Positions 1 to 64,000 of a stretch of DNA of 64,000 nucleotides are shown here, one piece after another (position 1 is the first letter of the stretch; every line of letters begins with the position of its first letter). The notes below the pieces were generated by a model. That model saw nothing but the letters and a program-made list of their open reading frames with translations. It was not told where the DNA came from and ran no database searches. Where the stretch lies: assembly GCF_011390835.1 (NCBI RefSeq), contig NZ_JAABRQ010000003.1, positions 62,001-126,000 of the forward strand, read 5' to 3'. Origin of the DNA: Hydrogenophaga sp. GTDB taxonomy: Bacteria > Pseudomonadota > Gammaproteobacteria > Burkholderiales > Burkholderiaceae_C. The position numbers and the translations under genes were made by a program.

Positions 1-1104
1 CCGATGATCCGCCAGGTGGCAAAGCAATCTCCAGCACCCGGACATTGGCCTTGGCCTGAAAAATAGCCAGCGCTTCGGCTGAATAGCTTGGCGCCATCAG
101 CACCTCGACAAACTGTTTGCTCACCGCCTCGGCCGCCGCTTTGTCCACCGGGCGGTTGAAGGCGATGATGCCGCCAAAGGCGCTGGTCGGATCGGTCTGG
201 AAGGCTTTGCTGTAGCTTTCCAGCGCGTCTTGACCCACCGCCACGCCGCACGGGTTGGCGTGTTTCACGATCACGCAGGCGGGCACCTCAAAGCTCTTGA
301 CGCACTCCCAAGCCGCATCGGCGTCGGCGATGTTGTTGTAGCTGAGCTCCTTGCCCTGCAGCTGTTTGGCCGTGACCAGCGAACCGGGAGCCGGGGACAG
401 GTCACGGTAAAAAGCCGCGGTCTGGTGCGGGTTCTCGCCGTAGCGCAGATCTTGCAGCTTGACGAAGCGGCCGTTGGCCTGTTCCGCGTATTCCCTGCGC
501 GCGGGCACCGCGGCCTGCGCATCGAAGGTGATGGAGGACAGGTAGTCGCTGATCGCGCCGTCGTACTGGCTGATGCGGTTGAACGCCGCCACAGACAGCG
601 CAAAGCGCGTGGGGGCGCCAAGCTGGCCGCTGGCCTTGAGCTCGTCGATCACCGCCGGGTACTGGCTGGCATCGGTCAGCACCGCCACGTCTTTCCAGTT
701 TTTGGCAGCGCTACGCACCATGGCTGGGCCCCCGATGTCGATGTTTTCGATCGCGTCGTCCAGCGTGCACCCCGGGTTGGCCACGGTAGCCTCAAAGGGA
801 TAGAGGTTCACCACCAGCAGGTCGATGGTTTCGATGCCATGGGTCTTCAAGGCCGCCATGTGCTCGGGCAGGTCGCGGCGCGCCAGCAAGCCACCGTGTA
901 CCTTAGGGTGCAACGTCTTCACCCGACCATCGAGCATCTCCGGAAATGCCGTGACTTCAGCCACCTCGGTCACGGGCAGGCCTTGTTCAGCCAGCAGCTT
1001 GGCGGTGCCGCCAGTGGAGATCAGCGACACACCCAGGCTGTGCAGCGCCTGGGCGAGTTCGACGATGCCGGTTTTGTCAGAGACAGAGATGAGAGCGCGC
1101 ATAT
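1..1104 (-). CDS. purH: Bifunctional AICAR transformylase/IMP cyclohydrolase PurH (N-terminal part, cut by window edge)
   Basis: Catalyses the last two steps of IMP synthesis: formylation of AICAR and ring closure of FAICAR, in the cytoplasm. About 367 residues are present, starting [17 protein letters not shown], followed by an STGGTAKLL phosphate-binding loop and [15 protein letters not shown], both typical of the MGS-like cyclohydrolase domain. The start of the transformylase domain ([22 protein letters not shown]) follows. The rest lies beyond position 1; full-length homologues have about 520-530 residues. It is third in the order dusB-fis-purH known from other Burkholderiales. The ATG at 1104 is the natural start, 170 bp after fis. 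Confidence 0.96.
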
Positions 1105-1181
1105 GAGATGTGAGAAGAGGAAGGGTTCAGATCGGTTTTCGGAGCACGAGCCGCACTAGGTGAGGGCACGCCGTTCAGGGG

Positions 1182-1262
1182 CACCGCGGAACCGGCTTGG
1201 CCGGGCCACAGGGCCACCCTCCTCCCGCCGAAGGCGAGAGAGGGGGAGAGGCGAAGCGGCGC
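1182..1262. repeat. Palindrome-rich dispersed repeat between fis and purH
   Basis: The gap between fis and purH holds a hairpin with arms CCGGC and GCCGG around TTG (near 1192-1204). A second imperfect hairpin of CCCTC/GAGGG type follows (about 1216-1243). Positions 1182-1212 match 43376-43406 at 26 of 31 bases. No ORF uses this stretch. It looks like a small dispersed intergenic repeat rather than a gene. Confidence 0.55.
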
Positions 1263-1274
1263 GGGGGGCAGCGC

Positions 1275-1514
1275 TCACTCCATCAATTTGTGTTCGAGGA
1301 GCTTTTTGCGCAAGGTGTTGCGGTTCAGGCCCAGCCACTGAGCCGCGCGCGACTGGTTGTTCTGCGACTGCTGCATGACCACCTCCAGCAAAGGCTTTTC
1401 CACCGCTTTGACCAGCATCTCGTGCAGCCCCGCCGGATCGGTGCCGTTGAGGTCCTGGAAATACGCTTCGAGGCTGGCACGAACGCAGTCGTGCAGATTG
1501 TTCTGCTGGCTCAT
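1275..1514 (-). CDS. fis: DNA-binding protein Fis family
   Basis: Small nucleoid-associated protein of 79 residues, shorter than the 98 residues of E. coli Fis because the N-terminal arm is reduced. The C-terminal helix-turn-helix NQSRAAQWLGLNRNTLRKKL is the diagnostic Fis motif. The family bends DNA and modulates stable RNA promoters, recombination and growth-phase control. It lies 61 bp after dusB, consistent with the conserved dusB-fis operon, and purH follows. Confidence 0.93.
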   Translation of the reverse strand: MSQQNNLHDCVRASLEAYFQDLNGTDPAGLHEMLVKAVEKPLLEVVMQQSQNNQSRAAQWLGLNRNTLRKKLLEHKLME

Positions 1515-1575
1515 GCCATCGCCTTCGTGCCGCGCACTTCGGTGCGAGCGTGTTGGGATCGGTCCTGCGCTTTGA

Positions 1576-2616
1576 TCATGCGGCCAGTTTCCATTGTTTT
1601 TGTGGGGGGGGGTGCAGCGCCTCGAGGCCGGCGACCCAGGCGTCGAAGCTGTCGCGAACGCAGTCGAGCTGAGCGCGTGCCGAGATCAACCCGTTGATGT
1701 GGGCGCGGAAACGGGCCGCGGCGCCCGCGGGCAATGGCAGCGCCTGCGCGTACCAGCCCAGGTGTTTGCGCGCGCTGCGCACGCCGGTGAGCTCGCCATA
1801 CAGCCGGTGATGGTCTTCCAGGTGATCGAGCAGCCAGCCCTTGACCTCCATCAGGTCGGGCGGCGGCAGGTGCTCTCCAGTGGCGAGAAAGTGCGCAATC
1901 TCGCGGAAGATCCACGGTCGGCCCTGGGCCGCGCGACCGATCATGAGGGCATCGGCGCCGGTGCGGGCGAGCACATCGCGCGCCGCCTCCGGGCTGCAGA
2001 TGTCGCCATTGGCCACCACCGGGATACGCACACGGCTCTTGATGTGGGCCACCGTATCGTGCTCGGCAAAGCCCTTGTAGCCTTGCTCGCGGGTGCGCCC
2101 GTGCACGGTCAGCATCTGCACCCCCGCGAGTTCGGCCGCCAGAGCCAGGGTCGGTGCATTGCGCACCTGGGCGCACCACCCTGTGCGCATTTTCAGGGTG
2201 ACGGGCACGCCGTGCGGCAGGCAGGCAGCGACCACCGCCTCCACGATATCAAGCGCCAGCGCTTCGTCCTGCATCAGCGCCGAACCGGCCCACTTGTTAC
2301 AGACTTTCTTGGCCGGACAGCCCATGTTGATATCAATGATCTGCGCCCCACGGTCGATGTTGTAGCGCGCGGCGTCGGCCATCATCTGCGCATCGGTGCC
2401 GGCAATCTGCACTGCGATCGGCGCCGTTTCACCATCGTGGTTGGCACGGCGCGAGGTCTTCAGGCTGTCCTGCAGGTCGGGGCGCGAGGTCACCATTTCG
2501 CTCACCGCGTAGCCCGCACCCAGCCGCTTGCACAGCTTGCGAAACGGCCGATCCGTGACGCCGGCCATCGGCGCGACGAACAAGGTATTGGGCAAGGTGT
2601 ACGGACCCAGTTGCAT
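1576..2616 (-). CDS. dusB: tRNA-dihydrouridine synthase B
   Basis: FMN-dependent enzyme reducing uridine to dihydrouridine in the tRNA D-loop. The 346-residue product starts MQLGPYTLPNTLFVAPMAGV. It carries the FMN-site motif PMAGVTDRPFR, the catalytic-cysteine region MGCPAKKVCNKWAGSALM, and NGDICSPEAA. The open frame runs upstream to 2754, but the family start is the internal ATG at 2616, because the 46 upstream residues lack family character. It heads the dusB-fis-purH cluster and diverges from the YqaA-like gene. Confidence 0.95.
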   Translation of the reverse strand: MQLGPYTLPNTLFVAPMAGVTDRPFRKLCKRLGAGYAVSEMVTSRPDLQDSLKTSRRANHDGETAPIAVQIAGTDAQMMADAARYNIDRGAQIIDINMGCPAKKVCNKWAGSALMQDEALALDIVEAVVAACLPHGVPVTLKMRTGWCAQVRNAPTLALAAELAGVQMLTVHGRTREQGYKGFAEHDTVAHIKSRVRIPVVANGDICSPEAARDVLARTGADALMIGRAAQGRPWIFREIAHFLATGEHLPPPDLMEVKGWLLDHLEDHHRLYGELTGVRSARKHLGWYAQALPLPAGAAARFRAHINGLISARAQLDCVRDSFDAWVAGLEALHPPPQKQWKLAA

Positions 2617-2759
2617 GAGGGTGGGAGAATTGGGTAGGACAGAGAGTCGTGCGACGCCGAGAGAACCTGGGCGTGGGAGGGGCATTGTATCTGCCTCTTT
2701 TTTCAGCAGGCGATATGCTCGCCACCGCTTCACCACCATCAGCCCAACGCTCACCCACC

Positions 2760-3245
2760 ATGCCCGACTGGATCCACTCCCTGATGCAGGCCTTGGCCAT
2801 GCCTGAACTAGGGCTGAGCACGGTGTTTGTAGTGTCGTTCCTGTCGGCCACCTTGTTGCCGCTGGGCTCGGAGGCAGTGGTGTTCGGCCTGCTCAAGCTC
2901 AATCCCGATCTGTTCTGGCCGACCATGGCGGTGGCCACTGCGGGCAACACCCTGGGGGGTGCAGTGTCCTGGCTCATGGGCTATGGCGCCCACACCGCGG
3001 TCGACAAGGTGCGCCACGGCCAGCCGACCAACGTGCGCGCCCTGCAATGGCTGGAGCGTTTTGGCCCCAAGGCCTGCCTGCTTAGCTGGCTACCGGGGGT
3101 GGGCGACCCGCTGTGTGCGGTGGCAGGCTGGTTGAAATTCCCATTCTGGCCTTGCGTGCTGTACATGGCCATCGGCAAGTTCGCGCGCTACATCACCATG
3201 ACCTCCGCGCTGCTGTGGATGTTCCCCGGGGGACTGCCGATCTGA
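2760..3245 (+). CDS. YqaA-family inner membrane protein
   Basis: A 161-residue membrane protein of the YqaA/DedA-like (SNARE-associated) group. It has several hydrophobic segments, a central GNTLGGAVSWLMGY motif and LSWLPGVGDPLCAVAGWLKFP, both typical of YqaA. Function in the family is unsettled; DedA relatives help lipid and membrane homeostasis. The open frame extends to 2649, but the ATG at 2760 (MPDWIHSLMQ) is preferred since upstream codons overlap the divergent dusB promoter. Confidence 0.85.
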   Translation: MPDWIHSLMQALAMPELGLSTVFVVSFLSATLLPLGSEAVVFGLLKLNPDLFWPTMAVATAGNTLGGAVSWLMGYGAHTAVDKVRHGQPTNVRALQWLERFGPKACLLSWLPGVGDPLCAVAGWLKFPFWPCVLYMAIGKFARYITMTSALLWMFPGGLPI

Positions 3246-3292
3246 TGGGCCCGGCGATACTGCCAGTCTGACAACCGCTGCCTGCCCATCCT

Positions 3293-4480
3293 TTGATCCA
3301 CACCACCACCCTGCCCGTCGCTGCCAGCGCTCCGCTGCCGCGATCCCTCTGGGCACTGATGGCCGGCAACTTCGTGATCGGCACCGGGGTGATGGTGGTG
3401 CCCGGCACGCTCAACGACATCAGTGTTTCGCTCGGTATCTCCATCCCGCAGGCCGGCCAGCTGATCACGGCCGCGGCGATCCTGATGGGGCTGGGCGCAC
3501 CGGTGTTCGCCTCTGTGGTCGCGGGCTGGGACCGGCGCCGCCTGCTCACGCTCGCCTTGATCTGGTACGCCGTGCTCACCGCCATTTGCGCACTCGCGCC
3601 CAGCTACACCGCGCTGCTGCCGCTGCGCGTGTTGGCAGTGATTTCGCCTGCCATCTTCACGCCGCAGGCCGCGGCCAGCGTGGGGCTGCTGGTGCCTCCT
3701 GCGCAGCGCGGTCGCGCCGTGACCTTTGTTTTTCTCGGCTGGTCGGTGGCCTCGGTCATGGGCATGCCACTCTCCGCCTGGATCGGCAACGACCTGGGCT
3801 GGCGCTGGGCGTTTGCGCTGGTGGCGCTGATGGCGCTGGTGAGTGCGGCCTGGGTCTGGCGGGAGATGCCCAACAGCATCCGACCTGCGGCGCTGTCGCG
3901 CAAGGCCTGGGGCAAGACCCTGGGTTCGTCGGCGCTGATGTTCACCGTGGGCGTGACGCTGCTCATGTCGTTCGCGCAGTTCACGCTGTTCTCGTATTTC
4001 GCGCCTTACTTTGTGCAGACGCTGGGCATGGGCGGCGGCGCGCTGTCGCTGATGTTTCTGTGGTTCGGCGCCTTCGGTTTCCTGGGCAACGTCGGCCTGT
4101 CGCGCTGGATCGACCAGATCGGCGCACCCCGGGCCGCGCTCTTGATGATGGGCGCGATGGCGCTCTCGCTGCTGCTATGGCCGCTGGGCCGGCTTGGCTT
4201 CTGGCAGCAGGCACTGGTGCTGGTGCCCTGGGCCATTGGCTGTTTTGCGGCCAACTCGGCGCAACAAGCGCGGCTGGTGAGCCTCTCGCCCGAGCTGGCC
4301 TCGGCCACGATCGCCCTCAACACCTCGGCCATGTACGGCGGTCAAGGACTGGGCGCAGCGCTGGGCGGTGTGCTGATCGCCCAAGGCCAGATGCTGCGCC
4401 TGCACGAGGTAGGTCTGGTGGTGATGGGGTTGGCGATGGCCCTGAGCGTGTGGGCCGCGCGACGGACGATGCGCGACTGA
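3293..4480 (+). CDS. MFS transporter, DHA1-type
   Basis: Major facilitator of 395 residues with about twelve hydrophobic segments. The loop AGWDRRRLLTLALIWYAV between segments 2 and 3 and the motif GWRWAFALVAL resemble arabinose/drug exporters of the AraJ/YdhP type. It is probably a proton-driven exporter of small molecules; the substrate cannot be told. The start is TTG at 3293. The first ATG (3359) would cut into the first membrane helix, so the TTG or another upstream start is preferred. It is convergent with the S4-domain gene, with a 9-bp gap. Confidence 0.85.
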   Translation: MIHTTTLPVAASAPLPRSLWALMAGNFVIGTGVMVVPGTLNDISVSLGISIPQAGQLITAAAILMGLGAPVFASVVAGWDRRRLLTLALIWYAVLTAICALAPSYTALLPLRVLAVISPAIFTPQAAASVGLLVPPAQRGRAVTFVFLGWSVASVMGMPLSAWIGNDLGWRWAFALVALMALVSAAWVWREMPNSIRPAALSRKAWGKTLGSSALMFTVGVTLLMSFAQFTLFSYFAPYFVQTLGMGGGALSLMFLWFGAFGFLGNVGLSRWIDQIGAPRAALLMMGAMALSLLLWPLGRLGFWQQALVLVPWAIGCFAANSAQQARLVSLSPELASATIALNTSAMYGGQGLGAALGGVLIAQGQMLRLHEVGLVVMGLAMALSVWAARRTMRD

Positions 4481-4489
4481 ATCACCCCC

Positions 4490-5269
4490 TCAGAAACGCT
4501 CGTAAGGCATCAGGTAGCGCCACTGGCCCGGGGCCAGACCGCCCAGGCCAATGCGGCCCAGGCGCAGGCGGTGTACCGCCGCCGGAGACACGCCGGCCCG
4601 GTCGCAGAGGTGCGCCACCTGGCCGGGTCGCGTGTGCTTGATCGCCAGCCGCAGGCGGCGCTCGCTTTGCCAGCTGGCTCGCGCACTGGGCACCGCCCAG
4701 CCTTCAAAAAACAGCGCCTGCTGGAGCGATTTCAACACCGCATCGCGCCGCGCGGAGTCGTCGAGGCCCGGGTCATCGGCGACAGTGACATGCCACTCGT
4801 GTTCGATGGCCGCGCCCGCATCCGAGATCTTGCGTGCCACGCCCGGGTTTTGCGTCCACACCATCAGGCCGCTGGCAAGTGGCGCCAGCGGGGCGGCGGC
4901 CAGCAGCTTGTGCAGGTGGACCTTGAGCGGTCGCATGCCGGAGCGGTCGCCCTTGAAACGGTGGCTGGGCAAAAACCATTGCGCGGCCAGTGCGTCGGGC
5001 AAAGATGAATCACCCTGCAGGGTGATGTCAGGCAGCGCCACGCCCGCAGGCTTGTGCCACACCAGGGTGACCGAGGCCAGGTCTTCGAGCTGCGCCTTGG
5101 CGTCCAGGGTGACGACCTGCACCTCGCCCACGCGGGCCATGGGCGATTCCACCACCACACCGTCCACCCGGACCCAGCCGCCGGCGATGTAGCGTTCGGC
5201 ATCGCTACGCGAACACGGCAATTGCGCCGCCAGCCGCTTGGCCAGGCGCTGGGGTTCGGCGCCGGCCAT
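4490..5269 (-). CDS. RsuA/RluF-like S4-domain protein lacking the catalytic aspartate
   Basis: 259 residues with an N-terminal S4 RNA-binding domain (RLAKRLAAQLPCSRSDAERY) and a C-terminal RsuA/RluF pseudouridine synthase fold. In active enzymes the motif is GRLDxxSxGL. Here the same place reads APLAPLASGL, so the nucleophilic Asp is Ala. The codons are clean (GCG) and there is no frameshift. It may be an RNA-binding protein that no longer makes pseudouridine. The frame opens with TTG at 5284, overlapping the ychF stop as TTGA; the ATG at 5269 is chosen. Confidence 0.75.
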   Translation of the reverse strand: MAGAEPQRLAKRLAAQLPCSRSDAERYIAGGWVRVDGVVVESPMARVGEVQVVTLDAKAQLEDLASVTLVWHKPAGVALPDITLQGDSSLPDALAAQWFLPSHRFKGDRSGMRPLKVHLHKLLAAAPLAPLASGLMVWTQNPGVARKISDAGAAIEHEWHVTVADDPGLDDSARRDAVLKSLQQALFFEGWAVPSARASWQSERRLRLAIKHTRPGQVAHLCDRAGVSPAAVHRLRLGRIGLGGLAPGQWRYLMPYERF

Positions 5270-5280
5270 GCCAGTCACGC

Positions 5281-6372
5281 TCAAGAAGAGAACAGGAAGT
5301 TCATCACGTCGCCATCTTTCACGACGTACTCCTTGCCCTCGGCGCGCATCTTGCCAGCGTCTTTGGCACCCTGCTCGCCCTGGTAGCTGATGAAGTCGTC
5401 GAAAGCGATGGTCTGGGCGCGGATGTAGCCCTTCTCGAAATCGGTGTGGATCACACCGGCGGCCTGCGGGCCTGTATCGCCCTTGTGGATGGTCCAGGCG
5501 CGCACCTCTTTCACCCCGGCGGTGAAATAGGTTTGCAGCCCGAGCAGCTGGTAGGCAGCGCGGATCAGGCGATTCAGGCCGGGCTCGTCCTGCCCCAGTT
5601 CCTTCAGGAATTCGAGTCGGTCGGCGTCTTCCATCTCAGAGAGTTCAGCCTCGATCTTGGCGCAGATGGCCACAACCGGCGCGTTCTGTTTGGCCGCGAA
5701 GGCCTGCAGACGATCCAGGAACGGGTTGTTCTCGAAGCCGTCCTCGGCCACGTTGGCCACAAACATCGCGGGCTTGGCGGTGATCAAAAAGAACTGCTTG
5801 AGCTGGACTTGTTCTTCTTTGCTGAAGTCAATCGTGCGCACCGGCTGGGTGTCGTTCAGGGCGATCTGGCATTTCTCAAGAATCGCCACCTGCTTGATCG
5901 ACTCCTTGTCGCCCGAGCGCGCCGTTTTCTGCACGCGGTGCAGCGCTTTTTCCACTGCGGCTAGATCGGCCAGGCACAGTTCGGTCTGGATCACCTCGAT
6001 ATCGGCGATCGGGTCGACCTTGTTGGCCACGTGGATCACGTTCGAATCTTCGAAACAGCGCACCACGTTGACGATGGCATCAGTCTCGCGGATGTGCGCG
6101 AGAAACTTGTTGCCCAGTCCCTCGCCGGTGCTGGCACCGGCCACCAGGCCCGCGATGTCCACAAACTCCACGATCGCCGGCACGATGCGCTCGGGCTTGA
6201 CGATTTCCGCCAGCTGGGCGAGCCGCGGGTCGGGCACCTCGACCACCCCGGTGTTGGGCTCGATGGTGCAGAAGGGGTAGTTTTCGGCCGCGATGCCGGC
6301 TTTGGTCAGCGCGTTGAAAAGGGTGGACTTACCGACGTTGGGCAGGCCCACGATGCCGCATTGGAGACTCAT
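5281..6372 (-). CDS. ychF: Ribosome-binding ATPase YchF (Obg family)
   Basis: 363-residue Obg-like P-loop protein that binds ribosomes and prefers ATP over GTP. The Walker [19 protein letters not shown] is near the N-terminus, the G3 motif [17 protein letters not shown] follows, and a C-terminal TGS domain includes [20 protein letters not shown]. The length is normal. The downstream S4-domain gene begins at or just after its stop, so the two are probably co-transcribed. Confidence 0.97.
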
Positions 6373-6515
6373 GGAGAGGCTTTCGGGTTCTAAGGAAAAC
6401 TCTTGATTTTACGGGGCGGCCAGTGGTCACGTTCGACGTCAGGGTGGAGGGTGAACGTAGCTCTTTCAGACCAACAGCAGTGTCTGTCTCTCGCGGAGAA
6501 GAAACCCTGCTCAAG

Positions 6516-6553
6516 AAAAAGCCCTCTAGCAGCCGTGGCTCAGAGGGCTTTTT
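6516..6553 (-). terminator. Rho-independent terminator after the lipoprotein hydrolase gene
   Basis: A perfect 12-bp stem (AAAAAGCCCTCT / AGAGGGCTTTTT) encloses a 14-base loop that can itself fold (AGCC/GGCT). It lies 56 bp past the stop at 6610. Runs of A and T on both flanks would let it act on either strand. It separates ychF from the upstream gene. Confidence 0.88.
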
Positions 6554-6609
6554 CAGGTCAGAGGCCTATCGGCATCTCGACAGGCCACCGCCTGAGCATC
6601 TCACTTGCA

Positions 6610-8049
6610 TTACGGAACGCAAGCACCCGGCAGACTGGCGTTGATACCCGCGCGCAAAGCGGGCACCGATCCACCGTCGTCCACACCCAGGGTGTTGTTG
6701 GTGAATGTGCAGCCATAAGCCGGGTTGGCCACCGTGGCTGGCGTCATCACGTCGTCGCCAGCAGGTTTCACACCGGTTTGCTCCCACACCACCATGTCGG
6801 CAAAAGCCTGCACCTGCTCGGCGACAGTGAAGTCGCAATGGCTGGCGCCCCGGATCGCGCGTTGCACCAGCCAGTTGGCATTGCCCTTGGCGGCCGTGCG
6901 CTGCTGGTATACCTGCTGCATACTGAAGGGCACAAACAAATCGCCCAGCGTGTGGATAGACACCACCGGGATGCTGAACTCCCCGTTGATCGCCGGGATC
7001 CAGCGCAGACCATCGCGGCGAAGGCGGTTGGCATCTGGCGCGGCGGTCAGTTTTTGCGAGGCCAGGTTCAACGCGGTCGAGCCAGCCACATCACCGTCAA
7101 TGACATAGGTCAGGGCGTTGGTGTCCAGCACGTTGCGGTTCAGGATGCCGGTCACAGTGCCGTCGCTGCCGAAGGTGCCATAGGCCGACGGGAAGCTGCC
7201 GCCGAAGGCGATACCCTGGTCAAACAGCGGCCGCTCACCGCCGGTGAGGTTTTCCACCACCGACAGGTACTTCACCCCTTGCGCTGTAGGCACCGACGGG
7301 AAGGTCGTGAAGAGCGTGGAGGTGACCAGGCCTCGGATCTCGGACCACTTGTCGGTGGGGTAGCTCGGCACACCTGCCAGCGCCTGGGCCGTGACCTGCA
7401 TGCCGGCGAAGCGGTTGAACAGCTCGGCGTCGCCCATCACGCCGCACATGGGCACGGCGCCGTGGTACCTCACCTTGTTGTTCGCGGTCGCCATGGCTTC
7501 CTGCTCGATCGCAGCGCCCGTCACGTGACCACCCATCGAGTGGCCGGTGATGTAGATCCGCTCTGGCGCAGCCAGCACTCGCCCGTTGGCGGCGGCGATA
7601 TTGTTGAAGGCCAGTGCGAGTGCGTTGGTGTCTTCCACGCCTGTGCGGACATCGTAGAAGTTGGTCGAATAGCTCGACGCCGCCCAGGCGTAGCCTTGTT
7701 CGATCAGATAGCGCCGGATGCTCGGGTTGGACACGGTGAGCACGGAGCCCTCACCACGAAAACCGTGGGCGTACATCACGAGCTTGCCGTTCCACCCGGT
7801 GGCGGGCACTTCAACGCGGTAGGCCGCCCCATTGAGCACGCCGGCCCAGCGGTCGGTGCCGACGGTCAGGCCGGCCATCGCATCAAAGGTGGTAGCACCA
7901 GGGTCGATCGGCGCAAAGCTGCGGCTGTCCTGGGCGCGGGTCTCTTCCGGGGCGACCACCACCACGGGGTCATCACCCCCGCCACCGCACGCGGCGAGCA
8001 AGGCCGCGCCTGCCAGGGCCGTCCACCGGAATCTGATTTGTAGTCTCAT
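6610..8049 (-). CDS. Secreted lipoprotein alpha/beta hydrolase
   Basis: 479-residue exported protein. The N-terminus has basic residues, a hydrophobic core and a lipobox ending at Cys21 (LLAAC), then a GGGGDD spacer, so it is probably a lipoprotein. The nucleophile elbow GHSMGG (residues 169-174, Ser171) and YAHGFRGEG near residue 94 mark an alpha/beta hydrolase. A C-terminal SIHTLGDLFVPF/GASHCDF region could supply the acid and His. It resembles secreted esterases or peptidases; the substrate is unknown. A good AGGAGA ribosome site precedes the ATG. It is a single-gene unit closed by a strong terminator. Confidence 0.82.
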   Translation of the reverse strand: MRLQIRFRWTALAGAALLAACGGGGDDPVVVVAPEETRAQDSRSFAPIDPGATTFDAMAGLTVGTDRWAGVLNGAAYRVEVPATGWNGKLVMYAHGFRGEGSVLTVSNPSIRRYLIEQGYAWAASSYSTNFYDVRTGVEDTNALALAFNNIAAANGRVLAAPERIYITGHSMGGHVTGAAIEQEAMATANNKVRYHGAVPMCGVMGDAELFNRFAGMQVTAQALAGVPSYPTDKWSEIRGLVTSTLFTTFPSVPTAQGVKYLSVVENLTGGERPLFDQGIAFGGSFPSAYGTFGSDGTVTGILNRNVLDTNALTYVIDGDVAGSTALNLASQKLTAAPDANRLRRDGLRWIPAINGEFSIPVVSIHTLGDLFVPFSMQQVYQQRTAAKGNANWLVQRAIRGASHCDFTVAEQVQAFADMVVWEQTGVKPAGDDVMTPATVANPAYGCTFTNNTLGVDDGGSVPALRAGINASLPGACVP

Positions 8050-8265
8050 GCTTGTCTCCTGTCGTTGTTGGGGAAGCTAAGGCCTGTTCGCACGAGAGGC
8101 GCGGACGGCTCGTTGGTTATCTGACCCAGCGAACAAGAGGCGCAGCGGGATTACCCGCATTCAGTCGCTCAGGAGACGCGCGGCGGCACGGGCGCAATCG
8201 CCTGGTACCGAAGATGCGCTCGGAGCGCCAGCGCCGCCACGACCCATACGCAGGCTTCAGCTCGC

Positions 8266-10371
8266 TCAGAACCGCCGCGAGAGCTCGACCCCAAGCGACA
8301 GCGCTCGACCCAGGCCAGGTTCAAAGAAGCGGCTGTTGCCGTCGTTGACGATCACCGAACCCACGTACTTGGGGTCCAGCAGGTTGTCGATGCGAACGAA
8401 CTGGCGCCAGGTCCAGGCACCGGCGTTTTGTTCGAAGCGGGCGGACAGGCCCAGCAGGGTGTATCCATCGGCCCGGGCCGTGTTCGCATCGTTGGCGAAC
8501 ACCCGGCCGCTGTGCCGCACCTCCAGCGCGAACTGCCCACCGGTGTCCGCTGCCCAATCGGGCGCCCAGCCCAGCTGCGCAAACAGCTGTTGCTCAGGCA
8601 GGCCGGGCAGCCGGTTGCCAGCCGGGATGCTGGTGGTGCCGCTACCGAACCGCGCGCGCAGGTAGGTGTAGGCGCTGGAGAGCGTGACGTTGCCCAGACC
8701 ATATTCCGCCGAGAGCTCCAGCCCTTGACGGCGTGTGGTACCAGCATTGGTGAAGGTGGCGCGCCCGTTGACCGAGCCAGCCGAGACGATCTCGTCGCGG
8801 GTGCGGATGTCGAACACCGTGGCGTTCCACAGGCCCGCCGCATTGCGCCCCCGCAAGCCTATCTCGGCGCTGGTGCTGCGCGAGGCGTTAAGGTCGGTAT
8901 TGAAACCGGCGGTGCCGTCGATGCGGTAGGCGGCTTCGTTCAGTGTAGGCGTCTCCAGTCCACGACCGATCGCGGCATGCGCCTGCAACTGGGGCGAGAG
9001 CTGCCAGCGCACGCCCACCACCGGCAGGTAGCCATTGAACAGGGTCGCGCCACTCTGGTCGCCGTTGGCCAGGAACGCGTCAGTTGAGCTGTAACGGGCG
9101 TTGACGTGGCGCAGACCGGCTTCGAGCGTCCAGTCCTGCTTTTCCCAGGAGGCGCGCAAATAGGGGTCGAGCGTGGTCGCGCGGTTGGTCTCATCGCGCC
9201 GCAGCGCGCCTTGCACGCCCAACGCGCTGCCGACGAAGTTCTCGTAGCCACGGCGCAGGTCGGACTGCCGATCGCCGGCCAGCCCCGCGCTCAGGTCCAG
9301 CTGCCCGCCCCGCCAGGCGGTCTGCCAGCGCCAGCGCGCGTTGAAGCCCCAGTAGTCGCGGTCGAGATCGATCACGCCACCGGCACTGCTAGCCGCGCTC
9401 TGAGCACCAGGCGGCACCGAGAGGTACTGGATGACCCTGCGCTGACCGCCGTAGCCCATGAGCTCCAGCTTGTGCCCACCGCCCAGCGCTTGGTCCCAGG
9501 CCAGCCCCACTTGCGTCTGCGAGACCGATTTGCGCGTGTTGTACTGCAACGGCTGCGGCGCAGTCTGCTCGGCATCAGCGTCGAATTGCGCTTGCGTCAA
9601 ACCCTGCGGGTCCAGCGAAAAAGCGGTCTGCTGGTTGAACACCAGCGTAGTGCGGCCGCCTTCATACGGGCGCGAGAGCTTGGCGTTGAGCGTGCGGCGA
9701 TCGGCTGCGGACTGCGGTCGTGCGCCGTCGGTGGCGAACTTGCCGGCATCGAGCGTGTAGGACCAGCCGGGCGCCTCGTGTGTGCCGGTCTGGCCCTTGA
9801 CCTGGGTCGACAAGCGCCACAGGCCATTCGAGCCCAGGGCCAAGCCGGTGCGCCACTCACCGGGCTGGCCGCCGTCTTCGGTGAAGAGCAGGATCGCGCC
9901 GCCGCTGGAAGCCCCGTAGAGCGAGGCGAACGGGCCACGCACCACCTCAATGCGATCAGCGCTGCCCAGCGGGAAGTTGGCCGCCTGGCCAGATCCGTCG
10001 GGCGCACTGGCCGGAATGCCGTCCACAAACAGACGCAGGCCGCGGATGCCAAAGGTGGAGCGCGCGCCATAGCCGCGGATCGAGACCTGCAAATCCTGCG
10101 CGTAGTTTTCGCGGTTGCGGATCAGCAGACCGGGCACACGCGCCAGCCCTTCCGAGAGGTTGATCTGCAACTGGCCATCGCGCAACTCGCTGCCAAAAAC
10201 CACGTCTGCCGTGACGCTGCTGCGCCAAAGTTGATCGGCCGAGCCTCTGCCGATGACCAGCACCGGCGCAAGCGAGCCGCCGTCGGGCTCGGGCACGGCG
10301 ACAGTGGTCTGGGCGAGCAGACACGCCGGCGCAGCGAGTAGCGCAGCGGGTACCCACCAGGACCAGCTCAC
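8266..10371 (-). CDS. TonB-dependent outer membrane receptor
   Basis: 701-residue receptor with a signal peptide (VSWSWWVPAALLAAPACLLAQ region), a plug domain and a 22-strand barrel ending in Phe (ELSRRF), the usual outer-membrane assembly signal. The plug carries VSIRGYGARSTFGIRGLRLF, DRIEVVRGPFASLYGASSGG and GGAILLFTEDG. It imports an unknown ligand such as a metal chelate or siderophore. The frame stays open to 10572, but the start is the GTG at 10371, which overlaps the MOSC stop as GTGA and sits directly before the signal peptide. The two genes are therefore translationally coupled. Confidence 0.88.
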   Translation of the reverse strand: MSWSWWVPAALLAAPACLLAQTTVAVPEPDGGSLAPVLVIGRGSADQLWRSSVTADVVFGSELRDGQLQINLSEGLARVPGLLIRNRENYAQDLQVSIRGYGARSTFGIRGLRLFVDGIPASAPDGSGQAANFPLGSADRIEVVRGPFASLYGASSGGAILLFTEDGGQPGEWRTGLALGSNGLWRLSTQVKGQTGTHEAPGWSYTLDAGKFATDGARPQSAADRRTLNAKLSRPYEGGRTTLVFNQQTAFSLDPQGLTQAQFDADAEQTAPQPLQYNTRKSVSQTQVGLAWDQALGGGHKLELMGYGGQRRVIQYLSVPPGAQSAASSAGGVIDLDRDYWGFNARWRWQTAWRGGQLDLSAGLAGDRQSDLRRGYENFVGSALGVQGALRRDETNRATTLDPYLRASWEKQDWTLEAGLRHVNARYSSTDAFLANGDQSGATLFNGYLPVVGVRWQLSPQLQAHAAIGRGLETPTLNEAAYRIDGTAGFNTDLNASRSTSAEIGLRGRNAAGLWNATVFDIRTRDEIVSAGSVNGRATFTNAGTTRRQGLELSAEYGLGNVTLSSAYTYLRARFGSGTTSIPAGNRLPGLPEQQLFAQLGWAPDWAADTGGQFALEVRHSGRVFANDANTARADGYTLLGLSARFEQNAGAWTWRQFVRIDNLLDPKYVGSVIVNDGNSRFFEPGLGRALSLGVELSRRF

Positions 10372-11267
10372 CCCTCGAACCGCCAATCGGAGGAGACCCG
10401 CTGCCCCAAGCGCAAGACCTGTCCATCGCCTTGCAACACCATGGCGTTCATGCCAAAGGTGATGGCGCCATTCACGCGTGGGTCTTGCCGGTAGCTTTGC
10501 ATCGCATCGCTCACGGCGGGCGTGAACACTGAGGTGGCGGGATCGATGTTGGGGATCGGGCAGCGCGCGCATGGCTTCACGGGTTCGATCACCGCCGCGG
10601 CATCCGCTCCCGTGATGATGGTCATGGCGCCCAAGCGGTCTTCGTCGTGGGCTTCGATGCCGCCGAGCACGATGTTGGGCCGGAAGCGCTGCATGGTCAC
10701 CGGCGCCTCGCCTGCTTTCGCCAGCCGTTCATTTAGCTCGGCCAGCGAGGCCGTGCTGGTCACGAGCAGGCCAAAGCCGTCGGCAAACTGCGTATTGGCT
10801 TCACGACCACCGGTCCATCGGGCATCGCAGGCGCGCTTCACTTCGGGGTCGAAGCGTACCAGCCGCAGGCGCTTCAGATCGGCCGGTGCGTCGGGGCCGA
10901 GGAAGTCACTGAACCACTGAGCGGCCACGTCGCCCATGTCATAAGCCATCACGGTGTCGTCCCACACGCGGACTTTTTGCGGCCATTCAGCGGCTTCCAG
11001 TGACAGGTGCAGGGCCAGCATGCCGGGCGCGCGCAACACCAGCTGGCCGAGTTTGAAGGCCGGCTGGATCAGCGCCATGCGCGGCAGTTCGCGCTGAGTG
11101 ACGAACTCGCCTTCGGCATCCACCACCATCCAGGCGCGGTCAAAGGCCAGGCCGGTGTCGGTGAGCTCGGTCTCGGTCAGCGCCACGCCGCCGCAGGACT
11201 TGATGGGGTAAACCCATAGCTGTTCGATGGTGGCTTGCACGTCGGCAGCGGTGATCGGTGAATTCAT
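10368..11267 (-). CDS. MOSC-domain protein (YcbX/MOSC N-terminal barrel type)
   Basis: 299-residue protein with the MOSC N-terminal barrel (QLWVYPIKSCGGVALTETEL) and a C-terminal MOSC domain including RFRPNIVLGG and VKPCARCPIPNIDP. The conserved Cys in that last motif is the usual sulfur or molybdenum-cofactor ligand. Family members such as YcbX and mARC reduce N-hydroxylated compounds with Moco. An upstream ATG at 11285 is possible; 11267 (MNSPITAADV) fits the family better. It is coupled to the TonB receptor and diverges from the UbiH-like gene. Confidence 0.85.
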   Translation of the reverse strand: MNSPITAADVQATIEQLWVYPIKSCGGVALTETELTDTGLAFDRAWMVVDAEGEFVTQRELPRMALIQPAFKLGQLVLRAPGMLALHLSLEAAEWPQKVRVWDDTVMAYDMGDVAAQWFSDFLGPDAPADLKRLRLVRFDPEVKRACDARWTGGREANTQFADGFGLLVTSTASLAELNERLAKAGEAPVTMQRFRPNIVLGGIEAHDEDRLGAMTIITGADAAAVIEPVKPCARCPIPNIDPATSVFTPAVSDAMQSYRQDPRVNGAITFGMNAMVLQGDGQVLRLGQRVSSDWRFEG

Positions 11268-11376
11268 GGCGGATTCGGTATGCATGGGTTGACGTCAGGC
11301 AGGTAGTCGGTGCCGGTCAGAGGGTTGCCCTCGGGCGCTTCGTGCGGAATTGTGACCTGCTCCTAGAATCCCTCTC

Positions 11377-12564
11377 ATGGCAAGCGTTTCCACTCCCCCG
11401 ACTGGCCGCCGGCGTTTTGACGTGGCGGTGCGCGGCGGCGGCGTGGTGGGCCAGACCCTGGCCCTGCTGCTGGCGCGCGACCGGCTGCGTGTGGCTCTGG
11501 TCAGTCCGCCGCGCGCTGCGTCCGCCAGCAACGATGTGCGCGCCTATGCGATCAACGCCGCGTCGCGCGAGTTGCTGCGCTCGGTGCGCGCCTGGCCCGA
11601 AGGCCAGCCCACCGACCTGGCCCACCTCCTCCCCGAGTCCGCCACCCCGGTCGTCACCCCGGTGACCGCCATGGACGTGCGGGGCGACGACGGTGGCCGG
11701 CTGCAATTCTCGGCGGCCGAACAAGGCACGCCGGCACTGAGCTGGATCGTCGACGTGCCCGCCCTGGAGCAGCGTCTGGCCCACGCGGTGCACTTCCAGG
11801 GCAGCGTCGAGTGCCTGAGCGAAGCGCCCCCGGCCGCGCTTACCGTGATCTGCGAAGGCAAGCGCAGCGCCACCCGCGACGAGCTGGGTCTCACGTTTGC
11901 CGTGCGCCCCTATCCCCATAAGGCGGTGGCTGCACGCCTGAGCTGCGGTCAGCCACACGGCGGTGTGGCCAGGCAATGGTTTGCGCAAGGCGAGGTGATG
12001 GCACTGCTGCCGCTGGAAGGCGAGCTGGGGAACTCGGTAGCCCTGGTGTGGTCAGTCCCTGCGCAACAGGCCGATGACTGGTTGGCCGGCGACCCTCAGG
12101 CACTGGCCCAGGCGGTGCAGGCACGTTGCGGTAACGCATTGGGTGACATGCAATTGACGAATCCCGCCCAGGCCTGGCCCCTGGAACGCTCGAACGCACA
12201 CCGCTGGGTGACCCGCACGCCCGGCGGCGGCGTGGCGCTGGCCGGTGACGCAGCGCACGCCATGCACCCGCTGGCGGGGCAAGGCCTCAACGTGGGCCTG
12301 GCCGATGTCGCCGAGCTGGCGCGCGTGATCCACGAGCGCGAATATTGGCGCGAACTCGGCGACCTGAAGCTGCTGCGGCGCTACGAGCGAGCCCGTCAGG
12401 CCGATGCACACACCATGGGCTGGCTCACCGACAGTCTGTTTGGGCTGTTTGCGTTGCCCGACACGCGGGTGCAGGCCCTGCGCAACTGGGGCCTGCGCAG
12501 CGTGGACCGGCTGGGCCCGCTCAAACACTGGCTGGCCCGACAGGCCATGGGGCAAGTCGGCTGA
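11377..12564 (+). CDS. FAD-dependent monooxygenase, UbiH/UbiF/VisC family
   Basis: 395 residues, with an N-terminal FAD-binding GGGVVGQTLALLLAR, a mid-protein substrate domain, and the C-terminal FAD motif GDAAHAMHPLAGQGLNVGL. These are the hallmarks of aromatic-ring hydroxylases that act in ubiquinone synthesis. Which ring position it hydroxylates cannot be judged. The central domain has lost some consensus length. It precedes dsbC by 53 bp. Confidence 0.88.
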   Translation: MASVSTPPTGRRRFDVAVRGGGVVGQTLALLLARDRLRVALVSPPRAASASNDVRAYAINAASRELLRSVRAWPEGQPTDLAHLLPESATPVVTPVTAMDVRGDDGGRLQFSAAEQGTPALSWIVDVPALEQRLAHAVHFQGSVECLSEAPPAALTVICEGKRSATRDELGLTFAVRPYPHKAVAARLSCGQPHGGVARQWFAQGEVMALLPLEGELGNSVALVWSVPAQQADDWLAGDPQALAQAVQARCGNALGDMQLTNPAQAWPLERSNAHRWVTRTPGGGVALAGDAAHAMHPLAGQGLNVGLADVAELARVIHEREYWRELGDLKLLRRYERARQADAHTMGWLTDSLFGLFALPDTRVQALRNWGLRSVDRLGPLKHWLARQAMGQVG

Positions 12565-12617
12565 CGCCGGTCCGCCGTCACCTTTCTCTTTTCACCTTCA
12601 GGCCTCAGGGCATTTCT

Positions 12618-13331
12618 ATGACATTTTTCAAGACCACCCTCTTCGCCGTACTGACCGCCCTGACCCTGGGCGCGTGGGCGCAGGAAGCGACGATCCGCAA
12701 GAACCTGGCCGAGCGCCTGCCCAACCTGCCCAAGATCGACGAAATCAGCAAGACGCCGATGCCCGGACTGTTTGAAGTGCGCTTCAACGGCACCGATCTG
12801 TTCTACACCGATGCCCAGGGCAATTTCCTGCTCCAGGGTTCGCTGATCGACACCCGCTCGCGCGTGGACCTCACCGAGCAGCGGGTTAACAAGCTCACTG
12901 CTATCGCCTTTGACGATCTGCCCATCAAAGACGCGTTCACCCTGGTGCGCGGCAATGGCAAGCGCAAGATGGCGGTATTCGAAGACCCCAACTGCGGCTA
13001 CTGCAAACGGTTCGAGCGCGATCTGGCCACCATCGACAACGTCACCGTGCACCTATTCCTCTACCCGATCCTGGGTGCCGATTCGGTGGAGAAGTCGCGC
13101 AACATCTGGTGTGCCAAAGACAAAGGCAAGGCTTGGACTGACTGGATGGTGAAGGACATCACGCCAGCCGCGGCCGAGTGCAACACCGCAGCGCTGGAGC
13201 GCAATGTGGAATTCGGCCGCAAGGCCCGCATCACCGGTACGCCGACCATCATCTTTGCCGACGGCTCGCGCGTGCCCGGCGCCATCCCGGCCGACCGCAT
13301 TGAAAAATTCCTCACCGAAGCCAAGCCCTGA
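12618..13331 (+). CDS. dsbC: Periplasmic thiol:disulfide isomerase DsbC
   Basis: 237-residue periplasmic disulfide isomerase. It has a signal peptide (MTFFKTTLFAVLTALTLGAWAQ region), a dimerisation domain with GLFEVRFNGTDLFYTDAQG, then a thioredoxin fold with active site CGYC (FEDPNCGYCKRF) and cis-Pro loop TGTPTIIF. A second cysteine pair (WCAKDKG ... AAECNT) matches DsbC. The frame extends upstream, but ATG 12618 begins the signal peptide. The DUF3429 gene starts 5 bp after its stop. Confidence 0.95.
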   Translation: MTFFKTTLFAVLTALTLGAWAQEATIRKNLAERLPNLPKIDEISKTPMPGLFEVRFNGTDLFYTDAQGNFLLQGSLIDTRSRVDLTEQRVNKLTAIAFDDLPIKDAFTLVRGNGKRKMAVFEDPNCGYCKRFERDLATIDNVTVHLFLYPILGADSVEKSRNIWCAKDKGKAWTDWMVKDITPAAAECNTAALERNVEFGRKARITGTPTIIFADGSRVPGAIPADRIEKFLTEAKP

Positions 13332-13336
13332 CCAGC

Positions 13337-13822
13337 GTGTCGAGCTCAGCGACGCCCCCCAACACGCTGGACGACGTCCAGGACCAGGATTTGATCAAGG
13401 TCCTGGGCTACGCCGGTCTGATTCCATTCACCGGCCTGGCGCTGCTGCTGTGGGTGGTTGACGCCAACCTGCAGGCCTGGGTGGCCATGGCTTTGTCGGC
13501 CTACGCCGCGCTCATCGCCTCTTTCCTCGGCGGTGTGCACTGGGGCCTGGGCTGGCTCGGTGGACAACGCCCGCAGAGCGGCGCACCGCACCGCCAGCGC
13601 AACCATTTCCTCTGGGGCATCACGCTTTCGCTGCTCGCCTGGCCCGGCGTGCTGATGCCACCCTTTGCCGGCCTGGCCTGGCTGGGTTTTGTGCTGGTGC
13701 TGAGCTACCTGGCCGACCGCACGCTCTATGCAAGGGCCGGCCTGCAGCGCTGGCTCACGCTGCGCTTTCGCCTGTCCACCGTGGCTGCCCTGAGCTGCTT
13801 CATCGGCGCCGGCGCTTTGTAG
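13337..13822 (+). CDS. DUF3429 membrane protein
   Basis: 161-residue protein with four to five hydrophobic segments and the DUF3429 features LGYAGLIPFTGLALLLW and FLGGVHWGLGW. Function is unknown; members are common in proteobacteria. The start is a GTG at 13337, 5 bp after dsbC with little ribosome site visible, suggesting translational coupling. The M61 peptidase gene begins 11 bp downstream. Confidence 0.82.
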   Translation: MSSSATPPNTLDDVQDQDLIKVLGYAGLIPFTGLALLLWVVDANLQAWVAMALSAYAALIASFLGGVHWGLGWLGGQRPQSGAPHRQRNHFLWGITLSLLAWPGVLMPPFAGLAWLGFVLVLSYLADRTLYARAGLQRWLTLRFRLSTVAALSCFIGAGAL

Positions 13823-13833
13823 ATCGGACCCCC

Positions 13834-15663
13834 ATGCCCACCGCCCAGCCTCGTATCGCCCGCAAAGCTTTGTCCGCCACACCGGCGATCCACTACAGGG
13901 TGCAGGTGAAGAACACGCTCAGCCACCTGTTCGAAGTCACGCTCACCGTGGCAAAACCGGCAGCACGCCAGCGCGTGCGCCTGCCAGTGTGGATTCCAGG
14001 CAGCTACCTGGTGCGCGAGTTCGCCCAGCACCTGCAACACCTGCGCGCCCTGCAAGGTGGCGAGCCGGTGCCGCTCAAGCAGATCGACAAACACACCTGG
14101 GAGGCACAAGCCGACCCCAAGGCGCCGCTCACCTTCACCTGCGAAATCTACGCCTTCGACGCCTCGGTGCGCACCGCGTTTCTCGACAGCACGCGCGGCT
14201 TCTTCAACGCCACCAGCCTGTGCCTGCGCGTGTTCGGGCAGGACGGCGTGCCGCACGTGCTCGAGGTGAGCGCACACAACTTGCCTACCGGCTGGCAGCT
14301 GGCCACCGGCCTCACACCACAACAGGTGGACGCCGCCGGCTTCGGCACCTACCTTGCCGCCGACTACGACGAACTCGCCGACTGCCCGGTTGAGCTCGGT
14401 ACCTTCTGGCGCGGCGAGTTCACTGCACGCGGTGTGCCTCACCGTTTCGTCATCAGCGGCGCCGGCGGCTGGTTCGACGGCGAACGCCTGCTGACCGACA
14501 CCCAGCGCATCTGCGAGGCGCAGATCGATTTCTGGCACGGTACCAGCGGAAAAGCACCCTTCGAAAACTACTTCTTCATGCTGCACGCCAGCGGCGAGGG
14601 CTATGGCGGGCTGGAGCACCGCAATTCCACGGCGCTGGTCTGCATCCGAGCGGATTTACCGAAAGCACTGCCTCCGGGCGGTAAGCCTGCTCCCCTCAAA
14701 GCCACCGACGGCTACACCACACTGCTGGGTCTGATCAGCCACGAGTATTTCCACACCTGGAACGTCAAGCGCCTGCGCCCGGCCGAGTTCAAGCGCTACG
14801 ACTACGACCGCGAGAACCACACCGAGCTGCTGTGGTTCTTCGAAGGCTTCACCAGCTACTACGACGACCTATTCCTGCGCCGGGCCGGCCTGATCGACGA
14901 CACCACCTACCTGCACCTCGTCACCAAGACGGTCAACCAGGTGGCTCAGACGCCGGGGCAACGCGTGCAAAGCGTGGCCCAGGCCAGTTTCGACGCCTGG
15001 CTCAAGTACTACCGCATCCAGGAGAACACGCCCAACGCCACGGTGAGCTACTACACCAAGGGCGCGCTGGTGGCCCTGTGCCTGGACCTCACGCTGCGCG
15101 CCGAAGGCCGTGGCACGCTGGACGACGTGATGCGCGAGCTCTGGCAGCGCTGCGCGGGTGGGCCGGTGCGCGAGCTGGACGTGGCGCGCGCGCTCAAGCG
15201 CGTCGGCGGCCGGCCCTTCGACAGCGAGTTGCTGCATTGGGTGCACGGCACGGCCGACCTGCCGGTGTTGAAGCTGCTGGAACAGGCCGGCACCCAGGTG
15301 AGGCACGACAAGGCGCCGCTGGCACAACAGCTGGGGCTGCGCGTGTCCGAGACCAACGGTCTGTCGCTCAAGAACGTGTTGCGCGGTGGTGCGGCCGAGG
15401 CCGCCGGCATGGCCGCCGGCGACGAATGGCTGGGCGTGGAATTCAAACCGCCGAAGCGCGGCCAGAGCGCCGAGGCCTGGCGCATCAGCAAGCTCGACGA
15501 GGTGAACACTTTACGCGGCCAGCGCCAACAACTCACCGCCCTGATCTCGCGTGACAAGCGCCTGCTGCGCTGCCCTCTGACATGGCCCGAGCCCACGCAG
15601 GCGGTCAAGCTGGGCGTGGGTGACGCGGGCCTGCTGGCCCGCTGGCTGGGCCAGCCACGCTGA
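13834..15663 (+). CDS. M61 family peptidase (glycyl aminopeptidase-like) with PDZ domain
   Basis: 609-residue zinc peptidase. The N-terminal half is the M61 beta domain (RLPVWIPGSYLVREFAQHL). The HEYFHTWN zinc motif is followed by ELLWFFEGFTSYYDD, which supplies the third ligand Glu. A PDZ-like domain fills the C-terminus (LGLRVSETNGLSLKNVLRGG). There is no signal peptide, so it probably acts in the cytoplasm on small or Gly-rich peptides. It is convergent with paaK, with a 15-bp gap. Confidence 0.93.
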   Translation: MPTAQPRIARKALSATPAIHYRVQVKNTLSHLFEVTLTVAKPAARQRVRLPVWIPGSYLVREFAQHLQHLRALQGGEPVPLKQIDKHTWEAQADPKAPLTFTCEIYAFDASVRTAFLDSTRGFFNATSLCLRVFGQDGVPHVLEVSAHNLPTGWQLATGLTPQQVDAAGFGTYLAADYDELADCPVELGTFWRGEFTARGVPHRFVISGAGGWFDGERLLTDTQRICEAQIDFWHGTSGKAPFENYFFMLHASGEGYGGLEHRNSTALVCIRADLPKALPPGGKPAPLKATDGYTTLLGLISHEYFHTWNVKRLRPAEFKRYDYDRENHTELLWFFEGFTSYYDDLFLRRAGLIDDTTYLHLVTKTVNQVAQTPGQRVQSVAQASFDAWLKYYRIQENTPNATVSYYTKGALVALCLDLTLRAEGRGTLDDVMRELWQRCAGGPVRELDVARALKRVGGRPFDSELLHWVHGTADLPVLKLLEQAGTQVRHDKAPLAQQLGLRVSETNGLSLKNVLRGGAAEAAGMAAGDEWLGVEFKPPKRGQSAEAWRISKLDEVNTLRGQRQQLTALISRDKRLLRCPLTWPEPTQAVKLGVGDAGLLARWLGQPR

Positions 15664-15678
15664 TCTGCTGCGGGCGCG

Positions 15679-16974
15679 TCAGCGCCGGCGCAAATCCACC
15701 ACCCGCTTGGCCTTGCCCTGGCTGCGCTCCACGCCGCCTTCGGGCTTGAGCTCCACCAGCACACTGCTGCCTACGAACACCTTGATCTCGTGCTGCAGCT
15801 GCTTGGCGGCGGCGCGCGCTTCAATGCTTTCAGGCGAGAGCCCCGGGCGCGTTTCCACCACCACGCTCAGGTTGTCCATCGGCCCTTCGCGCGTGAGCAC
15901 GCACTGGTAGTGCGCGCTGAGCTCGGGGCGCTTCAGGATCAGCTCCTCGATCTGGGTCGGGAACACGTTGACGCCGCGCACGATCATCATGTCGTCGCTG
16001 CGGCCGGTGATCTTTTCCATGCGGCGCATGGTGCGCGCCGTGCCCGGCAGCAGGCGCGTCAGGTCGCGCGTGCGGTAACGGATGATGGGCAGCGCTTCCT
16101 TGGTCAGGCTGGTGAACACCAGCTCACCCATCTCGCCGTCTGCCACCGGTTCCCCGGTGTCGGGATCGATGATCTCGGGGTAGAAATGGTCTTCCCAGAT
16201 GGTCGGGCCGTCCTTGGTCTCCACACACTCGTTGGCCACGCCTGGGCCCATCACTTCCGACAGGCCGTAGATGTCGACAGCGTCGATGCCCATGCGCGCT
16301 TCGATGGCAGTTCGCATGTCGTTGGTCCAGGGCTCAGCGCCGAAGATGCCGATGCGCATGCTGCTCTGGCGCGGATCGAGCCCCAGGCGTTCGAACTCGT
16401 CGGCGATCGCAAGCATGTAGCTGGGCGTGACCATGATGATGTCGGGACGGAAATCCTGCATGAGCTGCACCTGGCGCTCGGTCTGCCCACCACCAAACGG
16501 CACCACGGTGAGCCCCAGCTTTTCGGCGCCGTAGTGCGCACCCAAGCCACCGGTAAACAGGCCGTAGCCATAGCTCACGTGCACCAGGTCGCCGGGCCGC
16601 GCGCCGCTGGCGCGGATGCTGCGCGCCACCACCGTGGCCCAGGTGTCGATGTCCTTCAGGGTGTAGCCCACCACGGTCGGCTTGCCGGTGGTGCCGCTGC
16701 TGGCGTGGATGCGTGCGCATTGCTCGCGCGGCACCGCAAACATTCCAAACGGATAGCTGTCGCGCAGGTCCTTCTTGGTGGTGAACGGAAAATTCGCCAG
16801 GTCGGCGAGCGTTCGGCAATCGTCCGGGTGCACACCCGCCTCGTCGAACTTGGTTCGGTAGACCGGCGAGTTCAGATAGGCATGGCGCAGTGTGGCTTGC
16901 AGGCGCTTGAGCTGCAGGCCGCGCAATTCGTCGATGCTGGCCTTCTCGATCGGCTCCAGGGGAAAGTGGTTCAT
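15679..16974 (-). CDS. paaK: Phenylacetate-CoA ligase
   Basis: 431-residue adenylate-forming ligase that makes phenylacetyl-CoA, the entry step and inducer-forming step of phenylacetate breakdown. The P-loop HASSGTTGKPTVVGYT, the motif GLSEVMGPGVANEC and the C-terminal RSDDMMIVRGVNVFPTQIEE are specific to PaaK. The length is normal. Its ATG overlaps the paaI stop by 4 bp, so paaG-paaI-paaK form an operon. Confidence 0.96.
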   Translation of the reverse strand: MNHFPLEPIEKASIDELRGLQLKRLQATLRHAYLNSPVYRTKFDEAGVHPDDCRTLADLANFPFTTKKDLRDSYPFGMFAVPREQCARIHASSGTTGKPTVVGYTLKDIDTWATVVARSIRASGARPGDLVHVSYGYGLFTGGLGAHYGAEKLGLTVVPFGGGQTERQVQLMQDFRPDIIMVTPSYMLAIADEFERLGLDPRQSSMRIGIFGAEPWTNDMRTAIEARMGIDAVDIYGLSEVMGPGVANECVETKDGPTIWEDHFYPEIIDPDTGEPVADGEMGELVFTSLTKEALPIIRYRTRDLTRLLPGTARTMRRMEKITGRSDDMMIVRGVNVFPTQIEELILKRPELSAHYQCVLTREGPMDNLSVVVETRPGLSPESIEARAAAKQLQHEIKVFVGSSVLVELKPEGGVERSQGKAKRVVDLRRR

Positions 16975-17420
16975 GAGGGGACCTCTGCAACTGGGAACAC
17001 GGTGCCAGGAATCTGCGCGCTCTTGCCGCGGAACATCGCCACCACCTCACCGCGCTGGTTGACGACCTTCATGTCGTACACGCCGTGGCGGCCTTGCAGC
17101 ATTTGCTCGACACCTTCGCAGGTGAGCACATCACCATCGTGCGCGGGCTTCAGAAACTCGATGCTGCAGCCGGCAGCCACGGTGTTGCGGTTGTGGCTAT
17201 TGCAGGCGAAAGCGAAGGTGGAATCGGCCAGGGTGAAGATGAAGCCACCGTGGCAGATCTGGTGGCCGTTGAGGTGCAGTGGCCGTACAGCCATGCGCAT
17301 CACCGCGCGGCCCGGCGCCACGGAAACCAGCTCCATGCCCAGGGTGTCCTTGCTCGCCACATCGTTGGCAAACATCACCTCACCAACGCGTGCAGCGATT
17401 TGATCGGGAGTCATGTTCAT
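16971..17420 (-). CDS. paaI: Phenylacetic acid degradation thioesterase PaaI
   Basis: 149-residue hotdog thioesterase. The motif HGGFIFTLADSTFAFACN is the PaaI signature with its catalytic Asp. In the family it hydrolyses ring-hydroxylated phenylacetyl-CoA by-products, freeing CoA. The start at 17420 (MNMTPDQ) overlaps the paaG stop as ATGA; ATG 17414 is an alternative. The longer open frame seen upstream is paaG read out of frame. Confidence 0.95.
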   Translation of the reverse strand: MNMTPDQIAARVGEVMFANDVASKDTLGMELVSVAPGRAVMRMAVRPLHLNGHQICHGGFIFTLADSTFAFACNSHNRNTVAAGCSIEFLKPAHDGDVLTCEGVEQMLQGRHGVYDMKVVNQRGEVVAMFRGKSAQIPGTVFPVAEVPS

Positions 17421-18223
17421 GCGCCCTTGAATTGGGGTGGTCGTTTTTCGAGAAACGCCGTCACACCTTCGATGTAATCGTGGGTCGCGCCCAGGGTCGA
17501 CTGGGTGTCGCGCTCGACATCGAGGTGCTCGTTCAGACTGCGCGTGCTGGCGTCGCGCAACAGGGCGCGCGTGGCCACCAGGGCCTTGGTCGGCATGGCG
17601 GCCAGCTTGTTTGCCAGCGCCAGGGCGGCGGTCACCGGGTCGTCGGCCACGTCCCAGATCAAGCCCCATTCCTTGGCTTGCGAGGCCGGTAGCTTGTCGC
17701 CCGTCATGGCCAGTGCCATGGCGCGCGCCAGCCCTAGGCGCTCCACCAGCAACCAGCTGCCACCGGCATCGGGGATCAAACCAATCTTGCTGAAGGCCTG
17801 CACAAAACTAGCGCCAGGCGCGGCGATCGCGATGTCGCAGGCCATCGCCAGTGAGGCGCCAGCGCCCGCCGCCACGCCGTTCACCGCGACCACGATGGGC
17901 ACACTCAAGCTCTGGATCCGGCGCGTGGTGGGGTTGAACGCCTGCTCGATCACCGGGCCGGGATCGGCGCGCTCCAGCTGATTCGGCCCAGGCGTGAAGT
18001 CCAGCTCGGACAAGTCGAGACCCGCACAAAAACCGCGACCTGCACCAGTGAGCACGATGGCACGGATGCTGGCATCGGCCTCGGCGCGGTCAAAAGCGCG
18101 CCACAGCTCCGCGTGCATGGCGCGCGTGAAGCTGTTGAGGGCGCCAGGGCGGTTGAGGGTGATCAAGGCAACGGCCTCACGTTGCTCAAACAGCACGGTG
18201 GCTTCCGCGGTGGCGGTGGTCAT
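17417..18223 (-). CDS. paaG: Ring-1,2-epoxyphenylacetyl-CoA isomerase PaaG (enoyl-CoA hydratase family)
   Basis: 268-residue crotonase-fold enzyme. It has LITLNRPGALNSFTRAM, the oxyanion-hole region GAGRGFCAGLDLSEL and AAGAGASLAMACDIAIA, and the C-terminal GATHDYIEGVTAFLEKRPPQ typical of PaaG. PaaG isomerises the ring epoxide to an oxepin-CoA. The start is ATG 18223; an open frame to 19159 reads antisense through paaF and is not real. It leads the paaG-paaI-paaK operon and diverges from paaF. Confidence 0.92.
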   Translation of the reverse strand: MTTATAEATVLFEQREAVALITLNRPGALNSFTRAMHAELWRAFDRAEADASIRAIVLTGAGRGFCAGLDLSELDFTPGPNQLERADPGPVIEQAFNPTTRRIQSLSVPIVVAVNGVAAGAGASLAMACDIAIAAPGASFVQAFSKIGLIPDAGGSWLLVERLGLARAMALAMTGDKLPASQAKEWGLIWDVADDPVTAALALANKLAAMPTKALVATRALLRDASTRSLNEHLDVERDTQSTLGATHDYIEGVTAFLEKRPPQFKGA

Positions 18224-18286
18224 GGAATCGGGTCTCCTCGGGTGGGCGGGTGGCGCGGGCCACACACCGTTTTTTCTCAATTTACC

Positions 18287-18312
18287 ATTAACCAACCAAG
18301 CGGTCGGTGAAT
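18287..18312. promoter_or_regulatory. 26-bp inverted repeat between paaG and paaF, candidate PaaR-type TetR operator
   Basis: The 153-bp divergent spacer holds two 11-base half-sites, ATTAACCAACC and GGTCGGTGAAT, around AAGC. They match as inverted repeats at 9 of 11 positions. TetR-family PaaR repressors bind such ACCNACC/GGTNGGT palindromes and release on phenylacetyl-CoA. A TATAGT hexamer at 18335-18340 is a candidate -10 for paaF. The regulator gene itself is not in the window. Confidence 0.6.
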
Positions 18313-18376
18313 GTTTTCCCGGATGGGCCACCGCTATAGTGGGTGGCAGTTTGATCGCAACCACCCGAGGACCGCC

Positions 18377-19165
18377 ATGACCAACACCCCCACCCCAGAA
18401 CTCATCACCGTGCACACCGAAGGCCGCGTGGGCATCGTCACGCTCAACCGCCCCAAGCAGCTCAACGCGCTCAACGACCAGCTCATGACCGAGCTGGGCG
18501 CGGCGCTCAAGGCATTCGACGGCGACGACGGCATCGGCTGCATGATTGTGACGGGCAGTGAGAAAGCGTTTGCCGCTGGTGCCGACATCGGTGCCATGGC
18601 GACCTACGAATTCGCTGACGTCTACAAGAACGACTACATCACCCGCAACTGGGAAACCATCCGCGGTGTCCGCAAGCCGGTGATCGCTGCGGTCAGCGGC
18701 TTCGCTCTGGGTGGCGGCTGCGAGCTGGCCATGATGTGTGACTTCATCATCGCCGCCGACAACGCCAAATTCGGACAACCCGAGATCAAGCTGGGCATCA
18801 TCCCCGGCGCAGGGGGCACCCAGCGCCTGCCACTGGCGGTGGGCAAGGCCAAGGCCATGGACCTGGTGCTGACCGGCCGCATGATGGACGCCACCGAGGC
18901 CGAGCGAGCCGGCCTGGTGAGCCGCGTGGTGCCGCTGGACAAGCTGATGGACGAAACCCTGGCCGCCGCCCTTACGATTTGCGACTACTCGCTCATCAGC
19001 GTGATGGCTGCCAAGGAGTCGGTGAACCGCGCGTTTGAAGGCGGATTGTCCGACGGAGTGATGTTCGAGCGGCGCCTGTTCCACGCCATGTTCGCCACCG
19101 CTGACCAGAAGGAAGGCATGGACGCCTTCGTGAACAAGCGCAAGCCCACGTTCCGACACGCCTGA
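18377..19165 (+). CDS. paaF: 2,3-dehydroadipyl-CoA hydratase PaaF (enoyl-CoA hydratase)
   Basis: 262-residue crotonase-fold enzyme with full catalytic features: [48 protein letters not shown], and both acidic residues in [19 protein letters not shown]. This is the hydratase type of the phenylacetate pathway, which hydrates 2,3-dehydroadipyl-CoA. It is paired head-to-head with paaG, as in split paa clusters of Burkholderiales. A short-chain enoyl-CoA hydratase of beta-oxidation is the alternative. Confidence 0.88.
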
Positions 19166-19318
19166 GCCCGCGCCGCCAGGCGGCGTGAGGCGCTCGGCAT
19201 TAACAAGTGCTCACAATCGCGGTGCCTCGCTGGGGCTATAACCGAAAAGACAACTGTTTCAAGCCTGCTTCCATCTGTCGAAGCCCAGGCCGAAGCCCAA
19301 CCCCAAGGAGATCCTGCC

Positions 19319-19741
19319 ATGACCAACCGCCGCCGATTCATCATGATGGTGCCCCTCACGGGCGCCGCCCTGGCTGCCGCCTGTTCGGAAAAAGCACCCG
19401 CACCCGAAGCCGCACCCGTTGCGCCAGCTCCGGTGGCGCCCGCACCCGCCCCTATGGCCGCGCCGGAACCGGCCGCTGCGCCCGCAACGGCTGCCCCGGC
19501 CGCGGCCGCTGGTCCCATGGTCGATGAGGCCGAGCCGACCGCCATGGCCCTGGGTTATGTGTCCGACGCGGCCCGCGTGGACAAGGTCAAACACCCCAAC
19601 TTTGTCGAAGGCTCGGCTTGCGCCAACTGTGTCCTGTATCAGGGCGCGGCGGGCAGCGAAAGTGGTCCGTGCCCGCTGTTCGCAGGCAAGCAGGTCAGCG
19701 CCCAGGGGTGGTGTGCGTCTTACGCCAAGAAGCCCAGCTGA
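19319..19741 (+). CDS. High-potential iron-sulfur protein (HiPIP) with Ala/Pro-rich linker
   Basis: 140-residue exported electron carrier. The N-terminus MTNRRRFIMMVPLTGAALAA has a twin-arginine-like RRRF and ends in AAAC, so it may be Tat-exported and possibly lipidated. About 45 residues rich in Ala and Pro follow. The C-terminal domain has the HiPIP cluster ligands CANC ... CPLFAGK ... GWCASY that bind one [4Fe-4S]. HiPIPs carry electrons in the periplasm to terminal oxidases or photosynthetic reaction centres. Confidence 0.9.
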   Translation: MTNRRRFIMMVPLTGAALAAACSEKAPAPEAAPVAPAPVAPAPAPMAAPEPAAAPATAAPAAAAGPMVDEAEPTAMALGYVSDAARVDKVKHPNFVEGSACANCVLYQGAAGSESGPCPLFAGKQVSAQGWCASYAKKPS

Positions 19742-19780
19742 GCGCAACGCTGGCGGCAGAAAACCGCACCAAGCTTGGTC

Positions 19781-19786
19781 TATAAT
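19781..19786 (+). promoter_or_regulatory. -10 box of the tRNA-Met promoter
   Basis: A consensus TATAAT lies 11 bp before the mature 5' end of the tRNA, the usual spacing for a tRNA promoter. No clear -35 box is seen 17 bp upstream. Confidence 0.6.
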
Positions 19787-19797
19787 GCCCGTCTTCC

Positions 19798-19874
19798 GGC
19801 GATATAGCTCAGTTGGTTAGAGCGCAGCATTCATAATGCTGATGTCGGTGGTTCAAGTCCACCTATCGCCACCA
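19798..19874 (+). tRNA. tRNA-Met (anticodon CAT)
   Basis: Full cloverleaf of 77 bases with encoded CCA. The acceptor stem GGCGATA pairs with TATCGCC. The D-loop contains AGCTCAGTTGGTTAGAGC, the anticodon arm CAGCA-TTCATAA-TGCTG gives CAT, and the T-loop GGTTCAAGTCC is standard. The first base pair is G-C, so it is not initiator tRNA. A tRNA-Ile2 whose C34 becomes lysidine has the same anticodon; elongator Met is the better reading. Confidence 0.9.
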
Positions 19875-19882
19875 GATTCAAG

Positions 19883-19914
19883 AAGCGAACTCCGGCAACG
19901 GCGTTCGCTTTTTT
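19883..19914 (+). terminator. Rho-independent terminator after tRNA-Met
   Basis: The stem AAGCGAAC / GTTCGCTT, with a 12-base loop, is followed by six T residues ending at 19914. It starts 8 bases past the tRNA CCA end. Confidence 0.85.
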
Positions 19915-19964
19915 GTTGCCTGCATCCTTTTGCCGGATGCGCCCATCGCTGCCTCTTGCCTCGC

Positions 19965-20525
19965 ATGGCCCTCAAATCCACCATCTTCAAAGCGAATCTG
20001 CAGATCGCCGACATCGATCACAGCTACTACGCCGACCACGCGCTCACCCTGGCCCGCCACCCCAGCGAGACCGATGAACGCATGATGGTCCGCCTGGTGG
20101 CGCTGGCGATCCACGCCCACGAGCTGGTCGACACCTGCGGCGGCGACGGCACCCTGGCCTTTGGCGCTGGCCTGTCCGATCCCGACGATCCCGACGTGTC
20201 GCTGACCGATTACACCGGTCGCAAACGGATCTGGATCGAGGTCGGACAACCCGAAGACAAGCCGCTGGCCAAGGCCTGCAGCAAGGCCGACGCGGTGTTT
20301 GTTTACGCGTTTGCATCGGCGGCCGACGTGTGGTGGCGCGGGATGGAGAGCAAGGTCTCTCGCCTGGAGAAGCTGCAGGCCTGGCGCCTGCCCAGCGAAG
20401 CCGCGCCCGCGCTGGCCGCATTGGCCGAGCGAAGCATGCAGCTGCAGGCGACGATTCAAGAAGGTGAGCTCACACTGTCCAGTACGCAAGGCAGCGTGCA
20501 CATCGTGCCGCTGCGCTGGAAATAG
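19965..20525 (+). CDS. yaeQ: YaeQ family protein
   Basis: 186-residue protein starting MALKSTIFKANLQIADIDHSYY, the signature start of YaeQ. It also has ALTLARHPSETDERMMVRL and WIEVGQPEDKPLAKACSKAD, which line the PD-(D/E)XK nuclease-like fold. No enzymatic activity is firmly established for the family; E. coli YaeQ can suppress rfaH defects. The frame is open from 19836 across the tRNA end, but ATG 19965 is the family start. Confidence 0.93.
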   Translation: MALKSTIFKANLQIADIDHSYYADHALTLARHPSETDERMMVRLVALAIHAHELVDTCGGDGTLAFGAGLSDPDDPDVSLTDYTGRKRIWIEVGQPEDKPLAKACSKADAVFVYAFASAADVWWRGMESKVSRLEKLQAWRLPSEAAPALAALAERSMQLQATIQEGELTLSSTQGSVHIVPLRWK

Positions 20526-20555
20526 GCCCGGACGCGCCGGGCGGCAACCGCCTGC

Positions 20556-21161
20556 TCAAGCCCCCTCTTCGCCGCCGTGTTTGCCGGGCCGCCAACCCTG
20601 CGCACCCAGCACAGCAGACGCCAGCGCGCTCGGCACCGCTTCCAGCGGCGTCGCCATGGTGTCGTTCCAGCGGTTGAGAAACGCAAACATCGCCACCACG
20701 CCCAGCAGCTCCACGATCTCGCCATCGCTCCAGTGCCGCTGCAGCTCGGCAAACTGGCTATCGGTCACCGCATTGGGCTGGGACGCGGCAGCCAGCGCAA
20801 AGTCCAGCGCCAGGCGCTCGCGCTCGGTGTAGTGCAGACTGCTGGCGTAGGTCCAGATGTCTGCCAGCTTAGCTTCGCTGACACCAAAATTCTGGGCACC
20901 GAGCAGCGTGTGAGCCTGGCAATACAGGCAGCCTGAGGCCTGGCTGACCACGTGGCCCACGAGGCGGCGAAAGCCCAGGTCGACCTCGCCCTCGGGATCC
21001 ATCACCGCGGCATTCATGACCGCCAGCGCCTGCGCCAGCTTGGGTTTGCGCTGCATGGTCAGCACACTGTTGGGCGTGAAGCCCAGGGTGCCCAGGAAAA
21101 AGTCAAAGTGAGGCTGCAACTCGGGCGTGGTCTCAGGCGGCAGCGGATGCAATCGGGCCAT
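20556..21161 (-). CDS. AhpD-like carboxymuconolactone decarboxylase family protein
   Basis: 201-residue AhpD-fold protein. The motif SGCLYCQAHTLLGAQNFGVSE provides the CxxC redox pair and the following His of AhpD-type peroxidase partners. It is likely a thiol-based antioxidant protein in the cytoplasm. It lies 31 bp after the cry-DASH gene on the same strand, so it probably ends the lipocalin-photolyase operon, which suits protection from light-driven oxidative damage. Confidence 0.82.
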   Translation of the reverse strand: MARLHPLPPETTPELQPHFDFFLGTLGFTPNSVLTMQRKPKLAQALAVMNAAVMDPEGEVDLGFRRLVGHVVSQASGCLYCQAHTLLGAQNFGVSEAKLADIWTYASSLHYTERERLALDFALAAASQPNAVTDSQFAELQRHWSDGEIVELLGVVAMFAFLNRWNDTMATPLEAVPSALASAVLGAQGWRPGKHGGEEGA

Positions 21162-21192
21162 GGTGTCTCCTTTGCCGCGATTGTGATCCCGC

Positions 21193-22500
21193 TCACTGCC
21201 ACATGGCCTGGTAAACCCCGTCGGGATCGTGCTGCTGCGCCTGCCTGGCTACGTCAAACGCCCGCCCGCCGCGCGGATCGGTGCCGCGCCCAGCGATGTA
21301 CAGCCAGTTGCCGGTGTTGCTGTGCACATCCAAGTCCAGCAACTGCGATTCAAACCACGCCGCGCCAGCGCGCCAGTCGCCTCCCAGGCCATGCATCCAG
21401 TGGCTGGCCACGATCTGGCGCATGCGGTTGGACAAGAAGCCGGTGTGGTGCAGCTCGCGCATGCCTGCGTCCACCAGCGGCTCGCCGGTTTCGCCGGCGC
21501 ACCAGTGCGCGAACTTCATGTCGTTGTGCATGGGCGCGCGGTGTTCAGGCCGGCTCGACAGGCCCTGCGCGCGGTAGAGGCGGCGGCCGTGTTTGCGGTG
21601 CATGAAGCGGAAATGGTCGCGCCACAGCAGCTCGAACCACAGCCAGTAGCTGCCTTCGTTGGCACCGCGCTCCGCCTCAAAGGTTCGCAGGGATGCCAGC
21701 GCGGCGCGGGGCGACAGCGCACCACTGGCCAGCCAGGGTGACCACTTGCTGGAGAAGTCGTTTCCCTGCAGCTGGTTGCGGGTAATCTTGTAGGTGTGGG
21801 GCAGATCTCGCGCCAGGTACTGCGCCAGGTGGGCAAGGGCCGCGGTTTCGCCGCCGTGCCAGGCGGCTTGGCCGTAAGGGAAAGACGATCGGGCATCGAT
21901 GGCACCCGGTGGCAATGCCTCAGGTTCCGACCACGGTGGCGGGCACGCCAGCGCCTCAGGCCAAGGCGGGCAGCGCGTGGGCGCCGGCAGCGGCTCGTGC
22001 GCCCGCACGCCAGCGTGTTCCACACCCTGGCGAAACGCGGTGAACACATCGGGCACCGCGTGTGTCTCCCACGGCAGGTCCGCAGGATCGAGCAGGCTGG
22101 ACTGCCAGACCGTCTGCACCGCCAGCCCCTTCGCTTCAAGAGCAGCCACCTCGGCCTGCTCATCCGGCGCCGCGATGTCCTCGGCCACCAGTCCCACGGC
22201 GCCCACCGAGCGCGCCAGATCGATCAACACCTGAGGCGACGGGTCGCGCAGCACCAGCAGACCGCTGCCCATCGCCTGCAGCGACCGGCTCAGATCGGCC
22301 AGCGCCTGATTCAGAAAGGCCTGGCGGTGGACGCCCGCGCGCGGAATGCCCCAGGGCGAGTCGCCGGACCAGCGGTCGCCCGCCCACCAAATCGGCAACC
22401 ACGCCAAGCCCTCGCGCTCGGCGCGCCCCAGTGAAGCATGGAGCGCCGCGTTGTCGTGCAGGCGCAGATCGTGGCGAAACCAGTGCAGGACCGCCGGCAT
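21193..22500 (-). CDS. Cryptochrome DASH
   Basis: 435-residue photolyase/cryptochrome protein. The N-terminal Rossmann domain starts MPAVLHWFRHDLRLHDNAAL. The C-terminal FAD domain has TYKITRNQLQGNDFSSKWSP, ELLWRDHFRFMHRKHG and DVHSNTGNWLYIAGRGTDPR, the last being a strong DASH signature. Cry-DASH proteins bind FAD and a folate antenna, repair cyclobutane dimers in single-stranded DNA and may signal. Its ATG overlaps the upstream gene's stop as TGATG, so the two photolyase-family genes are translationally coupled. Confidence 0.9.
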   Translation of the reverse strand: MPAVLHWFRHDLRLHDNAALHASLGRAEREGLAWLPIWWAGDRWSGDSPWGIPRAGVHRQAFLNQALADLSRSLQAMGSGLLVLRDPSPQVLIDLARSVGAVGLVAEDIAAPDEQAEVAALEAKGLAVQTVWQSSLLDPADLPWETHAVPDVFTAFRQGVEHAGVRAHEPLPAPTRCPPWPEALACPPPWSEPEALPPGAIDARSSFPYGQAAWHGGETAALAHLAQYLARDLPHTYKITRNQLQGNDFSSKWSPWLASGALSPRAALASLRTFEAERGANEGSYWLWFELLWRDHFRFMHRKHGRRLYRAQGLSSRPEHRAPMHNDMKFAHWCAGETGEPLVDAGMRELHHTGFLSNRMRQIVASHWMHGLGGDWRAGAAWFESQLLDLDVHSNTGNWLYIAGRGTDPRGGRAFDVARQAQQHDPDGVYQAMWQ

Positions 22501-24029
22501 CAGAACAGGCTCTGTTGCGCCGCTTCTGCGGCCGAGCGCGTGCGCCCGGTCTGCTCAGCGGCCCGCGAGCGCGAGCCGTGGCGACGCACGATGTCGGCCT
22601 CGCCGGCTTTCACCTCGGGCAGGGCGCGGCGCTGGTGCAGGCGCGTCTTGGCCTCGCGCGTGGCGTACTCCAGATCCACCACGGGCAGCGGCCAGTCCAG
22701 CCCTAAGCGCACGCCACACCTCGCCTGCACACTCGGGGGCATGCGCCAGGGCTCCAGGAGCCAGGCATCGGGCACGCGGCGCAACACCGGCAACCAGCGG
22801 CGTACGAAGTGCCCCTGCGGATCATGGTCCTTCGCCTGCTTGATCGGGTTGTAGACGCGGGTGGTGTTGATACCGGTGGTGCCCGACTGCATCTGCAGTT
22901 GGCTCCAGTGAATGCCGGGCTCGTAGTCGAGAAACTGCCGCGCCAGCCATTCGCCTACTGGCCGCCAGTGCAGCCACAGCGGGTACGCCGCCACCGACAC
23001 CAGCATGGCGCGCATGCGGAAGTTGACCCAGCCGGTCTCGCGCAACATGGCCACGCAAGCGTCGACCAGCGGCCAGCCGGTGCGGCCTTCGGTGAGCGCG
23101 GCGAAGTGCGCAGGGTTGAAGTGATCCTCGCGCAAGCCGTCATAGCCGCGGTGAAGGTTGCGCCACTCCAGCTCGGGCTCGTCTTCCAGCTTCTGAATGA
23201 AGTGGCAATGCCAGGCGAGCCGGCTCACAAAGGCTTCCAGGCCCAGCCGATGGTGGCGCGCCTCTGGCGGCAGGGCGGCCAGGCGCTCGCGCGTGGCCCG
23301 CACCACCTCGCGCAGGCTCAGGCATCCATGTGCGAGGTAAGGCGAGAGACGTGAGCAGGCGGTGGGTGCCGACAGCGGCGAGGAAATGCCGCCCCGGTAA
23401 CTCTGGCTGCGCTCGTTGAGAAAATCGTGCAGCACTTCCGCCGCGAGCACGCGCCCACCGCGCTGGCGTTGCGGTGGGTCCTGGTCGCTGAGTCCCAGCC
23501 CGGCAGCATCAGGCATTTCCGACTCGGCCCAGGGCAGAGACACCATTTGCAGTCGCTTGGGCGCCAAGGCCTGCGGCGCCCGCACATGGGCTTCCCAGCG
23601 CCGCGCCCAGCCATCGCGACTGCGCAGGCGCCGCACCACACCAAACTGCGGCCACTCGGTCCAGATCACGCCCCGCTCACGACACCAGCGCTGCACCGCC
23701 TGATCGCGCAGGTAAGTCACGCCGTTGCCGGTTTCTTCGTGGGAATGGAGGTGCTCAAACGGCTGGGCCAGCAGGAGCTGCTCCAGTACCTCGGTCACTT
23801 CGCCGGAGACCACCGTCAGCCGCGCGCCGAGGGCTTTCAGTGATTGGTCCAGGTCGCACAGGCTCTCACAAACAAAGTGCAGGTGCTGCGTGGCGGCGTC
23901 TGGCTGCTGCCACACACTGGGCTCGAATACATACAGACACAGCACCGGCCCACGCGCAGCCGCAGCGGCCAGCGCCGCGTGGTCCTGAACGCGCAGGTCG
24001 CGCTTGAACCAGACCACGCTGAGCGCCAT
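22500..24029 (-). CDS. Cryptochrome/deoxyribodipyrimidine photolyase family protein
   Basis: 509-residue flavoprotein starting MALSVVWFKRDLRVQDHAAL (photolyase alpha/beta domain). The FAD domain contains SPYLAHGCLSLREVVRATRE, AWHCHFIQKLEDEPELEWRN, GWVNFRMRAMLVSVAAYPLW and GIHWSQLQMQSGTTGINTTR. It is distinct from cry-DASH and close to the uncharacterised photolyase-like group often found beside it. It may repair UV photoproducts or sense light. The tail after about residue 470 is Arg/Ala-rich and poorly conserved. It sits between lipocalin (13-bp gap) and cry-DASH. Confidence 0.87.
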   Translation of the reverse strand: MALSVVWFKRDLRVQDHAALAAAAARGPVLCLYVFEPSVWQQPDAATQHLHFVCESLCDLDQSLKALGARLTVVSGEVTEVLEQLLLAQPFEHLHSHEETGNGVTYLRDQAVQRWCRERGVIWTEWPQFGVVRRLRSRDGWARRWEAHVRAPQALAPKRLQMVSLPWAESEMPDAAGLGLSDQDPPQRQRGGRVLAAEVLHDFLNERSQSYRGGISSPLSAPTACSRLSPYLAHGCLSLREVVRATRERLAALPPEARHHRLGLEAFVSRLAWHCHFIQKLEDEPELEWRNLHRGYDGLREDHFNPAHFAALTEGRTGWPLVDACVAMLRETGWVNFRMRAMLVSVAAYPLWLHWRPVGEWLARQFLDYEPGIHWSQLQMQSGTTGINTTRVYNPIKQAKDHDPQGHFVRRWLPVLRRVPDAWLLEPWRMPPSVQARCGVRLGLDWPLPVVDLEYATREAKTRLHQRRALPEVKAGEADIVRRHGSRSRAAEQTGRTRSAAEAAQQSLF

Positions 24030-24042
24030 GGCCGGCTCCAGA

Positions 24043-24603
24043 TCAACGCGGAAGCGGCGAGTGATCGACCCAGATCAGCTCCGCCGTGTTCACGCCGGCC
24101 TGAGCCGCTTGGGCCAGCAGGCGTTCACGCACTCCAGGTGGCAGGTGCGCCTCGCGCGACAAGATCCAGAGGTAACCCAGATCAGGGCCGATCACCATCG
24201 CCCAGCGGTAACCCGGGTCGAGCGCGATCACGTGGTAACCGCCGTAAAACGGGCCAAAAAACGAGACCTTGAGCGAGCCGGTGTTGGCGTCGCCGGTGAA
24301 CACCGCGCGGCCTTCGGCCTCGCTCCATTCGCCCTTCTCGGCGTTGTAGCCGCGGTTGATCACCTTCACGCTGCCGTCGTCATTCAGGCTGTAGTTGGCG
24401 CTCACCCGGCTCAGGCCGCGTTCAAACCGGTGGTCCAGCCGAGCCACCTCCAGCCAGGATCCCAGGTAGCGGTTGACATCAAACGGCGTGACCACGCTGA
24501 CGCCGGCAGGTGGCGCGCTGGAACAGCCAGCCAGCAGGGCGCCAGACGCCAGCAAAAGAAGCGCCAGCGTGTGGCGCAAACGGTCGAGCAAAGGTGTTTG
24601 CAT
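24043..24603 (-). CDS. blc: Outer membrane lipocalin Blc
   Basis: 186-residue lipoprotein lipocalin. The signal peptide ends in LLAGCS. The lipocalin signature NRYLGSWLEVARLDHRFERG, a central VSANYSLNDDGSVKVINRGYN, and GGYHVIALDPGYRWAMVIG follow. Bacterial lipocalins bind lipids or hydrophobic ligands and help under envelope stress. It leads a four-gene operon with two photolyase-family genes and an AhpD-like gene, an arrangement matching light-induced clusters in other proteobacteria. ATG 24603 is chosen over the upstream open frame, because the signal peptide begins there. Confidence 0.9.
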   Translation of the reverse strand: MQTPLLDRLRHTLALLLLASGALLAGCSSAPPAGVSVVTPFDVNRYLGSWLEVARLDHRFERGLSRVSANYSLNDDGSVKVINRGYNAEKGEWSEAEGRAVFTGDANTGSLKVSFFGPFYGGYHVIALDPGYRWAMVIGPDLGYLWILSREAHLPPGVRERLLAQAAQAGVNTAELIWVDHSPLPR

Positions 24604-24647
24604 GTGCAAATTCCTGAAAACTGGGACACCGGGAAGGCGAGAGCTAT

Positions 24648-24660
24648 TTGTCTTGGACAA
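24648..24660. promoter_or_regulatory. Inverted repeat TTGTC-TTG-GACAA between lipocalin and a small membrane protein
   Basis: A 13-bp palindrome with perfect 5-base arms lies in the 118-bp divergent spacer, 45 bp upstream of the lipocalin start. Its position suits a repressor or MerR-type operator controlling the photoprotection operon. No binding protein can be assigned from sequence alone. Confidence 0.35.
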
Positions 24661-24721
24661 ACTGCACACTTGGTTTTATCATGATTCATCGCTGTCACAC
24701 CGCTTCGGCCCATTGCCTGCC

Positions 24722-25054
24722 ATGTCCTGGTTCAACACCCTGCCCGGTTTCCAGAAGTCGCCCGCCGGCCTGGAACGCCACATCCTGCGTCTCCTGCCCC
24801 GCATCCTGTGGGTCGGCACGGCGCTGGCCGCCCTGCTGGCGGGGGTAATGCGCCTGTTGCCCTGGAGTGGCAGCGAAGTGGAAGTGGCCACGCGCATCAC
24901 CACGGCGGACATCTACCTCATCAGCCTGGTGATCTTCCACTGGACTGCAGTGCTCACCGTGGCCATTGGTGCCTTCATCGTGCTCGTGATGAAAGGCCCG
25001 GCCTATGTGGCCGACGCCTATCCATTGCCTGACGCCGACCGCCCGGCTCCCTGA
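24722..25054 (+). CDS. Small two-helix membrane protein, unknown
   Basis: 110-residue protein with two predicted membrane helices (ILWVGTALAALLAGVMRLL and LISLVIFHWTAVLTVAIGAF) and a short acidic C-terminal tail. I do not recognise a family. It has no frame conflict and uses GC-rich codons like its neighbours. It diverges from the lipocalin operon across a palindrome, so it may share its control. Confidence 0.65.
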   Translation: MSWFNTLPGFQKSPAGLERHILRLLPRILWVGTALAALLAGVMRLLPWSGSEVEVATRITTADIYLISLVIFHWTAVLTVAIGAFIVLVMKGPAYVADAYPLPDADRPAP

Positions 25055-25160
25055 TTCGCGCGAGCGTCAAACAACCAAAGGTCTGCCACCGATGGGCGTG
25101 CGACAATTTCGGTCTCAGCCTGACCCGCCGGGTCGCCCCACCAGCCTCTGGACACACACC

Positions 25161-25526
25161 ATGAACCGCTGCTCCTCACACCCGCCCCGCCGCCACCTGA
25201 TCACAGCCGCCCTGCTGCTGTCGTTTACCGGCACCGCCCTGGCCCAGGACGCGACGCCTCGCACCTTTCCAGAAAGCGCCCTGCGCGGCACCCTGGTCGT
25301 GCTGCAACCACCCGAGATCACCATGGACGGACGGCCCGCCCGCCTGTCCCCTGGCTCCCGCATCCGCGGCGCCAACAGCATGATGGTCTTGTCAGCCACG
25401 CTGGTGAACCAGGAACTCACGGTCAACTACACGCTGGAGCCCACCGGTTTGGTGCACGACGTGTGGATCCTGACGCCTGCCGAAGCTAGGCTCAAGCGCC
25501 CGCTCGCCAGCGACCGCAACTTCTGA
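25161..25526 (+). CDS. Exported protein, unknown
   Basis: 121-residue protein with a clear signal peptide ([20 protein letters not shown]). The mature part has [20 protein letters not shown] and [19 protein letters not shown], then ends [11 protein letters not shown]. It is periplasmic by prediction. I do not assign a domain. It is followed after 92 bp by miaB on the same strand. Confidence 0.7.
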
Positions 25527-25618
25527 GCGCGGGCGCCCACCGCGCCCTCACCGCCGCCACCGCCCGCATCCTGCGGGCCTCGTGCCTTGTGCACCGCCTG
25601 CCAAACGCCGTCCGCCCC

Positions 25619-26971
25619 ATGAGCAAAAAAGTCTTCATCAAAACCTTTGGCTGCCAGATGAACGAGTACGACTCGGACAAGATGGCCGACGTCATGCACG
25701 CCGCACAGGGCTACGAGCCAACGCAAGACGTCAACGAGGCCGACCTGATCCTGTTCAACACCTGCTCGGTGCGCGAGAAGGCGCAGGAGAAGGTGTTTTC
25801 CGACCTGGGACGCGTGCAACACCTGAAGAAAAAAGGCGTGCTGATCGGCGTGGGTGGCTGCGTGGCCAGCCAGGAAGGCGCCGAGATCATCAAGCGCGCG
25901 CCCTATGTGGACGTGGTGTTTGGTCCACAGACGCTGCACCGCCTGCCCGAGCTGCTGAACGCGCGCACCCAGTTATCGAAGCCGCAGGTCGACATCAGCT
26001 TTCCCGAGATCGAAAAATTCGACCACCTGCCGCCGGCGCGCGTCGATGGCGCCAGTGCCTTCGTGTCCATCATGGAAGGCTGCAGCAAGTACTGCAGCTA
26101 CTGCGTCGTGCCTTACACGCGCGGCGAAGAGGTGAGCCGCCCGTTTGACGACGTGCTGGTGGAGATCGCCGGACTGGCAGACCAGGGCGTTCGCGAGGTC
26201 AATCTGCTAGGTCAGAACGTGAACGCCTACCGCGGCCCCATGGGCGACAGTGGCGAAATCGCCGACTTCGCCCTGCTGCTCGAATACGTGGCTGACCTTC
26301 CCGGCATCGAGCGCATCCGCTACACCACCAGCCACCCCAACGAATTCACACCACGCCTGATCGAGGCCTACGCCAAGATTCCGAAACTGGTGAACCACCT
26401 GCACCTGCCGGTGCAGCACGGCTCAGACCGGATCCTCATGGCGATGAAGCGCGGCTACACCGCCATGGAATACAAGAGCACGGTGCGCAAGCTGCGCGCC
26501 ATCCGGCCCGACCTGCAGATGAGCAGCGACTTCATCGTCGGTTTCCCCGGCGAGACAGAAGACGACTTCGGCAAGATGATGAAGCTGATCGACGATGTGG
26601 GCTTCGACATCAGCTTCTCGTTTATCTTCAGCCCGCGCCCCGGCACGCCAGCCGCCAACCTGCCCGACGACACGCCACACGCCATCAAGCTCAAGCGGCT
26701 GCAGCATCTGCAGTCCACAATCGAAGCCAACGTGAAGGGCATCAGCGCCAGCCGTCAGGACACGGTGCAGCGCATCCTGGTCGAAGGCCCCTCACGCAAG
26801 TCCAGTGCCGAAGTGCCTGAACTCATGGGCCGCACCGAATGCAACCGCGTGGTGAATTTCCCGGCCGGGCCGAACGCTGCGCGTCTGGTGGGCCAGATGA
26901 TCGACGTGCGCATCACCAGCACCCAGGCGCACTCGCTGCGCGGCGAGGTGGTGGTGAACGAGCCGGCCTGA
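25619..26971 (+). CDS. miaB: tRNA-2-methylthio-N6-dimethylallyladenosine synthase MiaB
   Basis: 450-residue radical-SAM methylthiotransferase that modifies i6A37 of tRNAs reading UNN codons. The N-terminal UPF0004 domain has three cluster Cys residues ([22 protein letters not shown]). The radical SAM motif CSKYCSYC follows, and a C-terminal TRAM domain ([13 protein letters not shown]) completes it. The length is normal. ATG 25619 ([11 protein letters not shown]) is the family start. Confidence 0.97.
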
Positions 26972-26995
26972 GCCGGCCCGCCTTTCACCGATTGC

Positions 26996-27232
26996 TCAGA
27001 GGCCGAGCAGCTTTTTGGCGTCTGCCAGCGCCTTCATCGAGGCGGTGTGGTCACCGGCCTTGTGAAGTCGTTCGCCATCGGCCCGCAGGGTCGTGACCTG
27101 AACCTTGGCGTCTGCGGTCATCGCTGGTTGGGTAGCTAGCTTGGCATCAATCGCCTTCATCTCACCGGGGCAGCCGTGCGCGATGGCTGCGCCAGAGAAC
27201 AACACGGTCAGGCCAATCATCAAGTTCTTCAT
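26996..27232 (-). CDS. Small exported protein, unknown
   Basis: 78-residue protein with a signal peptide (MKNLMIGLTVLFSGAAIAHG) and a Lys/Ala-rich, mostly helical mature part, KLATQPAMTADAKVQVTTLR, ending AKKLLGL. Similar small periplasmic proteins are common in Comamonadaceae, but I know of no function. ATG 27232 is preferred to the longer frame because it begins the signal peptide; GGGAGG-like sequence precedes it. Confidence 0.65.
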   Translation of the reverse strand: MKNLMIGLTVLFSGAAIAHGCPGEMKAIDAKLATQPAMTADAKVQVTTLRADGERLHKAGDHTASMKALADAKKLLGL

Positions 27233-27360
27233 GGGAGGGGATCCTTCAGCACAGAAAAACGCCAGAACATGCTGGCTTTTGCATCCTGCGCCGAACAATG
27301 GCTCGCCACACGGCTGAGTACAGGTTCCCGTGCGTGGCGCGGGGTTTTGGCTGGCGCTGT

Positions 27361-27981
27361 TCAGCGGCGATCAAGGTAACGCGCGTCTGACCAGGTGGCG
27401 AGCCACTGCGGGACAAAGGCAACAAAGATGGTGGCGAACATGCCGGTCAGGAACGCATCGCCCCAGGCCATCAGCCAGCGACCCACCAGCGCCTGCTCCA
27501 TGGCTGGCGCACCGGCCAGGCGGTGCAGCATCTCCATCATGACCCCCGACAGGAACACGGCGGCGGCAGTGCCCATGAATGCTCGGCCCAGGGTGTAGAT
27601 GAACAGGTTGGCCGGCAGCCAGCGGCGCAACAAGGCGCCAATGCCGAGCGCCAGTGTGGCCGGCACCAGGCCCACCCAGAGCCATTGCGACACCACTGCG
27701 GACAGCTCCGCTTGCCCCAGCACCCAAACCGCCATGGCCACCCCTGCGAGCACCAACACCGCCAGTGGCCAGCCCAGCATGAGCACCAGCAGGCAGGCGC
27801 CGGAGAGCTGCACCTGAAGACCTGGTGGCAGGGTTTGCGGCAACAGCCACAGCCCGGGGAGCAGCACCAAAGCAGCGAGCGTCGGGGTGAGCAAGGCGCC
27901 GGGTAGCATGCGCCAAGGTCGCAGCCACAGCGCCACGACCAGCGCGATCAGTGAGAGGGCAAGTTCGATGCCGAGCAGCAT
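27361..27981 (-). CDS. CbiM-like energy-coupling-factor membrane protein
   Basis: 206-residue protein with six or more hydrophobic segments. The C-terminal part (YTLGRAFMGTAAAVFLSG, WGDAFLTGMFATIFVAFVP, WLATWSDARYL) resembles the CbiM/NikM-like substrate-binding subunit of ECF transporters. No EcfA or EcfT gene is near, so either it works with subunits encoded elsewhere or it has another role. Its start (ATG 27981) follows ffh by 46 bp on the same strand. Confidence 0.7.
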   Translation of the reverse strand: MLLGIELALSLIALVVALWLRPWRMLPGALLTPTLAALVLLPGLWLLPQTLPPGLQVQLSGACLLVLMLGWPLAVLVLAGVAMAVWVLGQAELSAVVSQWLWVGLVPATLALGIGALLRRWLPANLFIYTLGRAFMGTAAAVFLSGVMMEMLHRLAGAPAMEQALVGRWLMAWGDAFLTGMFATIFVAFVPQWLATWSDARYLDRR

Positions 27982-28027
27982 GGTGCCCCAGTATGGGCGG
28001 GGCGAGAGGCTGCGGGCTTGACTTCGG

Positions 28028-29398
28028 TCAACCCATGCCGGGCAGCTTCGGCATGCCTTTCATGCCGCCCATCTTCTTCATCATCTTCATCAGGCCGCCG
28101 CCCTTCATCTGCTTCATCATGCCCTGCATCTGTTCAAACTCTTTGAGCAGGCGGTTGACTTCCTGCACATGCACGCCCGCGCCGTTGGCGATGCGGCGCT
28201 TGCGGGTGGCCTTGATGATTTCGGGCTTGCGCCGCTCCTTGAGCGTCATGCTGCAGATGATGCCTTCTTTGCGAGCAATGTCTTTCTCAGCCTTACCCAT
28301 GTCCATCTGGCCCGCCTTGGCCGAGAGCGCGCTGGGCAGCTTGTCCATCAGGCTGGAGAGGCCGCCCATCTGCTTCATCTGGCGGATCTGCTCCAGAAAA
28401 TCATTGAGGTCGAAGCCCGCGCCACTCTTGACCTTGGCCGCCAGCTTCTGCGCTGAGGCCATGTCCACCCCCGCCGTGACCTGCTCGACCAGCGCCAGGA
28501 TGTCGCCCATGCCCAGGATGCGGCCGGCGTGACGCTCGGCATCAAACACCTCCAGCCCGTCGATCTTCTCGGAGACACCTGCAAACTTGATCGGCGCGCC
28601 GGTGACCGCGCGCACCGAAAGCGCCGCACCACCGCGCGAATCGCCGTCGGTCTTGGTCAGCACGATGCCGGTGAGCGGCAAGGCATCGCTGAAGGCCTTC
28701 GCGGTGTTGATCGCGTCTTGGCCCTGCATGGCGTCCACCACAAACAGGGTCTCCACCGGTTTCAGGATCGTGTGCAGCTCCTGGATTTCGCGCATCAGCG
28801 CCTCGTCGATCGCGAGGCGACCGGCAGTGTCCACCAACAGCACGTCGAAGAAATGTTTTTTGGCGTAGTCGATGGCCGCGCGAGCAATGTCAGACGGCTT
28901 CTGATCGGGCGTGCTGGGGAACCACTCGGCGCCAGCCTGCGCGGTCACCGTCTTGAGCTGCTCGATCGCGGCCGGCCGGTAAACGTCGCCCGAGACGGTA
29001 AGCACCTTTTTCTTGCGTTTCTCGATCAGGTGTTTGGCCAGCTTGGCGGTGGTGGTGGTCTTTCCCGCCCCTTGCAGGCCAGCCATCAGGATCACGGCCG
29101 GCGGCTGGGCGGCGAGGTTGATGTCGGCCACGCCCTCGCCCATGGTGGCGGCCAGTTCGCGATTGACTATGGCCACCAGCGCCTGACCGGGCGTGAGCGA
29201 GCCTACGACGGCCTGGCCCAGCGCTTTCTCTTTCACCCGCGCGATGAAGTCGCGCACCACCGGCAGGGCCACGTCGGCCTCCAGCAGCGCCATGCGCACC
29301 TCCCGCAGCATGTCGGTGACATTGGTTTCGGTGATGCGGGCTTGCCCCCGCATCTCTTTGACGATACGGGAGAGTCGGTCGGAAAGGGCTGATGCCAT
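28028..29398 (-). CDS. ffh: Signal recognition particle protein Ffh
   Basis: 456-residue GTPase that binds 4.5S RNA and signal peptides to target membrane proteins to FtsY. It has the N domain, then G domain with GLQGAGKTTTTAKLAKHL, DVLLVDTAGRLAID and LTKTDGDSRGGAA, and a Met-rich M domain with GGLMKMMKKMGGMKGMPKLP at the end. The length is normal. ATG 29398 (MASALSDRL) is the family start; 35 extra upstream residues are not part of the protein. It diverges from the CcsA-like gene. Confidence 0.97.
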   Translation of the reverse strand: MASALSDRLSRIVKEMRGQARITETNVTDMLREVRMALLEADVALPVVRDFIARVKEKALGQAVVGSLTPGQALVAIVNRELAATMGEGVADINLAAQPPAVILMAGLQGAGKTTTTAKLAKHLIEKRKKKVLTVSGDVYRPAAIEQLKTVTAQAGAEWFPSTPDQKPSDIARAAIDYAKKHFFDVLLVDTAGRLAIDEALMREIQELHTILKPVETLFVVDAMQGQDAINTAKAFSDALPLTGIVLTKTDGDSRGGAALSVRAVTGAPIKFAGVSEKIDGLEVFDAERHAGRILGMGDILALVEQVTAGVDMASAQKLAAKVKSGAGFDLNDFLEQIRQMKQMGGLSSLMDKLPSALSAKAGQMDMGKAEKDIARKEGIICSMTLKERRKPEIIKATRKRRIANGAGVHVQEVNRLLKEFEQMQGMMKQMKGGGLMKMMKKMGGMKGMPKLPGMG

Positions 29399-29560
29399 GG
29401 TGCGCTCGGGTGGGTGCTGGGCGATGGGGCGGGAAAACCGGCACACCAGCCCGGCGGGCGGCCCGGTCTTCAAGCGGACAAGCCCGTTAAACTGTGATCT
29501 CAATTTTAGCGGCGCCCCTGCGCCCTCCCCTTACGCCTGCATCGCGCCCACCACGCACCG

Positions 29561-30361
29561 ATGAACCTGCTGCCCGCCCTCATGACGAATCCGCCCGCGG
29601 CCTTGCTGTCCGCGGTGGCGGCATTGGCCTATGCGGTGCTCGCGTGGGCTTACCCTCGGTTGAGCGCTGCGCAGACGCGCACCCTGCTCGCCATCGCCTG
29701 GCTGCTGCACCTGCTGGTGCTGACGATCGGGCTCACTGACCACCCGGTGCGCTTTGGTTTTGGGCCTGCGCTCTCGGTCACCGCGTGGCTGGTTTTCACG
29801 GTGTACTTGATCGAAAGTCGGCTGTTTCCCCAGCTGCGCGCCCGCTGGCCGCTGGCGGTGTTGGGCACGTTGGCCATCCTGCTCGCGTTGCTGTTTCCAG
29901 GCGCCACCCATCCGACCCTGCCTTCGGGCTGGCTGCCAGTGCACTGGGCACTGGGTATCGCGTCCTACGGCCTGATCGGAGTGGCAGTGGTGCACGCCTG
30001 GATGATGCAACGGGCCGAAAAAGCGATGCGGCTGGGCACGGCCTCAGAGTCGAGCATGCCACTACTCACCCTGGAGCGCCTGACCTTCCGCTTCGTGGGT
30101 GCCGGTTTCGTGCTGCTCAGCGCCACCCTGGTCGCCGGCTGGTGGTTCTCAGAGGTCTTCAACAACCGGTTCGACTGGAACCACAAGACCGTCTTCACCG
30201 TGTTGTCGTGGATCACCATGGGCGCGCTGCTATGGGGTCGCTGGCGCCTGGGCTGGCGCGGCCGCACCGCCATCCGGACCCTGTACCTGAGTGCTGGCTT
30301 CCTGTTGCTGGGCTACGTGGGCTCGCGCTTCGTGCTCGAAGTGGTGCTCGGACGCAGCTGA
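29561..30361 (+). CDS. CcsA/CcmC-like inner membrane protein (YpjD type)
   Basis: 266-residue protein with eight hydrophobic segments and the CcsA-family core VHWALGIASYGLIGVAVVHA. The WNHKTVFTVLSWITMGALLWG motif is in the C-terminal half. YpjD-type members resemble cytochrome c assembly proteins but lack the full WWD set, and no role is proven. It faces ffh across a 162-bp spacer, a conserved pairing. A PP0621-type gene follows almost directly. Confidence 0.87.
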   Translation: MNLLPALMTNPPAALLSAVAALAYAVLAWAYPRLSAAQTRTLLAIAWLLHLLVLTIGLTDHPVRFGFGPALSVTAWLVFTVYLIESRLFPQLRARWPLAVLGTLAILLALLFPGATHPTLPSGWLPVHWALGIASYGLIGVAVVHAWMMQRAEKAMRLGTASESSMPLLTLERLTFRFVGAGFVLLSATLVAGWWFSEVFNNRFDWNHKTVFTVLSWITMGALLWGRWRLGWRGRTAIRTLYLSAGFLLLGYVGSRFVLEVVLGRS

Positions 30362-30362
30362 C

Positions 30363-30602
30363 ATGAAGTACCTGCTCGTCATTGCGGTGGTGCTTGTCGC
30401 CTTCTACGTCTGGCGCAGCGGTCGCCAGGCCGAACGCCAGGCCCCTCCGCCGCGTGCCCGCAAGCCGTTGCCGAAGCCCGGCATCATGGTGGCTTGTAAG
30501 GAGTGCGGCACCCACCTGCCGGAGAGCGAGTCGATCAGCGGCCGATTGGGTCCGTATTGCTGCCCCGAACACCGCGAGCAGCGCGAGGGCCACGGCGGAT
30601 GA
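30363..30602 (+). CDS. PP0621-family small protein with possible zinc site
   Basis: 79 residues: an N-terminal membrane helix (MKYLLVIAVVLVAFYVW), a basic linker, then CKECGTHLPESES and YCCPEH. These Cys and His pairs could bind one metal. The start ATG at 30363 is 2 bp past the CcsA-like stop, so it is likely translated with it. PP0621-like proteins sit at this place in many Burkholderiales; function is unknown. Confidence 0.75.
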   Translation: MKYLLVIAVVLVAFYVWRSGRQAERQAPPPRARKPLPKPGIMVACKECGTHLPESESISGRLGPYCCPEHREQREGHGG

Positions 30603-30644
30603 CGCGCCAGGCTGAGCGTGCGCAGCGTCACGCTGGCAGCTGAC

Positions 30645-32435
30645 ATGGCGCGATACGAGCAAACCTCGCAGTTCGCGCCGTCCTGGTTCTCGGCACTGGA
30701 GAGCACCAGCTCCCACGGTCGCGAGCAGCGCGTGCGCTCCTTTGTGCGGCTCTGGCGCGCTTTCATGCGCGCCCGCGTGTTCATCGCTGGCGTGCTGCTT
30801 ATGTTGCAAGCCTTTGTCGTGCTCACCGGCTCAGGTGGCCCGCCTTGGCTGGTGGCCTTGTGCGCGGCTCACCTCAGCGCCGCACTGGCCGTGCTGCTGT
30901 GGTCGCGGCCCATCCAGCCCGGCAAGCCGGTTCGATTGCAGTGGCTGCTCACCATCGGAGTGGACGTGCTGGTGTTTGGCCTGCTGCAGACCTTCCAGCA
31001 AGGGGGCATCAACTACACACCGCTGTTTGCGCTGCCGGTGCTGCTGGCGTCCATCCTCGGGCCCCTGGTGCTCGCACTGGGCACGGCCGCCCTGGTCACC
31101 CTGTATCTGCTGGGCGAGGCCTGGCTCAGCGCGCCACTGCTGAGCGACATCTCCACCGCCCGATTCCTGCAAACAGCCCTGACCGGCACCGGCTTTTTCA
31201 TCGTGGCCTTTCTGGCCAACCAGCTTGCCTTGCGGCTGGCCCGCGAGGAAGCGGTGGCCCAAAGCAGCCAGGCGGCTGCCCGCACGCAGGCGCAGGTGAA
31301 CGAACTCGTCATCGAAAGCCTGAGCGAAGGCGTGCTGGTGGTGGACCACGACGGCGTGGTGCGCAGCGCCAATCCAGCCGCGCAAGGCATGCTCATGGGC
31401 GACCACTACCCCCATGCCGCCAAGCTCCTGCTCTCGGCGCGCGACAGCTGGGCGGGTCTAGCGAACCTGGTGACTGAAACCTTCACCCTCGGCCACCCGC
31501 TGGAGACCGAGTTGAGTATCGAACTCGACGAGCTGACCACCCACCGCTTGTTTGCGCGCAGCCGGCTGACCGCAGCCTCGGGACGGCACGGCGGGCTGTG
31601 TGTGTTGTTCCTGGAAGACCAGCGCGAGATCGAAGCCCAGGTGCGCACCGAGAAGCTGGCCTCCATGGGCCGCATGTCGGCGGCGGTGGCGCACGAAATC
31701 CGCAACCCGTTGTCCGCCATCACACAGGCCAACGCCTTGCTGGACGAAGAAGAGCTGTCGCCCGCTCAGAAGCGGCTGACCCAGATGATCGAGCAGAATG
31801 CGCAACGCCTCTCGCGCATCGTGGACGACATCCTGAACGTGGCGCGCGTGCGGCCCGACCAGGCGCTGACCAGCCAGCCCAGCCTGCCGCTGGACCAGTC
31901 GATGCGCCAGATCACGCACGAATGGAGCCGCCAAAACCAGGCTCAGGATTTGCTCAGTGTGCATGCCCACGCGCCATCGGTGATGGTCGGGTTTGACCCC
32001 GAGCACCTGCGCCGCCTGCTGGTGAACCTGCTGGACAACGCGTTGCGCCATGCGAGCAAGAAACGGGCATCGATCCGCGTCATCACCCAGTCCAGCGCGT
32101 CGGACCGGGTACGCCTGTCGGTGTGGAGCGATGGCGCACCGCTGGAAGCCAGCGTGCGGCGCCACCTGTTCGAGCCCTTCTTTTCTTCCGAGAGTCGGTC
32201 CAGCGGACTCGGCCTCTACATTTGCCGCGAACTGTGCGAGCGCTATGGCGCCGAAATCGCTTACCAGCGCGCCCAGCTCGACCAACGCGAAGGCAATGAG
32301 TTCTATATCGTGATGCCGGCGGCCGAAGGCCAGCGATTGCCGGTGCAACAAAACCTGGGCTACCCGGACTCGGTGCCGGCGCGCCCGCTGCCACCTCACA
32401 GCCGCCCCGGCGATCCGCCGCTCACGATCCGCTAA
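30645..32435 (+). CDS. pilS: Sensor histidine kinase, PilS type
   Basis: 596-residue membrane kinase. Six hydrophobic helices fill the first 200 residues, then a PAS-like region (VNELVIESLSEGVLVVDHDG). The HisKA site AAVAHEIRNPLSAITQANAL carries the phospho-His, and the ATPase has LLVNLLDNALRHA and SSGLGLYICRELCERYG. PilS senses pilin in the membrane. The Gly-rich G2 box matches active kinases. A GTG at 30618 could extend it by nine residues. The response regulator follows after 10 bp. Confidence 0.88.
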   Translation: MARYEQTSQFAPSWFSALESTSSHGREQRVRSFVRLWRAFMRARVFIAGVLLMLQAFVVLTGSGGPPWLVALCAAHLSAALAVLLWSRPIQPGKPVRLQWLLTIGVDVLVFGLLQTFQQGGINYTPLFALPVLLASILGPLVLALGTAALVTLYLLGEAWLSAPLLSDISTARFLQTALTGTGFFIVAFLANQLALRLAREEAVAQSSQAAARTQAQVNELVIESLSEGVLVVDHDGVVRSANPAAQGMLMGDHYPHAAKLLLSARDSWAGLANLVTETFTLGHPLETELSIELDELTTHRLFARSRLTAASGRHGGLCVLFLEDQREIEAQVRTEKLASMGRMSAAVAHEIRNPLSAITQANALLDEEELSPAQKRLTQMIEQNAQRLSRIVDDILNVARVRPDQALTSQPSLPLDQSMRQITHEWSRQNQAQDLLSVHAHAPSVMVGFDPEHLRRLLVNLLDNALRHASKKRASIRVITQSSASDRVRLSVWSDGAPLEASVRRHLFEPFFSSESRSSGLGLYICRELCERYGAEIAYQRAQLDQREGNEFYIVMPAAEGQRLPVQQNLGYPDSVPARPLPPHSRPGDPPLTIR

Positions 32436-32445
32436 GTTGATCCGC

Positions 32446-33924
32446 ATGTCTGTGAATGCCCCCGCCTCGGTGCTGGTTGTCGACGACGAACCCGACCTGC
32501 GCACCCTGTACGAACTCACCCTGCTGCGCGAAGGTCATCAGGTGGTCGCCGCCGGCGACCTGGCGCAGGCACGCGAATGCCTGGCGCAACAGCGCTTTGA
32601 CGTGCTGATCACCGACATGCGCCTGCCCGACGGTTTGGGCCTGGAGCTGCTGCGTGAGCTCAATGCAAAACAGCGCCCGGAAAAATGCATCGTCATCACC
32701 GCCTATGGCTCGGCCGAAAACGCGGTGGAGTCACTCAAGTCCGGCGCCTTCGACTACCTCACCAAGCCGGTCGACCTCAAACAGCTGCGCGCCGCGGTGA
32801 GTGCTGCTCAAACCAGCCAGCGCCAGCTGCCCGACGCGCCTCGCAGCCCGCAGAGCAGCGCTGCGCGCACGGCGCCTCCGCCAGCCGGCGGCGTTCGATC
32901 ACTGGCGCGCATCGTCGGGACGGCACCCAGTGTGGTGCAGATCAAGGAGCGCATCGAAAAAGTGGCCACCAGCATGGCGCCGGTGCTCATCCTGGGCGAG
33001 TCCGGTACCGGCAAGGAACTGGTGGCACGGGCGGTGCACGAGTGCAGCCACCGCGCCAGCGGCCCGTTCGTGGCAGTCAACTGCGGCGCCATTCCTGAAA
33101 ACCTGATCGAGTCGGAGTTTTTCGGTGCACGCAAGGGCGCGTTCACCGGCGCAAGTCAAGACCGCGAAGGCTATTTCCAGGCCGCCCAGGGCGGCACGCT
33201 TTTTCTCGACGAGATCGGTGACCTGCCGCTGGCCATGCAGGCCAAGCTGCTACGCGTGATCCAGGAGCGGCGGGTGCGGGCGCTGGGTGGCGTGCAGGAG
33301 GACGCGGTGGATGTGCGCCTCGTCAGCGCCACCCACCGCGATCTCGCGGCACTGGTAGCGAGCGGCGATTTTCGCCAGGACCTGTTTTACCGCCTGAACG
33401 TGATCGAGCTGCGCACGCCCGCGCTGCGGGAGCGCCGCGAGGACCTGCCCGTCCTGATCGAAACCCTGCTGCGACGCCTCTGCGACGAATCCGGTGCGCC
33501 CGTGCCCACGGTTTCCCCTGCGGCGTTGCAGTGGCTGCAGGCGCGCGAGCTGGCGGGCAATGTACGCGAACTTGAAAACCTGCTGCAACGCGCTTTGGCG
33601 ATGAGCCAGGGGCCTTCGCTGGAGCCCGACGATTTTGGTGCGCTAGACGACGGCGATACTTTGCCCCAGGTGGAGATGCTGACCCGAGAGGCTCCCGATG
33701 CCTCCGTCGCCGAAGCCGGCCACAGCATCCCCGGTGACTTGCAGGCTTACCTTGACGACCAGGAGCGCCAGGTGCTGCTCAAGGCCTTGAAAGAGGCAGA
33801 CTTCAACCGCACCGCTGCGGCCGCCCGCCTCGGGCTGAACCTGCGGCAGATGCGCTACCGCATCCAGCGACTCGGCATCACGATGCCGTCCGACCCCGCG
33901 TTCGACGATGGCGATGCCGGCTGA
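32446..33924 (+). CDS. pilR: Sigma-54 response regulator, PilR type
   Basis: 492-residue NtrC-class regulator: receiver domain with VLVVDDEPDLRTLYE and phosphorylatable Asp in LITDMRLPDG. The AAA+ domain has Walker A GESGTGKELVARAVHE, the sigma-54 loop GAFTGA and GTLFLDEIGDLPLAMQ. A Fis-type HTH ends it (NRTAAAARLGLNLRQMRYRI). It activates sigma-54 promoters, typically pilA, but no pil structural gene is in the window. ATG 32446 is chosen over the TTG at 32437. The end overlaps ampD. Confidence 0.9.
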   Translation: MSVNAPASVLVVDDEPDLRTLYELTLLREGHQVVAAGDLAQARECLAQQRFDVLITDMRLPDGLGLELLRELNAKQRPEKCIVITAYGSAENAVESLKSGAFDYLTKPVDLKQLRAAVSAAQTSQRQLPDAPRSPQSSAARTAPPPAGGVRSLARIVGTAPSVVQIKERIEKVATSMAPVLILGESGTGKELVARAVHECSHRASGPFVAVNCGAIPENLIESEFFGARKGAFTGASQDREGYFQAAQGGTLFLDEIGDLPLAMQAKLLRVIQERRVRALGGVQEDAVDVRLVSATHRDLAALVASGDFRQDLFYRLNVIELRTPALRERREDLPVLIETLLRRLCDESGAPVPTVSPAALQWLQARELAGNVRELENLLQRALAMSQGPSLEPDDFGALDDGDTLPQVEMLTREAPDASVAEAGHSIPGDLQAYLDDQERQVLLKALKEADFNRTAAAARLGLNLRQMRYRIQRLGITMPSDPAFDDGDAG

Positions 33925-34525
33925 CGCCACGAGCGCCACGGGTTGGACCGGCGGTTGGCTGGCCTCGGCCCGACACAGCCCCTCCCCCAACTGCGGGCCG
34001 CGCCCAGCAGGCGTCGCGATCGACCTGATCGTCGTGCACTCCATCAGTTTGCCGCCAGGCATCTACGGCGGGCCGGAGGTGGAGCAGCTGTTCACCAACC
34101 GGCTGGACTGGGACGCACACCCCTACTTCGCGCAGATCCGCGGCATGGAGGTCTCGTCGCACTTTTTCATCCGGCGCGATGGCGAGCTGGTGCAGTTCGT
34201 CGACGCCGATGCGCGCGCCTGGCACGCAGGCGCGTCGTGCTGGCGCGGGCGGTCCAACTGCAACGACCATTCGGTGGGGGTCGAACTCGAAGGGCTCGAG
34301 GGCGAGCGCTTCGAAACCGTGCAATACATCACGCTTTCGACACTTTGCCAGCACCTGACTGGCCGCTATCCGATCACCTCGATTGCGGGTCACGAACACA
34401 TCGCGCCCGGTCGCAAGCTAGACCCTGGCGCGGGATTCGATTGGACAGCTTTACAACAACGGCTCGGCTGGCCCGATCCGTATTTTCCCCAGCCCGGCGA
34501 AGGGCTGCCCCCCCAGCTGGCCTGA
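33908..34525 (+). CDS. ampD: 1,6-anhydro-N-acetylmuramyl-L-alanine amidase AmpD
   Basis: 205-residue cytoplasmic amidase of muropeptide recycling. Amidase_2 motifs are IDLIVVHSISLPPGIYGG, SSHFFIRRDGELVQFVDAD, WHAGASCWRGR and IAGHEHIAPGRKLDPG; the zinc ligands are the first and last His and the Asp. There is no signal peptide, as expected. Overlap with pilR by 17 bp and the same strand suggest co-transcription. Confidence 0.94.
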   Translation: MAMPADATSATGWTGGWLASARHSPSPNCGPRPAGVAIDLIVVHSISLPPGIYGGPEVEQLFTNRLDWDAHPYFAQIRGMEVSSHFFIRRDGELVQFVDADARAWHAGASCWRGRSNCNDHSVGVELEGLEGERFETVQYITLSTLCQHLTGRYPITSIAGHEHIAPGRKLDPGAGFDWTALQQRLGWPDPYFPQPGEGLPPQLA

Positions 34526-34742
34526 GCGCTTGCTGCATCGCAACCGCCAGCGCCCGCCCGCATCCCAGTGTTCTTGCGGGCCACACCGACAAATCCGCTC
34601 GAACGTCGCGTCTGTACTGGCGCTGTTTTCCGTGGATCAGCATCGCTGGTCACTGCGCGCCGATGCACGCACCGTCCACCACGCGACGAGCCGCCGAACG
34701 CGGCCCGCATGGCAAAACGCGAATCTCGCACCCAACGGATGT

Positions 34743-34751
34743 TTTTCCACA
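34743..34751 (+). promoter_or_regulatory. Candidate DnaA box upstream of nrdA
   Basis: TTTTCCACA fits the relaxed DnaA box TTWTNCACA and lies just upstream of the first NrdR box. E. coli nrdAB has DnaA boxes in the same place. A single 9-mer is weak evidence. Confidence 0.35.
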
Positions 34752-34752
34752 A

Positions 34753-34800
34753 ACACTACCTGTAGTGGCTTGAACCGACTCCGCACACCAGATATAGTGT
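34753..34800 (+). promoter_or_regulatory. NrdR-box pair and sigma-70 promoter of nrdAB
   Basis: Two 16-bp boxes, ACACTACCTGTAGTGG (34753-34768) and ACACCAGATATAGTGT (34785-34800), match the NrdR consensus ACACTATATATWGTGT and are spaced 32 bp apart, about three helical turns. A promoter TTGAAC-17-TATAGT (34770-34798) lies between and inside them: the second box covers the -10 hexamer. NrdR with bound (d)ATP would block RNA polymerase. The 430-bp gap 34526-34955 holds no gene; the rest of it shows no clear feature. Confidence 0.82.
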
Positions 34801-34955
34801 GTACTGCGTTTTGCGCCAAGTGTCCATTGAGAGCTGCCCTGCACAGCGGTCACACCCCCGGGCCTCCTGTTTGAACCCTGCGGCAGCCTTCGCCAGCAGC
34901 TGACCCAGCGCCACGCAACGCCCACCGCCACACCACAACAAACGAAAGAGGAAAC

Positions 34956-37853
34956 ATGCAAATCGCTGCCACGCCCCACGCCGCCACCGCCCCCAAGGCC
35001 CAGCCCCAGGGCGCACCCGCTGCCTCTTCCCTGGCCGCTTCCAGCGCGGTGTTTGCTCAGTACCAGATCATCCGACGCAATGGTGCGGTGGTGTCGTTCG
35101 AGCCCAGCAAGATCGCAGTCGCGCTGATGAAGGCGTTCCTTGCGGTGCACGGCACCCAGGGTGCGGCATCGGCCAGCGTGCGCGAAACGGTGGACGAACT
35201 CACGCAAGCCGTGGTGCGTGCCCTGATGCGCTCGCGCCCTGGTGGCGGTACCTTCCACATCGAAGATGTCCAGGACCATGTGGAGCTGGGCCTGATGCGC
35301 GGCGAACACCACGAAGTGGCTCGCGCTTATGTGCTCTACCGCGAGCGGCGCAGCCAGGAGCGCGCTCACCAAGTCAAGGCTGTGCAGCCGGCTGAAGCGG
35401 CGCTGCATGTGATAGATGGTGGCGAACGCGTGCCACTCGACCTGGCTCGCCTGCAGAGCCTGATCGAAGCCGCCTGCGTGGGCCTGGGCGCCGATGTCAA
35501 GGCCGACCCCATCGTGGCCGAGACCAAGCGTAACCTGTACGACGGCGTGCCGATGGAGGAGGTCTACAAGGCCTCCATCCTCGCCGCCCGCACCCTGATC
35601 GAAAAAGACCCCGACTACACCTACGCTACCGCCCGCCTATTGCTGCACACCATCGTGAAAGAGGTGCTGGGAGAAGAAGTGCCCGCCACCGAAATGGGCG
35701 CGCGCTACGTCGACTACTTCCCTCAGTTCATCAAGAAGGGTGTGCAGAACGAGTTGCTCGATGAAAAGTTGCAGCAATTCGATCTGGCCCGCCTGGGCGC
35801 TGCGCTCAAGCCCGAGCGCGATCTGCAATTTGACTACCTCGGCCTCCAAACCCTGTATGACCGGTATTTTCTGCACGTGCGCAAGAGCCGCATTGAACTG
35901 CCCCAGGCCTTCTTCATGCGCGTGGCCATGGGCCTCTCGCTCAATGAAGTGGATCGCGAAGCCCGCGCCATCGAGTTCTATGAGGTGCTTTCCTCGTTCG
36001 ACTTCATGTCTTCCACACCCACGCTGTTCAACGCCGGTACGCTGCGCTCACAGCTCTCCAGCTGCTACCTGACCACCGTGCCCGACGATCTTGACGGCAT
36101 CTACGAGTCAATCAAGGAAAACGCGCTGCTGTCCAAATTCGCCGGCGGCCTGGGTAACGACTGGACACGCGTGCGCGCACTCGGCGCCCACATAAAGGGC
36201 ACCAACGGCGAATCTCAGGGCGTCGTGCCTTTCCTCAAGGTGGTGAACGACACTGCGGTGGCGGTCAACCAGGGCGGTAAACGCAAGGGCGCGGTGTGCA
36301 CCTACCTGGAGAGCTGGCACCTGGACATCGAAGAATTCCTGGAGCTGCGCAAAAACACCGGCGACGACCGCCGCCGCACCCACGACATGAACACCGCGAA
36401 CTGGATTCCCGACCTGTTCATGAAGCGCGTTATGGAAAAAGGCGAGTGGAGCCTGTTCTCACCCAACAACGTGCCCGACCTGCACGACCTCTTTGGTGCC
36501 GATTTCGAGAAGGCCTATGTGGCCTACGAAGAAAAGGCCGCGCGCGGCGAAATCAAGCCTTACCGCAAGGTGCCTGCCAGCGACCTGTGGCGCAAGATGC
36601 TCTCGATGCTGTTTGAAACAGGCCACCCCTGGATCACCTTCAAGGACGCCTGCAACGTGCGCAGCCCGCAACAACACGTGGGCGTGGTGCACAGCTCCAA
36701 CCTCTGCACCGAGATCACGCTCAACACCAGCGACACCGAGACCGCGGTGTGCAACCTGGGCTCCATCAACCTGTTGCAGCACCTGAAGGCCGACGCCGAC
36801 GGCACCCAGGTGCTTGACCACGACAAGCTGCAGGTCACGATCAAGACCGCGATGCGCATGCTCGACAACGTGATCGACATCAACTACTACGCGGTGAAGA
36901 AAGCTCGCGACTCCAACATGCGTCACCGCCCGGTGGGCATGGGCATCATGGGTTTCCAGGATGCGCTGTACGCCCAGCGCATTGCCTACGCCTCGAACGA
37001 GGCGGTGGAGTTCGCCGACCGCTCGATGGAAGCTGTCTGCTACTACGCGTACTGGGCTTCGACCGAACTCGCCCGCGAGCGCGGCCGCTACGCCAGTTAC
37101 AAGGGCTCGCTGTGGGACCAGGGCATCCTGCCCTGTGACACACTGGACCTGCTGGCGCGCGAGCGCGGCGGTTATGTGGACGTGGACCGCTCCAGCAGCC
37201 TGGACTGGGAAGCGCTGCGCAAGAAGATCGCCGCCGACGGCATGCGCAATTCCAACTGTGTGGCCATCGCGCCGACCGCTACCATCTCCAACATCATTGG
37301 CGTGGACGCCTCCATCGAGCCTTGTTTCGGCAACCTGTCGGTGAAGTCCAACCTGTCGGGCGAATTCACCGTGATCAACAGCTACCTGGTGAAGGACCTG
37401 AAGCGACTGGGCCTGTGGGACGACGTGATGGTGATGGACCTCAAGCACTTCGACGGCTCCTTGCGCCCAATCGATCGCGTGCCGCAAAACATCAAGGCCT
37501 TGTATGCCACCGCGTTCGAGATCGAGCCGCTGTGGCTGGTGGAAGCCGCCGCACGCCGCCAGAAGTGGATCGATCAGGCGCAAAGCCTGAACATCTACAT
37601 GGCGGGCGCGTCGGGTAAGAAGCTCGATGACACCTACAAGCTGGCCTGGTTGCGCGGTCTGAAGACCACCTACTACCTGCGCACTTCATCGGCCACGCAA
37701 GCAGAAAAATCCACGGGCCGCACCGGTCAACTCAATGCCGTGGCGATCCACAGCGACACGTCTGCAGCCAGCGCTGCAACGATGAGTGCCGAGCCAGCCA
37801 CCGACGTGAAGTTTTGTGCCATCGACGATCCAGGCTGCGAAGCCTGCCAGTGA
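34956..37853 (+). CDS. nrdA: Ribonucleoside-diphosphate reductase alpha subunit NrdA (class Ia)
   Basis: 965-residue large subunit that reduces NDPs to dNDPs. An ATP-cone lies at about residues 30-125 (YQIIRRNGAVVSFEPSKIAV), giving dATP feedback. Catalytic features include SQLSSCYLTTVPDDLDG, NLCTEITLNTSDTETAVCNL and RHRPVGMGIMGFQD. A redox-shuttle pair ends the protein (DPGCEACQ). The Ala/Pro-rich first 25 residues are a short extension. It is followed by nrdB in the same direction and controlled by NrdR boxes. Confidence 0.97.
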   Translation: MQIAATPHAATAPKAQPQGAPAASSLAASSAVFAQYQIIRRNGAVVSFEPSKIAVALMKAFLAVHGTQGAASASVRETVDELTQAVVRALMRSRPGGGTFHIEDVQDHVELGLMRGEHHEVARAYVLYRERRSQERAHQVKAVQPAEAALHVIDGGERVPLDLARLQSLIEAACVGLGADVKADPIVAETKRNLYDGVPMEEVYKASILAARTLIEKDPDYTYATARLLLHTIVKEVLGEEVPATEMGARYVDYFPQFIKKGVQNELLDEKLQQFDLARLGAALKPERDLQFDYLGLQTLYDRYFLHVRKSRIELPQAFFMRVAMGLSLNEVDREARAIEFYEVLSSFDFMSSTPTLFNAGTLRSQLSSCYLTTVPDDLDGIYESIKENALLSKFAGGLGNDWTRVRALGAHIKGTNGESQGVVPFLKVVNDTAVAVNQGGKRKGAVCTYLESWHLDIEEFLELRKNTGDDRRRTHDMNTANWIPDLFMKRVMEKGEWSLFSPNNVPDLHDLFGADFEKAYVAYEEKAARGEIKPYRKVPASDLWRKMLSMLFETGHPWITFKDACNVRSPQQHVGVVHSSNLCTEITLNTSDTETAVCNLGSINLLQHLKADADGTQVLDHDKLQVTIKTAMRMLDNVIDINYYAVKKARDSNMRHRPVGMGIMGFQDALYAQRIAYASNEAVEFADRSMEAVCYYAYWASTELARERGRYASYKGSLWDQGILPCDTLDLLARERGGYVDVDRSSSLDWEALRKKIAADGMRNSNCVAIAPTATISNIIGVDASIEPCFGNLSVKSNLSGEFTVINSYLVKDLKRLGLWDDVMVMDLKHFDGSLRPIDRVPQNIKALYATAFEIEPLWLVEAAARRQKWIDQAQSLNIYMAGASGKKLDDTYKLAWLRGLKTTYYLRTSSATQAEKSTGRTGQLNAVAIHSDTSAASAATMSAEPATDVKFCAIDDPGCEACQ

Positions 37854-37947
37854 ACAACCAGCACGTGATGTGTGTGTCGCTGTGCGCAACCGTCGCGCAA
37901 TCGATGCGACATCGCAACAAAAAACACGCGTCACCCGCATGAGTTCT

Positions 37948-37975
37948 TTGCAATTCGTGCGGACGCTTCGATAAT
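37948..37975 (+). promoter_or_regulatory. Possible internal promoter ahead of nrdB
   Basis: TTGCAA-16-GATAAT lies 20 bp before the nrdB start, in the 142-bp nrdA-nrdB gap. It is plausible but unsupported beyond its hexamers. No NrdR box is visible next to it. Confidence 0.3.
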
Positions 37976-37995
37976 CATTTGAATTGGATACTTCT

Positions 37996-39153
37996 ATGCT
38001 GACCTGGGACGAGCAAGTTACTCACTCTCCGAAGCCTGCCACCATGCCACTGCCACCCGCGATGTCGGGTTCGCAAGCCTCAGTGTCCCCGACGCCAACG
38101 CCCTCTGCAGCACGCAGCAGCGAAACTCCTGCAGCCAAGCGCGTCAATGCGGCAGACAAGCGCATCATCAACGGCCAGACCGACGTCAACCAGTTGGTGC
38201 CGTTCAAGTACAAGTGGGCGTGGGAGAAGTACCTCGCCACCTGCGCCAATCACTGGATGCCGCAGGAAGTGAACATGAGCCGCGACATCGCGCTGTGGAA
38301 AGACCCTAACGGCCTGACCGAAGACGAGCGCCGCATCGTCAAGCGAAACCTTGGCTTTTTCGTCACCGCCGATTCGCTGGCCGCCAACAACATCGTGCTG
38401 GGCACCTACCGCCACATCACCGCGCCCGAGTGCCGCCAGTTCCTGCTGCGTCAGGCGTTCGAAGAAGCGATTCACACCCACGCCTACCAGTACATTGTGG
38501 AGTCGCTTGGTCTGGACGAGTCCGAGATCTTCAACGCCTACAACGAGGTCCAGTCCATCCGCGACAAGGACACGTTCCTGATCCCGTTCATTGAAGCCAT
38601 CAGCGATCCGAACTTCCACACCGGCACCCATGAAACCGACCAGACCCTGCTCAAGAGCCTGATCGTCTTTGCGTGCTTGATGGAAGGTCTGTTCTTCTAC
38701 GTCGGCTTCACGCAGATCCTGGCGCTGGGTCGCCAGAACAAGATGACCGGTGCCGCCGAGCAGTACCAGTACATCCTGCGCGACGAGTCCATGCACTGCA
38801 ATTTCGGCATCGACCTGATTAACGCGATCAAGATGGAGAATCCGATGCTGTGGACGGCTGAGTTCAAGAACGAGATCAAGGCCTTGTTCATGAAGGCGGT
38901 CGAGCTGGAGTACCGCTATGCCGAAGACACCATGCCGCGCGGCGTGCTCGGTATGAACGCCTCCATGTTCAAAGGCTACCTGCGCTACATCGCCAACCGC
39001 CGCGCGACGCAAATCGGCCTGGAGCCGATGTTCCCGAATGAAGAGAATCCGTTCCCCTGGATGAGCGAGATGATCGACCTCAAGAAGGAACGCAATTTCT
39101 TCGAAACCCGCGTTATCGAGTACCAGACGGGCGGAGCCCTGTCCTGGGACTGA
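37996..39153 (+). CDS. nrdB: Ribonucleoside-diphosphate reductase beta subunit NrdB (class Ia)
   Basis: 385-residue diiron-tyrosyl radical subunit. Its iron ligands lie in [18 protein letters not shown] and [10 protein letters not shown], with [20 protein letters not shown] between. The N-terminal 45 residues are a Pro/Ala/Ser-rich extension before [20 protein letters not shown]. The open frame begins with TTG at 37984; the ATG at 37996 ([11 protein letters not shown]) is chosen. It works with NrdA. Confidence 0.96.
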
Positions 39154-39205
39154 CGACAACGCACCGGGGCTGCATCCATTTCTCACATGTTTTTCAGACA
39201 ACCAG

Positions 39206-39245
39206 AGCCCCGTTCACAACGCTTTGGCGTTGCGCTCGGGGTTTT
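39206..39245 (+). terminator. Probable terminator after nrdB
   Basis: The outer stem AGCCCCG / CGGGGTT encloses a second hairpin CAACGC / GCGTTG and is followed by GTTTTG. It lies 53 bp past the nrdB stop. The T run is short, so strength is moderate. Confidence 0.55.
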
Positions 39246-39369
39246 GTCACAGGATTCAACCCTCTGGGGTCTTTCGGGGATGCATTCCCGCGACCCCAGG
39301 TGGCTGAATCACTTCACCGGCGTCAAGATCGGTTGAAGTGCTCTTTGCAACTTGATCAAGGAGAAAACA

Positions 39370-39930
39370 ATGGCAACTGCGAAAAAAGCCCCGGCTAAAA
39401 AAGCCCCGGCAAAAAAGGCCCCTGCGGCCAAAAAGAAACCCGCTGTGAAGAAGGCAGCGGCTGCGAAGAAACCGGCCGCTAAGAAGGTCGCGGCAGTCAA
39501 GAAGGCTGTCGTCAAGAAAGTGGCGGCGGTCAAGAAGGCTGTGAAGAAAGCAGCACCGGCGAAAAAGGCCGTGGTAAAGAAGGCCGCGACCGCGAAGAAG
39601 GCTGTCGTCAAGAAAGCCGTCGCCGCCAAGAAGGCTGTGAAGAAGGTCGTGAAGAAGGCTGCGCCGAAGAAAGTGGCCGCCAAGAAAGCCGCGCCGAAGA
39701 AGGTTGCTGCGAAAAAGGCTGCGCCTAAGAAAGCGGCACCGAAAAAGGCCGCAGCCAAAAAAGTGGCCCCTGCCAAAAAGGCGGCGGTGAAGAAAGCTGC
39801 TCCGAAAAAGGCAGCCTCAGCAAAAAAAGCTGAGCCGGCCAAGAAGCCGGCAGCCCCTGCGGCACCTGCAGCTCAAACCAAGCTGAACCCTCAGGCTGCC
39901 TGGCCGTTTCCAACGTCCAGCAAGCCCTGA
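39370..39930 (+). CDS. Histone H1-like Lys/Ala-rich nucleoid protein
   Basis: 186-residue highly basic protein built almost wholly of repeats such as PAKKA, AVKKA and PKKVAAKKA, like Bordetella BpH1, AlgP or chlamydial Hc2. It has a good AAGGAG ribosome site and ends KLNPQAAWPFPTSSKP. Proteins of this type bind and compact DNA. Repeat units make copy-number variation likely. An open frame on the other strand through the same DNA is a shadow caused by the skewed composition. Confidence 0.85.
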   Translation: MATAKKAPAKKAPAKKAPAAKKKPAVKKAAAAKKPAAKKVAAVKKAVVKKVAAVKKAVKKAAPAKKAVVKKAATAKKAVVKKAVAAKKAVKKVVKKAAPKKVAAKKAAPKKVAAKKAAPKKAAPKKAAAKKVAPAKKAAVKKAAPKKAASAKKAEPAKKPAAPAAPAAQTKLNPQAAWPFPTSSKP

Positions 39931-39955
39931 AGTCGTCTTGAGATGACTTGAAGAG

Positions 39956-39982
39956 CCCGGTGTGAAAACACCGGGTTTTTTT
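39956..39982 (+). terminator. Rho-independent terminator after the H1-like gene
   Basis: CCCGGTGT / ACACCGGG stem with GAAA loop followed by seven T residues; 25 bp past the stop. A classic strong terminator. Confidence 0.9.
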
Positions 39983-40013
39983 ATGGGCGTCGAGTGCCCA
40001 AGTGGTCAGGGCT

Positions 40014-40907
40014 TCAAGCCGACTGATCAAACCGGTAATTCTGACCGCCCCGGCTCGCGATCTTGACCGCGCCCATGCGGTTGCCCAGCGACACACAACG
40101 ACCCAGGTCCCAGCCCTGCGCCAGTCCATGCAGCAAGGCAGCGCGGAAAGCGTCACCACAGCCGGTGGGGTCGACCACCTCGGTGGCGGGAACGCCCGGG
40201 ACCAGTGTGCGCTGGCCGGATTCCCACACCTCGCAGCCTTGCTCGCCCAGGGTCACCACCAATCCCTGCACCTTGCCAGACAGTGCTTCGAGCGAAAGTC
40301 CGGTGCGGTCGCACAACATACGCCCTTCGTAGTCGTTGACCGTGACCCAGGTCGCCAGCGAAACGAAGTGCGCCAGCTCGGGGCCGCTGAACATGGGCAG
40401 GCCCTGACCGGGATCGAACACAAATGGAATGCCCGCCGCGTGCAACTGCTCGGCGTGGCTCAGCATGGCATCGCGGCCATCGGGAGAGATGATGGCCAGG
40501 CGGATGTCGCTGCGCGCCGGCACGGCATTGTCGTGCGCATGGGACATGGCGCCAGGGTGGAACGCCGTGATCTGGTTGTTGTCGCGGTCGGTCATGATCA
40601 TGGCCTGCGCGGTGTAGCTCTCGGGGGTGGTGGCCACATGGCGGGTGTCCACACCCATCGCCTGCAGGCGCTCCAGGTAGTCCTGGCCGTCGTTGCCCAG
40701 CGTGGCCAGCGGCACCGCTTCGCTGCCGAGCTGACGCAGCCCGTAGGCGATGTTGCCGGCGCAGCCGCCATATTCGCGCCGAAGCGCAGGCACCAGAAAC
40801 GACACGTTGAGGATGTGTAGCTGGCTGGGCAGGATTTGCTCGGCAAAACGACCTTCAAAGGTCATGATGGTGTCGAACGCGAGCGAGCCGCAGACAAGAA
40901 TGGGCAT
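40014..40907 (-). CDS. PfkB-family carbohydrate/adenosine kinase
   Basis: 297-residue ribokinase-fold kinase. It has the N-terminal GSLAFDTIMTFEGRF, the substrate lid region YGGCAGNIAYGLRQLGSEA, and the catalytic DPTGCGDAFRAALLHGLAQG with the base Asp. It resembles adenosine/inosine kinases of proteobacteria, but the substrate is not certain. It is last in the minus-strand run accB-accC-prmA-DUF3426. Confidence 0.85.
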   Translation of the reverse strand: MPILVCGSLAFDTIMTFEGRFAEQILPSQLHILNVSFLVPALRREYGGCAGNIAYGLRQLGSEAVPLATLGNDGQDYLERLQAMGVDTRHVATTPESYTAQAMIMTDRDNNQITAFHPGAMSHAHDNAVPARSDIRLAIISPDGRDAMLSHAEQLHAAGIPFVFDPGQGLPMFSGPELAHFVSLATWVTVNDYEGRMLCDRTGLSLEALSGKVQGLVVTLGEQGCEVWESGQRTLVPGVPATEVVDPTGCGDAFRAALLHGLAQGWDLGRCVSLGNRMGAVKIASRGGQNYRFDQSA

Positions 40908-40920
40908 GAGGTTTCCAGGG

Positions 40921-42393
40921 TCAGGGATAAAAAATGAGCGCGCGGTAGCCCGCCATTGGCAGCTGGTCGCCCACCGCCAGCGACAGGCGCAGGCTCACCG
41001 GCACGCTGCCCTGGGCAGGCAGCAGCGTCGGCACACCGGGCAGCTCCTCGGGCAGGAACACACGGCGCGAGATCACGGTGTCGCCGGTGTCGGTGAGGCT
41101 GAGCTCAAGTGCGGGCACTGCCAGGGCGAAGGACGAGGTGTTCTTGAGTACCAAGTCAAACGAATAAAAATTGCCCAGCCGGCGCACCAGCGTCGAACTG
41201 TCGATCACGATGGCATCGATGTCGCGCACCGGCTGGACCTCGCAGCCCAGTGGTTCGCACAAACGGACCAGCCAGGGCTTGAGCTCAGGCTGCACCGCAG
41301 CGAGGCGATCGCGCTCATGCAGCGCCCACTGTCCGGCAAGTGCGGCCGCGAGCAGCAGCGCCACCATCAACAGCACCCCGCGCATGGCCGGTGACTGCCA
41401 GAACGCGCGCCGGCGGGCCTGCCGAACAAACTCCGGTTCATCGACGGCAGGCAAGCCGGCGCCGTCGGCCAGGTCGTCGTCATCGTCGGTGAAGCGAACC
41501 GGCTCGAGCTCGGGCGCCGCCGCCGGCTTGGACGACGCTACCTTGGTACCAGGTTCCTCTGCCAGCTCAGGCTTCTTGAGGCTGGCCGCGTAGCGCTTCA
41601 GGTCGGCATGGAAGTCGGCGGTGTCCTCACCTTCTGCCTTGGCCAGCGGCGTCGGCTCGCTGGCGCTCGTCGAAACAACATTTCGGTCAGACGGTGCCAC
41701 CGGTGTAGGTAAAGCCTCGGGCCACGGCGCATCCGGCGCCGCATCTTCCGGCTCCAGGGGCGCCTCCTCATTAAGGACCCGATCCAACAGGCGATCGAGC
41801 TCGTCTCTGTTATCCGGCTCAGGGGGTGAAGCCAGGTCCTCTCGCTGCCCATCGTCCAGCGGCGCCACGTCGGTCGGCGTAAAGCCCTGCTGCTCAGCAG
41901 GCAGCTCCGCGTCTGCCGGAGGGTCGGCCTCGGCCACCGAAAACATGGTTGACGCTGGCACGTCAGCCACTGCGGCAGGATCTGGATCTGGGGGTTGTTG
42001 CGCCTGTGGTCCTGCCTCGGGCACATCCTCGGGATGGTTGGCAATGGGCATGTTGCCCAACCCCACATCAGCCTCATACACAGGCGGCTGCCATGAAGGG
42101 GGCGCAACTGGATCGAATGACTCGATCGCCGCGGCGAGTGGAGCATGCCCATCGCCGGTATCCGAATTCGAACTGACGAAAGGGTCGTTGGACTGCTCCA
42201 ACATCTCATCCGAGCGACCAGCGTCTACGGCAACGGTCTGTGGCTCCTGCGGCGTCCAGGTCTCCAGGTAGCGTGTGGCGTCGAACACGTCCGCGCAATG
42301 GCCGCAGCGCACCCAGCCATCGGAGAGTTTCAGCTGGTCGGGAACGACTCGGAAAGTCGTCGCGCAGGCCGGACAGCGGGTGGTGAGACTCAT
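40921..42393 (-). CDS. Zinc-ribbon (MJ0042) and DUF3426 membrane protein
   Basis: 490 residues in three parts: an N-terminal zinc ribbon MSLTTRCPACATTFRVVPDQ with CxxC pairs (CPAC, CGHC), about 220 acidic, Pro/Ala-rich residues of low complexity, then a helix (GVLLMVALLLAAALAGQWAL) and a periplasmic DUF3426 domain with SVPVSLRLSLAVGDQL. Such proteins lie next to prmA in many betaproteobacteria. Function is unknown. It starts 60 bp after prmA. Confidence 0.88.
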   Translation of the reverse strand: MSLTTRCPACATTFRVVPDQLKLSDGWVRCGHCADVFDATRYLETWTPQEPQTVAVDAGRSDEMLEQSNDPFVSSNSDTGDGHAPLAAAIESFDPVAPPSWQPPVYEADVGLGNMPIANHPEDVPEAGPQAQQPPDPDPAAVADVPASTMFSVAEADPPADAELPAEQQGFTPTDVAPLDDGQREDLASPPEPDNRDELDRLLDRVLNEEAPLEPEDAAPDAPWPEALPTPVAPSDRNVVSTSASEPTPLAKAEGEDTADFHADLKRYAASLKKPELAEEPGTKVASSKPAAAPELEPVRFTDDDDDLADGAGLPAVDEPEFVRQARRRAFWQSPAMRGVLLMVALLLAAALAGQWALHERDRLAAVQPELKPWLVRLCEPLGCEVQPVRDIDAIVIDSSTLVRRLGNFYSFDLVLKNTSSFALAVPALELSLTDTGDTVISRRVFLPEELPGVPTLLPAQGSVPVSLRLSLAVGDQLPMAGYRALIFYP

Positions 42394-42453
42394 GCCCCGA
42401 TTATTGCAGGCAGCGGACCCGTCTCGCGGGCCGCCTCGCCTGAGATGGGTACC

Positions 42454-43347
42454 TCAATCGCGCTGCGCGGTCATCAGCACCCAGCCGTCTTCTTCGTCGC
42501 TGACCGCCAGCCGAACCCAGGGCGCAAACGCCTCGGTCAGCTCACCGGCCTGGCGCGACAAAATGCCCGCCAGCACAAGATGGCCACCAGGCGCCACATG
42601 GGCGCATAGCAGCGGCGCCAGCACCTTGAGCGGTGTGGCGAGGATGTTGGCCAGCACCAAATCAAACTCGCCCTTGGCCAGATCGGGCAGGCCCGCCTGC
42701 AACTTGACCTGATTGGCCTGCGCATTGAGCCGGGTCGACTCCACGGCTGCGGGGTCGATGTCCACCGCCACGATGTCCGTCGCGCCAAAACGCGCTGCGC
42801 CGATAGCCAGAATGCCCGACCCGCAGCCGTAGTCGAGCACCCGCTGCCCAGCCCAGGCGCGCTGCGCCGTCCAGCGCAGGCACATGCGGGTGGTGGAGTG
42901 GGTGCCGGTGCCGAAAGCCAGGCCCGGGTCAAGCCGGATCACCTCTCGAGCCACTGCAGGCGGCTCGTGCCAGGAGGGCACGATCCAGAACGTGGGGTTG
43001 ATCTCCACCGGAGCAAATTGCGACTGGGTCAGCCGCACCCAGTCCTGCTCGGGCACCGGCTGCACGCCCAGCACCACACATCCCTCAAAAAAGTCCTGCG
43101 CCTGCAGCAAGCCGGCCGCTTCCCTCGCGCCGGCCTCCAAAGCGAACAGCGCCACCACACGCGACTGGTTCCAGCCCGCCTTGGGCGGCGGCATGTCCGG
43201 CTCGCCAAACAGCGCCTGCTCGGCAGCCGTCATGGCGTCCGCGTCTTCGACCGTGACGCTCTGAGCATCCAGTGCTTCCAGAGAATCGCAGACCGCCTCA
43301 ACGGCGGCCTCGGGCACCTTCAGGATCAGTTCAAACAGAGAAGCCAT
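42454..43347 (-). CDS. prmA: Ribosomal protein L11 methyltransferase PrmA
   Basis: 297-residue SAM-dependent methyltransferase. The N-terminal substrate domain begins MASLFELILKVPEAAVEAVC. The SAM motif I reads VLDYGCGSGILAIGAARFGA, then VDIDPAAVESTRLNA and the catalytic loop DLVLANILATPL. It trimethylates L11. The frame extends upstream to 43773 only because accC's end is read out of frame; ATG 43347 is the true start. Confidence 0.96.
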   Translation of the reverse strand: MASLFELILKVPEAAVEAVCDSLEALDAQSVTVEDADAMTAAEQALFGEPDMPPPKAGWNQSRVVALFALEAGAREAAGLLQAQDFFEGCVVLGVQPVPEQDWVRLTQSQFAPVEINPTFWIVPSWHEPPAVAREVIRLDPGLAFGTGTHSTTRMCLRWTAQRAWAGQRVLDYGCGSGILAIGAARFGATDIVAVDIDPAAVESTRLNAQANQVKLQAGLPDLAKGEFDLVLANILATPLKVLAPLLCAHVAPGGHLVLAGILSRQAGELTEAFAPWVRLAVSDEEDGWVLMTAQRD

Positions 43348-43375
43348 GGACAAGTGAAGAGTAGTTGTTCTAGAA

Positions 43376-43406
43376 CACCGCGGAACTGGCTTTGCCAGGT
43401 CGCAGG
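43376..43406. repeat. Second copy of the fis-purH spacer repeat
   Basis: This 31-bp unit, between accC and prmA, matches 1182-1212 at 26 of 31 bases and has the same orientation relative to its operon. The hairpin arms read CTGGC and GCCAG here, against CCGGC and GCCGG in the first copy, so both arms changed together. Confidence 0.6.
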
Positions 43407-43430
43407 TGTTACCCGCTGGGGAGCGCCCTG

Positions 43431-44780
<1,350 letters not shown>

Positions 44781-44793
44781 GCGTCGCCGGTCC

Positions 44794-45255
44794 TTATTCG
44801 ATCACGTACAGCGGCTGACCATACTCCACAGCCTGCCCATTCTCGACCAGGATTTGCGTCACGGTGCCGGTCTTGTCGGTTTCGATTTCGTTGAGGATCT
44901 TCATGGCCTCGACGATGCAGATGGTCTCGCCTTCCTTGATCGTGTCGCCGATCTCCACAAAGGGCTTGGCGCCCGGGCTGGACGCGCGGTAGAAGGTGCC
45001 CACCATGGGCGACTTCACAATGTGGCCCGAGGGCGCTGCGGGCTCGGCCACCGCGGCCGCGACCGGCGCCACCTCGGCAGCGACTGGCACCGCCGGCGCA
45101 GCGGTGGGCGCCAAAGCATAGGTCACCGGCCCGGCAGCTGCGGACGGCATGCTCTTGACGATGCGCACCTTGCCTTCAGCCTCGGTGATCTCCAGCTCGG
45201 ACACGTTCGATTCCGAGACGAGGTCGATCAGCGTCTTCAGTTTTCTCAAATCCAT
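44794..45255 (-). CDS. accB: Biotin carboxyl carrier protein AccB
   Basis: 153-residue carrier. The N-terminal part [20 protein letters not shown] precedes an Ala/Pro-rich linker, and the C-terminal biotinyl domain has [16 protein letters not shown]; Lys119 is 34 residues from the end, the canonical biotin site. The 270-bp upstream gap (45256-45525) holds its promoter but no clear operator. Confidence 0.97.
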
Positions 45256-45525
45256 GGTTTCTCCAACGAAAATCGGCTAATTTGATTTCAAAAGCATTCA
45301 TCTTCGATGGATTTTTGAAATCTTCGGCCTGATGGGGTGGCGCAGTGTACCCCATGCGGGATCGATCAGCTGAAGCTGGCGATGCACCCGAAACCCGAAG
45401 CAGCCTGCTTCGACAAGGGAGGGCGGCAGCTTCAATGCGTGCACTTTACCCTTTTTTGAGTGCATTTGGCAGCACGAACCCAGCTTGTCGCCGGAACCTC
45501 TCGCACAACGCGTTTGTATTGCAGG

Positions 45526-46047
45526 TCAGGCCAGCTGCGCCCAGGTATCCAGATCGGCCTGAGACACCTTCCCGAGCTTGCGGTGCAGCACCGCACCATC
45601 ACGCCCCATCACCACGGTGAACGGCAAAGCTCCTGACGCATTGCCCAACGTGCGGCTGAGTTCAGTTCCGGCCAGGCCTGCCATGCCGACCGGGAACACC
45701 AGGGGCAGCTTTTCCAAAAAGCGGCGCACCGCGCTGGGCTGGTCCACCGCCAAGCCCAGCACCTGCCAGCCGCGCGCCGAGTGCTGGGTGTGAAAAGCAT
45801 TGAGCATGGGCAACTCTTCCACGCAGGGCGGACACCAGGTGGCCCAGAAGTTGACCAGCAGGGGTCGACCGCGCCAAGCTTGGAGATCCACCAATTCACC
45901 ATTTGGACCTTCGAACTGACTGGCCCAGAAAGCGGCCGTCGCGCCGTCCTGCACCGCGTGCGGCTGGAACCGCCACCAGGCCACGCCCGCGCCTGTGGCA
46001 CCAGCCGCCAGCGCCACGCCCGCCATCGCCCATTGGCGGCGGTTCAC
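45526..46047 (-). CDS. TlpA-family thiol:disulfide protein
   Basis: 173-residue thioredoxin-fold protein with an N-terminal export/anchor helix (WAMAGVALAAGATGAGVAWW) and active site FWATWCPPCVEELPM (Cys72/Cys75). Family members reduce periplasmic disulfides, often for cytochrome maturation. Its ATG overlaps the stop of the upstream unknown gene as ATGA. The cis-Pro region ASGALPFTVVMG is present. Confidence 0.88.
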   Translation of the reverse strand: MNRRQWAMAGVALAAGATGAGVAWWRFQPHAVQDGATAAFWASQFEGPNGELVDLQAWRGRPLLVNFWATWCPPCVEELPMLNAFHTQHSARGWQVLGLAVDQPSAVRRFLEKLPLVFPVGMAGLAGTELSRTLGNASGALPFTVVMGRDGAVLHRKLGKVSQADLDTWAQLA

Positions 46048-46667
46048 TGACCCGCCTCCGGGGCATCAACGGCTACGCTCATCAGCGCGCGCAAGGCTTG
46101 CGCATGGCCACGCGGTTTGCGCCCTTGGGCGTCGGCCTTGAGCGCGCCGCGCAGATCGTCAAGGTCGTGCACCAGAAGGTGAAGCATCACCCATTGATCC
46201 AGCGCTTCAGCACGGCAACGCAGCGTCAGCGCCGGCACCGGCTCGCCCCGCCAACCGGGCACCTCACCAGCCCGGTAGTCCACCCGCTGGTCGATCAGGG
46301 CCCATTCGGCCGACTTGGGATCTTCACAGAACAGGTACAGGTGGATGTCGCTGTGTCGCGTAGCCGTGCCATGCCAGACCGCGCCGCCCAGGTGCGGGTT
46401 GAAGGCGGCCAGTCGGCCCATCCAGACCAGCGCCAGCTCTCGCAGGGCGAGCAGCTCGGCCGGCTGGGTGTCGGCGCAAAAAATGGCGATGTGCTCACGC
46501 ACCGCGGCATCCACAGCGGCGTTATCGGGCAGGGCAGTGCGCGCAGGCAGGCCGAGTTGCCGGATGGCCTGGCGCTTGGCCGCGGCAAACGCCAAGCCAT
46601 CGTCCACCACCAGCCGGGCGGCCACTTGGACCAGCTCGGTGCTGGCATCGCTTCGGGTTAGATCCAT
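46044..46667 (-). CDS. Conserved protein of unknown function beside mpl
   Basis: 207-residue soluble protein, Ala/Arg-rich and mainly helical, starting MDLTRSDASTELVQVAARLV. A central stretch GAVWHGTATRHSDIHLYLFC resembles a nucleotidyltransferase-like strand-turn, but I make no functional claim. It diverges from mpl and is coupled to the TlpA gene. ATG 46667 is chosen; a frame from 46700 exists but adds no family-like residues. Confidence 0.7.
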   Translation of the reverse strand: MDLTRSDASTELVQVAARLVVDDGLAFAAAKRQAIRQLGLPARTALPDNAAVDAAVREHIAIFCADTQPAELLALRELALVWMGRLAAFNPHLGGAVWHGTATRHSDIHLYLFCEDPKSAEWALIDQRVDYRAGEVPGWRGEPVPALTLRCRAEALDQWVMLHLLVHDLDDLRGALKADAQGRKPRGHAQALRALMSVAVDAPEAGQ

Positions 46668-46797
46668 CTCACTATTGTGAACGCTGCCGGTTCTCCCCAC
46701 CGCTCAGGGTGGCATGGCCCATGGAGCGAAAGCTGAGCGCTGCCGCTCGGCAAGACACCCCGCAGGTCCGGCCCTCGCAGCCTCCTAGAATCACGTC

Positions 46798-48336
46798 ATG
46801 CACATACACATCCTGGGAATCTGCGGCACCTTCATGGGCGGACTGGCGGCGCTGGCCCGCGAGGCCGGGCACCGTGTGACAGGTTGCGACGCGGGCGTCT
46901 ATCCGCCCATGAGCGACCAGCTGCGCGCCCTGGGCATCGACCTGATCGAGGGCTTCGACGCCGACCAGATGGCGCTGGCGCCCGACATGTACGTGGTGGG
47001 CAACGTGGTCAGCCGCGTGCGCCGGCCCGATGGCACACCCAAGTTCCCGCTCATGGAAGCGATCCTGAACGCCGGCGCGTCCTACACCAGCGGACCTCAA
47101 TGGCTGGCTGAGCATGTGCTGCAAGGTCGCCATGTGCTGGCTGTCGCTGGCACCCACGGCAAAACCACCACCACCGCCATGCTGGCCTGGATCCTGGAGA
47201 GCGCCGGACTTCAGCCCGGTTTCCTGATTGGCGGCGTGCCGATGAACTTTGGTGTGTCAGCGCGCCTGGGGAACAGCGACACACAAAGCACAGAAGCGCC
47301 ACTCCCTGACGGGACAGCGACCCGCGCAACCGATCGAGCATGGGAGCCGACTGGTCGCCCCAAGGCAGGCCCAGCCCCTTCGGGGGGCAGCGAGCCGCAC
47401 AGCGGCGGAGCGTGGGGGCCTTGTTTCGTCATTGAAGCCGACGAATACGACACCGCGTTCTTCGACAAACGCAGCAAGTTTGTGCACTACCGACCGCGCA
47501 CCGCCATCCTGAACAACCTGGAATTCGACCACGCCGACATCTTCGACAACATCGCCGCCATCGAACGCCAGTTCCACCATCTGGTGCGCACCGTGCCCGC
47601 TTCGGGCCGTGTGGTGGTCAACGGGCTGGAAGAGGCTTTGGAGCGCGTGTTGCATCAGGGCCTGTGGAGTGAGCTGCGCAGTTTTGGGGCGGCAGTGAGT
47701 GATTTCACCGCGCAGGGCGAGCCCCATGCTTTTGATGTGCTGCGGCGCGGCGAGGTGGTGGCGCGAGTCGAGTGGTCGCTCACCGGCGTGCACAACCAGC
47801 TCAACGCGCTGGCCGCGATCGCCGCCGCCGACCACGTGGGCGTAGCGCCCGACATCGCAGCGAAGGCGTTGGCTCAATTCGAGAATGTGCGCCGCCGTAT
47901 GGAGCTGAGCGGCAGTGTGCAGCGACAGGGTTTGCCCATCATGGTGTACGACGACTTTGCGCACCACCCCACGGCGATCCGAACCACGCTCGACGGCCTG
48001 CGGCGTCGGCTGGACCAGGCCGGCGCACCACGCGGCCGCATCCTGGCGGTGTTCGAGCCCCGCAGCAACACCATGAAACTGGGCACGATGCGGTCACAGC
48101 TAGCCTGGAGTCTGGATGCCGCCGACCTGGCGTTCTGCCACACCGGCGGGCTGGACTGGGACGCAGCGCATGCGCTGCTGCCCATGGGCGAGCGCGCCCG
48201 GGTGGCGCATGGCATCGACGAGCTGGTGGAACTGGTCAGCGCCGCCGCAAAGGGGGGCGACCACATCGTGTGCATGAGCAATGGCGGCTTTGGCGGCGTG
48301 CACGCCAAGCTGCTGGCCGCTTTGAGCGAGGCTTGA
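46798..48336 (+). CDS. mpl: UDP-MurNAc:L-Ala-gamma-D-Glu-meso-DAP ligase Mpl, with a 47-residue insertion
   Basis: 512-residue Mur ligase that reuses murein tripeptide by joining it to UDP-MurNAc in the cytoplasm. The N-terminal MHIHILGICGTFMGGLAALA, the ATP loop VAGTHGKTTTTAMLAWILES and FVIEADEYDTAFFDKRSKFV are typical, and the C-terminal FEPRSNTMKLGTMR is present. Between SARLGNSD and CFVIEADEYD sit 47 extra residues (162-208) rich in Pro, Gly and Ala. E. coli Mpl joins the two motifs directly. The insertion preserves the frame and is listed separately. Confidence 0.95.
   Translation: MHIHILGICGTFMGGLAALAREAGHRVTGCDAGVYPPMSDQLRALGIDLIEGFDADQMALAPDMYVVGNVVSRVRRPDGTPKFPLMEAILNAGASYTSGPQWLAEHVLQGRHVLAVAGTHGKTTTTAMLAWILESAGLQPGFLIGGVPMNFGVSARLGNSDTQSTEAPLPDGTATRATDRAWEPTGRPKAGPAPSGGSEPHSGGAWGPCFVIEADEYDTAFFDKRSKFVHYRPRTAILNNLEFDHADIFDNIAAIERQFHHLVRTVPASGRVVVNGLEEALERVLHQGLWSELRSFGAAVSDFTAQGEPHAFDVLRRGEVVARVEWSLTGVHNQLNALAAIAAADHVGVAPDIAAKALAQFENVRRRMELSGSVQRQGLPIMVYDDFAHHPTAIRTTLDGLRRRLDQAGAPRGRILAVFEPRSNTMKLGTMRSQLAWSLDAADLAFCHTGGLDWDAAHALLPMGERARVAHGIDELVELVSAAAKGGDHIVCMSNGGFGGVHAKLLAALSEA
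47281..47421. repeat. In-frame hairpin-rich insertion within mpl
   Basis: 141 bp (47 codons), inserted between codons for SARLGNSD and CFVIEADEYD. It contains a CCCC-TTC-GGGG hairpin near 47375 and a GCCGC-ACA-GCGGC hairpin near 47394, and its ends partly pair (CGCCCCA, TGGGGGC). The composition differs from the conserved gene around it and looks like a dispersed intergenic repeat of Comamonadaceae. It has no stop in this frame. Confidence 0.65.
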
Positions 48337-48361
48337 AAGGGCTGCTCGCAGGTCACACGGT

Positions 48362-48682
48362 TCAGTAACCGACCGACATCCTCGCCAGGTCGACCGACAC
48401 CACCGGCTTGGCCAGCGCCGCGCTGGCCGCCCGCGCATACGTCACAGCCCAATCGCGGTGCTTTGCATCGAGGAAATGGCCCGGGCCGGCGGCCAGCGCC
48501 ACCGCCAGCACCTTGTCGGCGGTGAGCACTTTGCCCGTCAGCCGGGTCGGCTCGCACTCCATGGCGGTGAACTGCTCGTCCAGCCACGCGCGCGCCTGCT
48601 CATGGGGCATGGGCTGGACTTCTTCCAGATCAAAACGGTAAGTGGCTGTGTCGCTCCAGCTCACGGTGACTTGGCTGCGCAT
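48362..48682 (-). CDS. Small conserved protein, unknown
   Basis: 106-residue soluble protein starting MRSQVTVSWSDTATYRFDLE. It lacks a signal peptide and membrane helices. The C-terminal half (DKVLAVALAAGPGHFLDAKH, RDWAVTYARAASAALAKPVV) is helical. I do not recognise a family. It is convergent with mpl, with a 25-bp gap. Confidence 0.65.
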   Translation of the reverse strand: MRSQVTVSWSDTATYRFDLEEVQPMPHEQARAWLDEQFTAMECEPTRLTGKVLTADKVLAVALAAGPGHFLDAKHRDWAVTYARAASAALAKPVVSVDLARMSVGY

Positions 48683-48756
48683 GCAATCGGCTCCTTCTGG
48701 CTATACGGGTGAGGGTAACAGGACCACCCGATTGTGCTGTTTCACCTCATCGGCCT

Positions 48757-49848
48757 TCAGTCTTCGCCGCGCTCGGGCAGCGGCATCGGCACCGTGGGAT
48801 CAGGAGCCGGGGGACTGACCGGCCTTAGCGGTGAATGCTGGCTGTCGCGCAGGATGCTGGACGGTGCACCAAACTCCGACACGGCTCCGTTGGGGGCGCC
48901 CGATGCATGGGGGTCGTTGTGGAGCACCGACTGATCCAGGTGCAGAGCGACCAGCGCCCGACGCGCCTTGGGCTCGGCGCGCCGCGCGCTGTCAGCATCG
49001 GTGGTGACCCCGCCGGCAAAATACAGCGATGCTAGGTGGTGGGCCAGCACATCGGGTACCAGACCCGTGCGCTCCAGCAGCTCGCCCAACTTGCCCGGGC
49101 GAATCATGAGCTCGCGCATGATGAGCAGGTGCACATCGTCAAACCATCGCGGCGGCATCGGGGGAATGCGGCGAAGGTAAATCGTCTGCTCGCGGTAGCG
49201 CGCCGGCAGCACATCACGCAGCGTGCGCACCGCGTACGTCCACATGATCTGGTGCACCGGCAGCCGGATGAAGGATGAGGGAATGTCATTGGCCAGCGCC
49301 GGGCGCCGGATCCATTCGGCCATGGCCAGGTCGACCGGACGGGCCGGGATGTGGATGCCGGCTTTCCAACGATCCAGGTCGATCACCGCGATCAGCTTGT
49401 TGTCGTGGGTGATGTGCACGATACCGCCCTTGTACTTGGCCACCCGCTCCACCAACTGGGCGCCGAGCGCGAACTGGGTGCGCAAGGGACGCAGCCAGGC
49501 TTCGAAGCGCTGCAGCCGCTGGCGCACGCTTTTCTCGCTGTCCGCCTCGAAAAACTCGGCGGACGCAAAGCCTTCAGGCAAAGGGCTGGCGAAGGCGAGC
49601 GGTCGATCAACCTCCGCGCGGTTGAGCGTCAGGCGCGCGTCCGACGCCAGCGGATGGCGAACCACCAGCGCATCGCGGCCAAGTACATCGACCGAGCCGC
49701 CGAAAATCATCCAGGCGTCGGCCCGGTGCGGATCGCTTTCGCACCACTGCGGCCAGCCGGGCTGCGCGTGCGCAGCCCAGGACAGCACCCGCTGCGCTGC
49801 GCCATCGGGAAAGCCCAGCAGCCCAAGCCGCAATACTGGTTGTTCCAC
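48757..49848 (-). CDS. Large conserved protein of unknown function
   Basis: 363-residue soluble protein starting VEQPVLRLGLLGFPDGAAQR (GTG start with GAGAGG upstream). It has KYKGGIVHITHDNKLIAVID and PSSFIRLPVHQIMWTYAVRT, and a C-terminal winged-helix-like stretch LLIMRELMIRPGKLGELLER, then a low-complexity Pro/Ser tail. There is no signal peptide. I cannot assign a family. The frame opens at 49890, but the GTG at 49848 has the ribosome site. A 168-bp gap to the DAHP synthase holds nothing clear. Confidence 0.65.
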   Translation of the reverse strand: MEQPVLRLGLLGFPDGAAQRVLSWAAHAQPGWPQWCESDPHRADAWMIFGGSVDVLGRDALVVRHPLASDARLTLNRAEVDRPLAFASPLPEGFASAEFFEADSEKSVRQRLQRFEAWLRPLRTQFALGAQLVERVAKYKGGIVHITHDNKLIAVIDLDRWKAGIHIPARPVDLAMAEWIRRPALANDIPSSFIRLPVHQIMWTYAVRTLRDVLPARYREQTIYLRRIPPMPPRWFDDVHLLIMRELMIRPGKLGELLERTGLVPDVLAHHLASLYFAGGVTTDADSARRAEPKARRALVALHLDQSVLHNDPHASGAPNGAVSEFGAPSSILRDSQHSPLRPVSPPAPDPTVPMPLPERGED

Positions 49849-50016
49849 CCTCGCGTCCTCTCCATCAAGGCGTTCAAGCCGACACCGCAATCCCCGAGTG
49901 GCCTGCGATCAGCAGCGCCAGAATATCAAGCGCTCTGGGCTTCACCAAGACAAAGCCAACTCATAGTGTCATACGGAAGGGGGCAGCGTGACAAAGTCGT
50001 CGGGTACCCTGTGGGA

Positions 50017-51150
50017 TCAGCGGGTGCGGCTGCGTGTGGTTTTCACGGCCTGCGACAGGATTGCGAGCGCCTGTTCGGAATCGCTCCACCCCAGGCAGGC
50101 GTCGGTGATGCTCTGTCCGTAGGCGAGTTTCTTCACGCTGTCCTTGCCGGGCGTGAACTTCTGCGCACCGGCTTCGATGTGGCTTTCGATCATCAGACCG
50201 AACACGCTGCGCGAGCCACCTTCGATCTGCGCCGCGATGTCGCGCGCCACGTCGAGCTGCTTTTCGTGCTGCTTGCTGCTGTTCGCGTGGCTGCAATCCA
50301 CCATCAGGCGCGGCATGAGCTTGGCGGCCTCAAGGTCCTTCACCGCTGCGGCGACGTGGGTGGCGTCGTAGTTGGGTGCCTTGCCGCCGCGCAGGATCAC
50401 GTGGCAATCGGGGTTGCCTTGCGTCTGCACCACCGCCACCTGGCCGTTTTTGTGTACCGAAAGGAAGTGATGGCCGCGTGCTGCGGCCTGAATGGCGTCG
50501 GTCGCGATCTTGATGTTGCCATCGGTGCCGTTCTTGAAGCCGATCGGTGCCGACAGACCTGAGGCCAGCTCACGGTGCACCTGGCTTTCTGTGGTGCGCG
50601 CGCCAATCGCGCCCCAGGCGATCAAGTCACCGATGTACTGAGGCGAGATCACATCCAAGAATTCACTGCCCGCCGGCAGGCCCATGCGGTTGATCTCGAT
50701 CAGCAGCTGGCGCGCAATGCGCAGGCCCTCGTCGATGCGGTAGCTCTCGTCCAGGTACGGGTCGTTGATGAGCCCCTTCCAGCCCACCGTAGTGCGCGGC
50801 TTTTCGAAATAGACGCGCATCACGATCTCCAGCGTATCGGAGTATTGCTCGCGCAGCGGCTGCAGGCGGCGCGCGTAGTCCAGAGCGGCGGCCGGGTCGT
50901 GGATCGAGCAGGGACCAATCACCACCAGCAGGCGGTCGTCTTTGCCGTGCAGGATGCGGTGGATGCGCTGGCGGGTGCGGGTGATCAGGTCCTCCACCGG
51001 CGTACCCCCGATCGGGAAAAAGCGGATCAGGTGCTCGGGAGGAGGCAGCACGGTGATGTCTTTGATGCGTTCGTCGTCGGTCTGGCTGGTCTTGTCGACA
51101 GGACGGGCATGCCAGGCATCCTGGCTGTGGGTGGTGGACTTGGCATTCAT
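50017..51150 (-). CDS. 3-deoxy-7-phosphoheptulonate synthase (class I, AroG/AroF type)
   Basis: 377-residue DAHP synthase, the first step of aromatic amino acid synthesis, joining PEP and erythrose-4-phosphate. It has the class I motifs LLVVIGPCSIHDPAAALDYA, YFEKPRTTVGWKGLINDPYL, KNGTDGNIKIATDAIQAAAR and LMVDCSHANSSK. Which aromatic end product inhibits it cannot be told. It is preceded by an attenuator-like leader (51257-51328) and terminator (51201-51234), so transcription is likely tuned by aromatic aminoacyl-tRNA supply. Confidence 0.95.
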   Translation of the reverse strand: MNAKSTTHSQDAWHARPVDKTSQTDDERIKDITVLPPPEHLIRFFPIGGTPVEDLITRTRQRIHRILHGKDDRLLVVIGPCSIHDPAAALDYARRLQPLREQYSDTLEIVMRVYFEKPRTTVGWKGLINDPYLDESYRIDEGLRIARQLLIEINRMGLPAGSEFLDVISPQYIGDLIAWGAIGARTTESQVHRELASGLSAPIGFKNGTDGNIKIATDAIQAAARGHHFLSVHKNGQVAVVQTQGNPDCHVILRGGKAPNYDATHVAAAVKDLEAAKLMPRLMVDCSHANSSKQHEKQLDVARDIAAQIEGGSRSVFGLMIESHIEAGAQKFTPGKDSVKKLAYGQSITDACLGWSDSEQALAILSQAVKTTRSRTR

Positions 51151-51200
51151 CGCGATGACTCCTGAAAACGTTCTAAGAAAATGACGGAAACCAACAGACC

Positions 51201-51234
51201 AAAAAAAACCGCCGGGTGTTGTCGCCCGGCGGTT
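51201..51234 (-). terminator. Attenuator terminator upstream of the DAHP synthase gene
   Basis: Read on the minus strand, a perfect 10-bp stem (AACCGCCGGG / CCCGGCGGTT) with an 8-base loop is followed by eight T residues. It ends 50 bases before the gene start, so it would stop transcription before the gene. Its first arm can pair instead with CCCAGGCGG inside the leader peptide (codons 15-18): eight G-C pairs with one bulged A. Confidence 0.85.
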
Positions 51235-51256
51235 TGATCGAGATTCGGTGAAGTGC

Positions 51257-51328
51257 TTACAGCCTCGCCTCTCGTCCGCCTGGGACTGAGAACCAAAAAT
51301 AAAAGGAAAAGGCGCGAGGCAAGCTCAT
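51257..51328 (-). CDS. Aromatic-rich leader peptide of the DAHP synthase attenuator
   Basis: 23-codon ORF (ATG 51328 to TAA 51257), too short for usual gene finding. Codons 7-13 read FSFYFWF: six aromatic residues of seven, covering Phe, Tyr and Trp. The stop is followed after 22 bases by the terminator stem. Stalling on the aromatic codons would free the antiterminator segment. No strong ribosome site precedes the ATG, and a TACATT -10-like hexamer lies 8 bases upstream, so a near-leaderless transcript is possible. Confidence 0.75.
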   Translation of the reverse strand: MSLPRAFSFYFWFSVPGGREARL

Positions 51329-51422
51329 GGGCAGTGAATGTAGCACAGCGGGGGTGACGGGCCGCTGACAGCGGCGAGTCACGCCGAAGCTCAGGCCTTC
51401 GGTGGAGAACTCGAGGGGCCCC

Positions 51423-52895
51423 TCAAGCGGTACCGCCGACCGTCAGCCCGTCGATGCGCAAGGTGGGCTGGCCCACGCCCACCGGCACGCTCTGGCCTTC
51501 TTTGCCGCAAGTGCCCACGCCGCTGTCGAGCTTCATGTCGTTTCCGATCATGCTCACGCGAGTGAGTGCATCGGGACCATTGCCCACCAAGGTGGCACCC
51601 TTGACCGGATACTGGATCTGCCCGTTTTCCACCCAATAGGCCTGGCTGGCGGAAAACACGAACTTGCCGCTGGTGATATCGACCTGGCCACCGCCGAAAT
51701 TGGTGGCGTACAGACCCTTCTTGATGCTGGCGACGATTTCGTCCGGGCTCTTGTCGCCTCCCAACATGTAGGTGTTGGTCATGCGCGGCATGGGCACATG
51801 AGCGTAGCTCTCGCGCCGACCGTTGCCGGTGGGCTTGACGCCCATGAGACGCGCATTCATCGAGTCCTGGATGTAGCCACGCAGGATGCCGTCTTCGATC
51901 AACACATTTTTCTGCGACGGATGGCCTTCGTCATCCACGTTGAGTGAACCGCGGCGGTCGGCAATGGTGCCGTCGTCCAGCACAGTCACGCCCTTGGCCG
52001 CCACCCGCTTGCCGATTTTTCCGGCGAACGCGCTTGAGCCTTTGCGGTTGAAGTCGCCTTCCAGGCCATGACCCACGGCTTCGTGCAACAGAATGCCTGG
52101 CCAGCCCGAGCCCAGCACCACCACCATTTCGCCTGCCGGTGCGGGGCGCGCATCGAGGTTGGTCAGCGCGTTGCTGACTGCCTCGTCCACATATGACTGG
52201 ACCAAGACTTCGTCGAAGTAATCCAAGCCAAACCGGCCACCTCCACCGGAAGAGCCCATTTCGCGACGGCCCTTCTGTTCTGCGATCACGGTGACCGAGA
52301 GGCGGATTAGCGGGCGCACATCGGCTGCCAGGGTGCCATCGGCCCGCGCCACCAGCACCACGTCGTATTCGCTCGCCAGTCCGGCCATGACCTGCACCAC
52401 ACGCGGGTCCTTGGCCTTGGCCAGTTTCTCCACCTTCTCCAGCAAGGCCACTTTAGCCGTGCTGTCCAGTGTGGCGATCGGGTCCACGCCTGGGTAAAGC
52501 GAACGCGTTTTGGCGACCTTCACCGCCGGCGCGCGCTTGACGCGACGATTCTGGCCCTGACCGGAAATGGTACGCACCGTGTGCGCGGCATCGAGCAGCG
52601 AGGCCCAGGACAGGTCATCCGAGTAAGCAAACGCCGTTTTTTCACCGCTAACCGCGCGCACGCCCACGCCCTGGTCGATGCTGAAGCTGCCGGTCTTGAC
52701 GATGCCCTCTTCCAGGCTCCAGCCCTCGCTGCGGGTGTACTGGAAATACAGGTCGGCGTCGTCCACGCCGTGCGACATGATTTCGCCCAGCGCCCGCTGC
52801 AGGTGCGCAGGGCTCAGGCCATAGGGATCCAGCAGGAGGTGTTGGGCACTGCTGAGGCGGGCGATGGTGGGTTCACGAGCAATCATGCGATCCAT
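51423..52895 (-). CDS. tldD: Metalloprotease TldD
   Basis: 490-residue TldD of the TldD/PmbA heterodimer, which degrades peptides and processes modified peptides. The zinc motif is in GILLHEAVGHGLEGDFNRKG (HExxxH). YTRSEGWSLEEGIVKTG and the C-terminal MIGNDMKLDSGVGTCGKEGQ are characteristic. The length is normal. A second ATG lies 9 bp inside (52886). TldE/PmbA is not in the window. Confidence 0.95.
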   Translation of the reverse strand: MDRMIAREPTIARLSSAQHLLLDPYGLSPAHLQRALGEIMSHGVDDADLYFQYTRSEGWSLEEGIVKTGSFSIDQGVGVRAVSGEKTAFAYSDDLSWASLLDAAHTVRTISGQGQNRRVKRAPAVKVAKTRSLYPGVDPIATLDSTAKVALLEKVEKLAKAKDPRVVQVMAGLASEYDVVLVARADGTLAADVRPLIRLSVTVIAEQKGRREMGSSGGGGRFGLDYFDEVLVQSYVDEAVSNALTNLDARPAPAGEMVVVLGSGWPGILLHEAVGHGLEGDFNRKGSSAFAGKIGKRVAAKGVTVLDDGTIADRRGSLNVDDEGHPSQKNVLIEDGILRGYIQDSMNARLMGVKPTGNGRRESYAHVPMPRMTNTYMLGGDKSPDEIVASIKKGLYATNFGGGQVDITSGKFVFSASQAYWVENGQIQYPVKGATLVGNGPDALTRVSMIGNDMKLDSGVGTCGKEGQSVPVGVGQPTLRIDGLTVGGTA

Positions 52896-52967
52896 TGTAG
52901 GGAGGTGCTGCCAGCCTTGAAGCCTGCATGGACACGGCGGGCAAGCGCCGGGCGTCTCGCGCCGCCT

Positions 52968-54101
52968 TCAATCAAGCGGCCACGGCAGTTCGCGCTTCGG
53001 GTCGCCATCGGGCGCAGGGGTCTGCACCGAATGCATTGCCGGCACCGCCTGCTCCCCACCAGGCTGCCGCCACCAGGTCTGTACCGGTCGGGTGTTCGCG
53101 GGCTCGACCGCTTCACCCAGCCGCGGCATCAGCAGCTGCTCAGGAACCAGGGCGTGGGCCAGCAAGGTGTCGGCCGGCTCGTCCCAAGCGTGCATGGCGA
53201 GGCTGAAGGTACCCCAATGCACCGGCATGAACGCGCCGCTACCGAGCAGGGCGTGGGCCTTGAGGGCGTTGAGCGGGCCCAGGTGGATATCGCCCCAGGC
53301 GGGATGAAAGGCACCGACTTCGAGCATCACCAGATCAAACGGGCCGAGGCGGTCGCGGATGGCGGTGTATTCGGTGGTAAGCCCGGTGTCGCCACTGAAG
53401 AACACGGCATGGCGTTCGCTGCGCACGACCATGGACGACCAGAGCGTGGCGTTACGATCTTTGAGGCCGCGGCCGGAAAAATGTTGCGATGGCGCGGCCG
53501 TGATGGTCAGACCGGTGCCTAGCACCCGGTGGGTTTCCCACCAGTCAAGCTCGATGATGCGCTGGGGCGCCACGCCCCAGGCCTGCAGGTGCGCACCCAC
53601 CCCCAGCGAGGTGACGAAGGGCACCGCGCTGTGGCGGGCGAGCGCTCGGATCGTCGGGTAGTCAAGGTGGTCATAGTGGTCGTGCGAGATCACGACTACG
53701 TCCACTTCGGGCATCTGGCGCAGTCGAAGCGGCACCGGCTGGAAGCGTTTGGGGCCCAGCAACGCAAAAGGGGATGCACGCTTGCCCCAGACCGGGTCGG
53801 TGAGCACCCGGTGGCCGTCCATTTCAAGCAGCACCGTGGAATGGCCCAGCCAGGTCGCGCGCAGGCCGCTGGCTGGTGTACGGCTCCAGGCTTGTCGCGG
53901 GTCCAGCGATGGCAGCGGCGCATCCGGCACACGCCGCTCGCCCCCCAGCAGGAATTCCTTCGGCGACGGCATGGGCACTGAAGGATCGCGCAGGCCCGGC
54001 AACACCGGATGTTGGTTGCGAAAACCCGTGCCATGCCACAGCGGCGAGGCACGCATGCGCTCCAGCCGCTCGCCCGTGGCACGCTGGCCAAAGCTGTTCA
54101 T
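52968..54101 (-). CDS. Metallo-beta-lactamase fold hydrolase (NAPE-PLD/UlaG-like)
   Basis: 377-residue MBL-fold protein. The metal site is VVISHDHYDHLDYPTIRALA. ATWLGHSTVLLEMDGHRVLT and FFSGDTGLT also fit, and MPVHWGTFSLAMHAWDEPAD carries a further His. It has the long N-terminal region seen in N-acyl-phosphatidylethanolamine phospholipase-like proteins, with no signal peptide. The substrate is unknown. Its ATG overlaps the symporter stop as ATGA, so the two are co-transcribed. Confidence 0.85.
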   Translation of the reverse strand: MNSFGQRATGERLERMRASPLWHGTGFRNQHPVLPGLRDPSVPMPSPKEFLLGGERRVPDAPLPSLDPRQAWSRTPASGLRATWLGHSTVLLEMDGHRVLTDPVWGKRASPFALLGPKRFQPVPLRLRQMPEVDVVVISHDHYDHLDYPTIRALARHSAVPFVTSLGVGAHLQAWGVAPQRIIELDWWETHRVLGTGLTITAAPSQHFSGRGLKDRNATLWSSMVVRSERHAVFFSGDTGLTTEYTAIRDRLGPFDLVMLEVGAFHPAWGDIHLGPLNALKAHALLGSGAFMPVHWGTFSLAMHAWDEPADTLLAHALVPEQLLMPRLGEAVEPANTRPVQTWWRQPGGEQAVPAMHSVQTPAPDGDPKRELPWPLD

Positions 54102-55480
54102 GGCGTGTGGGCGTCCAGTTGCTGAGCGGGGCTGGGGGCCAGCGCACTGTCTGACGTGCGCTGGTCAATCACGCTCGCGGCGACCAGATCACCGGCCACG
54201 TTGAGCGTGGTACGGCTCATGTCGAGGATGCGGTCCACGCCGATGATGAGGGCAATCCCTTCGGCCGGAATGCCCACCGTGCCCAGCATCATCGCCAGGA
54301 TGACGATGCCGATGCCGGGCGTGCCCGGTGAGCCGATGGACGCACCCACCGCCAGCACTACCACCAGCAGCAGCCCGGACAGCCCCACATCGACCTGATA
54401 AACCTGCGCCAGGAACAGCGTGGCCATCACCTGGTACAGCGCGGTCCCCGCCATGTTGATGGTGGTACCCAACGGAATCACAAAACGCGACACGCCAGGC
54501 CTCACACCGAGCGACTCCTCGGCGGTGCGGATGGTCAGCGGCATGACGGCGGCCGAGCTGGAGGTGGAGAAGGCCAGCAGCAAGACATCGCGGCTACCGC
54601 GCAGAAAACTCAGCGGCGAGCGTCGGCGGCCCACGGCGTAAATGGCCATCAGGAACGCGAATGCCACCAGCAGCGCACCGATCACCGTGATCACGTAGAC
54701 ACCCATGCCCAGCAGCGCGTCCAGACCCATGCGCGCGGTGAGCTGGGTCAGCAGACCAAACACCGCAGCCGGCACCAAGTACATCGCCCAGCGAACCACC
54801 ACCATGCTCACCTCTTGCACCGCGCCCAGCAGATCCACCAGCGGCTTGGCCAGCTTGCTGTCCATGGTGACCAGGGCGACGCCGACGAAGATCGCAAACA
54901 CCACCACCTGCAGCATGTTCTGCTCCACGCTGGCCTGCAGTGGGTTGGTGGGCACGATGCGCACGAGCTGGTTGGGCAGGGTCGACAGCGATGGGGCCGC
55001 GGACGGGGCGTTGGCCGACGCGACCGCAGATGGCAATTCGGCGACTTGCAAGAAGCTGCCCGGCTGCACGGTGAGCGCGATCACCAGGCCGATCAGGGCC
55101 GCCACCACGGTGGTGAAAAGAAAAAACAGACCGGTGCTCAAGCCCATAGTGCGCAGCTGCTGCGCGTCGCGCGAGCTGGTCATGCCCAGGATGATGGAGG
55201 CAACCACCAGCGGAATCACGATCATCTGCACCAGGGCGAGAAACAGGTAGCCCGGCATGGCCAGCCAGTTGCTGACAAGCTCCGCGGTGGCAGGCGCCAG
55301 CCAGCCGCCTGTGGGGCCGATGGCCATGCCGGTGGCGATGCCCGCCGCCATGGCCACCAGCACCTGCAGCCACAGGCGGGCGCGCACCAGACCGCTCAGG
55401 CGCAGAGCCAATCGGGCGATCGAGGGTTCGGTGGTGATGGGGATGGGCAGGGAAAACACGGCGCCTCCAGGATTCGACAT
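54098..55480 (-). CDS. Dicarboxylate/amino acid:cation symporter (DAACS family)
   Basis: 460-residue secondary transporter with eight helices and two hairpins. Family motifs include FSTSSSAAVMPLTIRTAEES (serine-rich HP1), PLGTTINMAGTALYQVMATL, SIGSPGTPGIGIVILAMM and DRILDMSRTTLNVAGDLVAA. The substrate is probably Glu, Asp or a C4-dicarboxylate with Na+ or H+. The frame opens at 55516; ATG 55480 (MSNPGGAVFS) fits the family length. It diverges from alkB across the TGGTC repeat. Confidence 0.93.
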   Translation of the reverse strand: MSNPGGAVFSLPIPITTEPSIARLALRLSGLVRARLWLQVLVAMAAGIATGMAIGPTGGWLAPATAELVSNWLAMPGYLFLALVQMIVIPLVVASIILGMTSSRDAQQLRTMGLSTGLFFLFTTVVAALIGLVIALTVQPGSFLQVAELPSAVASANAPSAAPSLSTLPNQLVRIVPTNPLQASVEQNMLQVVVFAIFVGVALVTMDSKLAKPLVDLLGAVQEVSMVVVRWAMYLVPAAVFGLLTQLTARMGLDALLGMGVYVITVIGALLVAFAFLMAIYAVGRRRSPLSFLRGSRDVLLLAFSTSSSAAVMPLTIRTAEESLGVRPGVSRFVIPLGTTINMAGTALYQVMATLFLAQVYQVDVGLSGLLLVVVLAVGASIGSPGTPGIGIVILAMMLGTVGIPAEGIALIIGVDRILDMSRTTLNVAGDLVAASVIDQRTSDSALAPSPAQQLDAHTP

Positions 55481-55513
55481 TGCGCTATAGCCCAGCATAG
55501 CAAGTGCAGAAAA

Positions 55514-55636
55514 CATGCCGGTCCGGGGTCTGGTCTGGTCTGGTCTGGTCTGGTCTGGTCTGGTCTGGTCTGGTCTGGTCTGGTCTGGTCTGGTCTGGTC
55601 TGGTCAAAACAGCGTCGCCTGTTCACAATGACGTGA
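55514..55636 (+). CDS. Upstream ORF through the TGGTC repeat, ending on the alkB start
   Basis: ATG at 55514 opens a 40-codon ORF (MPVRGLVWSG... ending SKQRRLFTMT) that reads through all fifteen TGGTC units as GLVWS repeats. It ends in TGA at 55634-55636, sharing its A with the alkB ATG (TGATG). That geometry is typical of translational coupling. No strong ribosome site precedes it, and it could be a chance ORF, because the repeat lacks stops in every frame. Confidence 0.35.
   Translation, partial: HAGPGSGLVWSGLVWSGLVWSGLVWSGLVWSKQRRLFTMT
55531..55605. repeat. (TGGTC)15 simple sequence repeat upstream of alkB
   Basis: Fifteen perfect pentanucleotide units in the 155-bp spacer between the DAACS symporter and alkB. 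A unit of five is not a multiple of three, and the repeat is stop-free in all frames on both strands, so gain or loss of a unit shifts any ORF crossing it. Perfect tracts of this length are usually unstable by slipped-strand mispairing. Confidence 0.97.
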
Positions 55637-56811
55637 TGAACGCGTCTGAAACAGTGTCCCCATCACCTCAGCGCTTTCGCGACCGCAAGCGCTGGGGCTG
55701 GCTGCTGTCGGTGGTGGGGCCAGGCATCGCCGCCACCGGCACCCTGGCCCACACCCTGGGCGCCACCAGCCTCTGGTGGTTCGCGCTGCCGCTGGCGCTG
55801 TTTTATGGCGTCATCCCGCTGGCCGACTGGTGGCTGGGGGAGGACCTGACCAACCCGCCTGAAGGCGAGGTACCCGCCCTGGAAGCCGATGGCTACTACC
55901 GGTGGATTCTCTATGCCACGGTGCCGGTGCTGTGGAGCACCGTGCTGTTCAACCTGGTGTTTCTCGCCACCCACGCTTTGCCGCTCGCCGCGTGGCTGGT
56001 CACCGTGGTGGTCACGGGCTCGGTGCTGGGCTTCGGCCTGAACCTGAGCCATGAACTCGGCCACAAGCAGGACTGGCTGGGTCGCAAGCTGGCTTTGTTC
56101 AACAGCGCGCTGGGGGGTTACGGCCACTTTTCCATCGAGCACAACCGCGGCCACCACCGCCATGTGTCCACGCCAGAAGACCCGGCCTCGGCCCGCCTGG
56201 GCGAGAGCATCTACCGCTTTGTGCTGCGCGAGATGCCCGGCGCCTTTGTGCGCGCCTGGTCCCTGGAGGCCACGCGGCTGCGCCTACGAGGCCGCAGCGC
56301 CTGGCACCCCGACAACGAAATTCTGCAGGCAGGCTTGCTCACGCTGGTGCTCTACGGCGGCTTGATCGCTTTCTACGGCTGGCCCATGGCGGCCGCGCTG
56401 CCGCTGGTGGCGTTCTGGGGCGCGTTCCAGCTGACCTCGGCCAACTACATCGAACACTATGGCCTGCAGCGCCGACGCAAGGCAGATGGCCGCTACGAGC
56501 GCTGCGCCCCCCACCATTCCTGGAACAGCAACCACCTCGTGTCCAACCTGGTGGTGTTCCAGCTGCAGCGGCATTCGGACCACCATGCCCACCCGAGGCG
56601 CGGCTACCAGTCGCTGCGCGACTTCCCTGACCTGCCGCGCCTGCCCTCGGGCTACTTCGGCATGTTTCTGGTGGCTTACCTTCCGCCGCTGTGGTTCCGC
56701 GTGATGGATCCGCGCGTGGTCCAGGCCGTCAAAGCCGACCCCGAACGCATCAACTTTAAGCCCGGACTGCGCGACGCTCTGATGCAGCGTTTGGGCCTGG
56801 TCAGCGCCTGA
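55636..56811 (+). CDS. alkB: Alkane 1-monooxygenase (AlkB family)
   Basis: 391-residue integral membrane diiron hydroxylase that oxidises terminal methyl groups of medium-chain alkanes with rubredoxin electrons. Its four His motifs are HELGH (139-143), EHNRGHHRH (168-176), HSDHHAH near residue 325, and the alkane-specific NYIEHYGLQRR. ATG 55636 is chosen. An in-frame GTG at 55504 would add 44 residues, mainly the TGGTC-encoded VWSGL repeat. No rubredoxin or alkane operon gene is beside it. Compare related membrane hydroxylases such as XylM. Confidence 0.93.
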   Translation: MNASETVSPSPQRFRDRKRWGWLLSVVGPGIAATGTLAHTLGATSLWWFALPLALFYGVIPLADWWLGEDLTNPPEGEVPALEADGYYRWILYATVPVLWSTVLFNLVFLATHALPLAAWLVTVVVTGSVLGFGLNLSHELGHKQDWLGRKLALFNSALGGYGHFSIEHNRGHHRHVSTPEDPASARLGESIYRFVLREMPGAFVRAWSLEATRLRLRGRSAWHPDNEILQAGLLTLVLYGGLIAFYGWPMAAALPLVAFWGAFQLTSANYIEHYGLQRRRKADGRYERCAPHHSWNSNHLVSNLVVFQLQRHSDHHAHPRRGYQSLRDFPDLPRLPSGYFGMFLVAYLPPLWFRVMDPRVVQAVKADPERINFKPGLRDALMQRLGLVSA

Positions 56812-56890
56812 CGCCAGGTCGTCGGCGCCCGGATTCACGGCGCTGATCGACATCCGGGAATGCCTCACCAAGCCTTCAGTTCTGTTTTTA

Positions 56891-56915
56891 CAGATGGATT
56901 ATCTGGATATATCTG
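56891..56915. promoter_or_regulatory. Repeated CAGAT/ATCTG half-sites upstream of the Tim44-like gene
   Basis: CAGAT-GGATT-ATCTG forms an inverted repeat, and a third ATCTG follows 5 bases later. It lies 66 bp before the Tim44-like start. It could be an operator, or chance AT-rich promoter sequence. Confidence 0.25.
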
Positions 56916-56980
56916 CTTTTTCAGGAACGTAGCCTCCACTACCCTTCAGGCCAACTCAACTTTCCCTGACGGAGACTCTG

Positions 56981-57883
56981 ATGAAAAAGTGGCTATCCCT
57001 GCTGGCCGTGGTCATGACCTTGGGTCTGGGCACGGTTCACCTTGAAGCCGAGGCCAAACGCATCGGCGGCGGCAAGTCCTTTGGCATGCAACGCCAGGCC
57101 ACGCCACCCGCCAGGGCCCCGGCACAGCCTGCTGCTGCCGCACCTGCCGCTGGTGCCGCAGGCGCCGCCGCGACCACCGGTCGCAGCTGGATGGGCCCGG
57201 TGGCCGGTCTGGCCGCTGGCCTGGGTATTGCAGCCCTGGCGTCGCACCTGGGATTTGGCGAAGAGCTGGCCAACATGCTGATGATCGGTCTCCTGGTGGT
57301 AGCAGCGATCGCGGTCTTCGGCTTCATCATGCGCAAGCGCGCCGCCCAGCAAGGCGGCAATGGCGGCCTGGCTTACGCCGGGGCAGGCGCCAACCGCAAC
57401 AATCCTCAGAACGCTTTCCGTACCCCGGTGAGCGCAACCGGTACTGGTAGCTCGGGTGGTTCGATGATCGGCAGCGCCATCGGTGCGTCAGCGGCTGAGT
57501 CAAGCAGTCTGCCTGCAGACTTCGACGTCGCGGGTTTCGAACGCAACGCCAAGGTCAACTTCATCCGCCTGCAGGCCGCCAACGATGCGGGCAACTTAGA
57601 CGACATCCGCTCCTTCACCACCCCGGAGATGTTTGCCGAGCTCAGCATGGACCTCTCCGATCGAGGCGCTGCCGAGCAGCACACCGACGTGGTGCGCATC
57701 GACGCTACCGTAATCGATGTGGAAGAAGGCGCCGACCGCTACGTAGTGAGCGTGCGCTTCACTGGTGAAACCCGTGAAAACGGCGCCGCGCTGACGGAAA
57801 ACTTCGATGAAATCTGGCACCTCACCAAGCCGCGCCAGGGCGCAGGCGGCTGGCTGCTGGCTGGCATCCAGCAAACCACCTGA
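56981..57883 (+). CDS. Tim44-like domain membrane protein
   Basis: 300-residue protein. A signal-type segment (KWLSLLAVVMTLGLGTVHLE), an Ala/Pro-rich stretch, a helix pair (GLAAGLGIAALASHLGFG; MLMIGLLVVAAIAVFGFIM), a Gly/Ser linker, then a Tim44-like C-terminal domain (FERNAKVNFIRLQAANDAGN, YVVSVRFTGETRENG, EIWHLTKP). Such proteins are common in Burkholderiales, with unknown function. It has its own promoter region and a strong terminator. Confidence 0.87.
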   Translation: MKKWLSLLAVVMTLGLGTVHLEAEAKRIGGGKSFGMQRQATPPARAPAQPAAAAPAAGAAGAAATTGRSWMGPVAGLAAGLGIAALASHLGFGEELANMLMIGLLVVAAIAVFGFIMRKRAAQQGGNGGLAYAGAGANRNNPQNAFRTPVSATGTGSSGGSMIGSAIGASAAESSSLPADFDVAGFERNAKVNFIRLQAANDAGNLDDIRSFTTPEMFAELSMDLSDRGAAEQHTDVVRIDATVIDVEEGADRYVVSVRFTGETRENGAALTENFDEIWHLTKPRQGAGGWLLAGIQQTT

Positions 57884-57914
57884 CGAAAAACCCTTTCCCG
57901 ACCGTCCTCCTCTT

Positions 57915-57946
57915 GGCCCCGGTACGCAAGTGCCGGGGCCTTTTTT
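57915..57946 (+). terminator. Rho-independent terminator after the Tim44-like gene
   Basis: The stem GGCCCCGG / CCGGGGCC with a 10-base loop is followed by six T residues; 32 bp past the stop. Confidence 0.92.
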
Positions 57947-58051
57947 GTGCCAGCAAGTCACAGCTCAGCGTGCCGCTGCAGATGGAGCGTCGGTAACGCG
58001 CGATCAGACCAGACCATGCGCTCACGGTTGAGCCCGTGGTCTTGGGGTCGG

Positions 58052-58306
58052 TCAACACCCGAAGCAGGTCAACCGCCCTGGCGTCTCGCCAAATACGGAC
58101 TGAAAATCGGAAGCGATGTCGCCCTGGCAGTCCAGCCAGCGATTCGGGCCCTGGGCGCACGACTCCGCCACCAGCTTGCGAATGCGCTGGATGGAGGGGC
58201 TGGAGATCACGAAGCGCACGGGCAGGCGAGCATCCCAGACGCACTTCAGCGTGGCGTCGGGCAAGCGGTCGCGCGCAAGGACAACGCTGAGATCAAAGAG
58301 AGGCAC
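58052..58306 (-). CDS. Short ORF of unknown function, possibly a remnant
   Basis: 84-codon ORF starting at GTG 58306 directly after the stop of the DUF1428 pseudogene. It has strong GC at third codon positions and reads ARLPVRFVISSPSIQRIRKL, then FGETPGRLTCFGC. I recognise no family. It may be a real short gene, or the remains of a longer gene read after the pseudogene decayed. Confidence 0.4.
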   Translation of the reverse strand: MPLFDLSVVLARDRLPDATLKCVWDARLPVRFVISSPSIQRIRKLVAESCAQGPNRWLDCQGDIASDFQSVFGETPGRLTCFGC

Positions 58307-58656
58307 TCACGGTTCTAGCAGCGCCCGAACACCACCAGAAATGCAACGCGGCCCATCGAACGGCATGGGGTTGGTGGGCGGGTCCGTGCGGGGGTCGTTC
58401 ATCATCTTGTTCTGCCGGCATCGCCCACCGCCGGCGAGGGCCAGACGATCCAGAGGAACACCACGGTTTCATCGTCCTGGCATGTTGTCGCCAGCGGAAT
58501 GGGTGAGCCGGCCCGACGGCACATCGTCGCTTCAGCACGCCACCACGCGGGTGGCACCCGCTTTCTTGAGCACCTGCACCGCCACCCGGGATACTTCACA
58601 AAAGTGTCCTTGTAGCGAGCAGGCACTGCCGCCGCAAAACCATCCACGGAGCCCAT
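58307..58656 (-). pseudogene. DUF1428 (YbaA-like) pseudogene
   Basis: Pieces of a DUF1428 protein lie in order in two frames. Start: MGSVDGFAAAVPARYKDTFV. Next, in a shifted frame: RVAVQVLKKAGATRVVAC, then TGA where Trp is expected, then SDDVPSGRLTHS. Back in the first frame: DDETVVFLWIVWPSPAVGDA. Shifted again: MMNDPRTDPPTNPMPFDG to LLEP and a stop. That is about three frameshifts plus one nonsense codon, so the gene is dead. Confidence 0.82.
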
Positions 58657-58680
58657 GCTGCTCTACGGTTGGTTTGCTGC

Positions 58681-58725
58681 CGGCCAGTGTGCTGGCCGTT
58701 CCTTTCAGCAGATTCATGAATCTGC
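58681..58725. other. Hairpin and 18-bp perfect palindrome upstream of the DUF1428 pseudogene
   Basis: CGGCCAG-TGTG-CTGGCCG (58681-58698) is followed by the perfect palindrome GCAGATTCATGAATCTGC (58708-58725), flanked by TTTCAGC and GCTGAAA arms. The 287-bp gap between the pseudogene and the BLUF gene holds no ORF worth calling. Confidence 0.4.
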
Positions 58726-58911
58726 GCTGAAAAAGACAGGACCCACCCCCGGGAAGACCCTGATCAAAACCAACCGATGTCGAGTCGCGCGGCTGTGGTC
58801 AAGCACCTGGCGCGTGGCCCGCTCAGGGACGGTGGTAGCTTGCGGTAAGGCCATGCCGATGCAGCACAGCGCTCCAGGGTCAAGTGGATTCACAGCGTCT
58901 GCTTGTATTAC

Positions 58912-58927
58912 AGTGATTCCAGTCACT
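58912..58927 (+). promoter_or_regulatory. Inverted repeat AGTGA-TTCCAG-TCACT upstream of the BLUF gene
   Basis: Two 5-base arms around a 6-base spacer lie 16 bp before the BLUF start codon. They could be an operator over the transcription start. The arms are short, so chance is not excluded. Confidence 0.3.
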
Positions 58928-58943
58928 CAGTTGAAGGTCCTGG

Positions 58944-59360
58944 ATGCCACTGCACGAAATTGTCTACATGAGCCTGGCCTGCGACGCGATGTCGTCCGAA
59001 GATCTCGGCGCGTTGCTCGACAAGTCGCGGGCTCGCAACCAGGCCGCTGGCATCACCGGCATGATGATTTACCACGAACGCGAGTTCATGCAGCTGCTCG
59101 AAGGGGAGCAGTCGGTGATCGAAGCGCTGTACGAGCGCATCGAAGCGGATCCCCGCCACCAGCAGGTGTATCGGCTTTGGGAAGGGTCGATCGCCACGCG
59201 CAATTTTGATGACTGGACCATGGCCTTTGTGGCGCTGGACGATGAAGCCTTGAAGCAGCACACTGGCTTTGCCTCGCTCAAAGACGAGGGCCTGGTCGCG
59301 CTGAGTCGGGATAACCGCGGCAAAAAAATTCTGCTTGGCCTGCGCGAAGAACTGACCTGA
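58944..59360 (+). CDS. BLUF-domain blue-light photoreceptor (short, stand-alone)
   Basis: 138-residue protein that is almost only a BLUF domain, binding FAD. It has Tyr8 in EIVYMS, Asn32 in SRARNQAAGITG, Gln50 in REFMQLLEG, Trp91 and Met93 in DDWTMAF. These positions match the photocycle residues of cyanobacterial PixD (Y8, N32, Q50, W91, M93). The C-terminal 40 residues likely form the two helices that contact partner proteins. No output domain or obvious partner is fused. Confidence 0.93.
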   Translation: MPLHEIVYMSLACDAMSSEDLGALLDKSRARNQAAGITGMMIYHEREFMQLLEGEQSVIEALYERIEADPRHQQVYRLWEGSIATRNFDDWTMAFVALDDEALKQHTGFASLKDEGLVALSRDNRGKKILLGLREELT

Positions 59361-59392
59361 GATCGCCGCTCGCCCGCGGGCGACAATGGGGT

Positions 59393-60001
59393 ATGGACCT
59401 CGTTTTTTTGCCCGCGCTGCTGTTGGCTGCGCTTTTTCTCGCCAATCGCCAACAGCAACACCAGCGAATCATCTGGCTCGCCAAGCTGCTGCAACCCTTT
59501 GAGATCGAAAAGCTCATGGAGCAGGTGAGCACAGGCTACCTGCGTGCGCTGGGCGAAAGCGACGCTGAACGCAGCGAACCGATCTGGAACAACTTGCGCC
59601 TCACCGAGCAGCGGCTGAGCACCCAGCTGGAACGCCTGGCCGCGCAGGTCGCCCGCGAAGACGCCAGCCAGGCCCGCATCAGTCGCTGGCCAGTCGCCGC
59701 GGCGCTGGCGGCGCGCTGGCTGCCCGTGAACACCCTCGATCTGCGCTCGTTGATGGCGCTGCACGCCCAAGGAGTGGCCGAAGCCTTGTCCAACCCCGAG
59801 GCGCTCAGCCGGCGCGACCAGGCCTACCGGCTGTCCGCCGAGCTGTTTCTGTTCCAGCACAGCTGCCACTGGTATTGTCGCTCCCAGACGGTGGCGTCGG
59901 CGCGGTTGCTGGCGCGCCACCAGACTGCGTATGCACAGGTGCTGCAAGCTGTGTCCGAGCGCACGCGCCAGGGGTACCGCGCCCTGGTGGCCGCGGGCTG
60001 A
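59393..60001 (+). CDS. Membrane-anchored helical protein, unknown
   Basis: 202-residue protein with one N-terminal membrane helix (MDLVFLPALLLAALFLANRQ) and a long, charged helical remainder including RLTEQRLSTQLERLAAQVAR. It ends CHWYCRSQTV ... GYRALVAAG. I do not recognise a family. It begins 32 bp after the BLUF stop and 7 bp before the GST-like start, so it may be co-transcribed with them. Confidence 0.7.
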   Translation: MDLVFLPALLLAALFLANRQQQHQRIIWLAKLLQPFEIEKLMEQVSTGYLRALGESDAERSEPIWNNLRLTEQRLSTQLERLAAQVAREDASQARISRWPVAAALAARWLPVNTLDLRSLMALHAQGVAEALSNPEALSRRDQAYRLSAELFLFQHSCHWYCRSQTVASARLLARHQTAYAQVLQAVSERTRQGYRALVAAG

Positions 60002-60008
60002 GTTGTCC

Positions 60009-60656
60009 ATGCCGGCCTTGCCGATCCTCTACTCGTTCCGTCGCTGCCCCTACGCCATTCGGGCGCGGCTGGCCTTGCTGCAGGCGGGCGTGGCAGTGGA
60101 GCTGCGCGAAGTGGATCTGCGACGCAAGCCAGACGAGCTGCTGGCCTGCTCCCGCGCAGCGACGGTGCCGGTGCTGGATATCGGTGGCGGGCAGGTGCTG
60201 ACGCAAAGCCTGGACATCGTTCGCTGGGCGCTTGCTCAGCATGACCAGGACGGCTGGCTGGTCCGCGGTGATGCCGCGCGCGATCCATCGCTGGTCAGCA
60301 TCACCGATGGCGAGTTCAAACACTGGCTCGACCGAACCAAGTACGCGGAACGTTTCCCCGAACAGCGCGCCGAGGTGTACCGCGCAGCGGCCGAGCGCTG
60401 CCTGATCGAACCGCTTGAAGCCGCGCTGGGCGCGACCGGCCACCTGGGTGGGAGTGGTCCCAACTGGGCTGATGCGGCCATCTTTCCGTTTGTGCGCCAG
60501 TTTGCTGCGATCGATGCAAATGCCTGGGCGGCTACCCCCTGGCTGGCCACGCGGCGCTGGCTAGACGGCTGGCTGGGCAGCCCCCTGTTCGCCACCTGCA
60601 TGGTCAAGTTGCCGGTGTGGCAGGCGGGTGCGCCGGGGCCGCGCTGGCCCGCTTGA
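60009..60656 (+). CDS. Glutathione S-transferase-like protein
   Basis: 215-residue protein with an N-terminal thioredoxin-type GST domain (PILYSFRRCPYAIRARLALL; CPYA active-site Cys) and VPVLDIGGGQVLTQSLDIVR, typical of the glutathione-binding loop. The C-terminal helical domain has NWADAAIFPFVRQFA. It probably conjugates or reduces with glutathione in the cytoplasm. It is convergent with the small Cys-rich gene, with no gap. Confidence 0.88.
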   Translation: MPALPILYSFRRCPYAIRARLALLQAGVAVELREVDLRRKPDELLACSRAATVPVLDIGGGQVLTQSLDIVRWALAQHDQDGWLVRGDAARDPSLVSITDGEFKHWLDRTKYAERFPEQRAEVYRAAAERCLIEPLEAALGATGHLGGSGPNWADAAIFPFVRQFAAIDANAWAATPWLATRRWLDGWLGSPLFATCMVKLPVWQAGAPGPRWPA

Positions 60657-60845
60657 TCAGTGAGCGATGTCTTCGTCGCCGGCTGACGCCGAGCCCGATT
60701 GGGTTGCTGTGCCATCAGCGCCGACCTGGGTGTCGAGCGACTCGGGAAAACACATGCGCGCGCCATCCCAGCGCTGGCCGCACCAGCACTGGCCGTCTTC
60801 GTTGATGATGCAGGTACCGGTGCCGCAGCAGCGAGAGTCTTCCAT
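60657..60845 (-). CDS. Small Cys-rich protein, unknown
   Basis: 62-residue protein starting MEDSRCCGTGTCIINEDGQC and then WCGQRWDGARMC. Six Cys residues in the first 32 positions suggest a metal site or disulfides. The tail is Asp/Ala/Ser-rich. The longer open frame to 61472 is antisense to the CIA30-like gene, so only this end is real. Confidence 0.6.
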   Translation of the reverse strand: MEDSRCCGTGTCIINEDGQCWCGQRWDGARMCFPESLDTQVGADGTATQSGSASAGDEDIAH

Positions 60846-60965
60846 GTTCAACCTTTTGAGAGTGGACGCTATGCACAAGCCTAGCGCAGCCCCAGAGCCC
60901 CGGGTGGGCTTGCGGACAAATGGCGTTCGCCTGTGCCCATCGGCTGCTTGCGGCAGCATGTCGCC

Positions 60966-61496
60966 ATGAACACCGACGCCCTGCCGCGCGATTTGTGGCG
61001 CGCCGCCACCGCACAACCATCTGATGGAGGCTGGATGGGCCTGCACGATCAGGTGATGGGCGGGCGCTCCACAGGCACGGCGCAGCTGCTCACCACCGAC
61101 GCCGACCGCGTGGCGCACCTGCAGCTGAGTGGCCAGGTCAGTCTTGCTCACGGGGGAGGGTTTGCCTCCTTCCGATGTCGGCTGACCGCGCCGCAGCCAC
61201 TGGGCGGGGCCCGGTCGGTGGTCCTGGTGCTGCGTGGTGATGGCGGGTCTTACAAGTGCTGTCTGCACCGGCAATCCGAGGCAGACGGCGTGCAATGGCA
61301 GGCCGAGGTGGAGGCCCCACCCGACTGGACCACCGTGAGCTTGCCACTGAGCCATTTTGTCGCGCGCCGCCGCGGACGCGAGATACACGAACGGCCATGG
61401 CAACCGGACGACGTCATTCACCAGATCGGCATCATGGCGGTACGATCCGAGCCTGGCCCGTTTGACCTGCACCTAGCCAGCATCGAGCTGGCCTGA
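60966..61496 (+). CDS. CIA30-family protein
   Basis: 176-residue protein of the complex I intermediate-associated protein 30 family. It has GLHDQVMGGRSTGTAQLLTT and GGGFASFRCRL near the start and SVVLVLRGDGGSYKCCLHRQ in the middle, all typical of the galactose-binding-like CIA30 fold. In mitochondria the homologue assembles complex I; bacterial roles are not settled. It diverges from the Cys-rich small protein. Confidence 0.85.
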   Translation: MNTDALPRDLWRAATAQPSDGGWMGLHDQVMGGRSTGTAQLLTTDADRVAHLQLSGQVSLAHGGGFASFRCRLTAPQPLGGARSVVLVLRGDGGSYKCCLHRQSEADGVQWQAEVEAPPDWTTVSLPLSHFVARRRGREIHERPWQPDDVIHQIGIMAVRSEPGPFDLHLASIELA

Positions 61497-61549
61497 GGCG
61501 TCGCGCGCGCGCGATGGCGCACCCGCTGCGCCAGGCGCAGAATGTCGGC

Positions 61550-61834
61550 ATGGAAATCCCCAGCTTCGATGATTTCCAGACACAGGCCTTGCGTCAAGGC
61601 TTTGACGCTGTGTTGACGCGAGAGTGGGCGCCCCATGCGCTGGTAGACCCACACACCCACCCGTTTGCCGTCCAGGCCCTGATGGTGCGCGGCGAGCTGT
61701 GGCTGACCGTGAACGGCGTCACCCAACACCTGCGCGCCGGCGACCGCTTCAGCCTGGAGCCCGAAGTGCTCCACGCCGAACGCTATGGCAGCGAAGGTGC
61801 CACCTTCTGGGTGGCACGGCGCATCGCAAGCTGA
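61550..61834 (+). CDS. Small cupin-domain protein
   Basis: 94-residue single cupin with HALVDPHTHPFAVQALMVRG (metal-binding HxH) and GDRFSLEPEVLHAERYGSEG. These are the two cupin motifs. The reaction is unknown. ATG 61550 (MEIPSFDDF) is chosen; ATG 61514 would add 12 residues. It is convergent with the subtilase, with a 14-bp gap. Confidence 0.75.
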   Translation: MEIPSFDDFQTQALRQGFDAVLTREWAPHALVDPHTHPFAVQALMVRGELWLTVNGVTQHLRAGDRFSLEPEVLHAERYGSEGATFWVARRIAS

Positions 61835-61848
61835 ACTGCGCGCGAGAC

Positions 61849-63528
61849 TCAGCGGACCTGGCGACGGCGCCAGACCATCAGGCCCGCGGCGGCCAGCGCC
61901 AGCAGCAACAGGCCGAGGTCAACCTGACTGTTCGGGGCAGCCGTGCAGCCGCCTCCACTAGAAGGCGCGTAGCCCAAGGCTACGGCCATGGCGGCATCGG
62001 CGTCCAAAAGTCCACTGCCGCAAAAACCTGATGGCAAGCCTTGTGGATTGGTCGCGCAGTACCCCCCGGCCGGAAAGGCCCGGGCGCTGCTGACGACAAA
62101 AGATTCCAGGGTGGACATCGGCAGGTCAGGGCGTGCTGCTGCGAGCAACGCCAACACACCAGCCACTTGCGGCGCCGCCATGCTGGTACCCGACAGCAAC
62201 AGATCGGCATCGCTGGTCGCCACAGTCAATCCGGCATTGCCGGTGGAAACGATGTCACGAGGAGTGCCGGGTTGCTCCAGCAATATGGTGTTCAGACCGC
62301 CTCCAGCCGCGCTGATCCGAACGCCCAAACCCACATTGGCGTAGTCGGCGTTGTCTCCTTCGCGGGTGTGCGCCGTCACAGCAAAGACACCGAGGCAATT
62401 GGCGGGGACCGAGATCAAGGTGTTGCCATCGTTGCCTGCCGACGCCACGATGCTGACATCGCGCGACCGAACCTCGTCAATGACGCTCTGGATCGTGCTG
62501 GTGCATGTGCCAGGCAGACCCAGGCTCATGTTGAGAATGCGCGCTGGGAATGGGTTCAGCGACAGGTTGGGCACCGCCAGTCCCGCCGCCCAACGAGCGC
62601 CTGTGAGGATGTCAGACACGTAGCCACCGCAGCGGCCGAGCACTCGCACAGGCAATATCTTGGCGCCAAATGCCACGCCCAGGCCGCTCTGGTTGTTGTT
62701 GCCCACAGCGCCAGCCAAGCCTGCCACATGACTCCCGTGCCAGGTGCTTTCAGGGGTCACCTGGTCACAAAACCCATCATCAACATCCGCCTGTGTCACC
62801 CAGTCTCCCGGATCCAGTGCAATCGAATCACGGGCATTGCCGTCGTTGGCCGTCCAATACGCATTCCCGCCGTAACTGGCTGGGTCATCAGCACTCACAA
62901 AATCGTAACCAGGCAATACGTTGGGCAACAGATCAGCATGCGTGACATAGCCACCATCCAGGATCGCAATCACCACACCACTGCCCGTGCTGCGGTCCCA
63001 TGCGGTGTTGACGTTCAGACCCCCGGGAATGACGCTGGACGGCTGCAGATGCCATTGATCACGGCCCGTGAAATAAGGATCGTTGGGCACCAGGTGCGGC
63101 TTGGCGCGCTGGTCGATCATGACGTCGAGCACGGCGGGATCGGCTTGCAGACGCTGCATCATCGCCCTGGCCTCTGCAACCGAGACCGGCTGCTCCAGCG
63201 TGGCCACGTGCAGGCTGGGCGAGACCGACTTGAGGTAGTGCATCTTGCGCTCGCCGGCCAGACTCGCGCTGCGCGTCACCTGGACCGCAGCCTGGGCGTG
63301 TTCGGTGTCGCCGGCAGCAGCGGCCGCGGCGCCCATTTTGATGCCCGTGCGGTAGCGAATGAGCAATCGCTGCACGCTCGCGGGCTCGGCCACCGAGGTG
63401 ACGGCCACCGCACCGCTGGGCACCTTGCCAGTCTTAGGAGCGGCGACGGCACCCAGGCATACGCCCAACAGCGCGGCCACCAGCAGAGACCGGAGGTGGG
63501 GCGATGAGTGCAGCGGTGTTGGGGTCAT
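61849..63528 (-). CDS. Secreted subtilisin-like serine protease (S8) with C-terminal sorting signal
   Basis: 559-residue exported protease: signal peptide (RSLLVAALLGVCLGAVAA), I9-like propeptide (about residues 50-150, YLKSVSPSLHVATLEQPVSV), then the catalytic domain with AILDGGYVTHADLL (Asp), STWHGSHVAGLAG (His) and LLLSGTSMAAPQVAG (Ser). The C-terminus has GGGCTAAPNSQVDLG, then a helix and WRRRQVR, the pattern of a GlyGly- or JDVT-CTERM-type protein-sorting tail. Start ATG 63528 is chosen over the upstream frame. It lies 65 bp after the lipoprotein gene. Confidence 0.87.
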   Translation of the reverse strand: MTPTPLHSSPHLRSLLVAALLGVCLGAVAAPKTGKVPSGAVAVTSVAEPASVQRLLIRYRTGIKMGAAAAAAGDTEHAQAAVQVTRSASLAGERKMHYLKSVSPSLHVATLEQPVSVAEARAMMQRLQADPAVLDVMIDQRAKPHLVPNDPYFTGRDQWHLQPSSVIPGGLNVNTAWDRSTGSGVVIAILDGGYVTHADLLPNVLPGYDFVSADDPASYGGNAYWTANDGNARDSIALDPGDWVTQADVDDGFCDQVTPESTWHGSHVAGLAGAVGNNNQSGLGVAFGAKILPVRVLGRCGGYVSDILTGARWAAGLAVPNLSLNPFPARILNMSLGLPGTCTSTIQSVIDEVRSRDVSIVASAGNDGNTLISVPANCLGVFAVTAHTREGDNADYANVGLGVRISAAGGGLNTILLEQPGTPRDIVSTGNAGLTVATSDADLLLSGTSMAAPQVAGVLALLAAARPDLPMSTLESFVVSSARAFPAGGYCATNPQGLPSGFCGSGLLDADAAMAVALGYAPSSGGGCTAAPNSQVDLGLLLLALAAAGLMVWRRRQVR

Positions 63529-63593
63529 GGAGATTCCGAGGCTGTCTTCAAGAGAAGGAAACGGCAGGTGGAATCTAAGCATTTTCCAAACGC

Positions 63594-63956
63594 TCACTGC
63601 CGACGAATCAGCACGTCGGCCTCGACATCCCGCACCGCCGCCCAGGTGAGCCACCTGGCGCGCAACACCGCCATATCGACCGGTCCGCTCACCACATAAA
63701 CATGCAGAGTGGGCGAGACGCTCGACACCAGGCGCACGCAGGCGCCAGCGAGCGTCTGCAGTTGCTCAATCACCGCGGGCGCATCGGCCACCGTGGCCTG
63801 GCGAAAACTCACCAGCACGCGCTGGCCGGCAGCCGTAGGTGACGCGGCACCGCAGCGCGGCGATGAGACCACTGGCTGCCCACAGGCGGCGAGCGACAGG
63901 GCAACCATCAACGCTCCGCCAGCCACCACCACCCGGCGACGCAGGCTGGCCAACAC
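63594..63956 (-). CDS. Lipoprotein resembling the subtilase propeptide
   Basis: 120-residue lipoprotein (lipobox SLAAC, Cys25; GTG start at 63956). The mature part reads RVLVSFRQATVADAPAVIEQ then VRLVSSVSPTLHVYVVSGPV and VRDVEADVLIRRQ. It aligns by eye with the propeptide of the adjacent S8 protease: RLLIRYRT, KSVSPSLHVATLEQPV, VLDVMIDQR. It may be a stand-alone I9-type inhibitor or foldase. The 44 bases upstream to the window end hold no callable gene. Confidence 0.7.
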   Translation of the reverse strand: MLASLRRRVVVAGGALMVALSLAACGQPVVSSPRCGAASPTAAGQRVLVSFRQATVADAPAVIEQLQTLAGACVRLVSSVSPTLHVYVVSGPVDMAVLRARWLTWAAVRDVEADVLIRRQ

Positions 63957-64000
63957 GGCACCTGCTCGTTCTGCCGTTGGCGGAGGAACACGAAGTAGCT

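Follow-up and report, generated by a model that had tools for sequence, protein, structure and literature searches.

Organization of the DAHP synthase locus

The window, i.e., the whole 64,000-nt stretch of Hydrogenophaga sp. DNA analysed here, carries on its minus strand an aroG-type gene for a class I DAHP synthase, preceded by a short leader ORF and a terminator hairpin (Table 1). The tldD gene lies upstream on the same strand and ends at 51423, and the leader sits between tldD and the aroG-type gene. The first-pass annotation had read the downstream gene as a class I DAHP synthase, and the profile matches bear this out: TIGR00034 scored 539.7 bits and PF00793 was also matched. The AroG equivalog NF006723 scored 545.3 bits, below its cut-off of 568. 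Solved structures described as Phe-sensitive or phenylalanine-regulated scored 463 bits and those described as Tyr-sensitive or tyrosine-regulated 404 bits and less, an order that says nothing certain about the regulation of the window synthase itself. Among the best 80 of 590 relatives, the closest named one is from Hydrogenophaga, with 91% identity.

Known RNA families were also considered as the identity of the element. A gathering search of the window with the curated Rfam families (4227 models, release 15) returned tRNA only, and a search of 51150–51420 with E up to 1 gave two sRNA matches, both far below their thresholds. A known Rfam RNA was thus rejected.

Table 1. Features of the leader region and the DAHP synthase gene in the window
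Feature	Position	Strand	Basis
Extended −10 element TGCTACATT; transcription predicted to begin at or next to the leader ATG	51337–51345	−	Motif conservation
Leader ORF MSLPRAFSFYFWFSVPGGREARL*, 23 codons and TAA	51257–51328	−	Sequence; shuffles; comparable leaders in 62/80 loci
Possible segment 1, GCCTCGC, pairs with 51262–51268	51314–51320	−	MFE and centroid fold
Control codons 7–13, F S F Y F W F	51290–51310	−	Sequence; codon conservation among 92 leaders
Antiterminator 5' strand CCC-A-GGCGG, codons 15–18	51276–51284	−	Pairs with 51225–51232; GGCGG/GGTGG conservation
Inner antiterminator helix, 5' strand CGAGA, pairs with 51239–51243	51270–51274	−	Folding
GCGAGGC, partner of segment 1	51262–51268	−	Fold
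Inner antiterminator helix, 3' strand TCTCG	51239–51243	−	Folding
Terminator 5' arm AAACCGCCGGG, common to antiterminator	51225–51235	−	Terminator scan; conserved pairing
Terminator 3' arm CCCGGCGGTTT (51206–51216) and eight T (51201–51208)	51201–51216	−	Scan; folding
AGGAG, likely ribosome-binding site of aroG	51159–51163	−	Sequence
aroG-type class I DAHP synthase, 377 aa, controlled gene	50017–51150	−	Profile matches

Leader ORF, terminator and alternative helix

Direct reading of the minus strand, with the start ATG at 51328 and the TAA ending at 51257, confirms the 23-codon ORF with FSFYFWF at codons 7–13 that had been described earlier. The leader is thus a short ORF rich in codons for the products of the pathway. 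The 272-nt intergenic region was shuffled 2000 times with its dinucleotides preserved, and no shuffle gave an ORF with six aromatic codons in seven, the best having five (12 of 2000 shuffles); this aromatic-density measure was picked after the leader had been seen.

Between the leader and the gene lies an intrinsic terminator whose pairing is conserved, as described below. It was the single site found in the scan, with a stem (51235–51206) of 11 pairs, 8 G-C and 3 A-U, and a loop of 8. The perfect 10-bp stem of the first-pass annotation is therefore corrected to 11 bp, while its eight T residues and their distance from the gene stand: 50 nt separate the end of the T run from the aroG ATG (51150). 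Three of the eight T (51208–51201) pair with the A's of the stem. The terminator alone folds at −21.4 kcal/mol. Shuffled sequences hold 0.6 terminator-like sites on average, and the fold of the whole 196-nt region has an unremarkable z-score of −1.25, which was set aside as uninformative. The case for an attenuator rests on the parts taken together and on their conservation.

As had also been proposed, a segment inside the leader ORF is complementary to the first arm of the terminator. The stretch CCCAGGCGG in codons 15–18 pairs with CCGCCGGG through eight G-C pairs round one bulged A. The resulting antiterminator hairpin folds at −22.9 kcal/mol and is similar in stability to the terminator. 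The free window RNA prefers a competing 5' hairpin, with an antiterminator probability of 0.087 (mean over 90 leaders, 0.483). In the window fold, segment 1 and its partner form a candidate protecting hairpin, which would end transcription when the leader goes untranslated.

Comparable leaders in related bacteria

Relatives of the synthase were collected in one scan of genome contigs, from which the best 80 of 590 loci were taken. Among these 80 DAHP synthase loci, 62 have an aromatic leader followed by a terminator. The 18 others comprise L023, which is without upstream sequence, three Polynucleobacter rows and L055, two Cupriavidus copies, one Rhodocyclaceae, two Zoogloeaceae and one Methylophilaceae locus, three from gammaproteobacteria, one from Chitinimonas, and three labelled Planctomycetota or Verrucomicrobiota. 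The synthases of the last three (L044, L047, and L048) fall among the betaproteobacterial ones on the tree, and these loci may be mis-binned contigs or cases of transfer. In the three Polynucleobacter rows (L032, L033, and L035), tldD and the DAHP synthase gene are nearly adjacent, with neither leader nor terminator between them; the attenuator has perhaps been lost there.

Together with the window and 29 further loci found with a covariance model, the first set gave 92 leaders. Before counting, L061, a false aromatic ORF, was left out of the leader sets and L086, which is the window again, out of the second set. Phe and Tyr codons are present in all 92 leaders and Trp codons in 69; most Oxalobacteraceae rows and several others are among the 23 without Trp, and in L060 and L067 Trp occurs only behind the aromatic run. 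Where Trp is present, the last Trp is the last or last-but-one codon of the run in 56 of the 69 leaders. The order and spacing of the aromatic residues differ widely, e.g., FSFYFWF, FYFYFFW, FFTGYFYF, and FYFYFYGF. Substitutions between leader pairs number 460 at third codon positions vs. 283 and 319 at the other two; because this lean is only moderate, it adds little. Both the aromatic codons and the stem pairing, on which the first-pass annotation had staked its reading, are thus conserved in relatives.

Behind the aromatic codons, GGCGG is found in 86 and GGTGG in 4 of the 92 leaders, each complementary to CCGCC of the terminator 5' arm; neither was found in L009 and L020. The leader of the latter (positions 1335–1412 of its locus), MRTTVRYHFWHFHIQHLTGAGVANA, has decayed or been altered: three His codons interrupt its aromatic ones, and one more follows. 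Among the 60 first-set leaders having GGCGG, 28 carry the motif in frame 0, 31 in frame 2, and one in frame 1. It accordingly encodes Pro-Gly-Gly and the like in frame 0, and Leu-Ala-Asp, Ala-Ala-Gly, Lys-Ala-Val, and the like in frame 2. GGCGG is kept across changing reading frames, as would be expected if selection acted on pairing and not on the peptide.

Pairing was assessed in an alignment (A2) of 45 of the 92 leaders, hand-chosen for diversity. For the terminator, 96.5% of cells are paired and 27 cells are changed on both sides; for the antiterminator, the values are 84.0% and 19. None of 500 shuffles matched the paired-cell share, the double-changed cells or the covariation score of either helix, and sliding the helix partners lowered the pair scores strongly. 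The numbers of double-changed pairs and of pair types, the measures said to be least misled by kinship, are unexceptional: 211 and 109 of 500 shuffles were as high for the antiterminator, and 60 and 351 for the terminator, and such shuffles are not probabilities for related sequences. Because the core of both helices hardly varies, the covariation signal comes from one to three pairs at the flanks. In 11 to 20 of the 45 rows, the outer pairs of the antiterminator are not formed. The shared base beside CCGCC varies together with both of its partners, as T-A-T in 16 rows, C-G-C in 10, A-T-A in 2, and other combinations in 17.

Distribution and inheritance

Two covariance models were used, R1 from 38 sequences and R2 from the 45 diverse ones. 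Both were built from members of the groups then searched, the E-values are rough owing to a short calibration, and related leaders are not independent. With E ≤ 0.001, R1 has a match in every one of the 150 genomes sampled in the family, covering 115 of 115 genera; these are model matches, and the listed ones span the whole model. In the order, 399 genomes were sampled, and R2 has a match in 110 of them at E ≤ 1e-4. Fifty of the 110 were inspected, namely that of the window, the 29 best-scoring R1 loci, and 20 picked for family spread and weak scores; 47 were confirmed, 3 were not, and the other 60 are model matches only. All 29 best-scoring loci stand before a DAHP synthase gene with an aromatic leader, as do 17 of the 20 others, the poorest (L142) having four aromatic codons and a GTG start. 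The order total is therefore at most 107 of 399 genomes in 14 of 50 sampled families, and every one of these 14 includes a confirmed locus.

The three checked loci that are not DAHP synthase leaders (L132, L133, and L134) are all among the weaker matches. At L132 (G283:C1:274401-274553), the aroG leader model found a Leu-rich leuA leader, LLSLLLLSRL, before a 2-isopropylmalate synthase-like gene. L133 and L134 (G114:C20:48229-48373 and G235:C1:1711110-1711259) have the leaders MVTFSVVYNVYFYWYRSSGGAKGC and MITFSAVFNAYFYWYRSSRRLQGASLD, each with a terminator before a protein of about 200 residues; a Pfam search with the L134 protein gave no match. These two are perhaps an aromatic attenuator of another gene.

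Of 370 genomes searched in the class, 8 gave a match at E ≤ 0.001. Three belong to the family of the window, and one match covers the terminator part only. The four class genomes outside the order (three in f60 and one in f65) have aromatic leaders before a DAHP synthase gene, and the f60 synthases group with that of Xanthomonas bonasiae on the tree. On this tree of 112 synthases, 94 of them with the leader (L023, L055, L049, L101, and L081 being omitted), presence of the leader requires 6 label changes vs. a mean of 16.9 after shuffling, with none of 500 shuffles as low. The leader share in this sample is biased upwards because 33 rows came from leader models. Few in number, the label changes indicate that leader and gene have been inherited together, with some losses.

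Within its own genome, the aromatic codon pattern occurs exactly in the window leader and with one mismatch at one other place, which lies within a longer open frame. Besides the window leader (1e-25) and its opposite strand, R1 with E up to 10 finds a leuA leader (0.07) and a partial match (2.4). No aromatic leader was found at the two DAHP synthase paralogs of this genome, L082 and L083 (54% and 50% identity). The upstream region of L081 carries the window leader.

Promoter and predicted leaderless start

An extended −10 element adjoins the start codon, an addition to the first-pass annotation, which lacked it. The motif TGnTAnnnT stands 4–10 nt before the start in 63 of the 92 leaders and 6–8 nt before it in 61; control windows of the same loci have it in 6 of 2300 cases. 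Its spacing is 7 nt in 29 leaders, 8 nt in 22, 6 nt in 10, and 9 and 10 nt in one each. Given the box 6–8 nt before the start in 61 of 92, most such leader mRNAs are probably leaderless. In the window, transcription likely begins at or next to the AUG, judging from the position of the box. Columns of the 92 leaders show no conserved −35 or other bases upstream of the extended −10 box, and a scan of 51140–51440 that demands a −35 box found no consensus sigma-70 promoter. Burkholderia and Oxalobacteraceae rows have no box at that distance; by eye, TATAAA- or TATAGT-like boxes lie further upstream, so leaderless initiation is not universal.

The pattern TGNTACATTN{6,8}ATG occurs at three places in the 3.67-Mb genome, and the backward-read control never does. 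By names read from translations, the three are the window leader, the leuA leader, and the start of a coaBC-like gene. The leuA leader, MNRVSFSLLLGVHHGHVW* (L088, 1501–1650; G000:C65:107847-107996), contains CTA CTA CTG and a terminator-like hairpin, is followed by a gene whose translation reads as 2-isopropylmalate synthase, and has the same TGnTACATT-N7-ATG start as the window leader. The coaBC-like gene (L149, 1501–1518; G000:C66:88196-88213) begins 6 nt behind TGCTACATT; ordinary genes such as this one may use the leaderless-type start too.

Folding with a ribosome footprint

For folding, the transcript was cut at the end of the terminator 5' arm, and pairing was barred both within the ribosome footprint and in the RNA behind it. 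The antiterminator probability in the window is 0.973 to 0.974 for A-site codons 2 to 13 and 0.002 at codon 14, placing the switch at the last aromatic codon. Averaged over 90 leaders (L009 and L020, without GGCGG or GGTGG, were left out), the probability is 0.97 with the last aromatic codon in the A site, and over the following four codons it falls to 0.573, 0.206, 0.065, and then 0.000. Varying the 3' edge of the footprint from +12 to +18 shifts the switch point by about one codon; at +18, GGCGG of the window is covered (0.002) as soon as the ribosome reaches the last aromatic codon. With the edge at +15, a ribosome on the last aromatic codon ends short of GGCGG in 84 of the 90 leaders and lies too near in 6. 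In nearly all leaders GGCGG begins at least 8 nt past the last aromatic codon, L015 being the exception. As the start of GGCGG thus approximates the leading edge of the ribosome, a stall on the aromatic codons would expose it and further reading would cover it. The first-pass annotation had raised the caveat that the antiterminator segment lies inside the leader ORF, and this spacing settles the matter in favour of a switch.

The stop codon of the window leader is 16 nt behind GGCGG. When the RNA behind the ribosome was left free to pair, the antiterminator probability with a ribosome at the stop was 0.997, 0.762, and 0.0 for 5' edges at −12, −14, and −17 (means over 90 leaders, 0.535, 0.426, and 0.18), and the value at the last aromatic codon of the window dropped to 0.606–0.966. 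In these models, a ribosome at the window stop codon may therefore not reliably cover GGCGG, which is the weak point of the switch. By computation, the antiterminator is otherwise exclusive with the terminator and set by the position of the ribosome.

Comparison with known attenuators

In the trp and pheA leaders of E. coli, ribosomes stall on end-product codons and the antiterminator and terminator are mutually exclusive, as predicted for the window. Unlike the window leader, each answers to one amino acid, has its own ribosome-binding site, and has its antiterminator behind the leader, not inside it. Leaders with codons for several amino acids are already known elsewhere.

A review names the trp and pheA leaders of E. 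coli as attenuators and describes the aroR leader of the aroF (DAHP synthase) operon of Corynebacterium glutamicum as a ribosome-mediated attenuator with Phe-Tyr-Phe, affected by Phe and not by Tyr (PMC11802643; Neshat et al. 2014). By this description, aroR appears to be the closest precedent: as proposed for the window leader, it controls a DAHP synthase by ribosome-mediated attenuation through an aromatic leader peptide, but it belongs to Actinobacteria and the description there names no Trp (PMC11802643). Three other papers describe systems that share some of these features. The candidate uORFC-13-1 likewise lies upstream of a DAHP synthase gene, contains one or more Phe codons, and has a terminator beside it; in contrast, this prediction concerns aroF of Acholeplasma and environmental sequences (24 representatives), and Phe alone is named (PMC8632094). 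Attenuation of a DAHP synthase gene has also been proposed for Shewanella aroF, although, by its description, that table entry, based on an E. coli paper, involves Tyr-tRNA only (PMC2659441). The leader transcript of trpL in Sinorhizobium meliloti begins at the AUG of the leader ORF, like the predicted start in the window, whereas it concerns Trp, trpE(G), and an alphaproteobacterium, and its products also act in trans (PMC7298713).

A search of a set of PubMed Central papers found no account of this element in Burkholderiales or Xanthomonas. The suggestion that the attenuator may be new thus holds within the literature searched, with the restriction that the C. glutamicum attenuator of a DAHP synthase has already been reported (PMC11802643). 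DAHP synthase attenuators and leader transcripts starting at the AUG are each already known singly; the combination, the three-product run, and the reach across bacteria seem new.

Proposed mechanism and alternative explanations

From the leader, its codons, the terminator, the alternative helix, its spacing from the codons, and their conservation, all observed by sequence, comparison, and folding, we infer the transcription start, translation, stalling, termination, and response as follows. Driven by the extended −10 promoter, transcription would begin at the leader AUG or just beside it, and a ribosome would translate the 23-codon leader directly behind RNA polymerase. If charged tRNA-Phe, -Tyr, or -Trp were scarce, the ribosome would stall within codons 7–13; GGCGG (51276–51280) would then be free to pair with the terminator 5' arm, no terminator would form, and aroG would be transcribed. 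If all three were plentiful, the ribosome would pass codon 13 and cover GGCGG, the terminator would form, and transcription would end near 51201. Shortage of any one end product would be enough, so that the switch would work as an OR gate where the shikimate pathway begins. The conserved codons, the complementarity of leader and terminator, and the footprint folding all support the ribosome-mediated attenuation first suggested for this locus, and we regard the element as very probably a ribosome-mediated transcription attenuator of the aroG-type DAHP synthase.

Two other readings deny this role to the leader codons. The hairpin could be the terminator of tldD and the short ORF a chance reading frame: tldD, which shares the strand, ends at 51423, and its transcripts would also be stopped by the hairpin. 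Yet aromatic leaders and terminators recur together over a large order, with complementarity and steady spacing, the aromatic density was reached in no shuffle, and Polynucleobacter, where tldD and the synthase gene are nearly adjacent, lacks both leader and terminator. These observations contradict a tldD terminator as the sole explanation, and the shuffles and conservation rule out a chance ORF; we consider this reading extremely improbable. Nearly as hard to credit is an arrest of the ribosome by the nascent peptide itself, as in TnaC, which would sense free amino acids and not slow codons. The leader peptide is indeed very hydrophobic and partly conserved within families, but arrest peptides usually require fixed residues, whereas here the order and spacing of the aromatic residues vary widely and only the codon class stays.

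A more serious question is which amino acids count. The claim that all three tRNAs are sensed fits the window and the 69 leaders with a Trp codon, and not the 23 without one. The attenuator could be real and answer mainly to Phe and Tyr, its Trp codon being incidental and the leader no true three-way sensor. The universal Phe and Tyr codons vs. the patchy Trp codons, their absence from most Oxalobacteraceae rows, and the Trp codons behind the run in L060 and L067 speak for this, and in the C. glutamicum aroR leader, with its Phe-Tyr-Phe, limitation of Phe acted and that of Tyr did not, according to the review (PMC11802643). Against it, the usual place of the last Trp at or next to the end of the run is well suited to a stall that sets the switch, and folding makes no difference between window codons 7 to 13. 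We hold a response mainly to Phe and Tyr to be rather unlikely, and judge that all three amino acids probably act in the window. A product of the attenuator could in addition act in trans, with either the peptide or the roughly 128-nt terminated RNA serving as a regulator like rnTrpL/peTrpL of S. meliloti, whose RNA also starts at its own AUG and whose products are reported to act in trans (PMC7298713). The variability between families favours a role in cis, and an action in trans appears improbable.

Biological significance

On balance, we incline slightly towards a joint reading of the attenuator described above. A leaderless switch answering to Phe, Tyr, or Trp would be the ancestral control of shikimate entry in much of Burkholderiales and in Xanthomonadaceae-like bacteria, inherited with the gene, so that one 130-nt RNA would do what regulator proteins share in E. 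coli. In these bacteria, attenuators would commonly be built with an extended −10 box next to the leader AUG, a design that the leuA leader of the window genome also has. If true, one RNA switch would govern the commitment of carbon to aromatic amino acids across a large bacterial order. The leader offers an easy experimental case for whether one leader senses three tRNAs, and bears on how a leaderless leader keeps the ribosome coupled to the polymerase. Such leaders can be annotated in the sampled genomes, and they may provide a handle for engineering these bacteria towards aromatic products.
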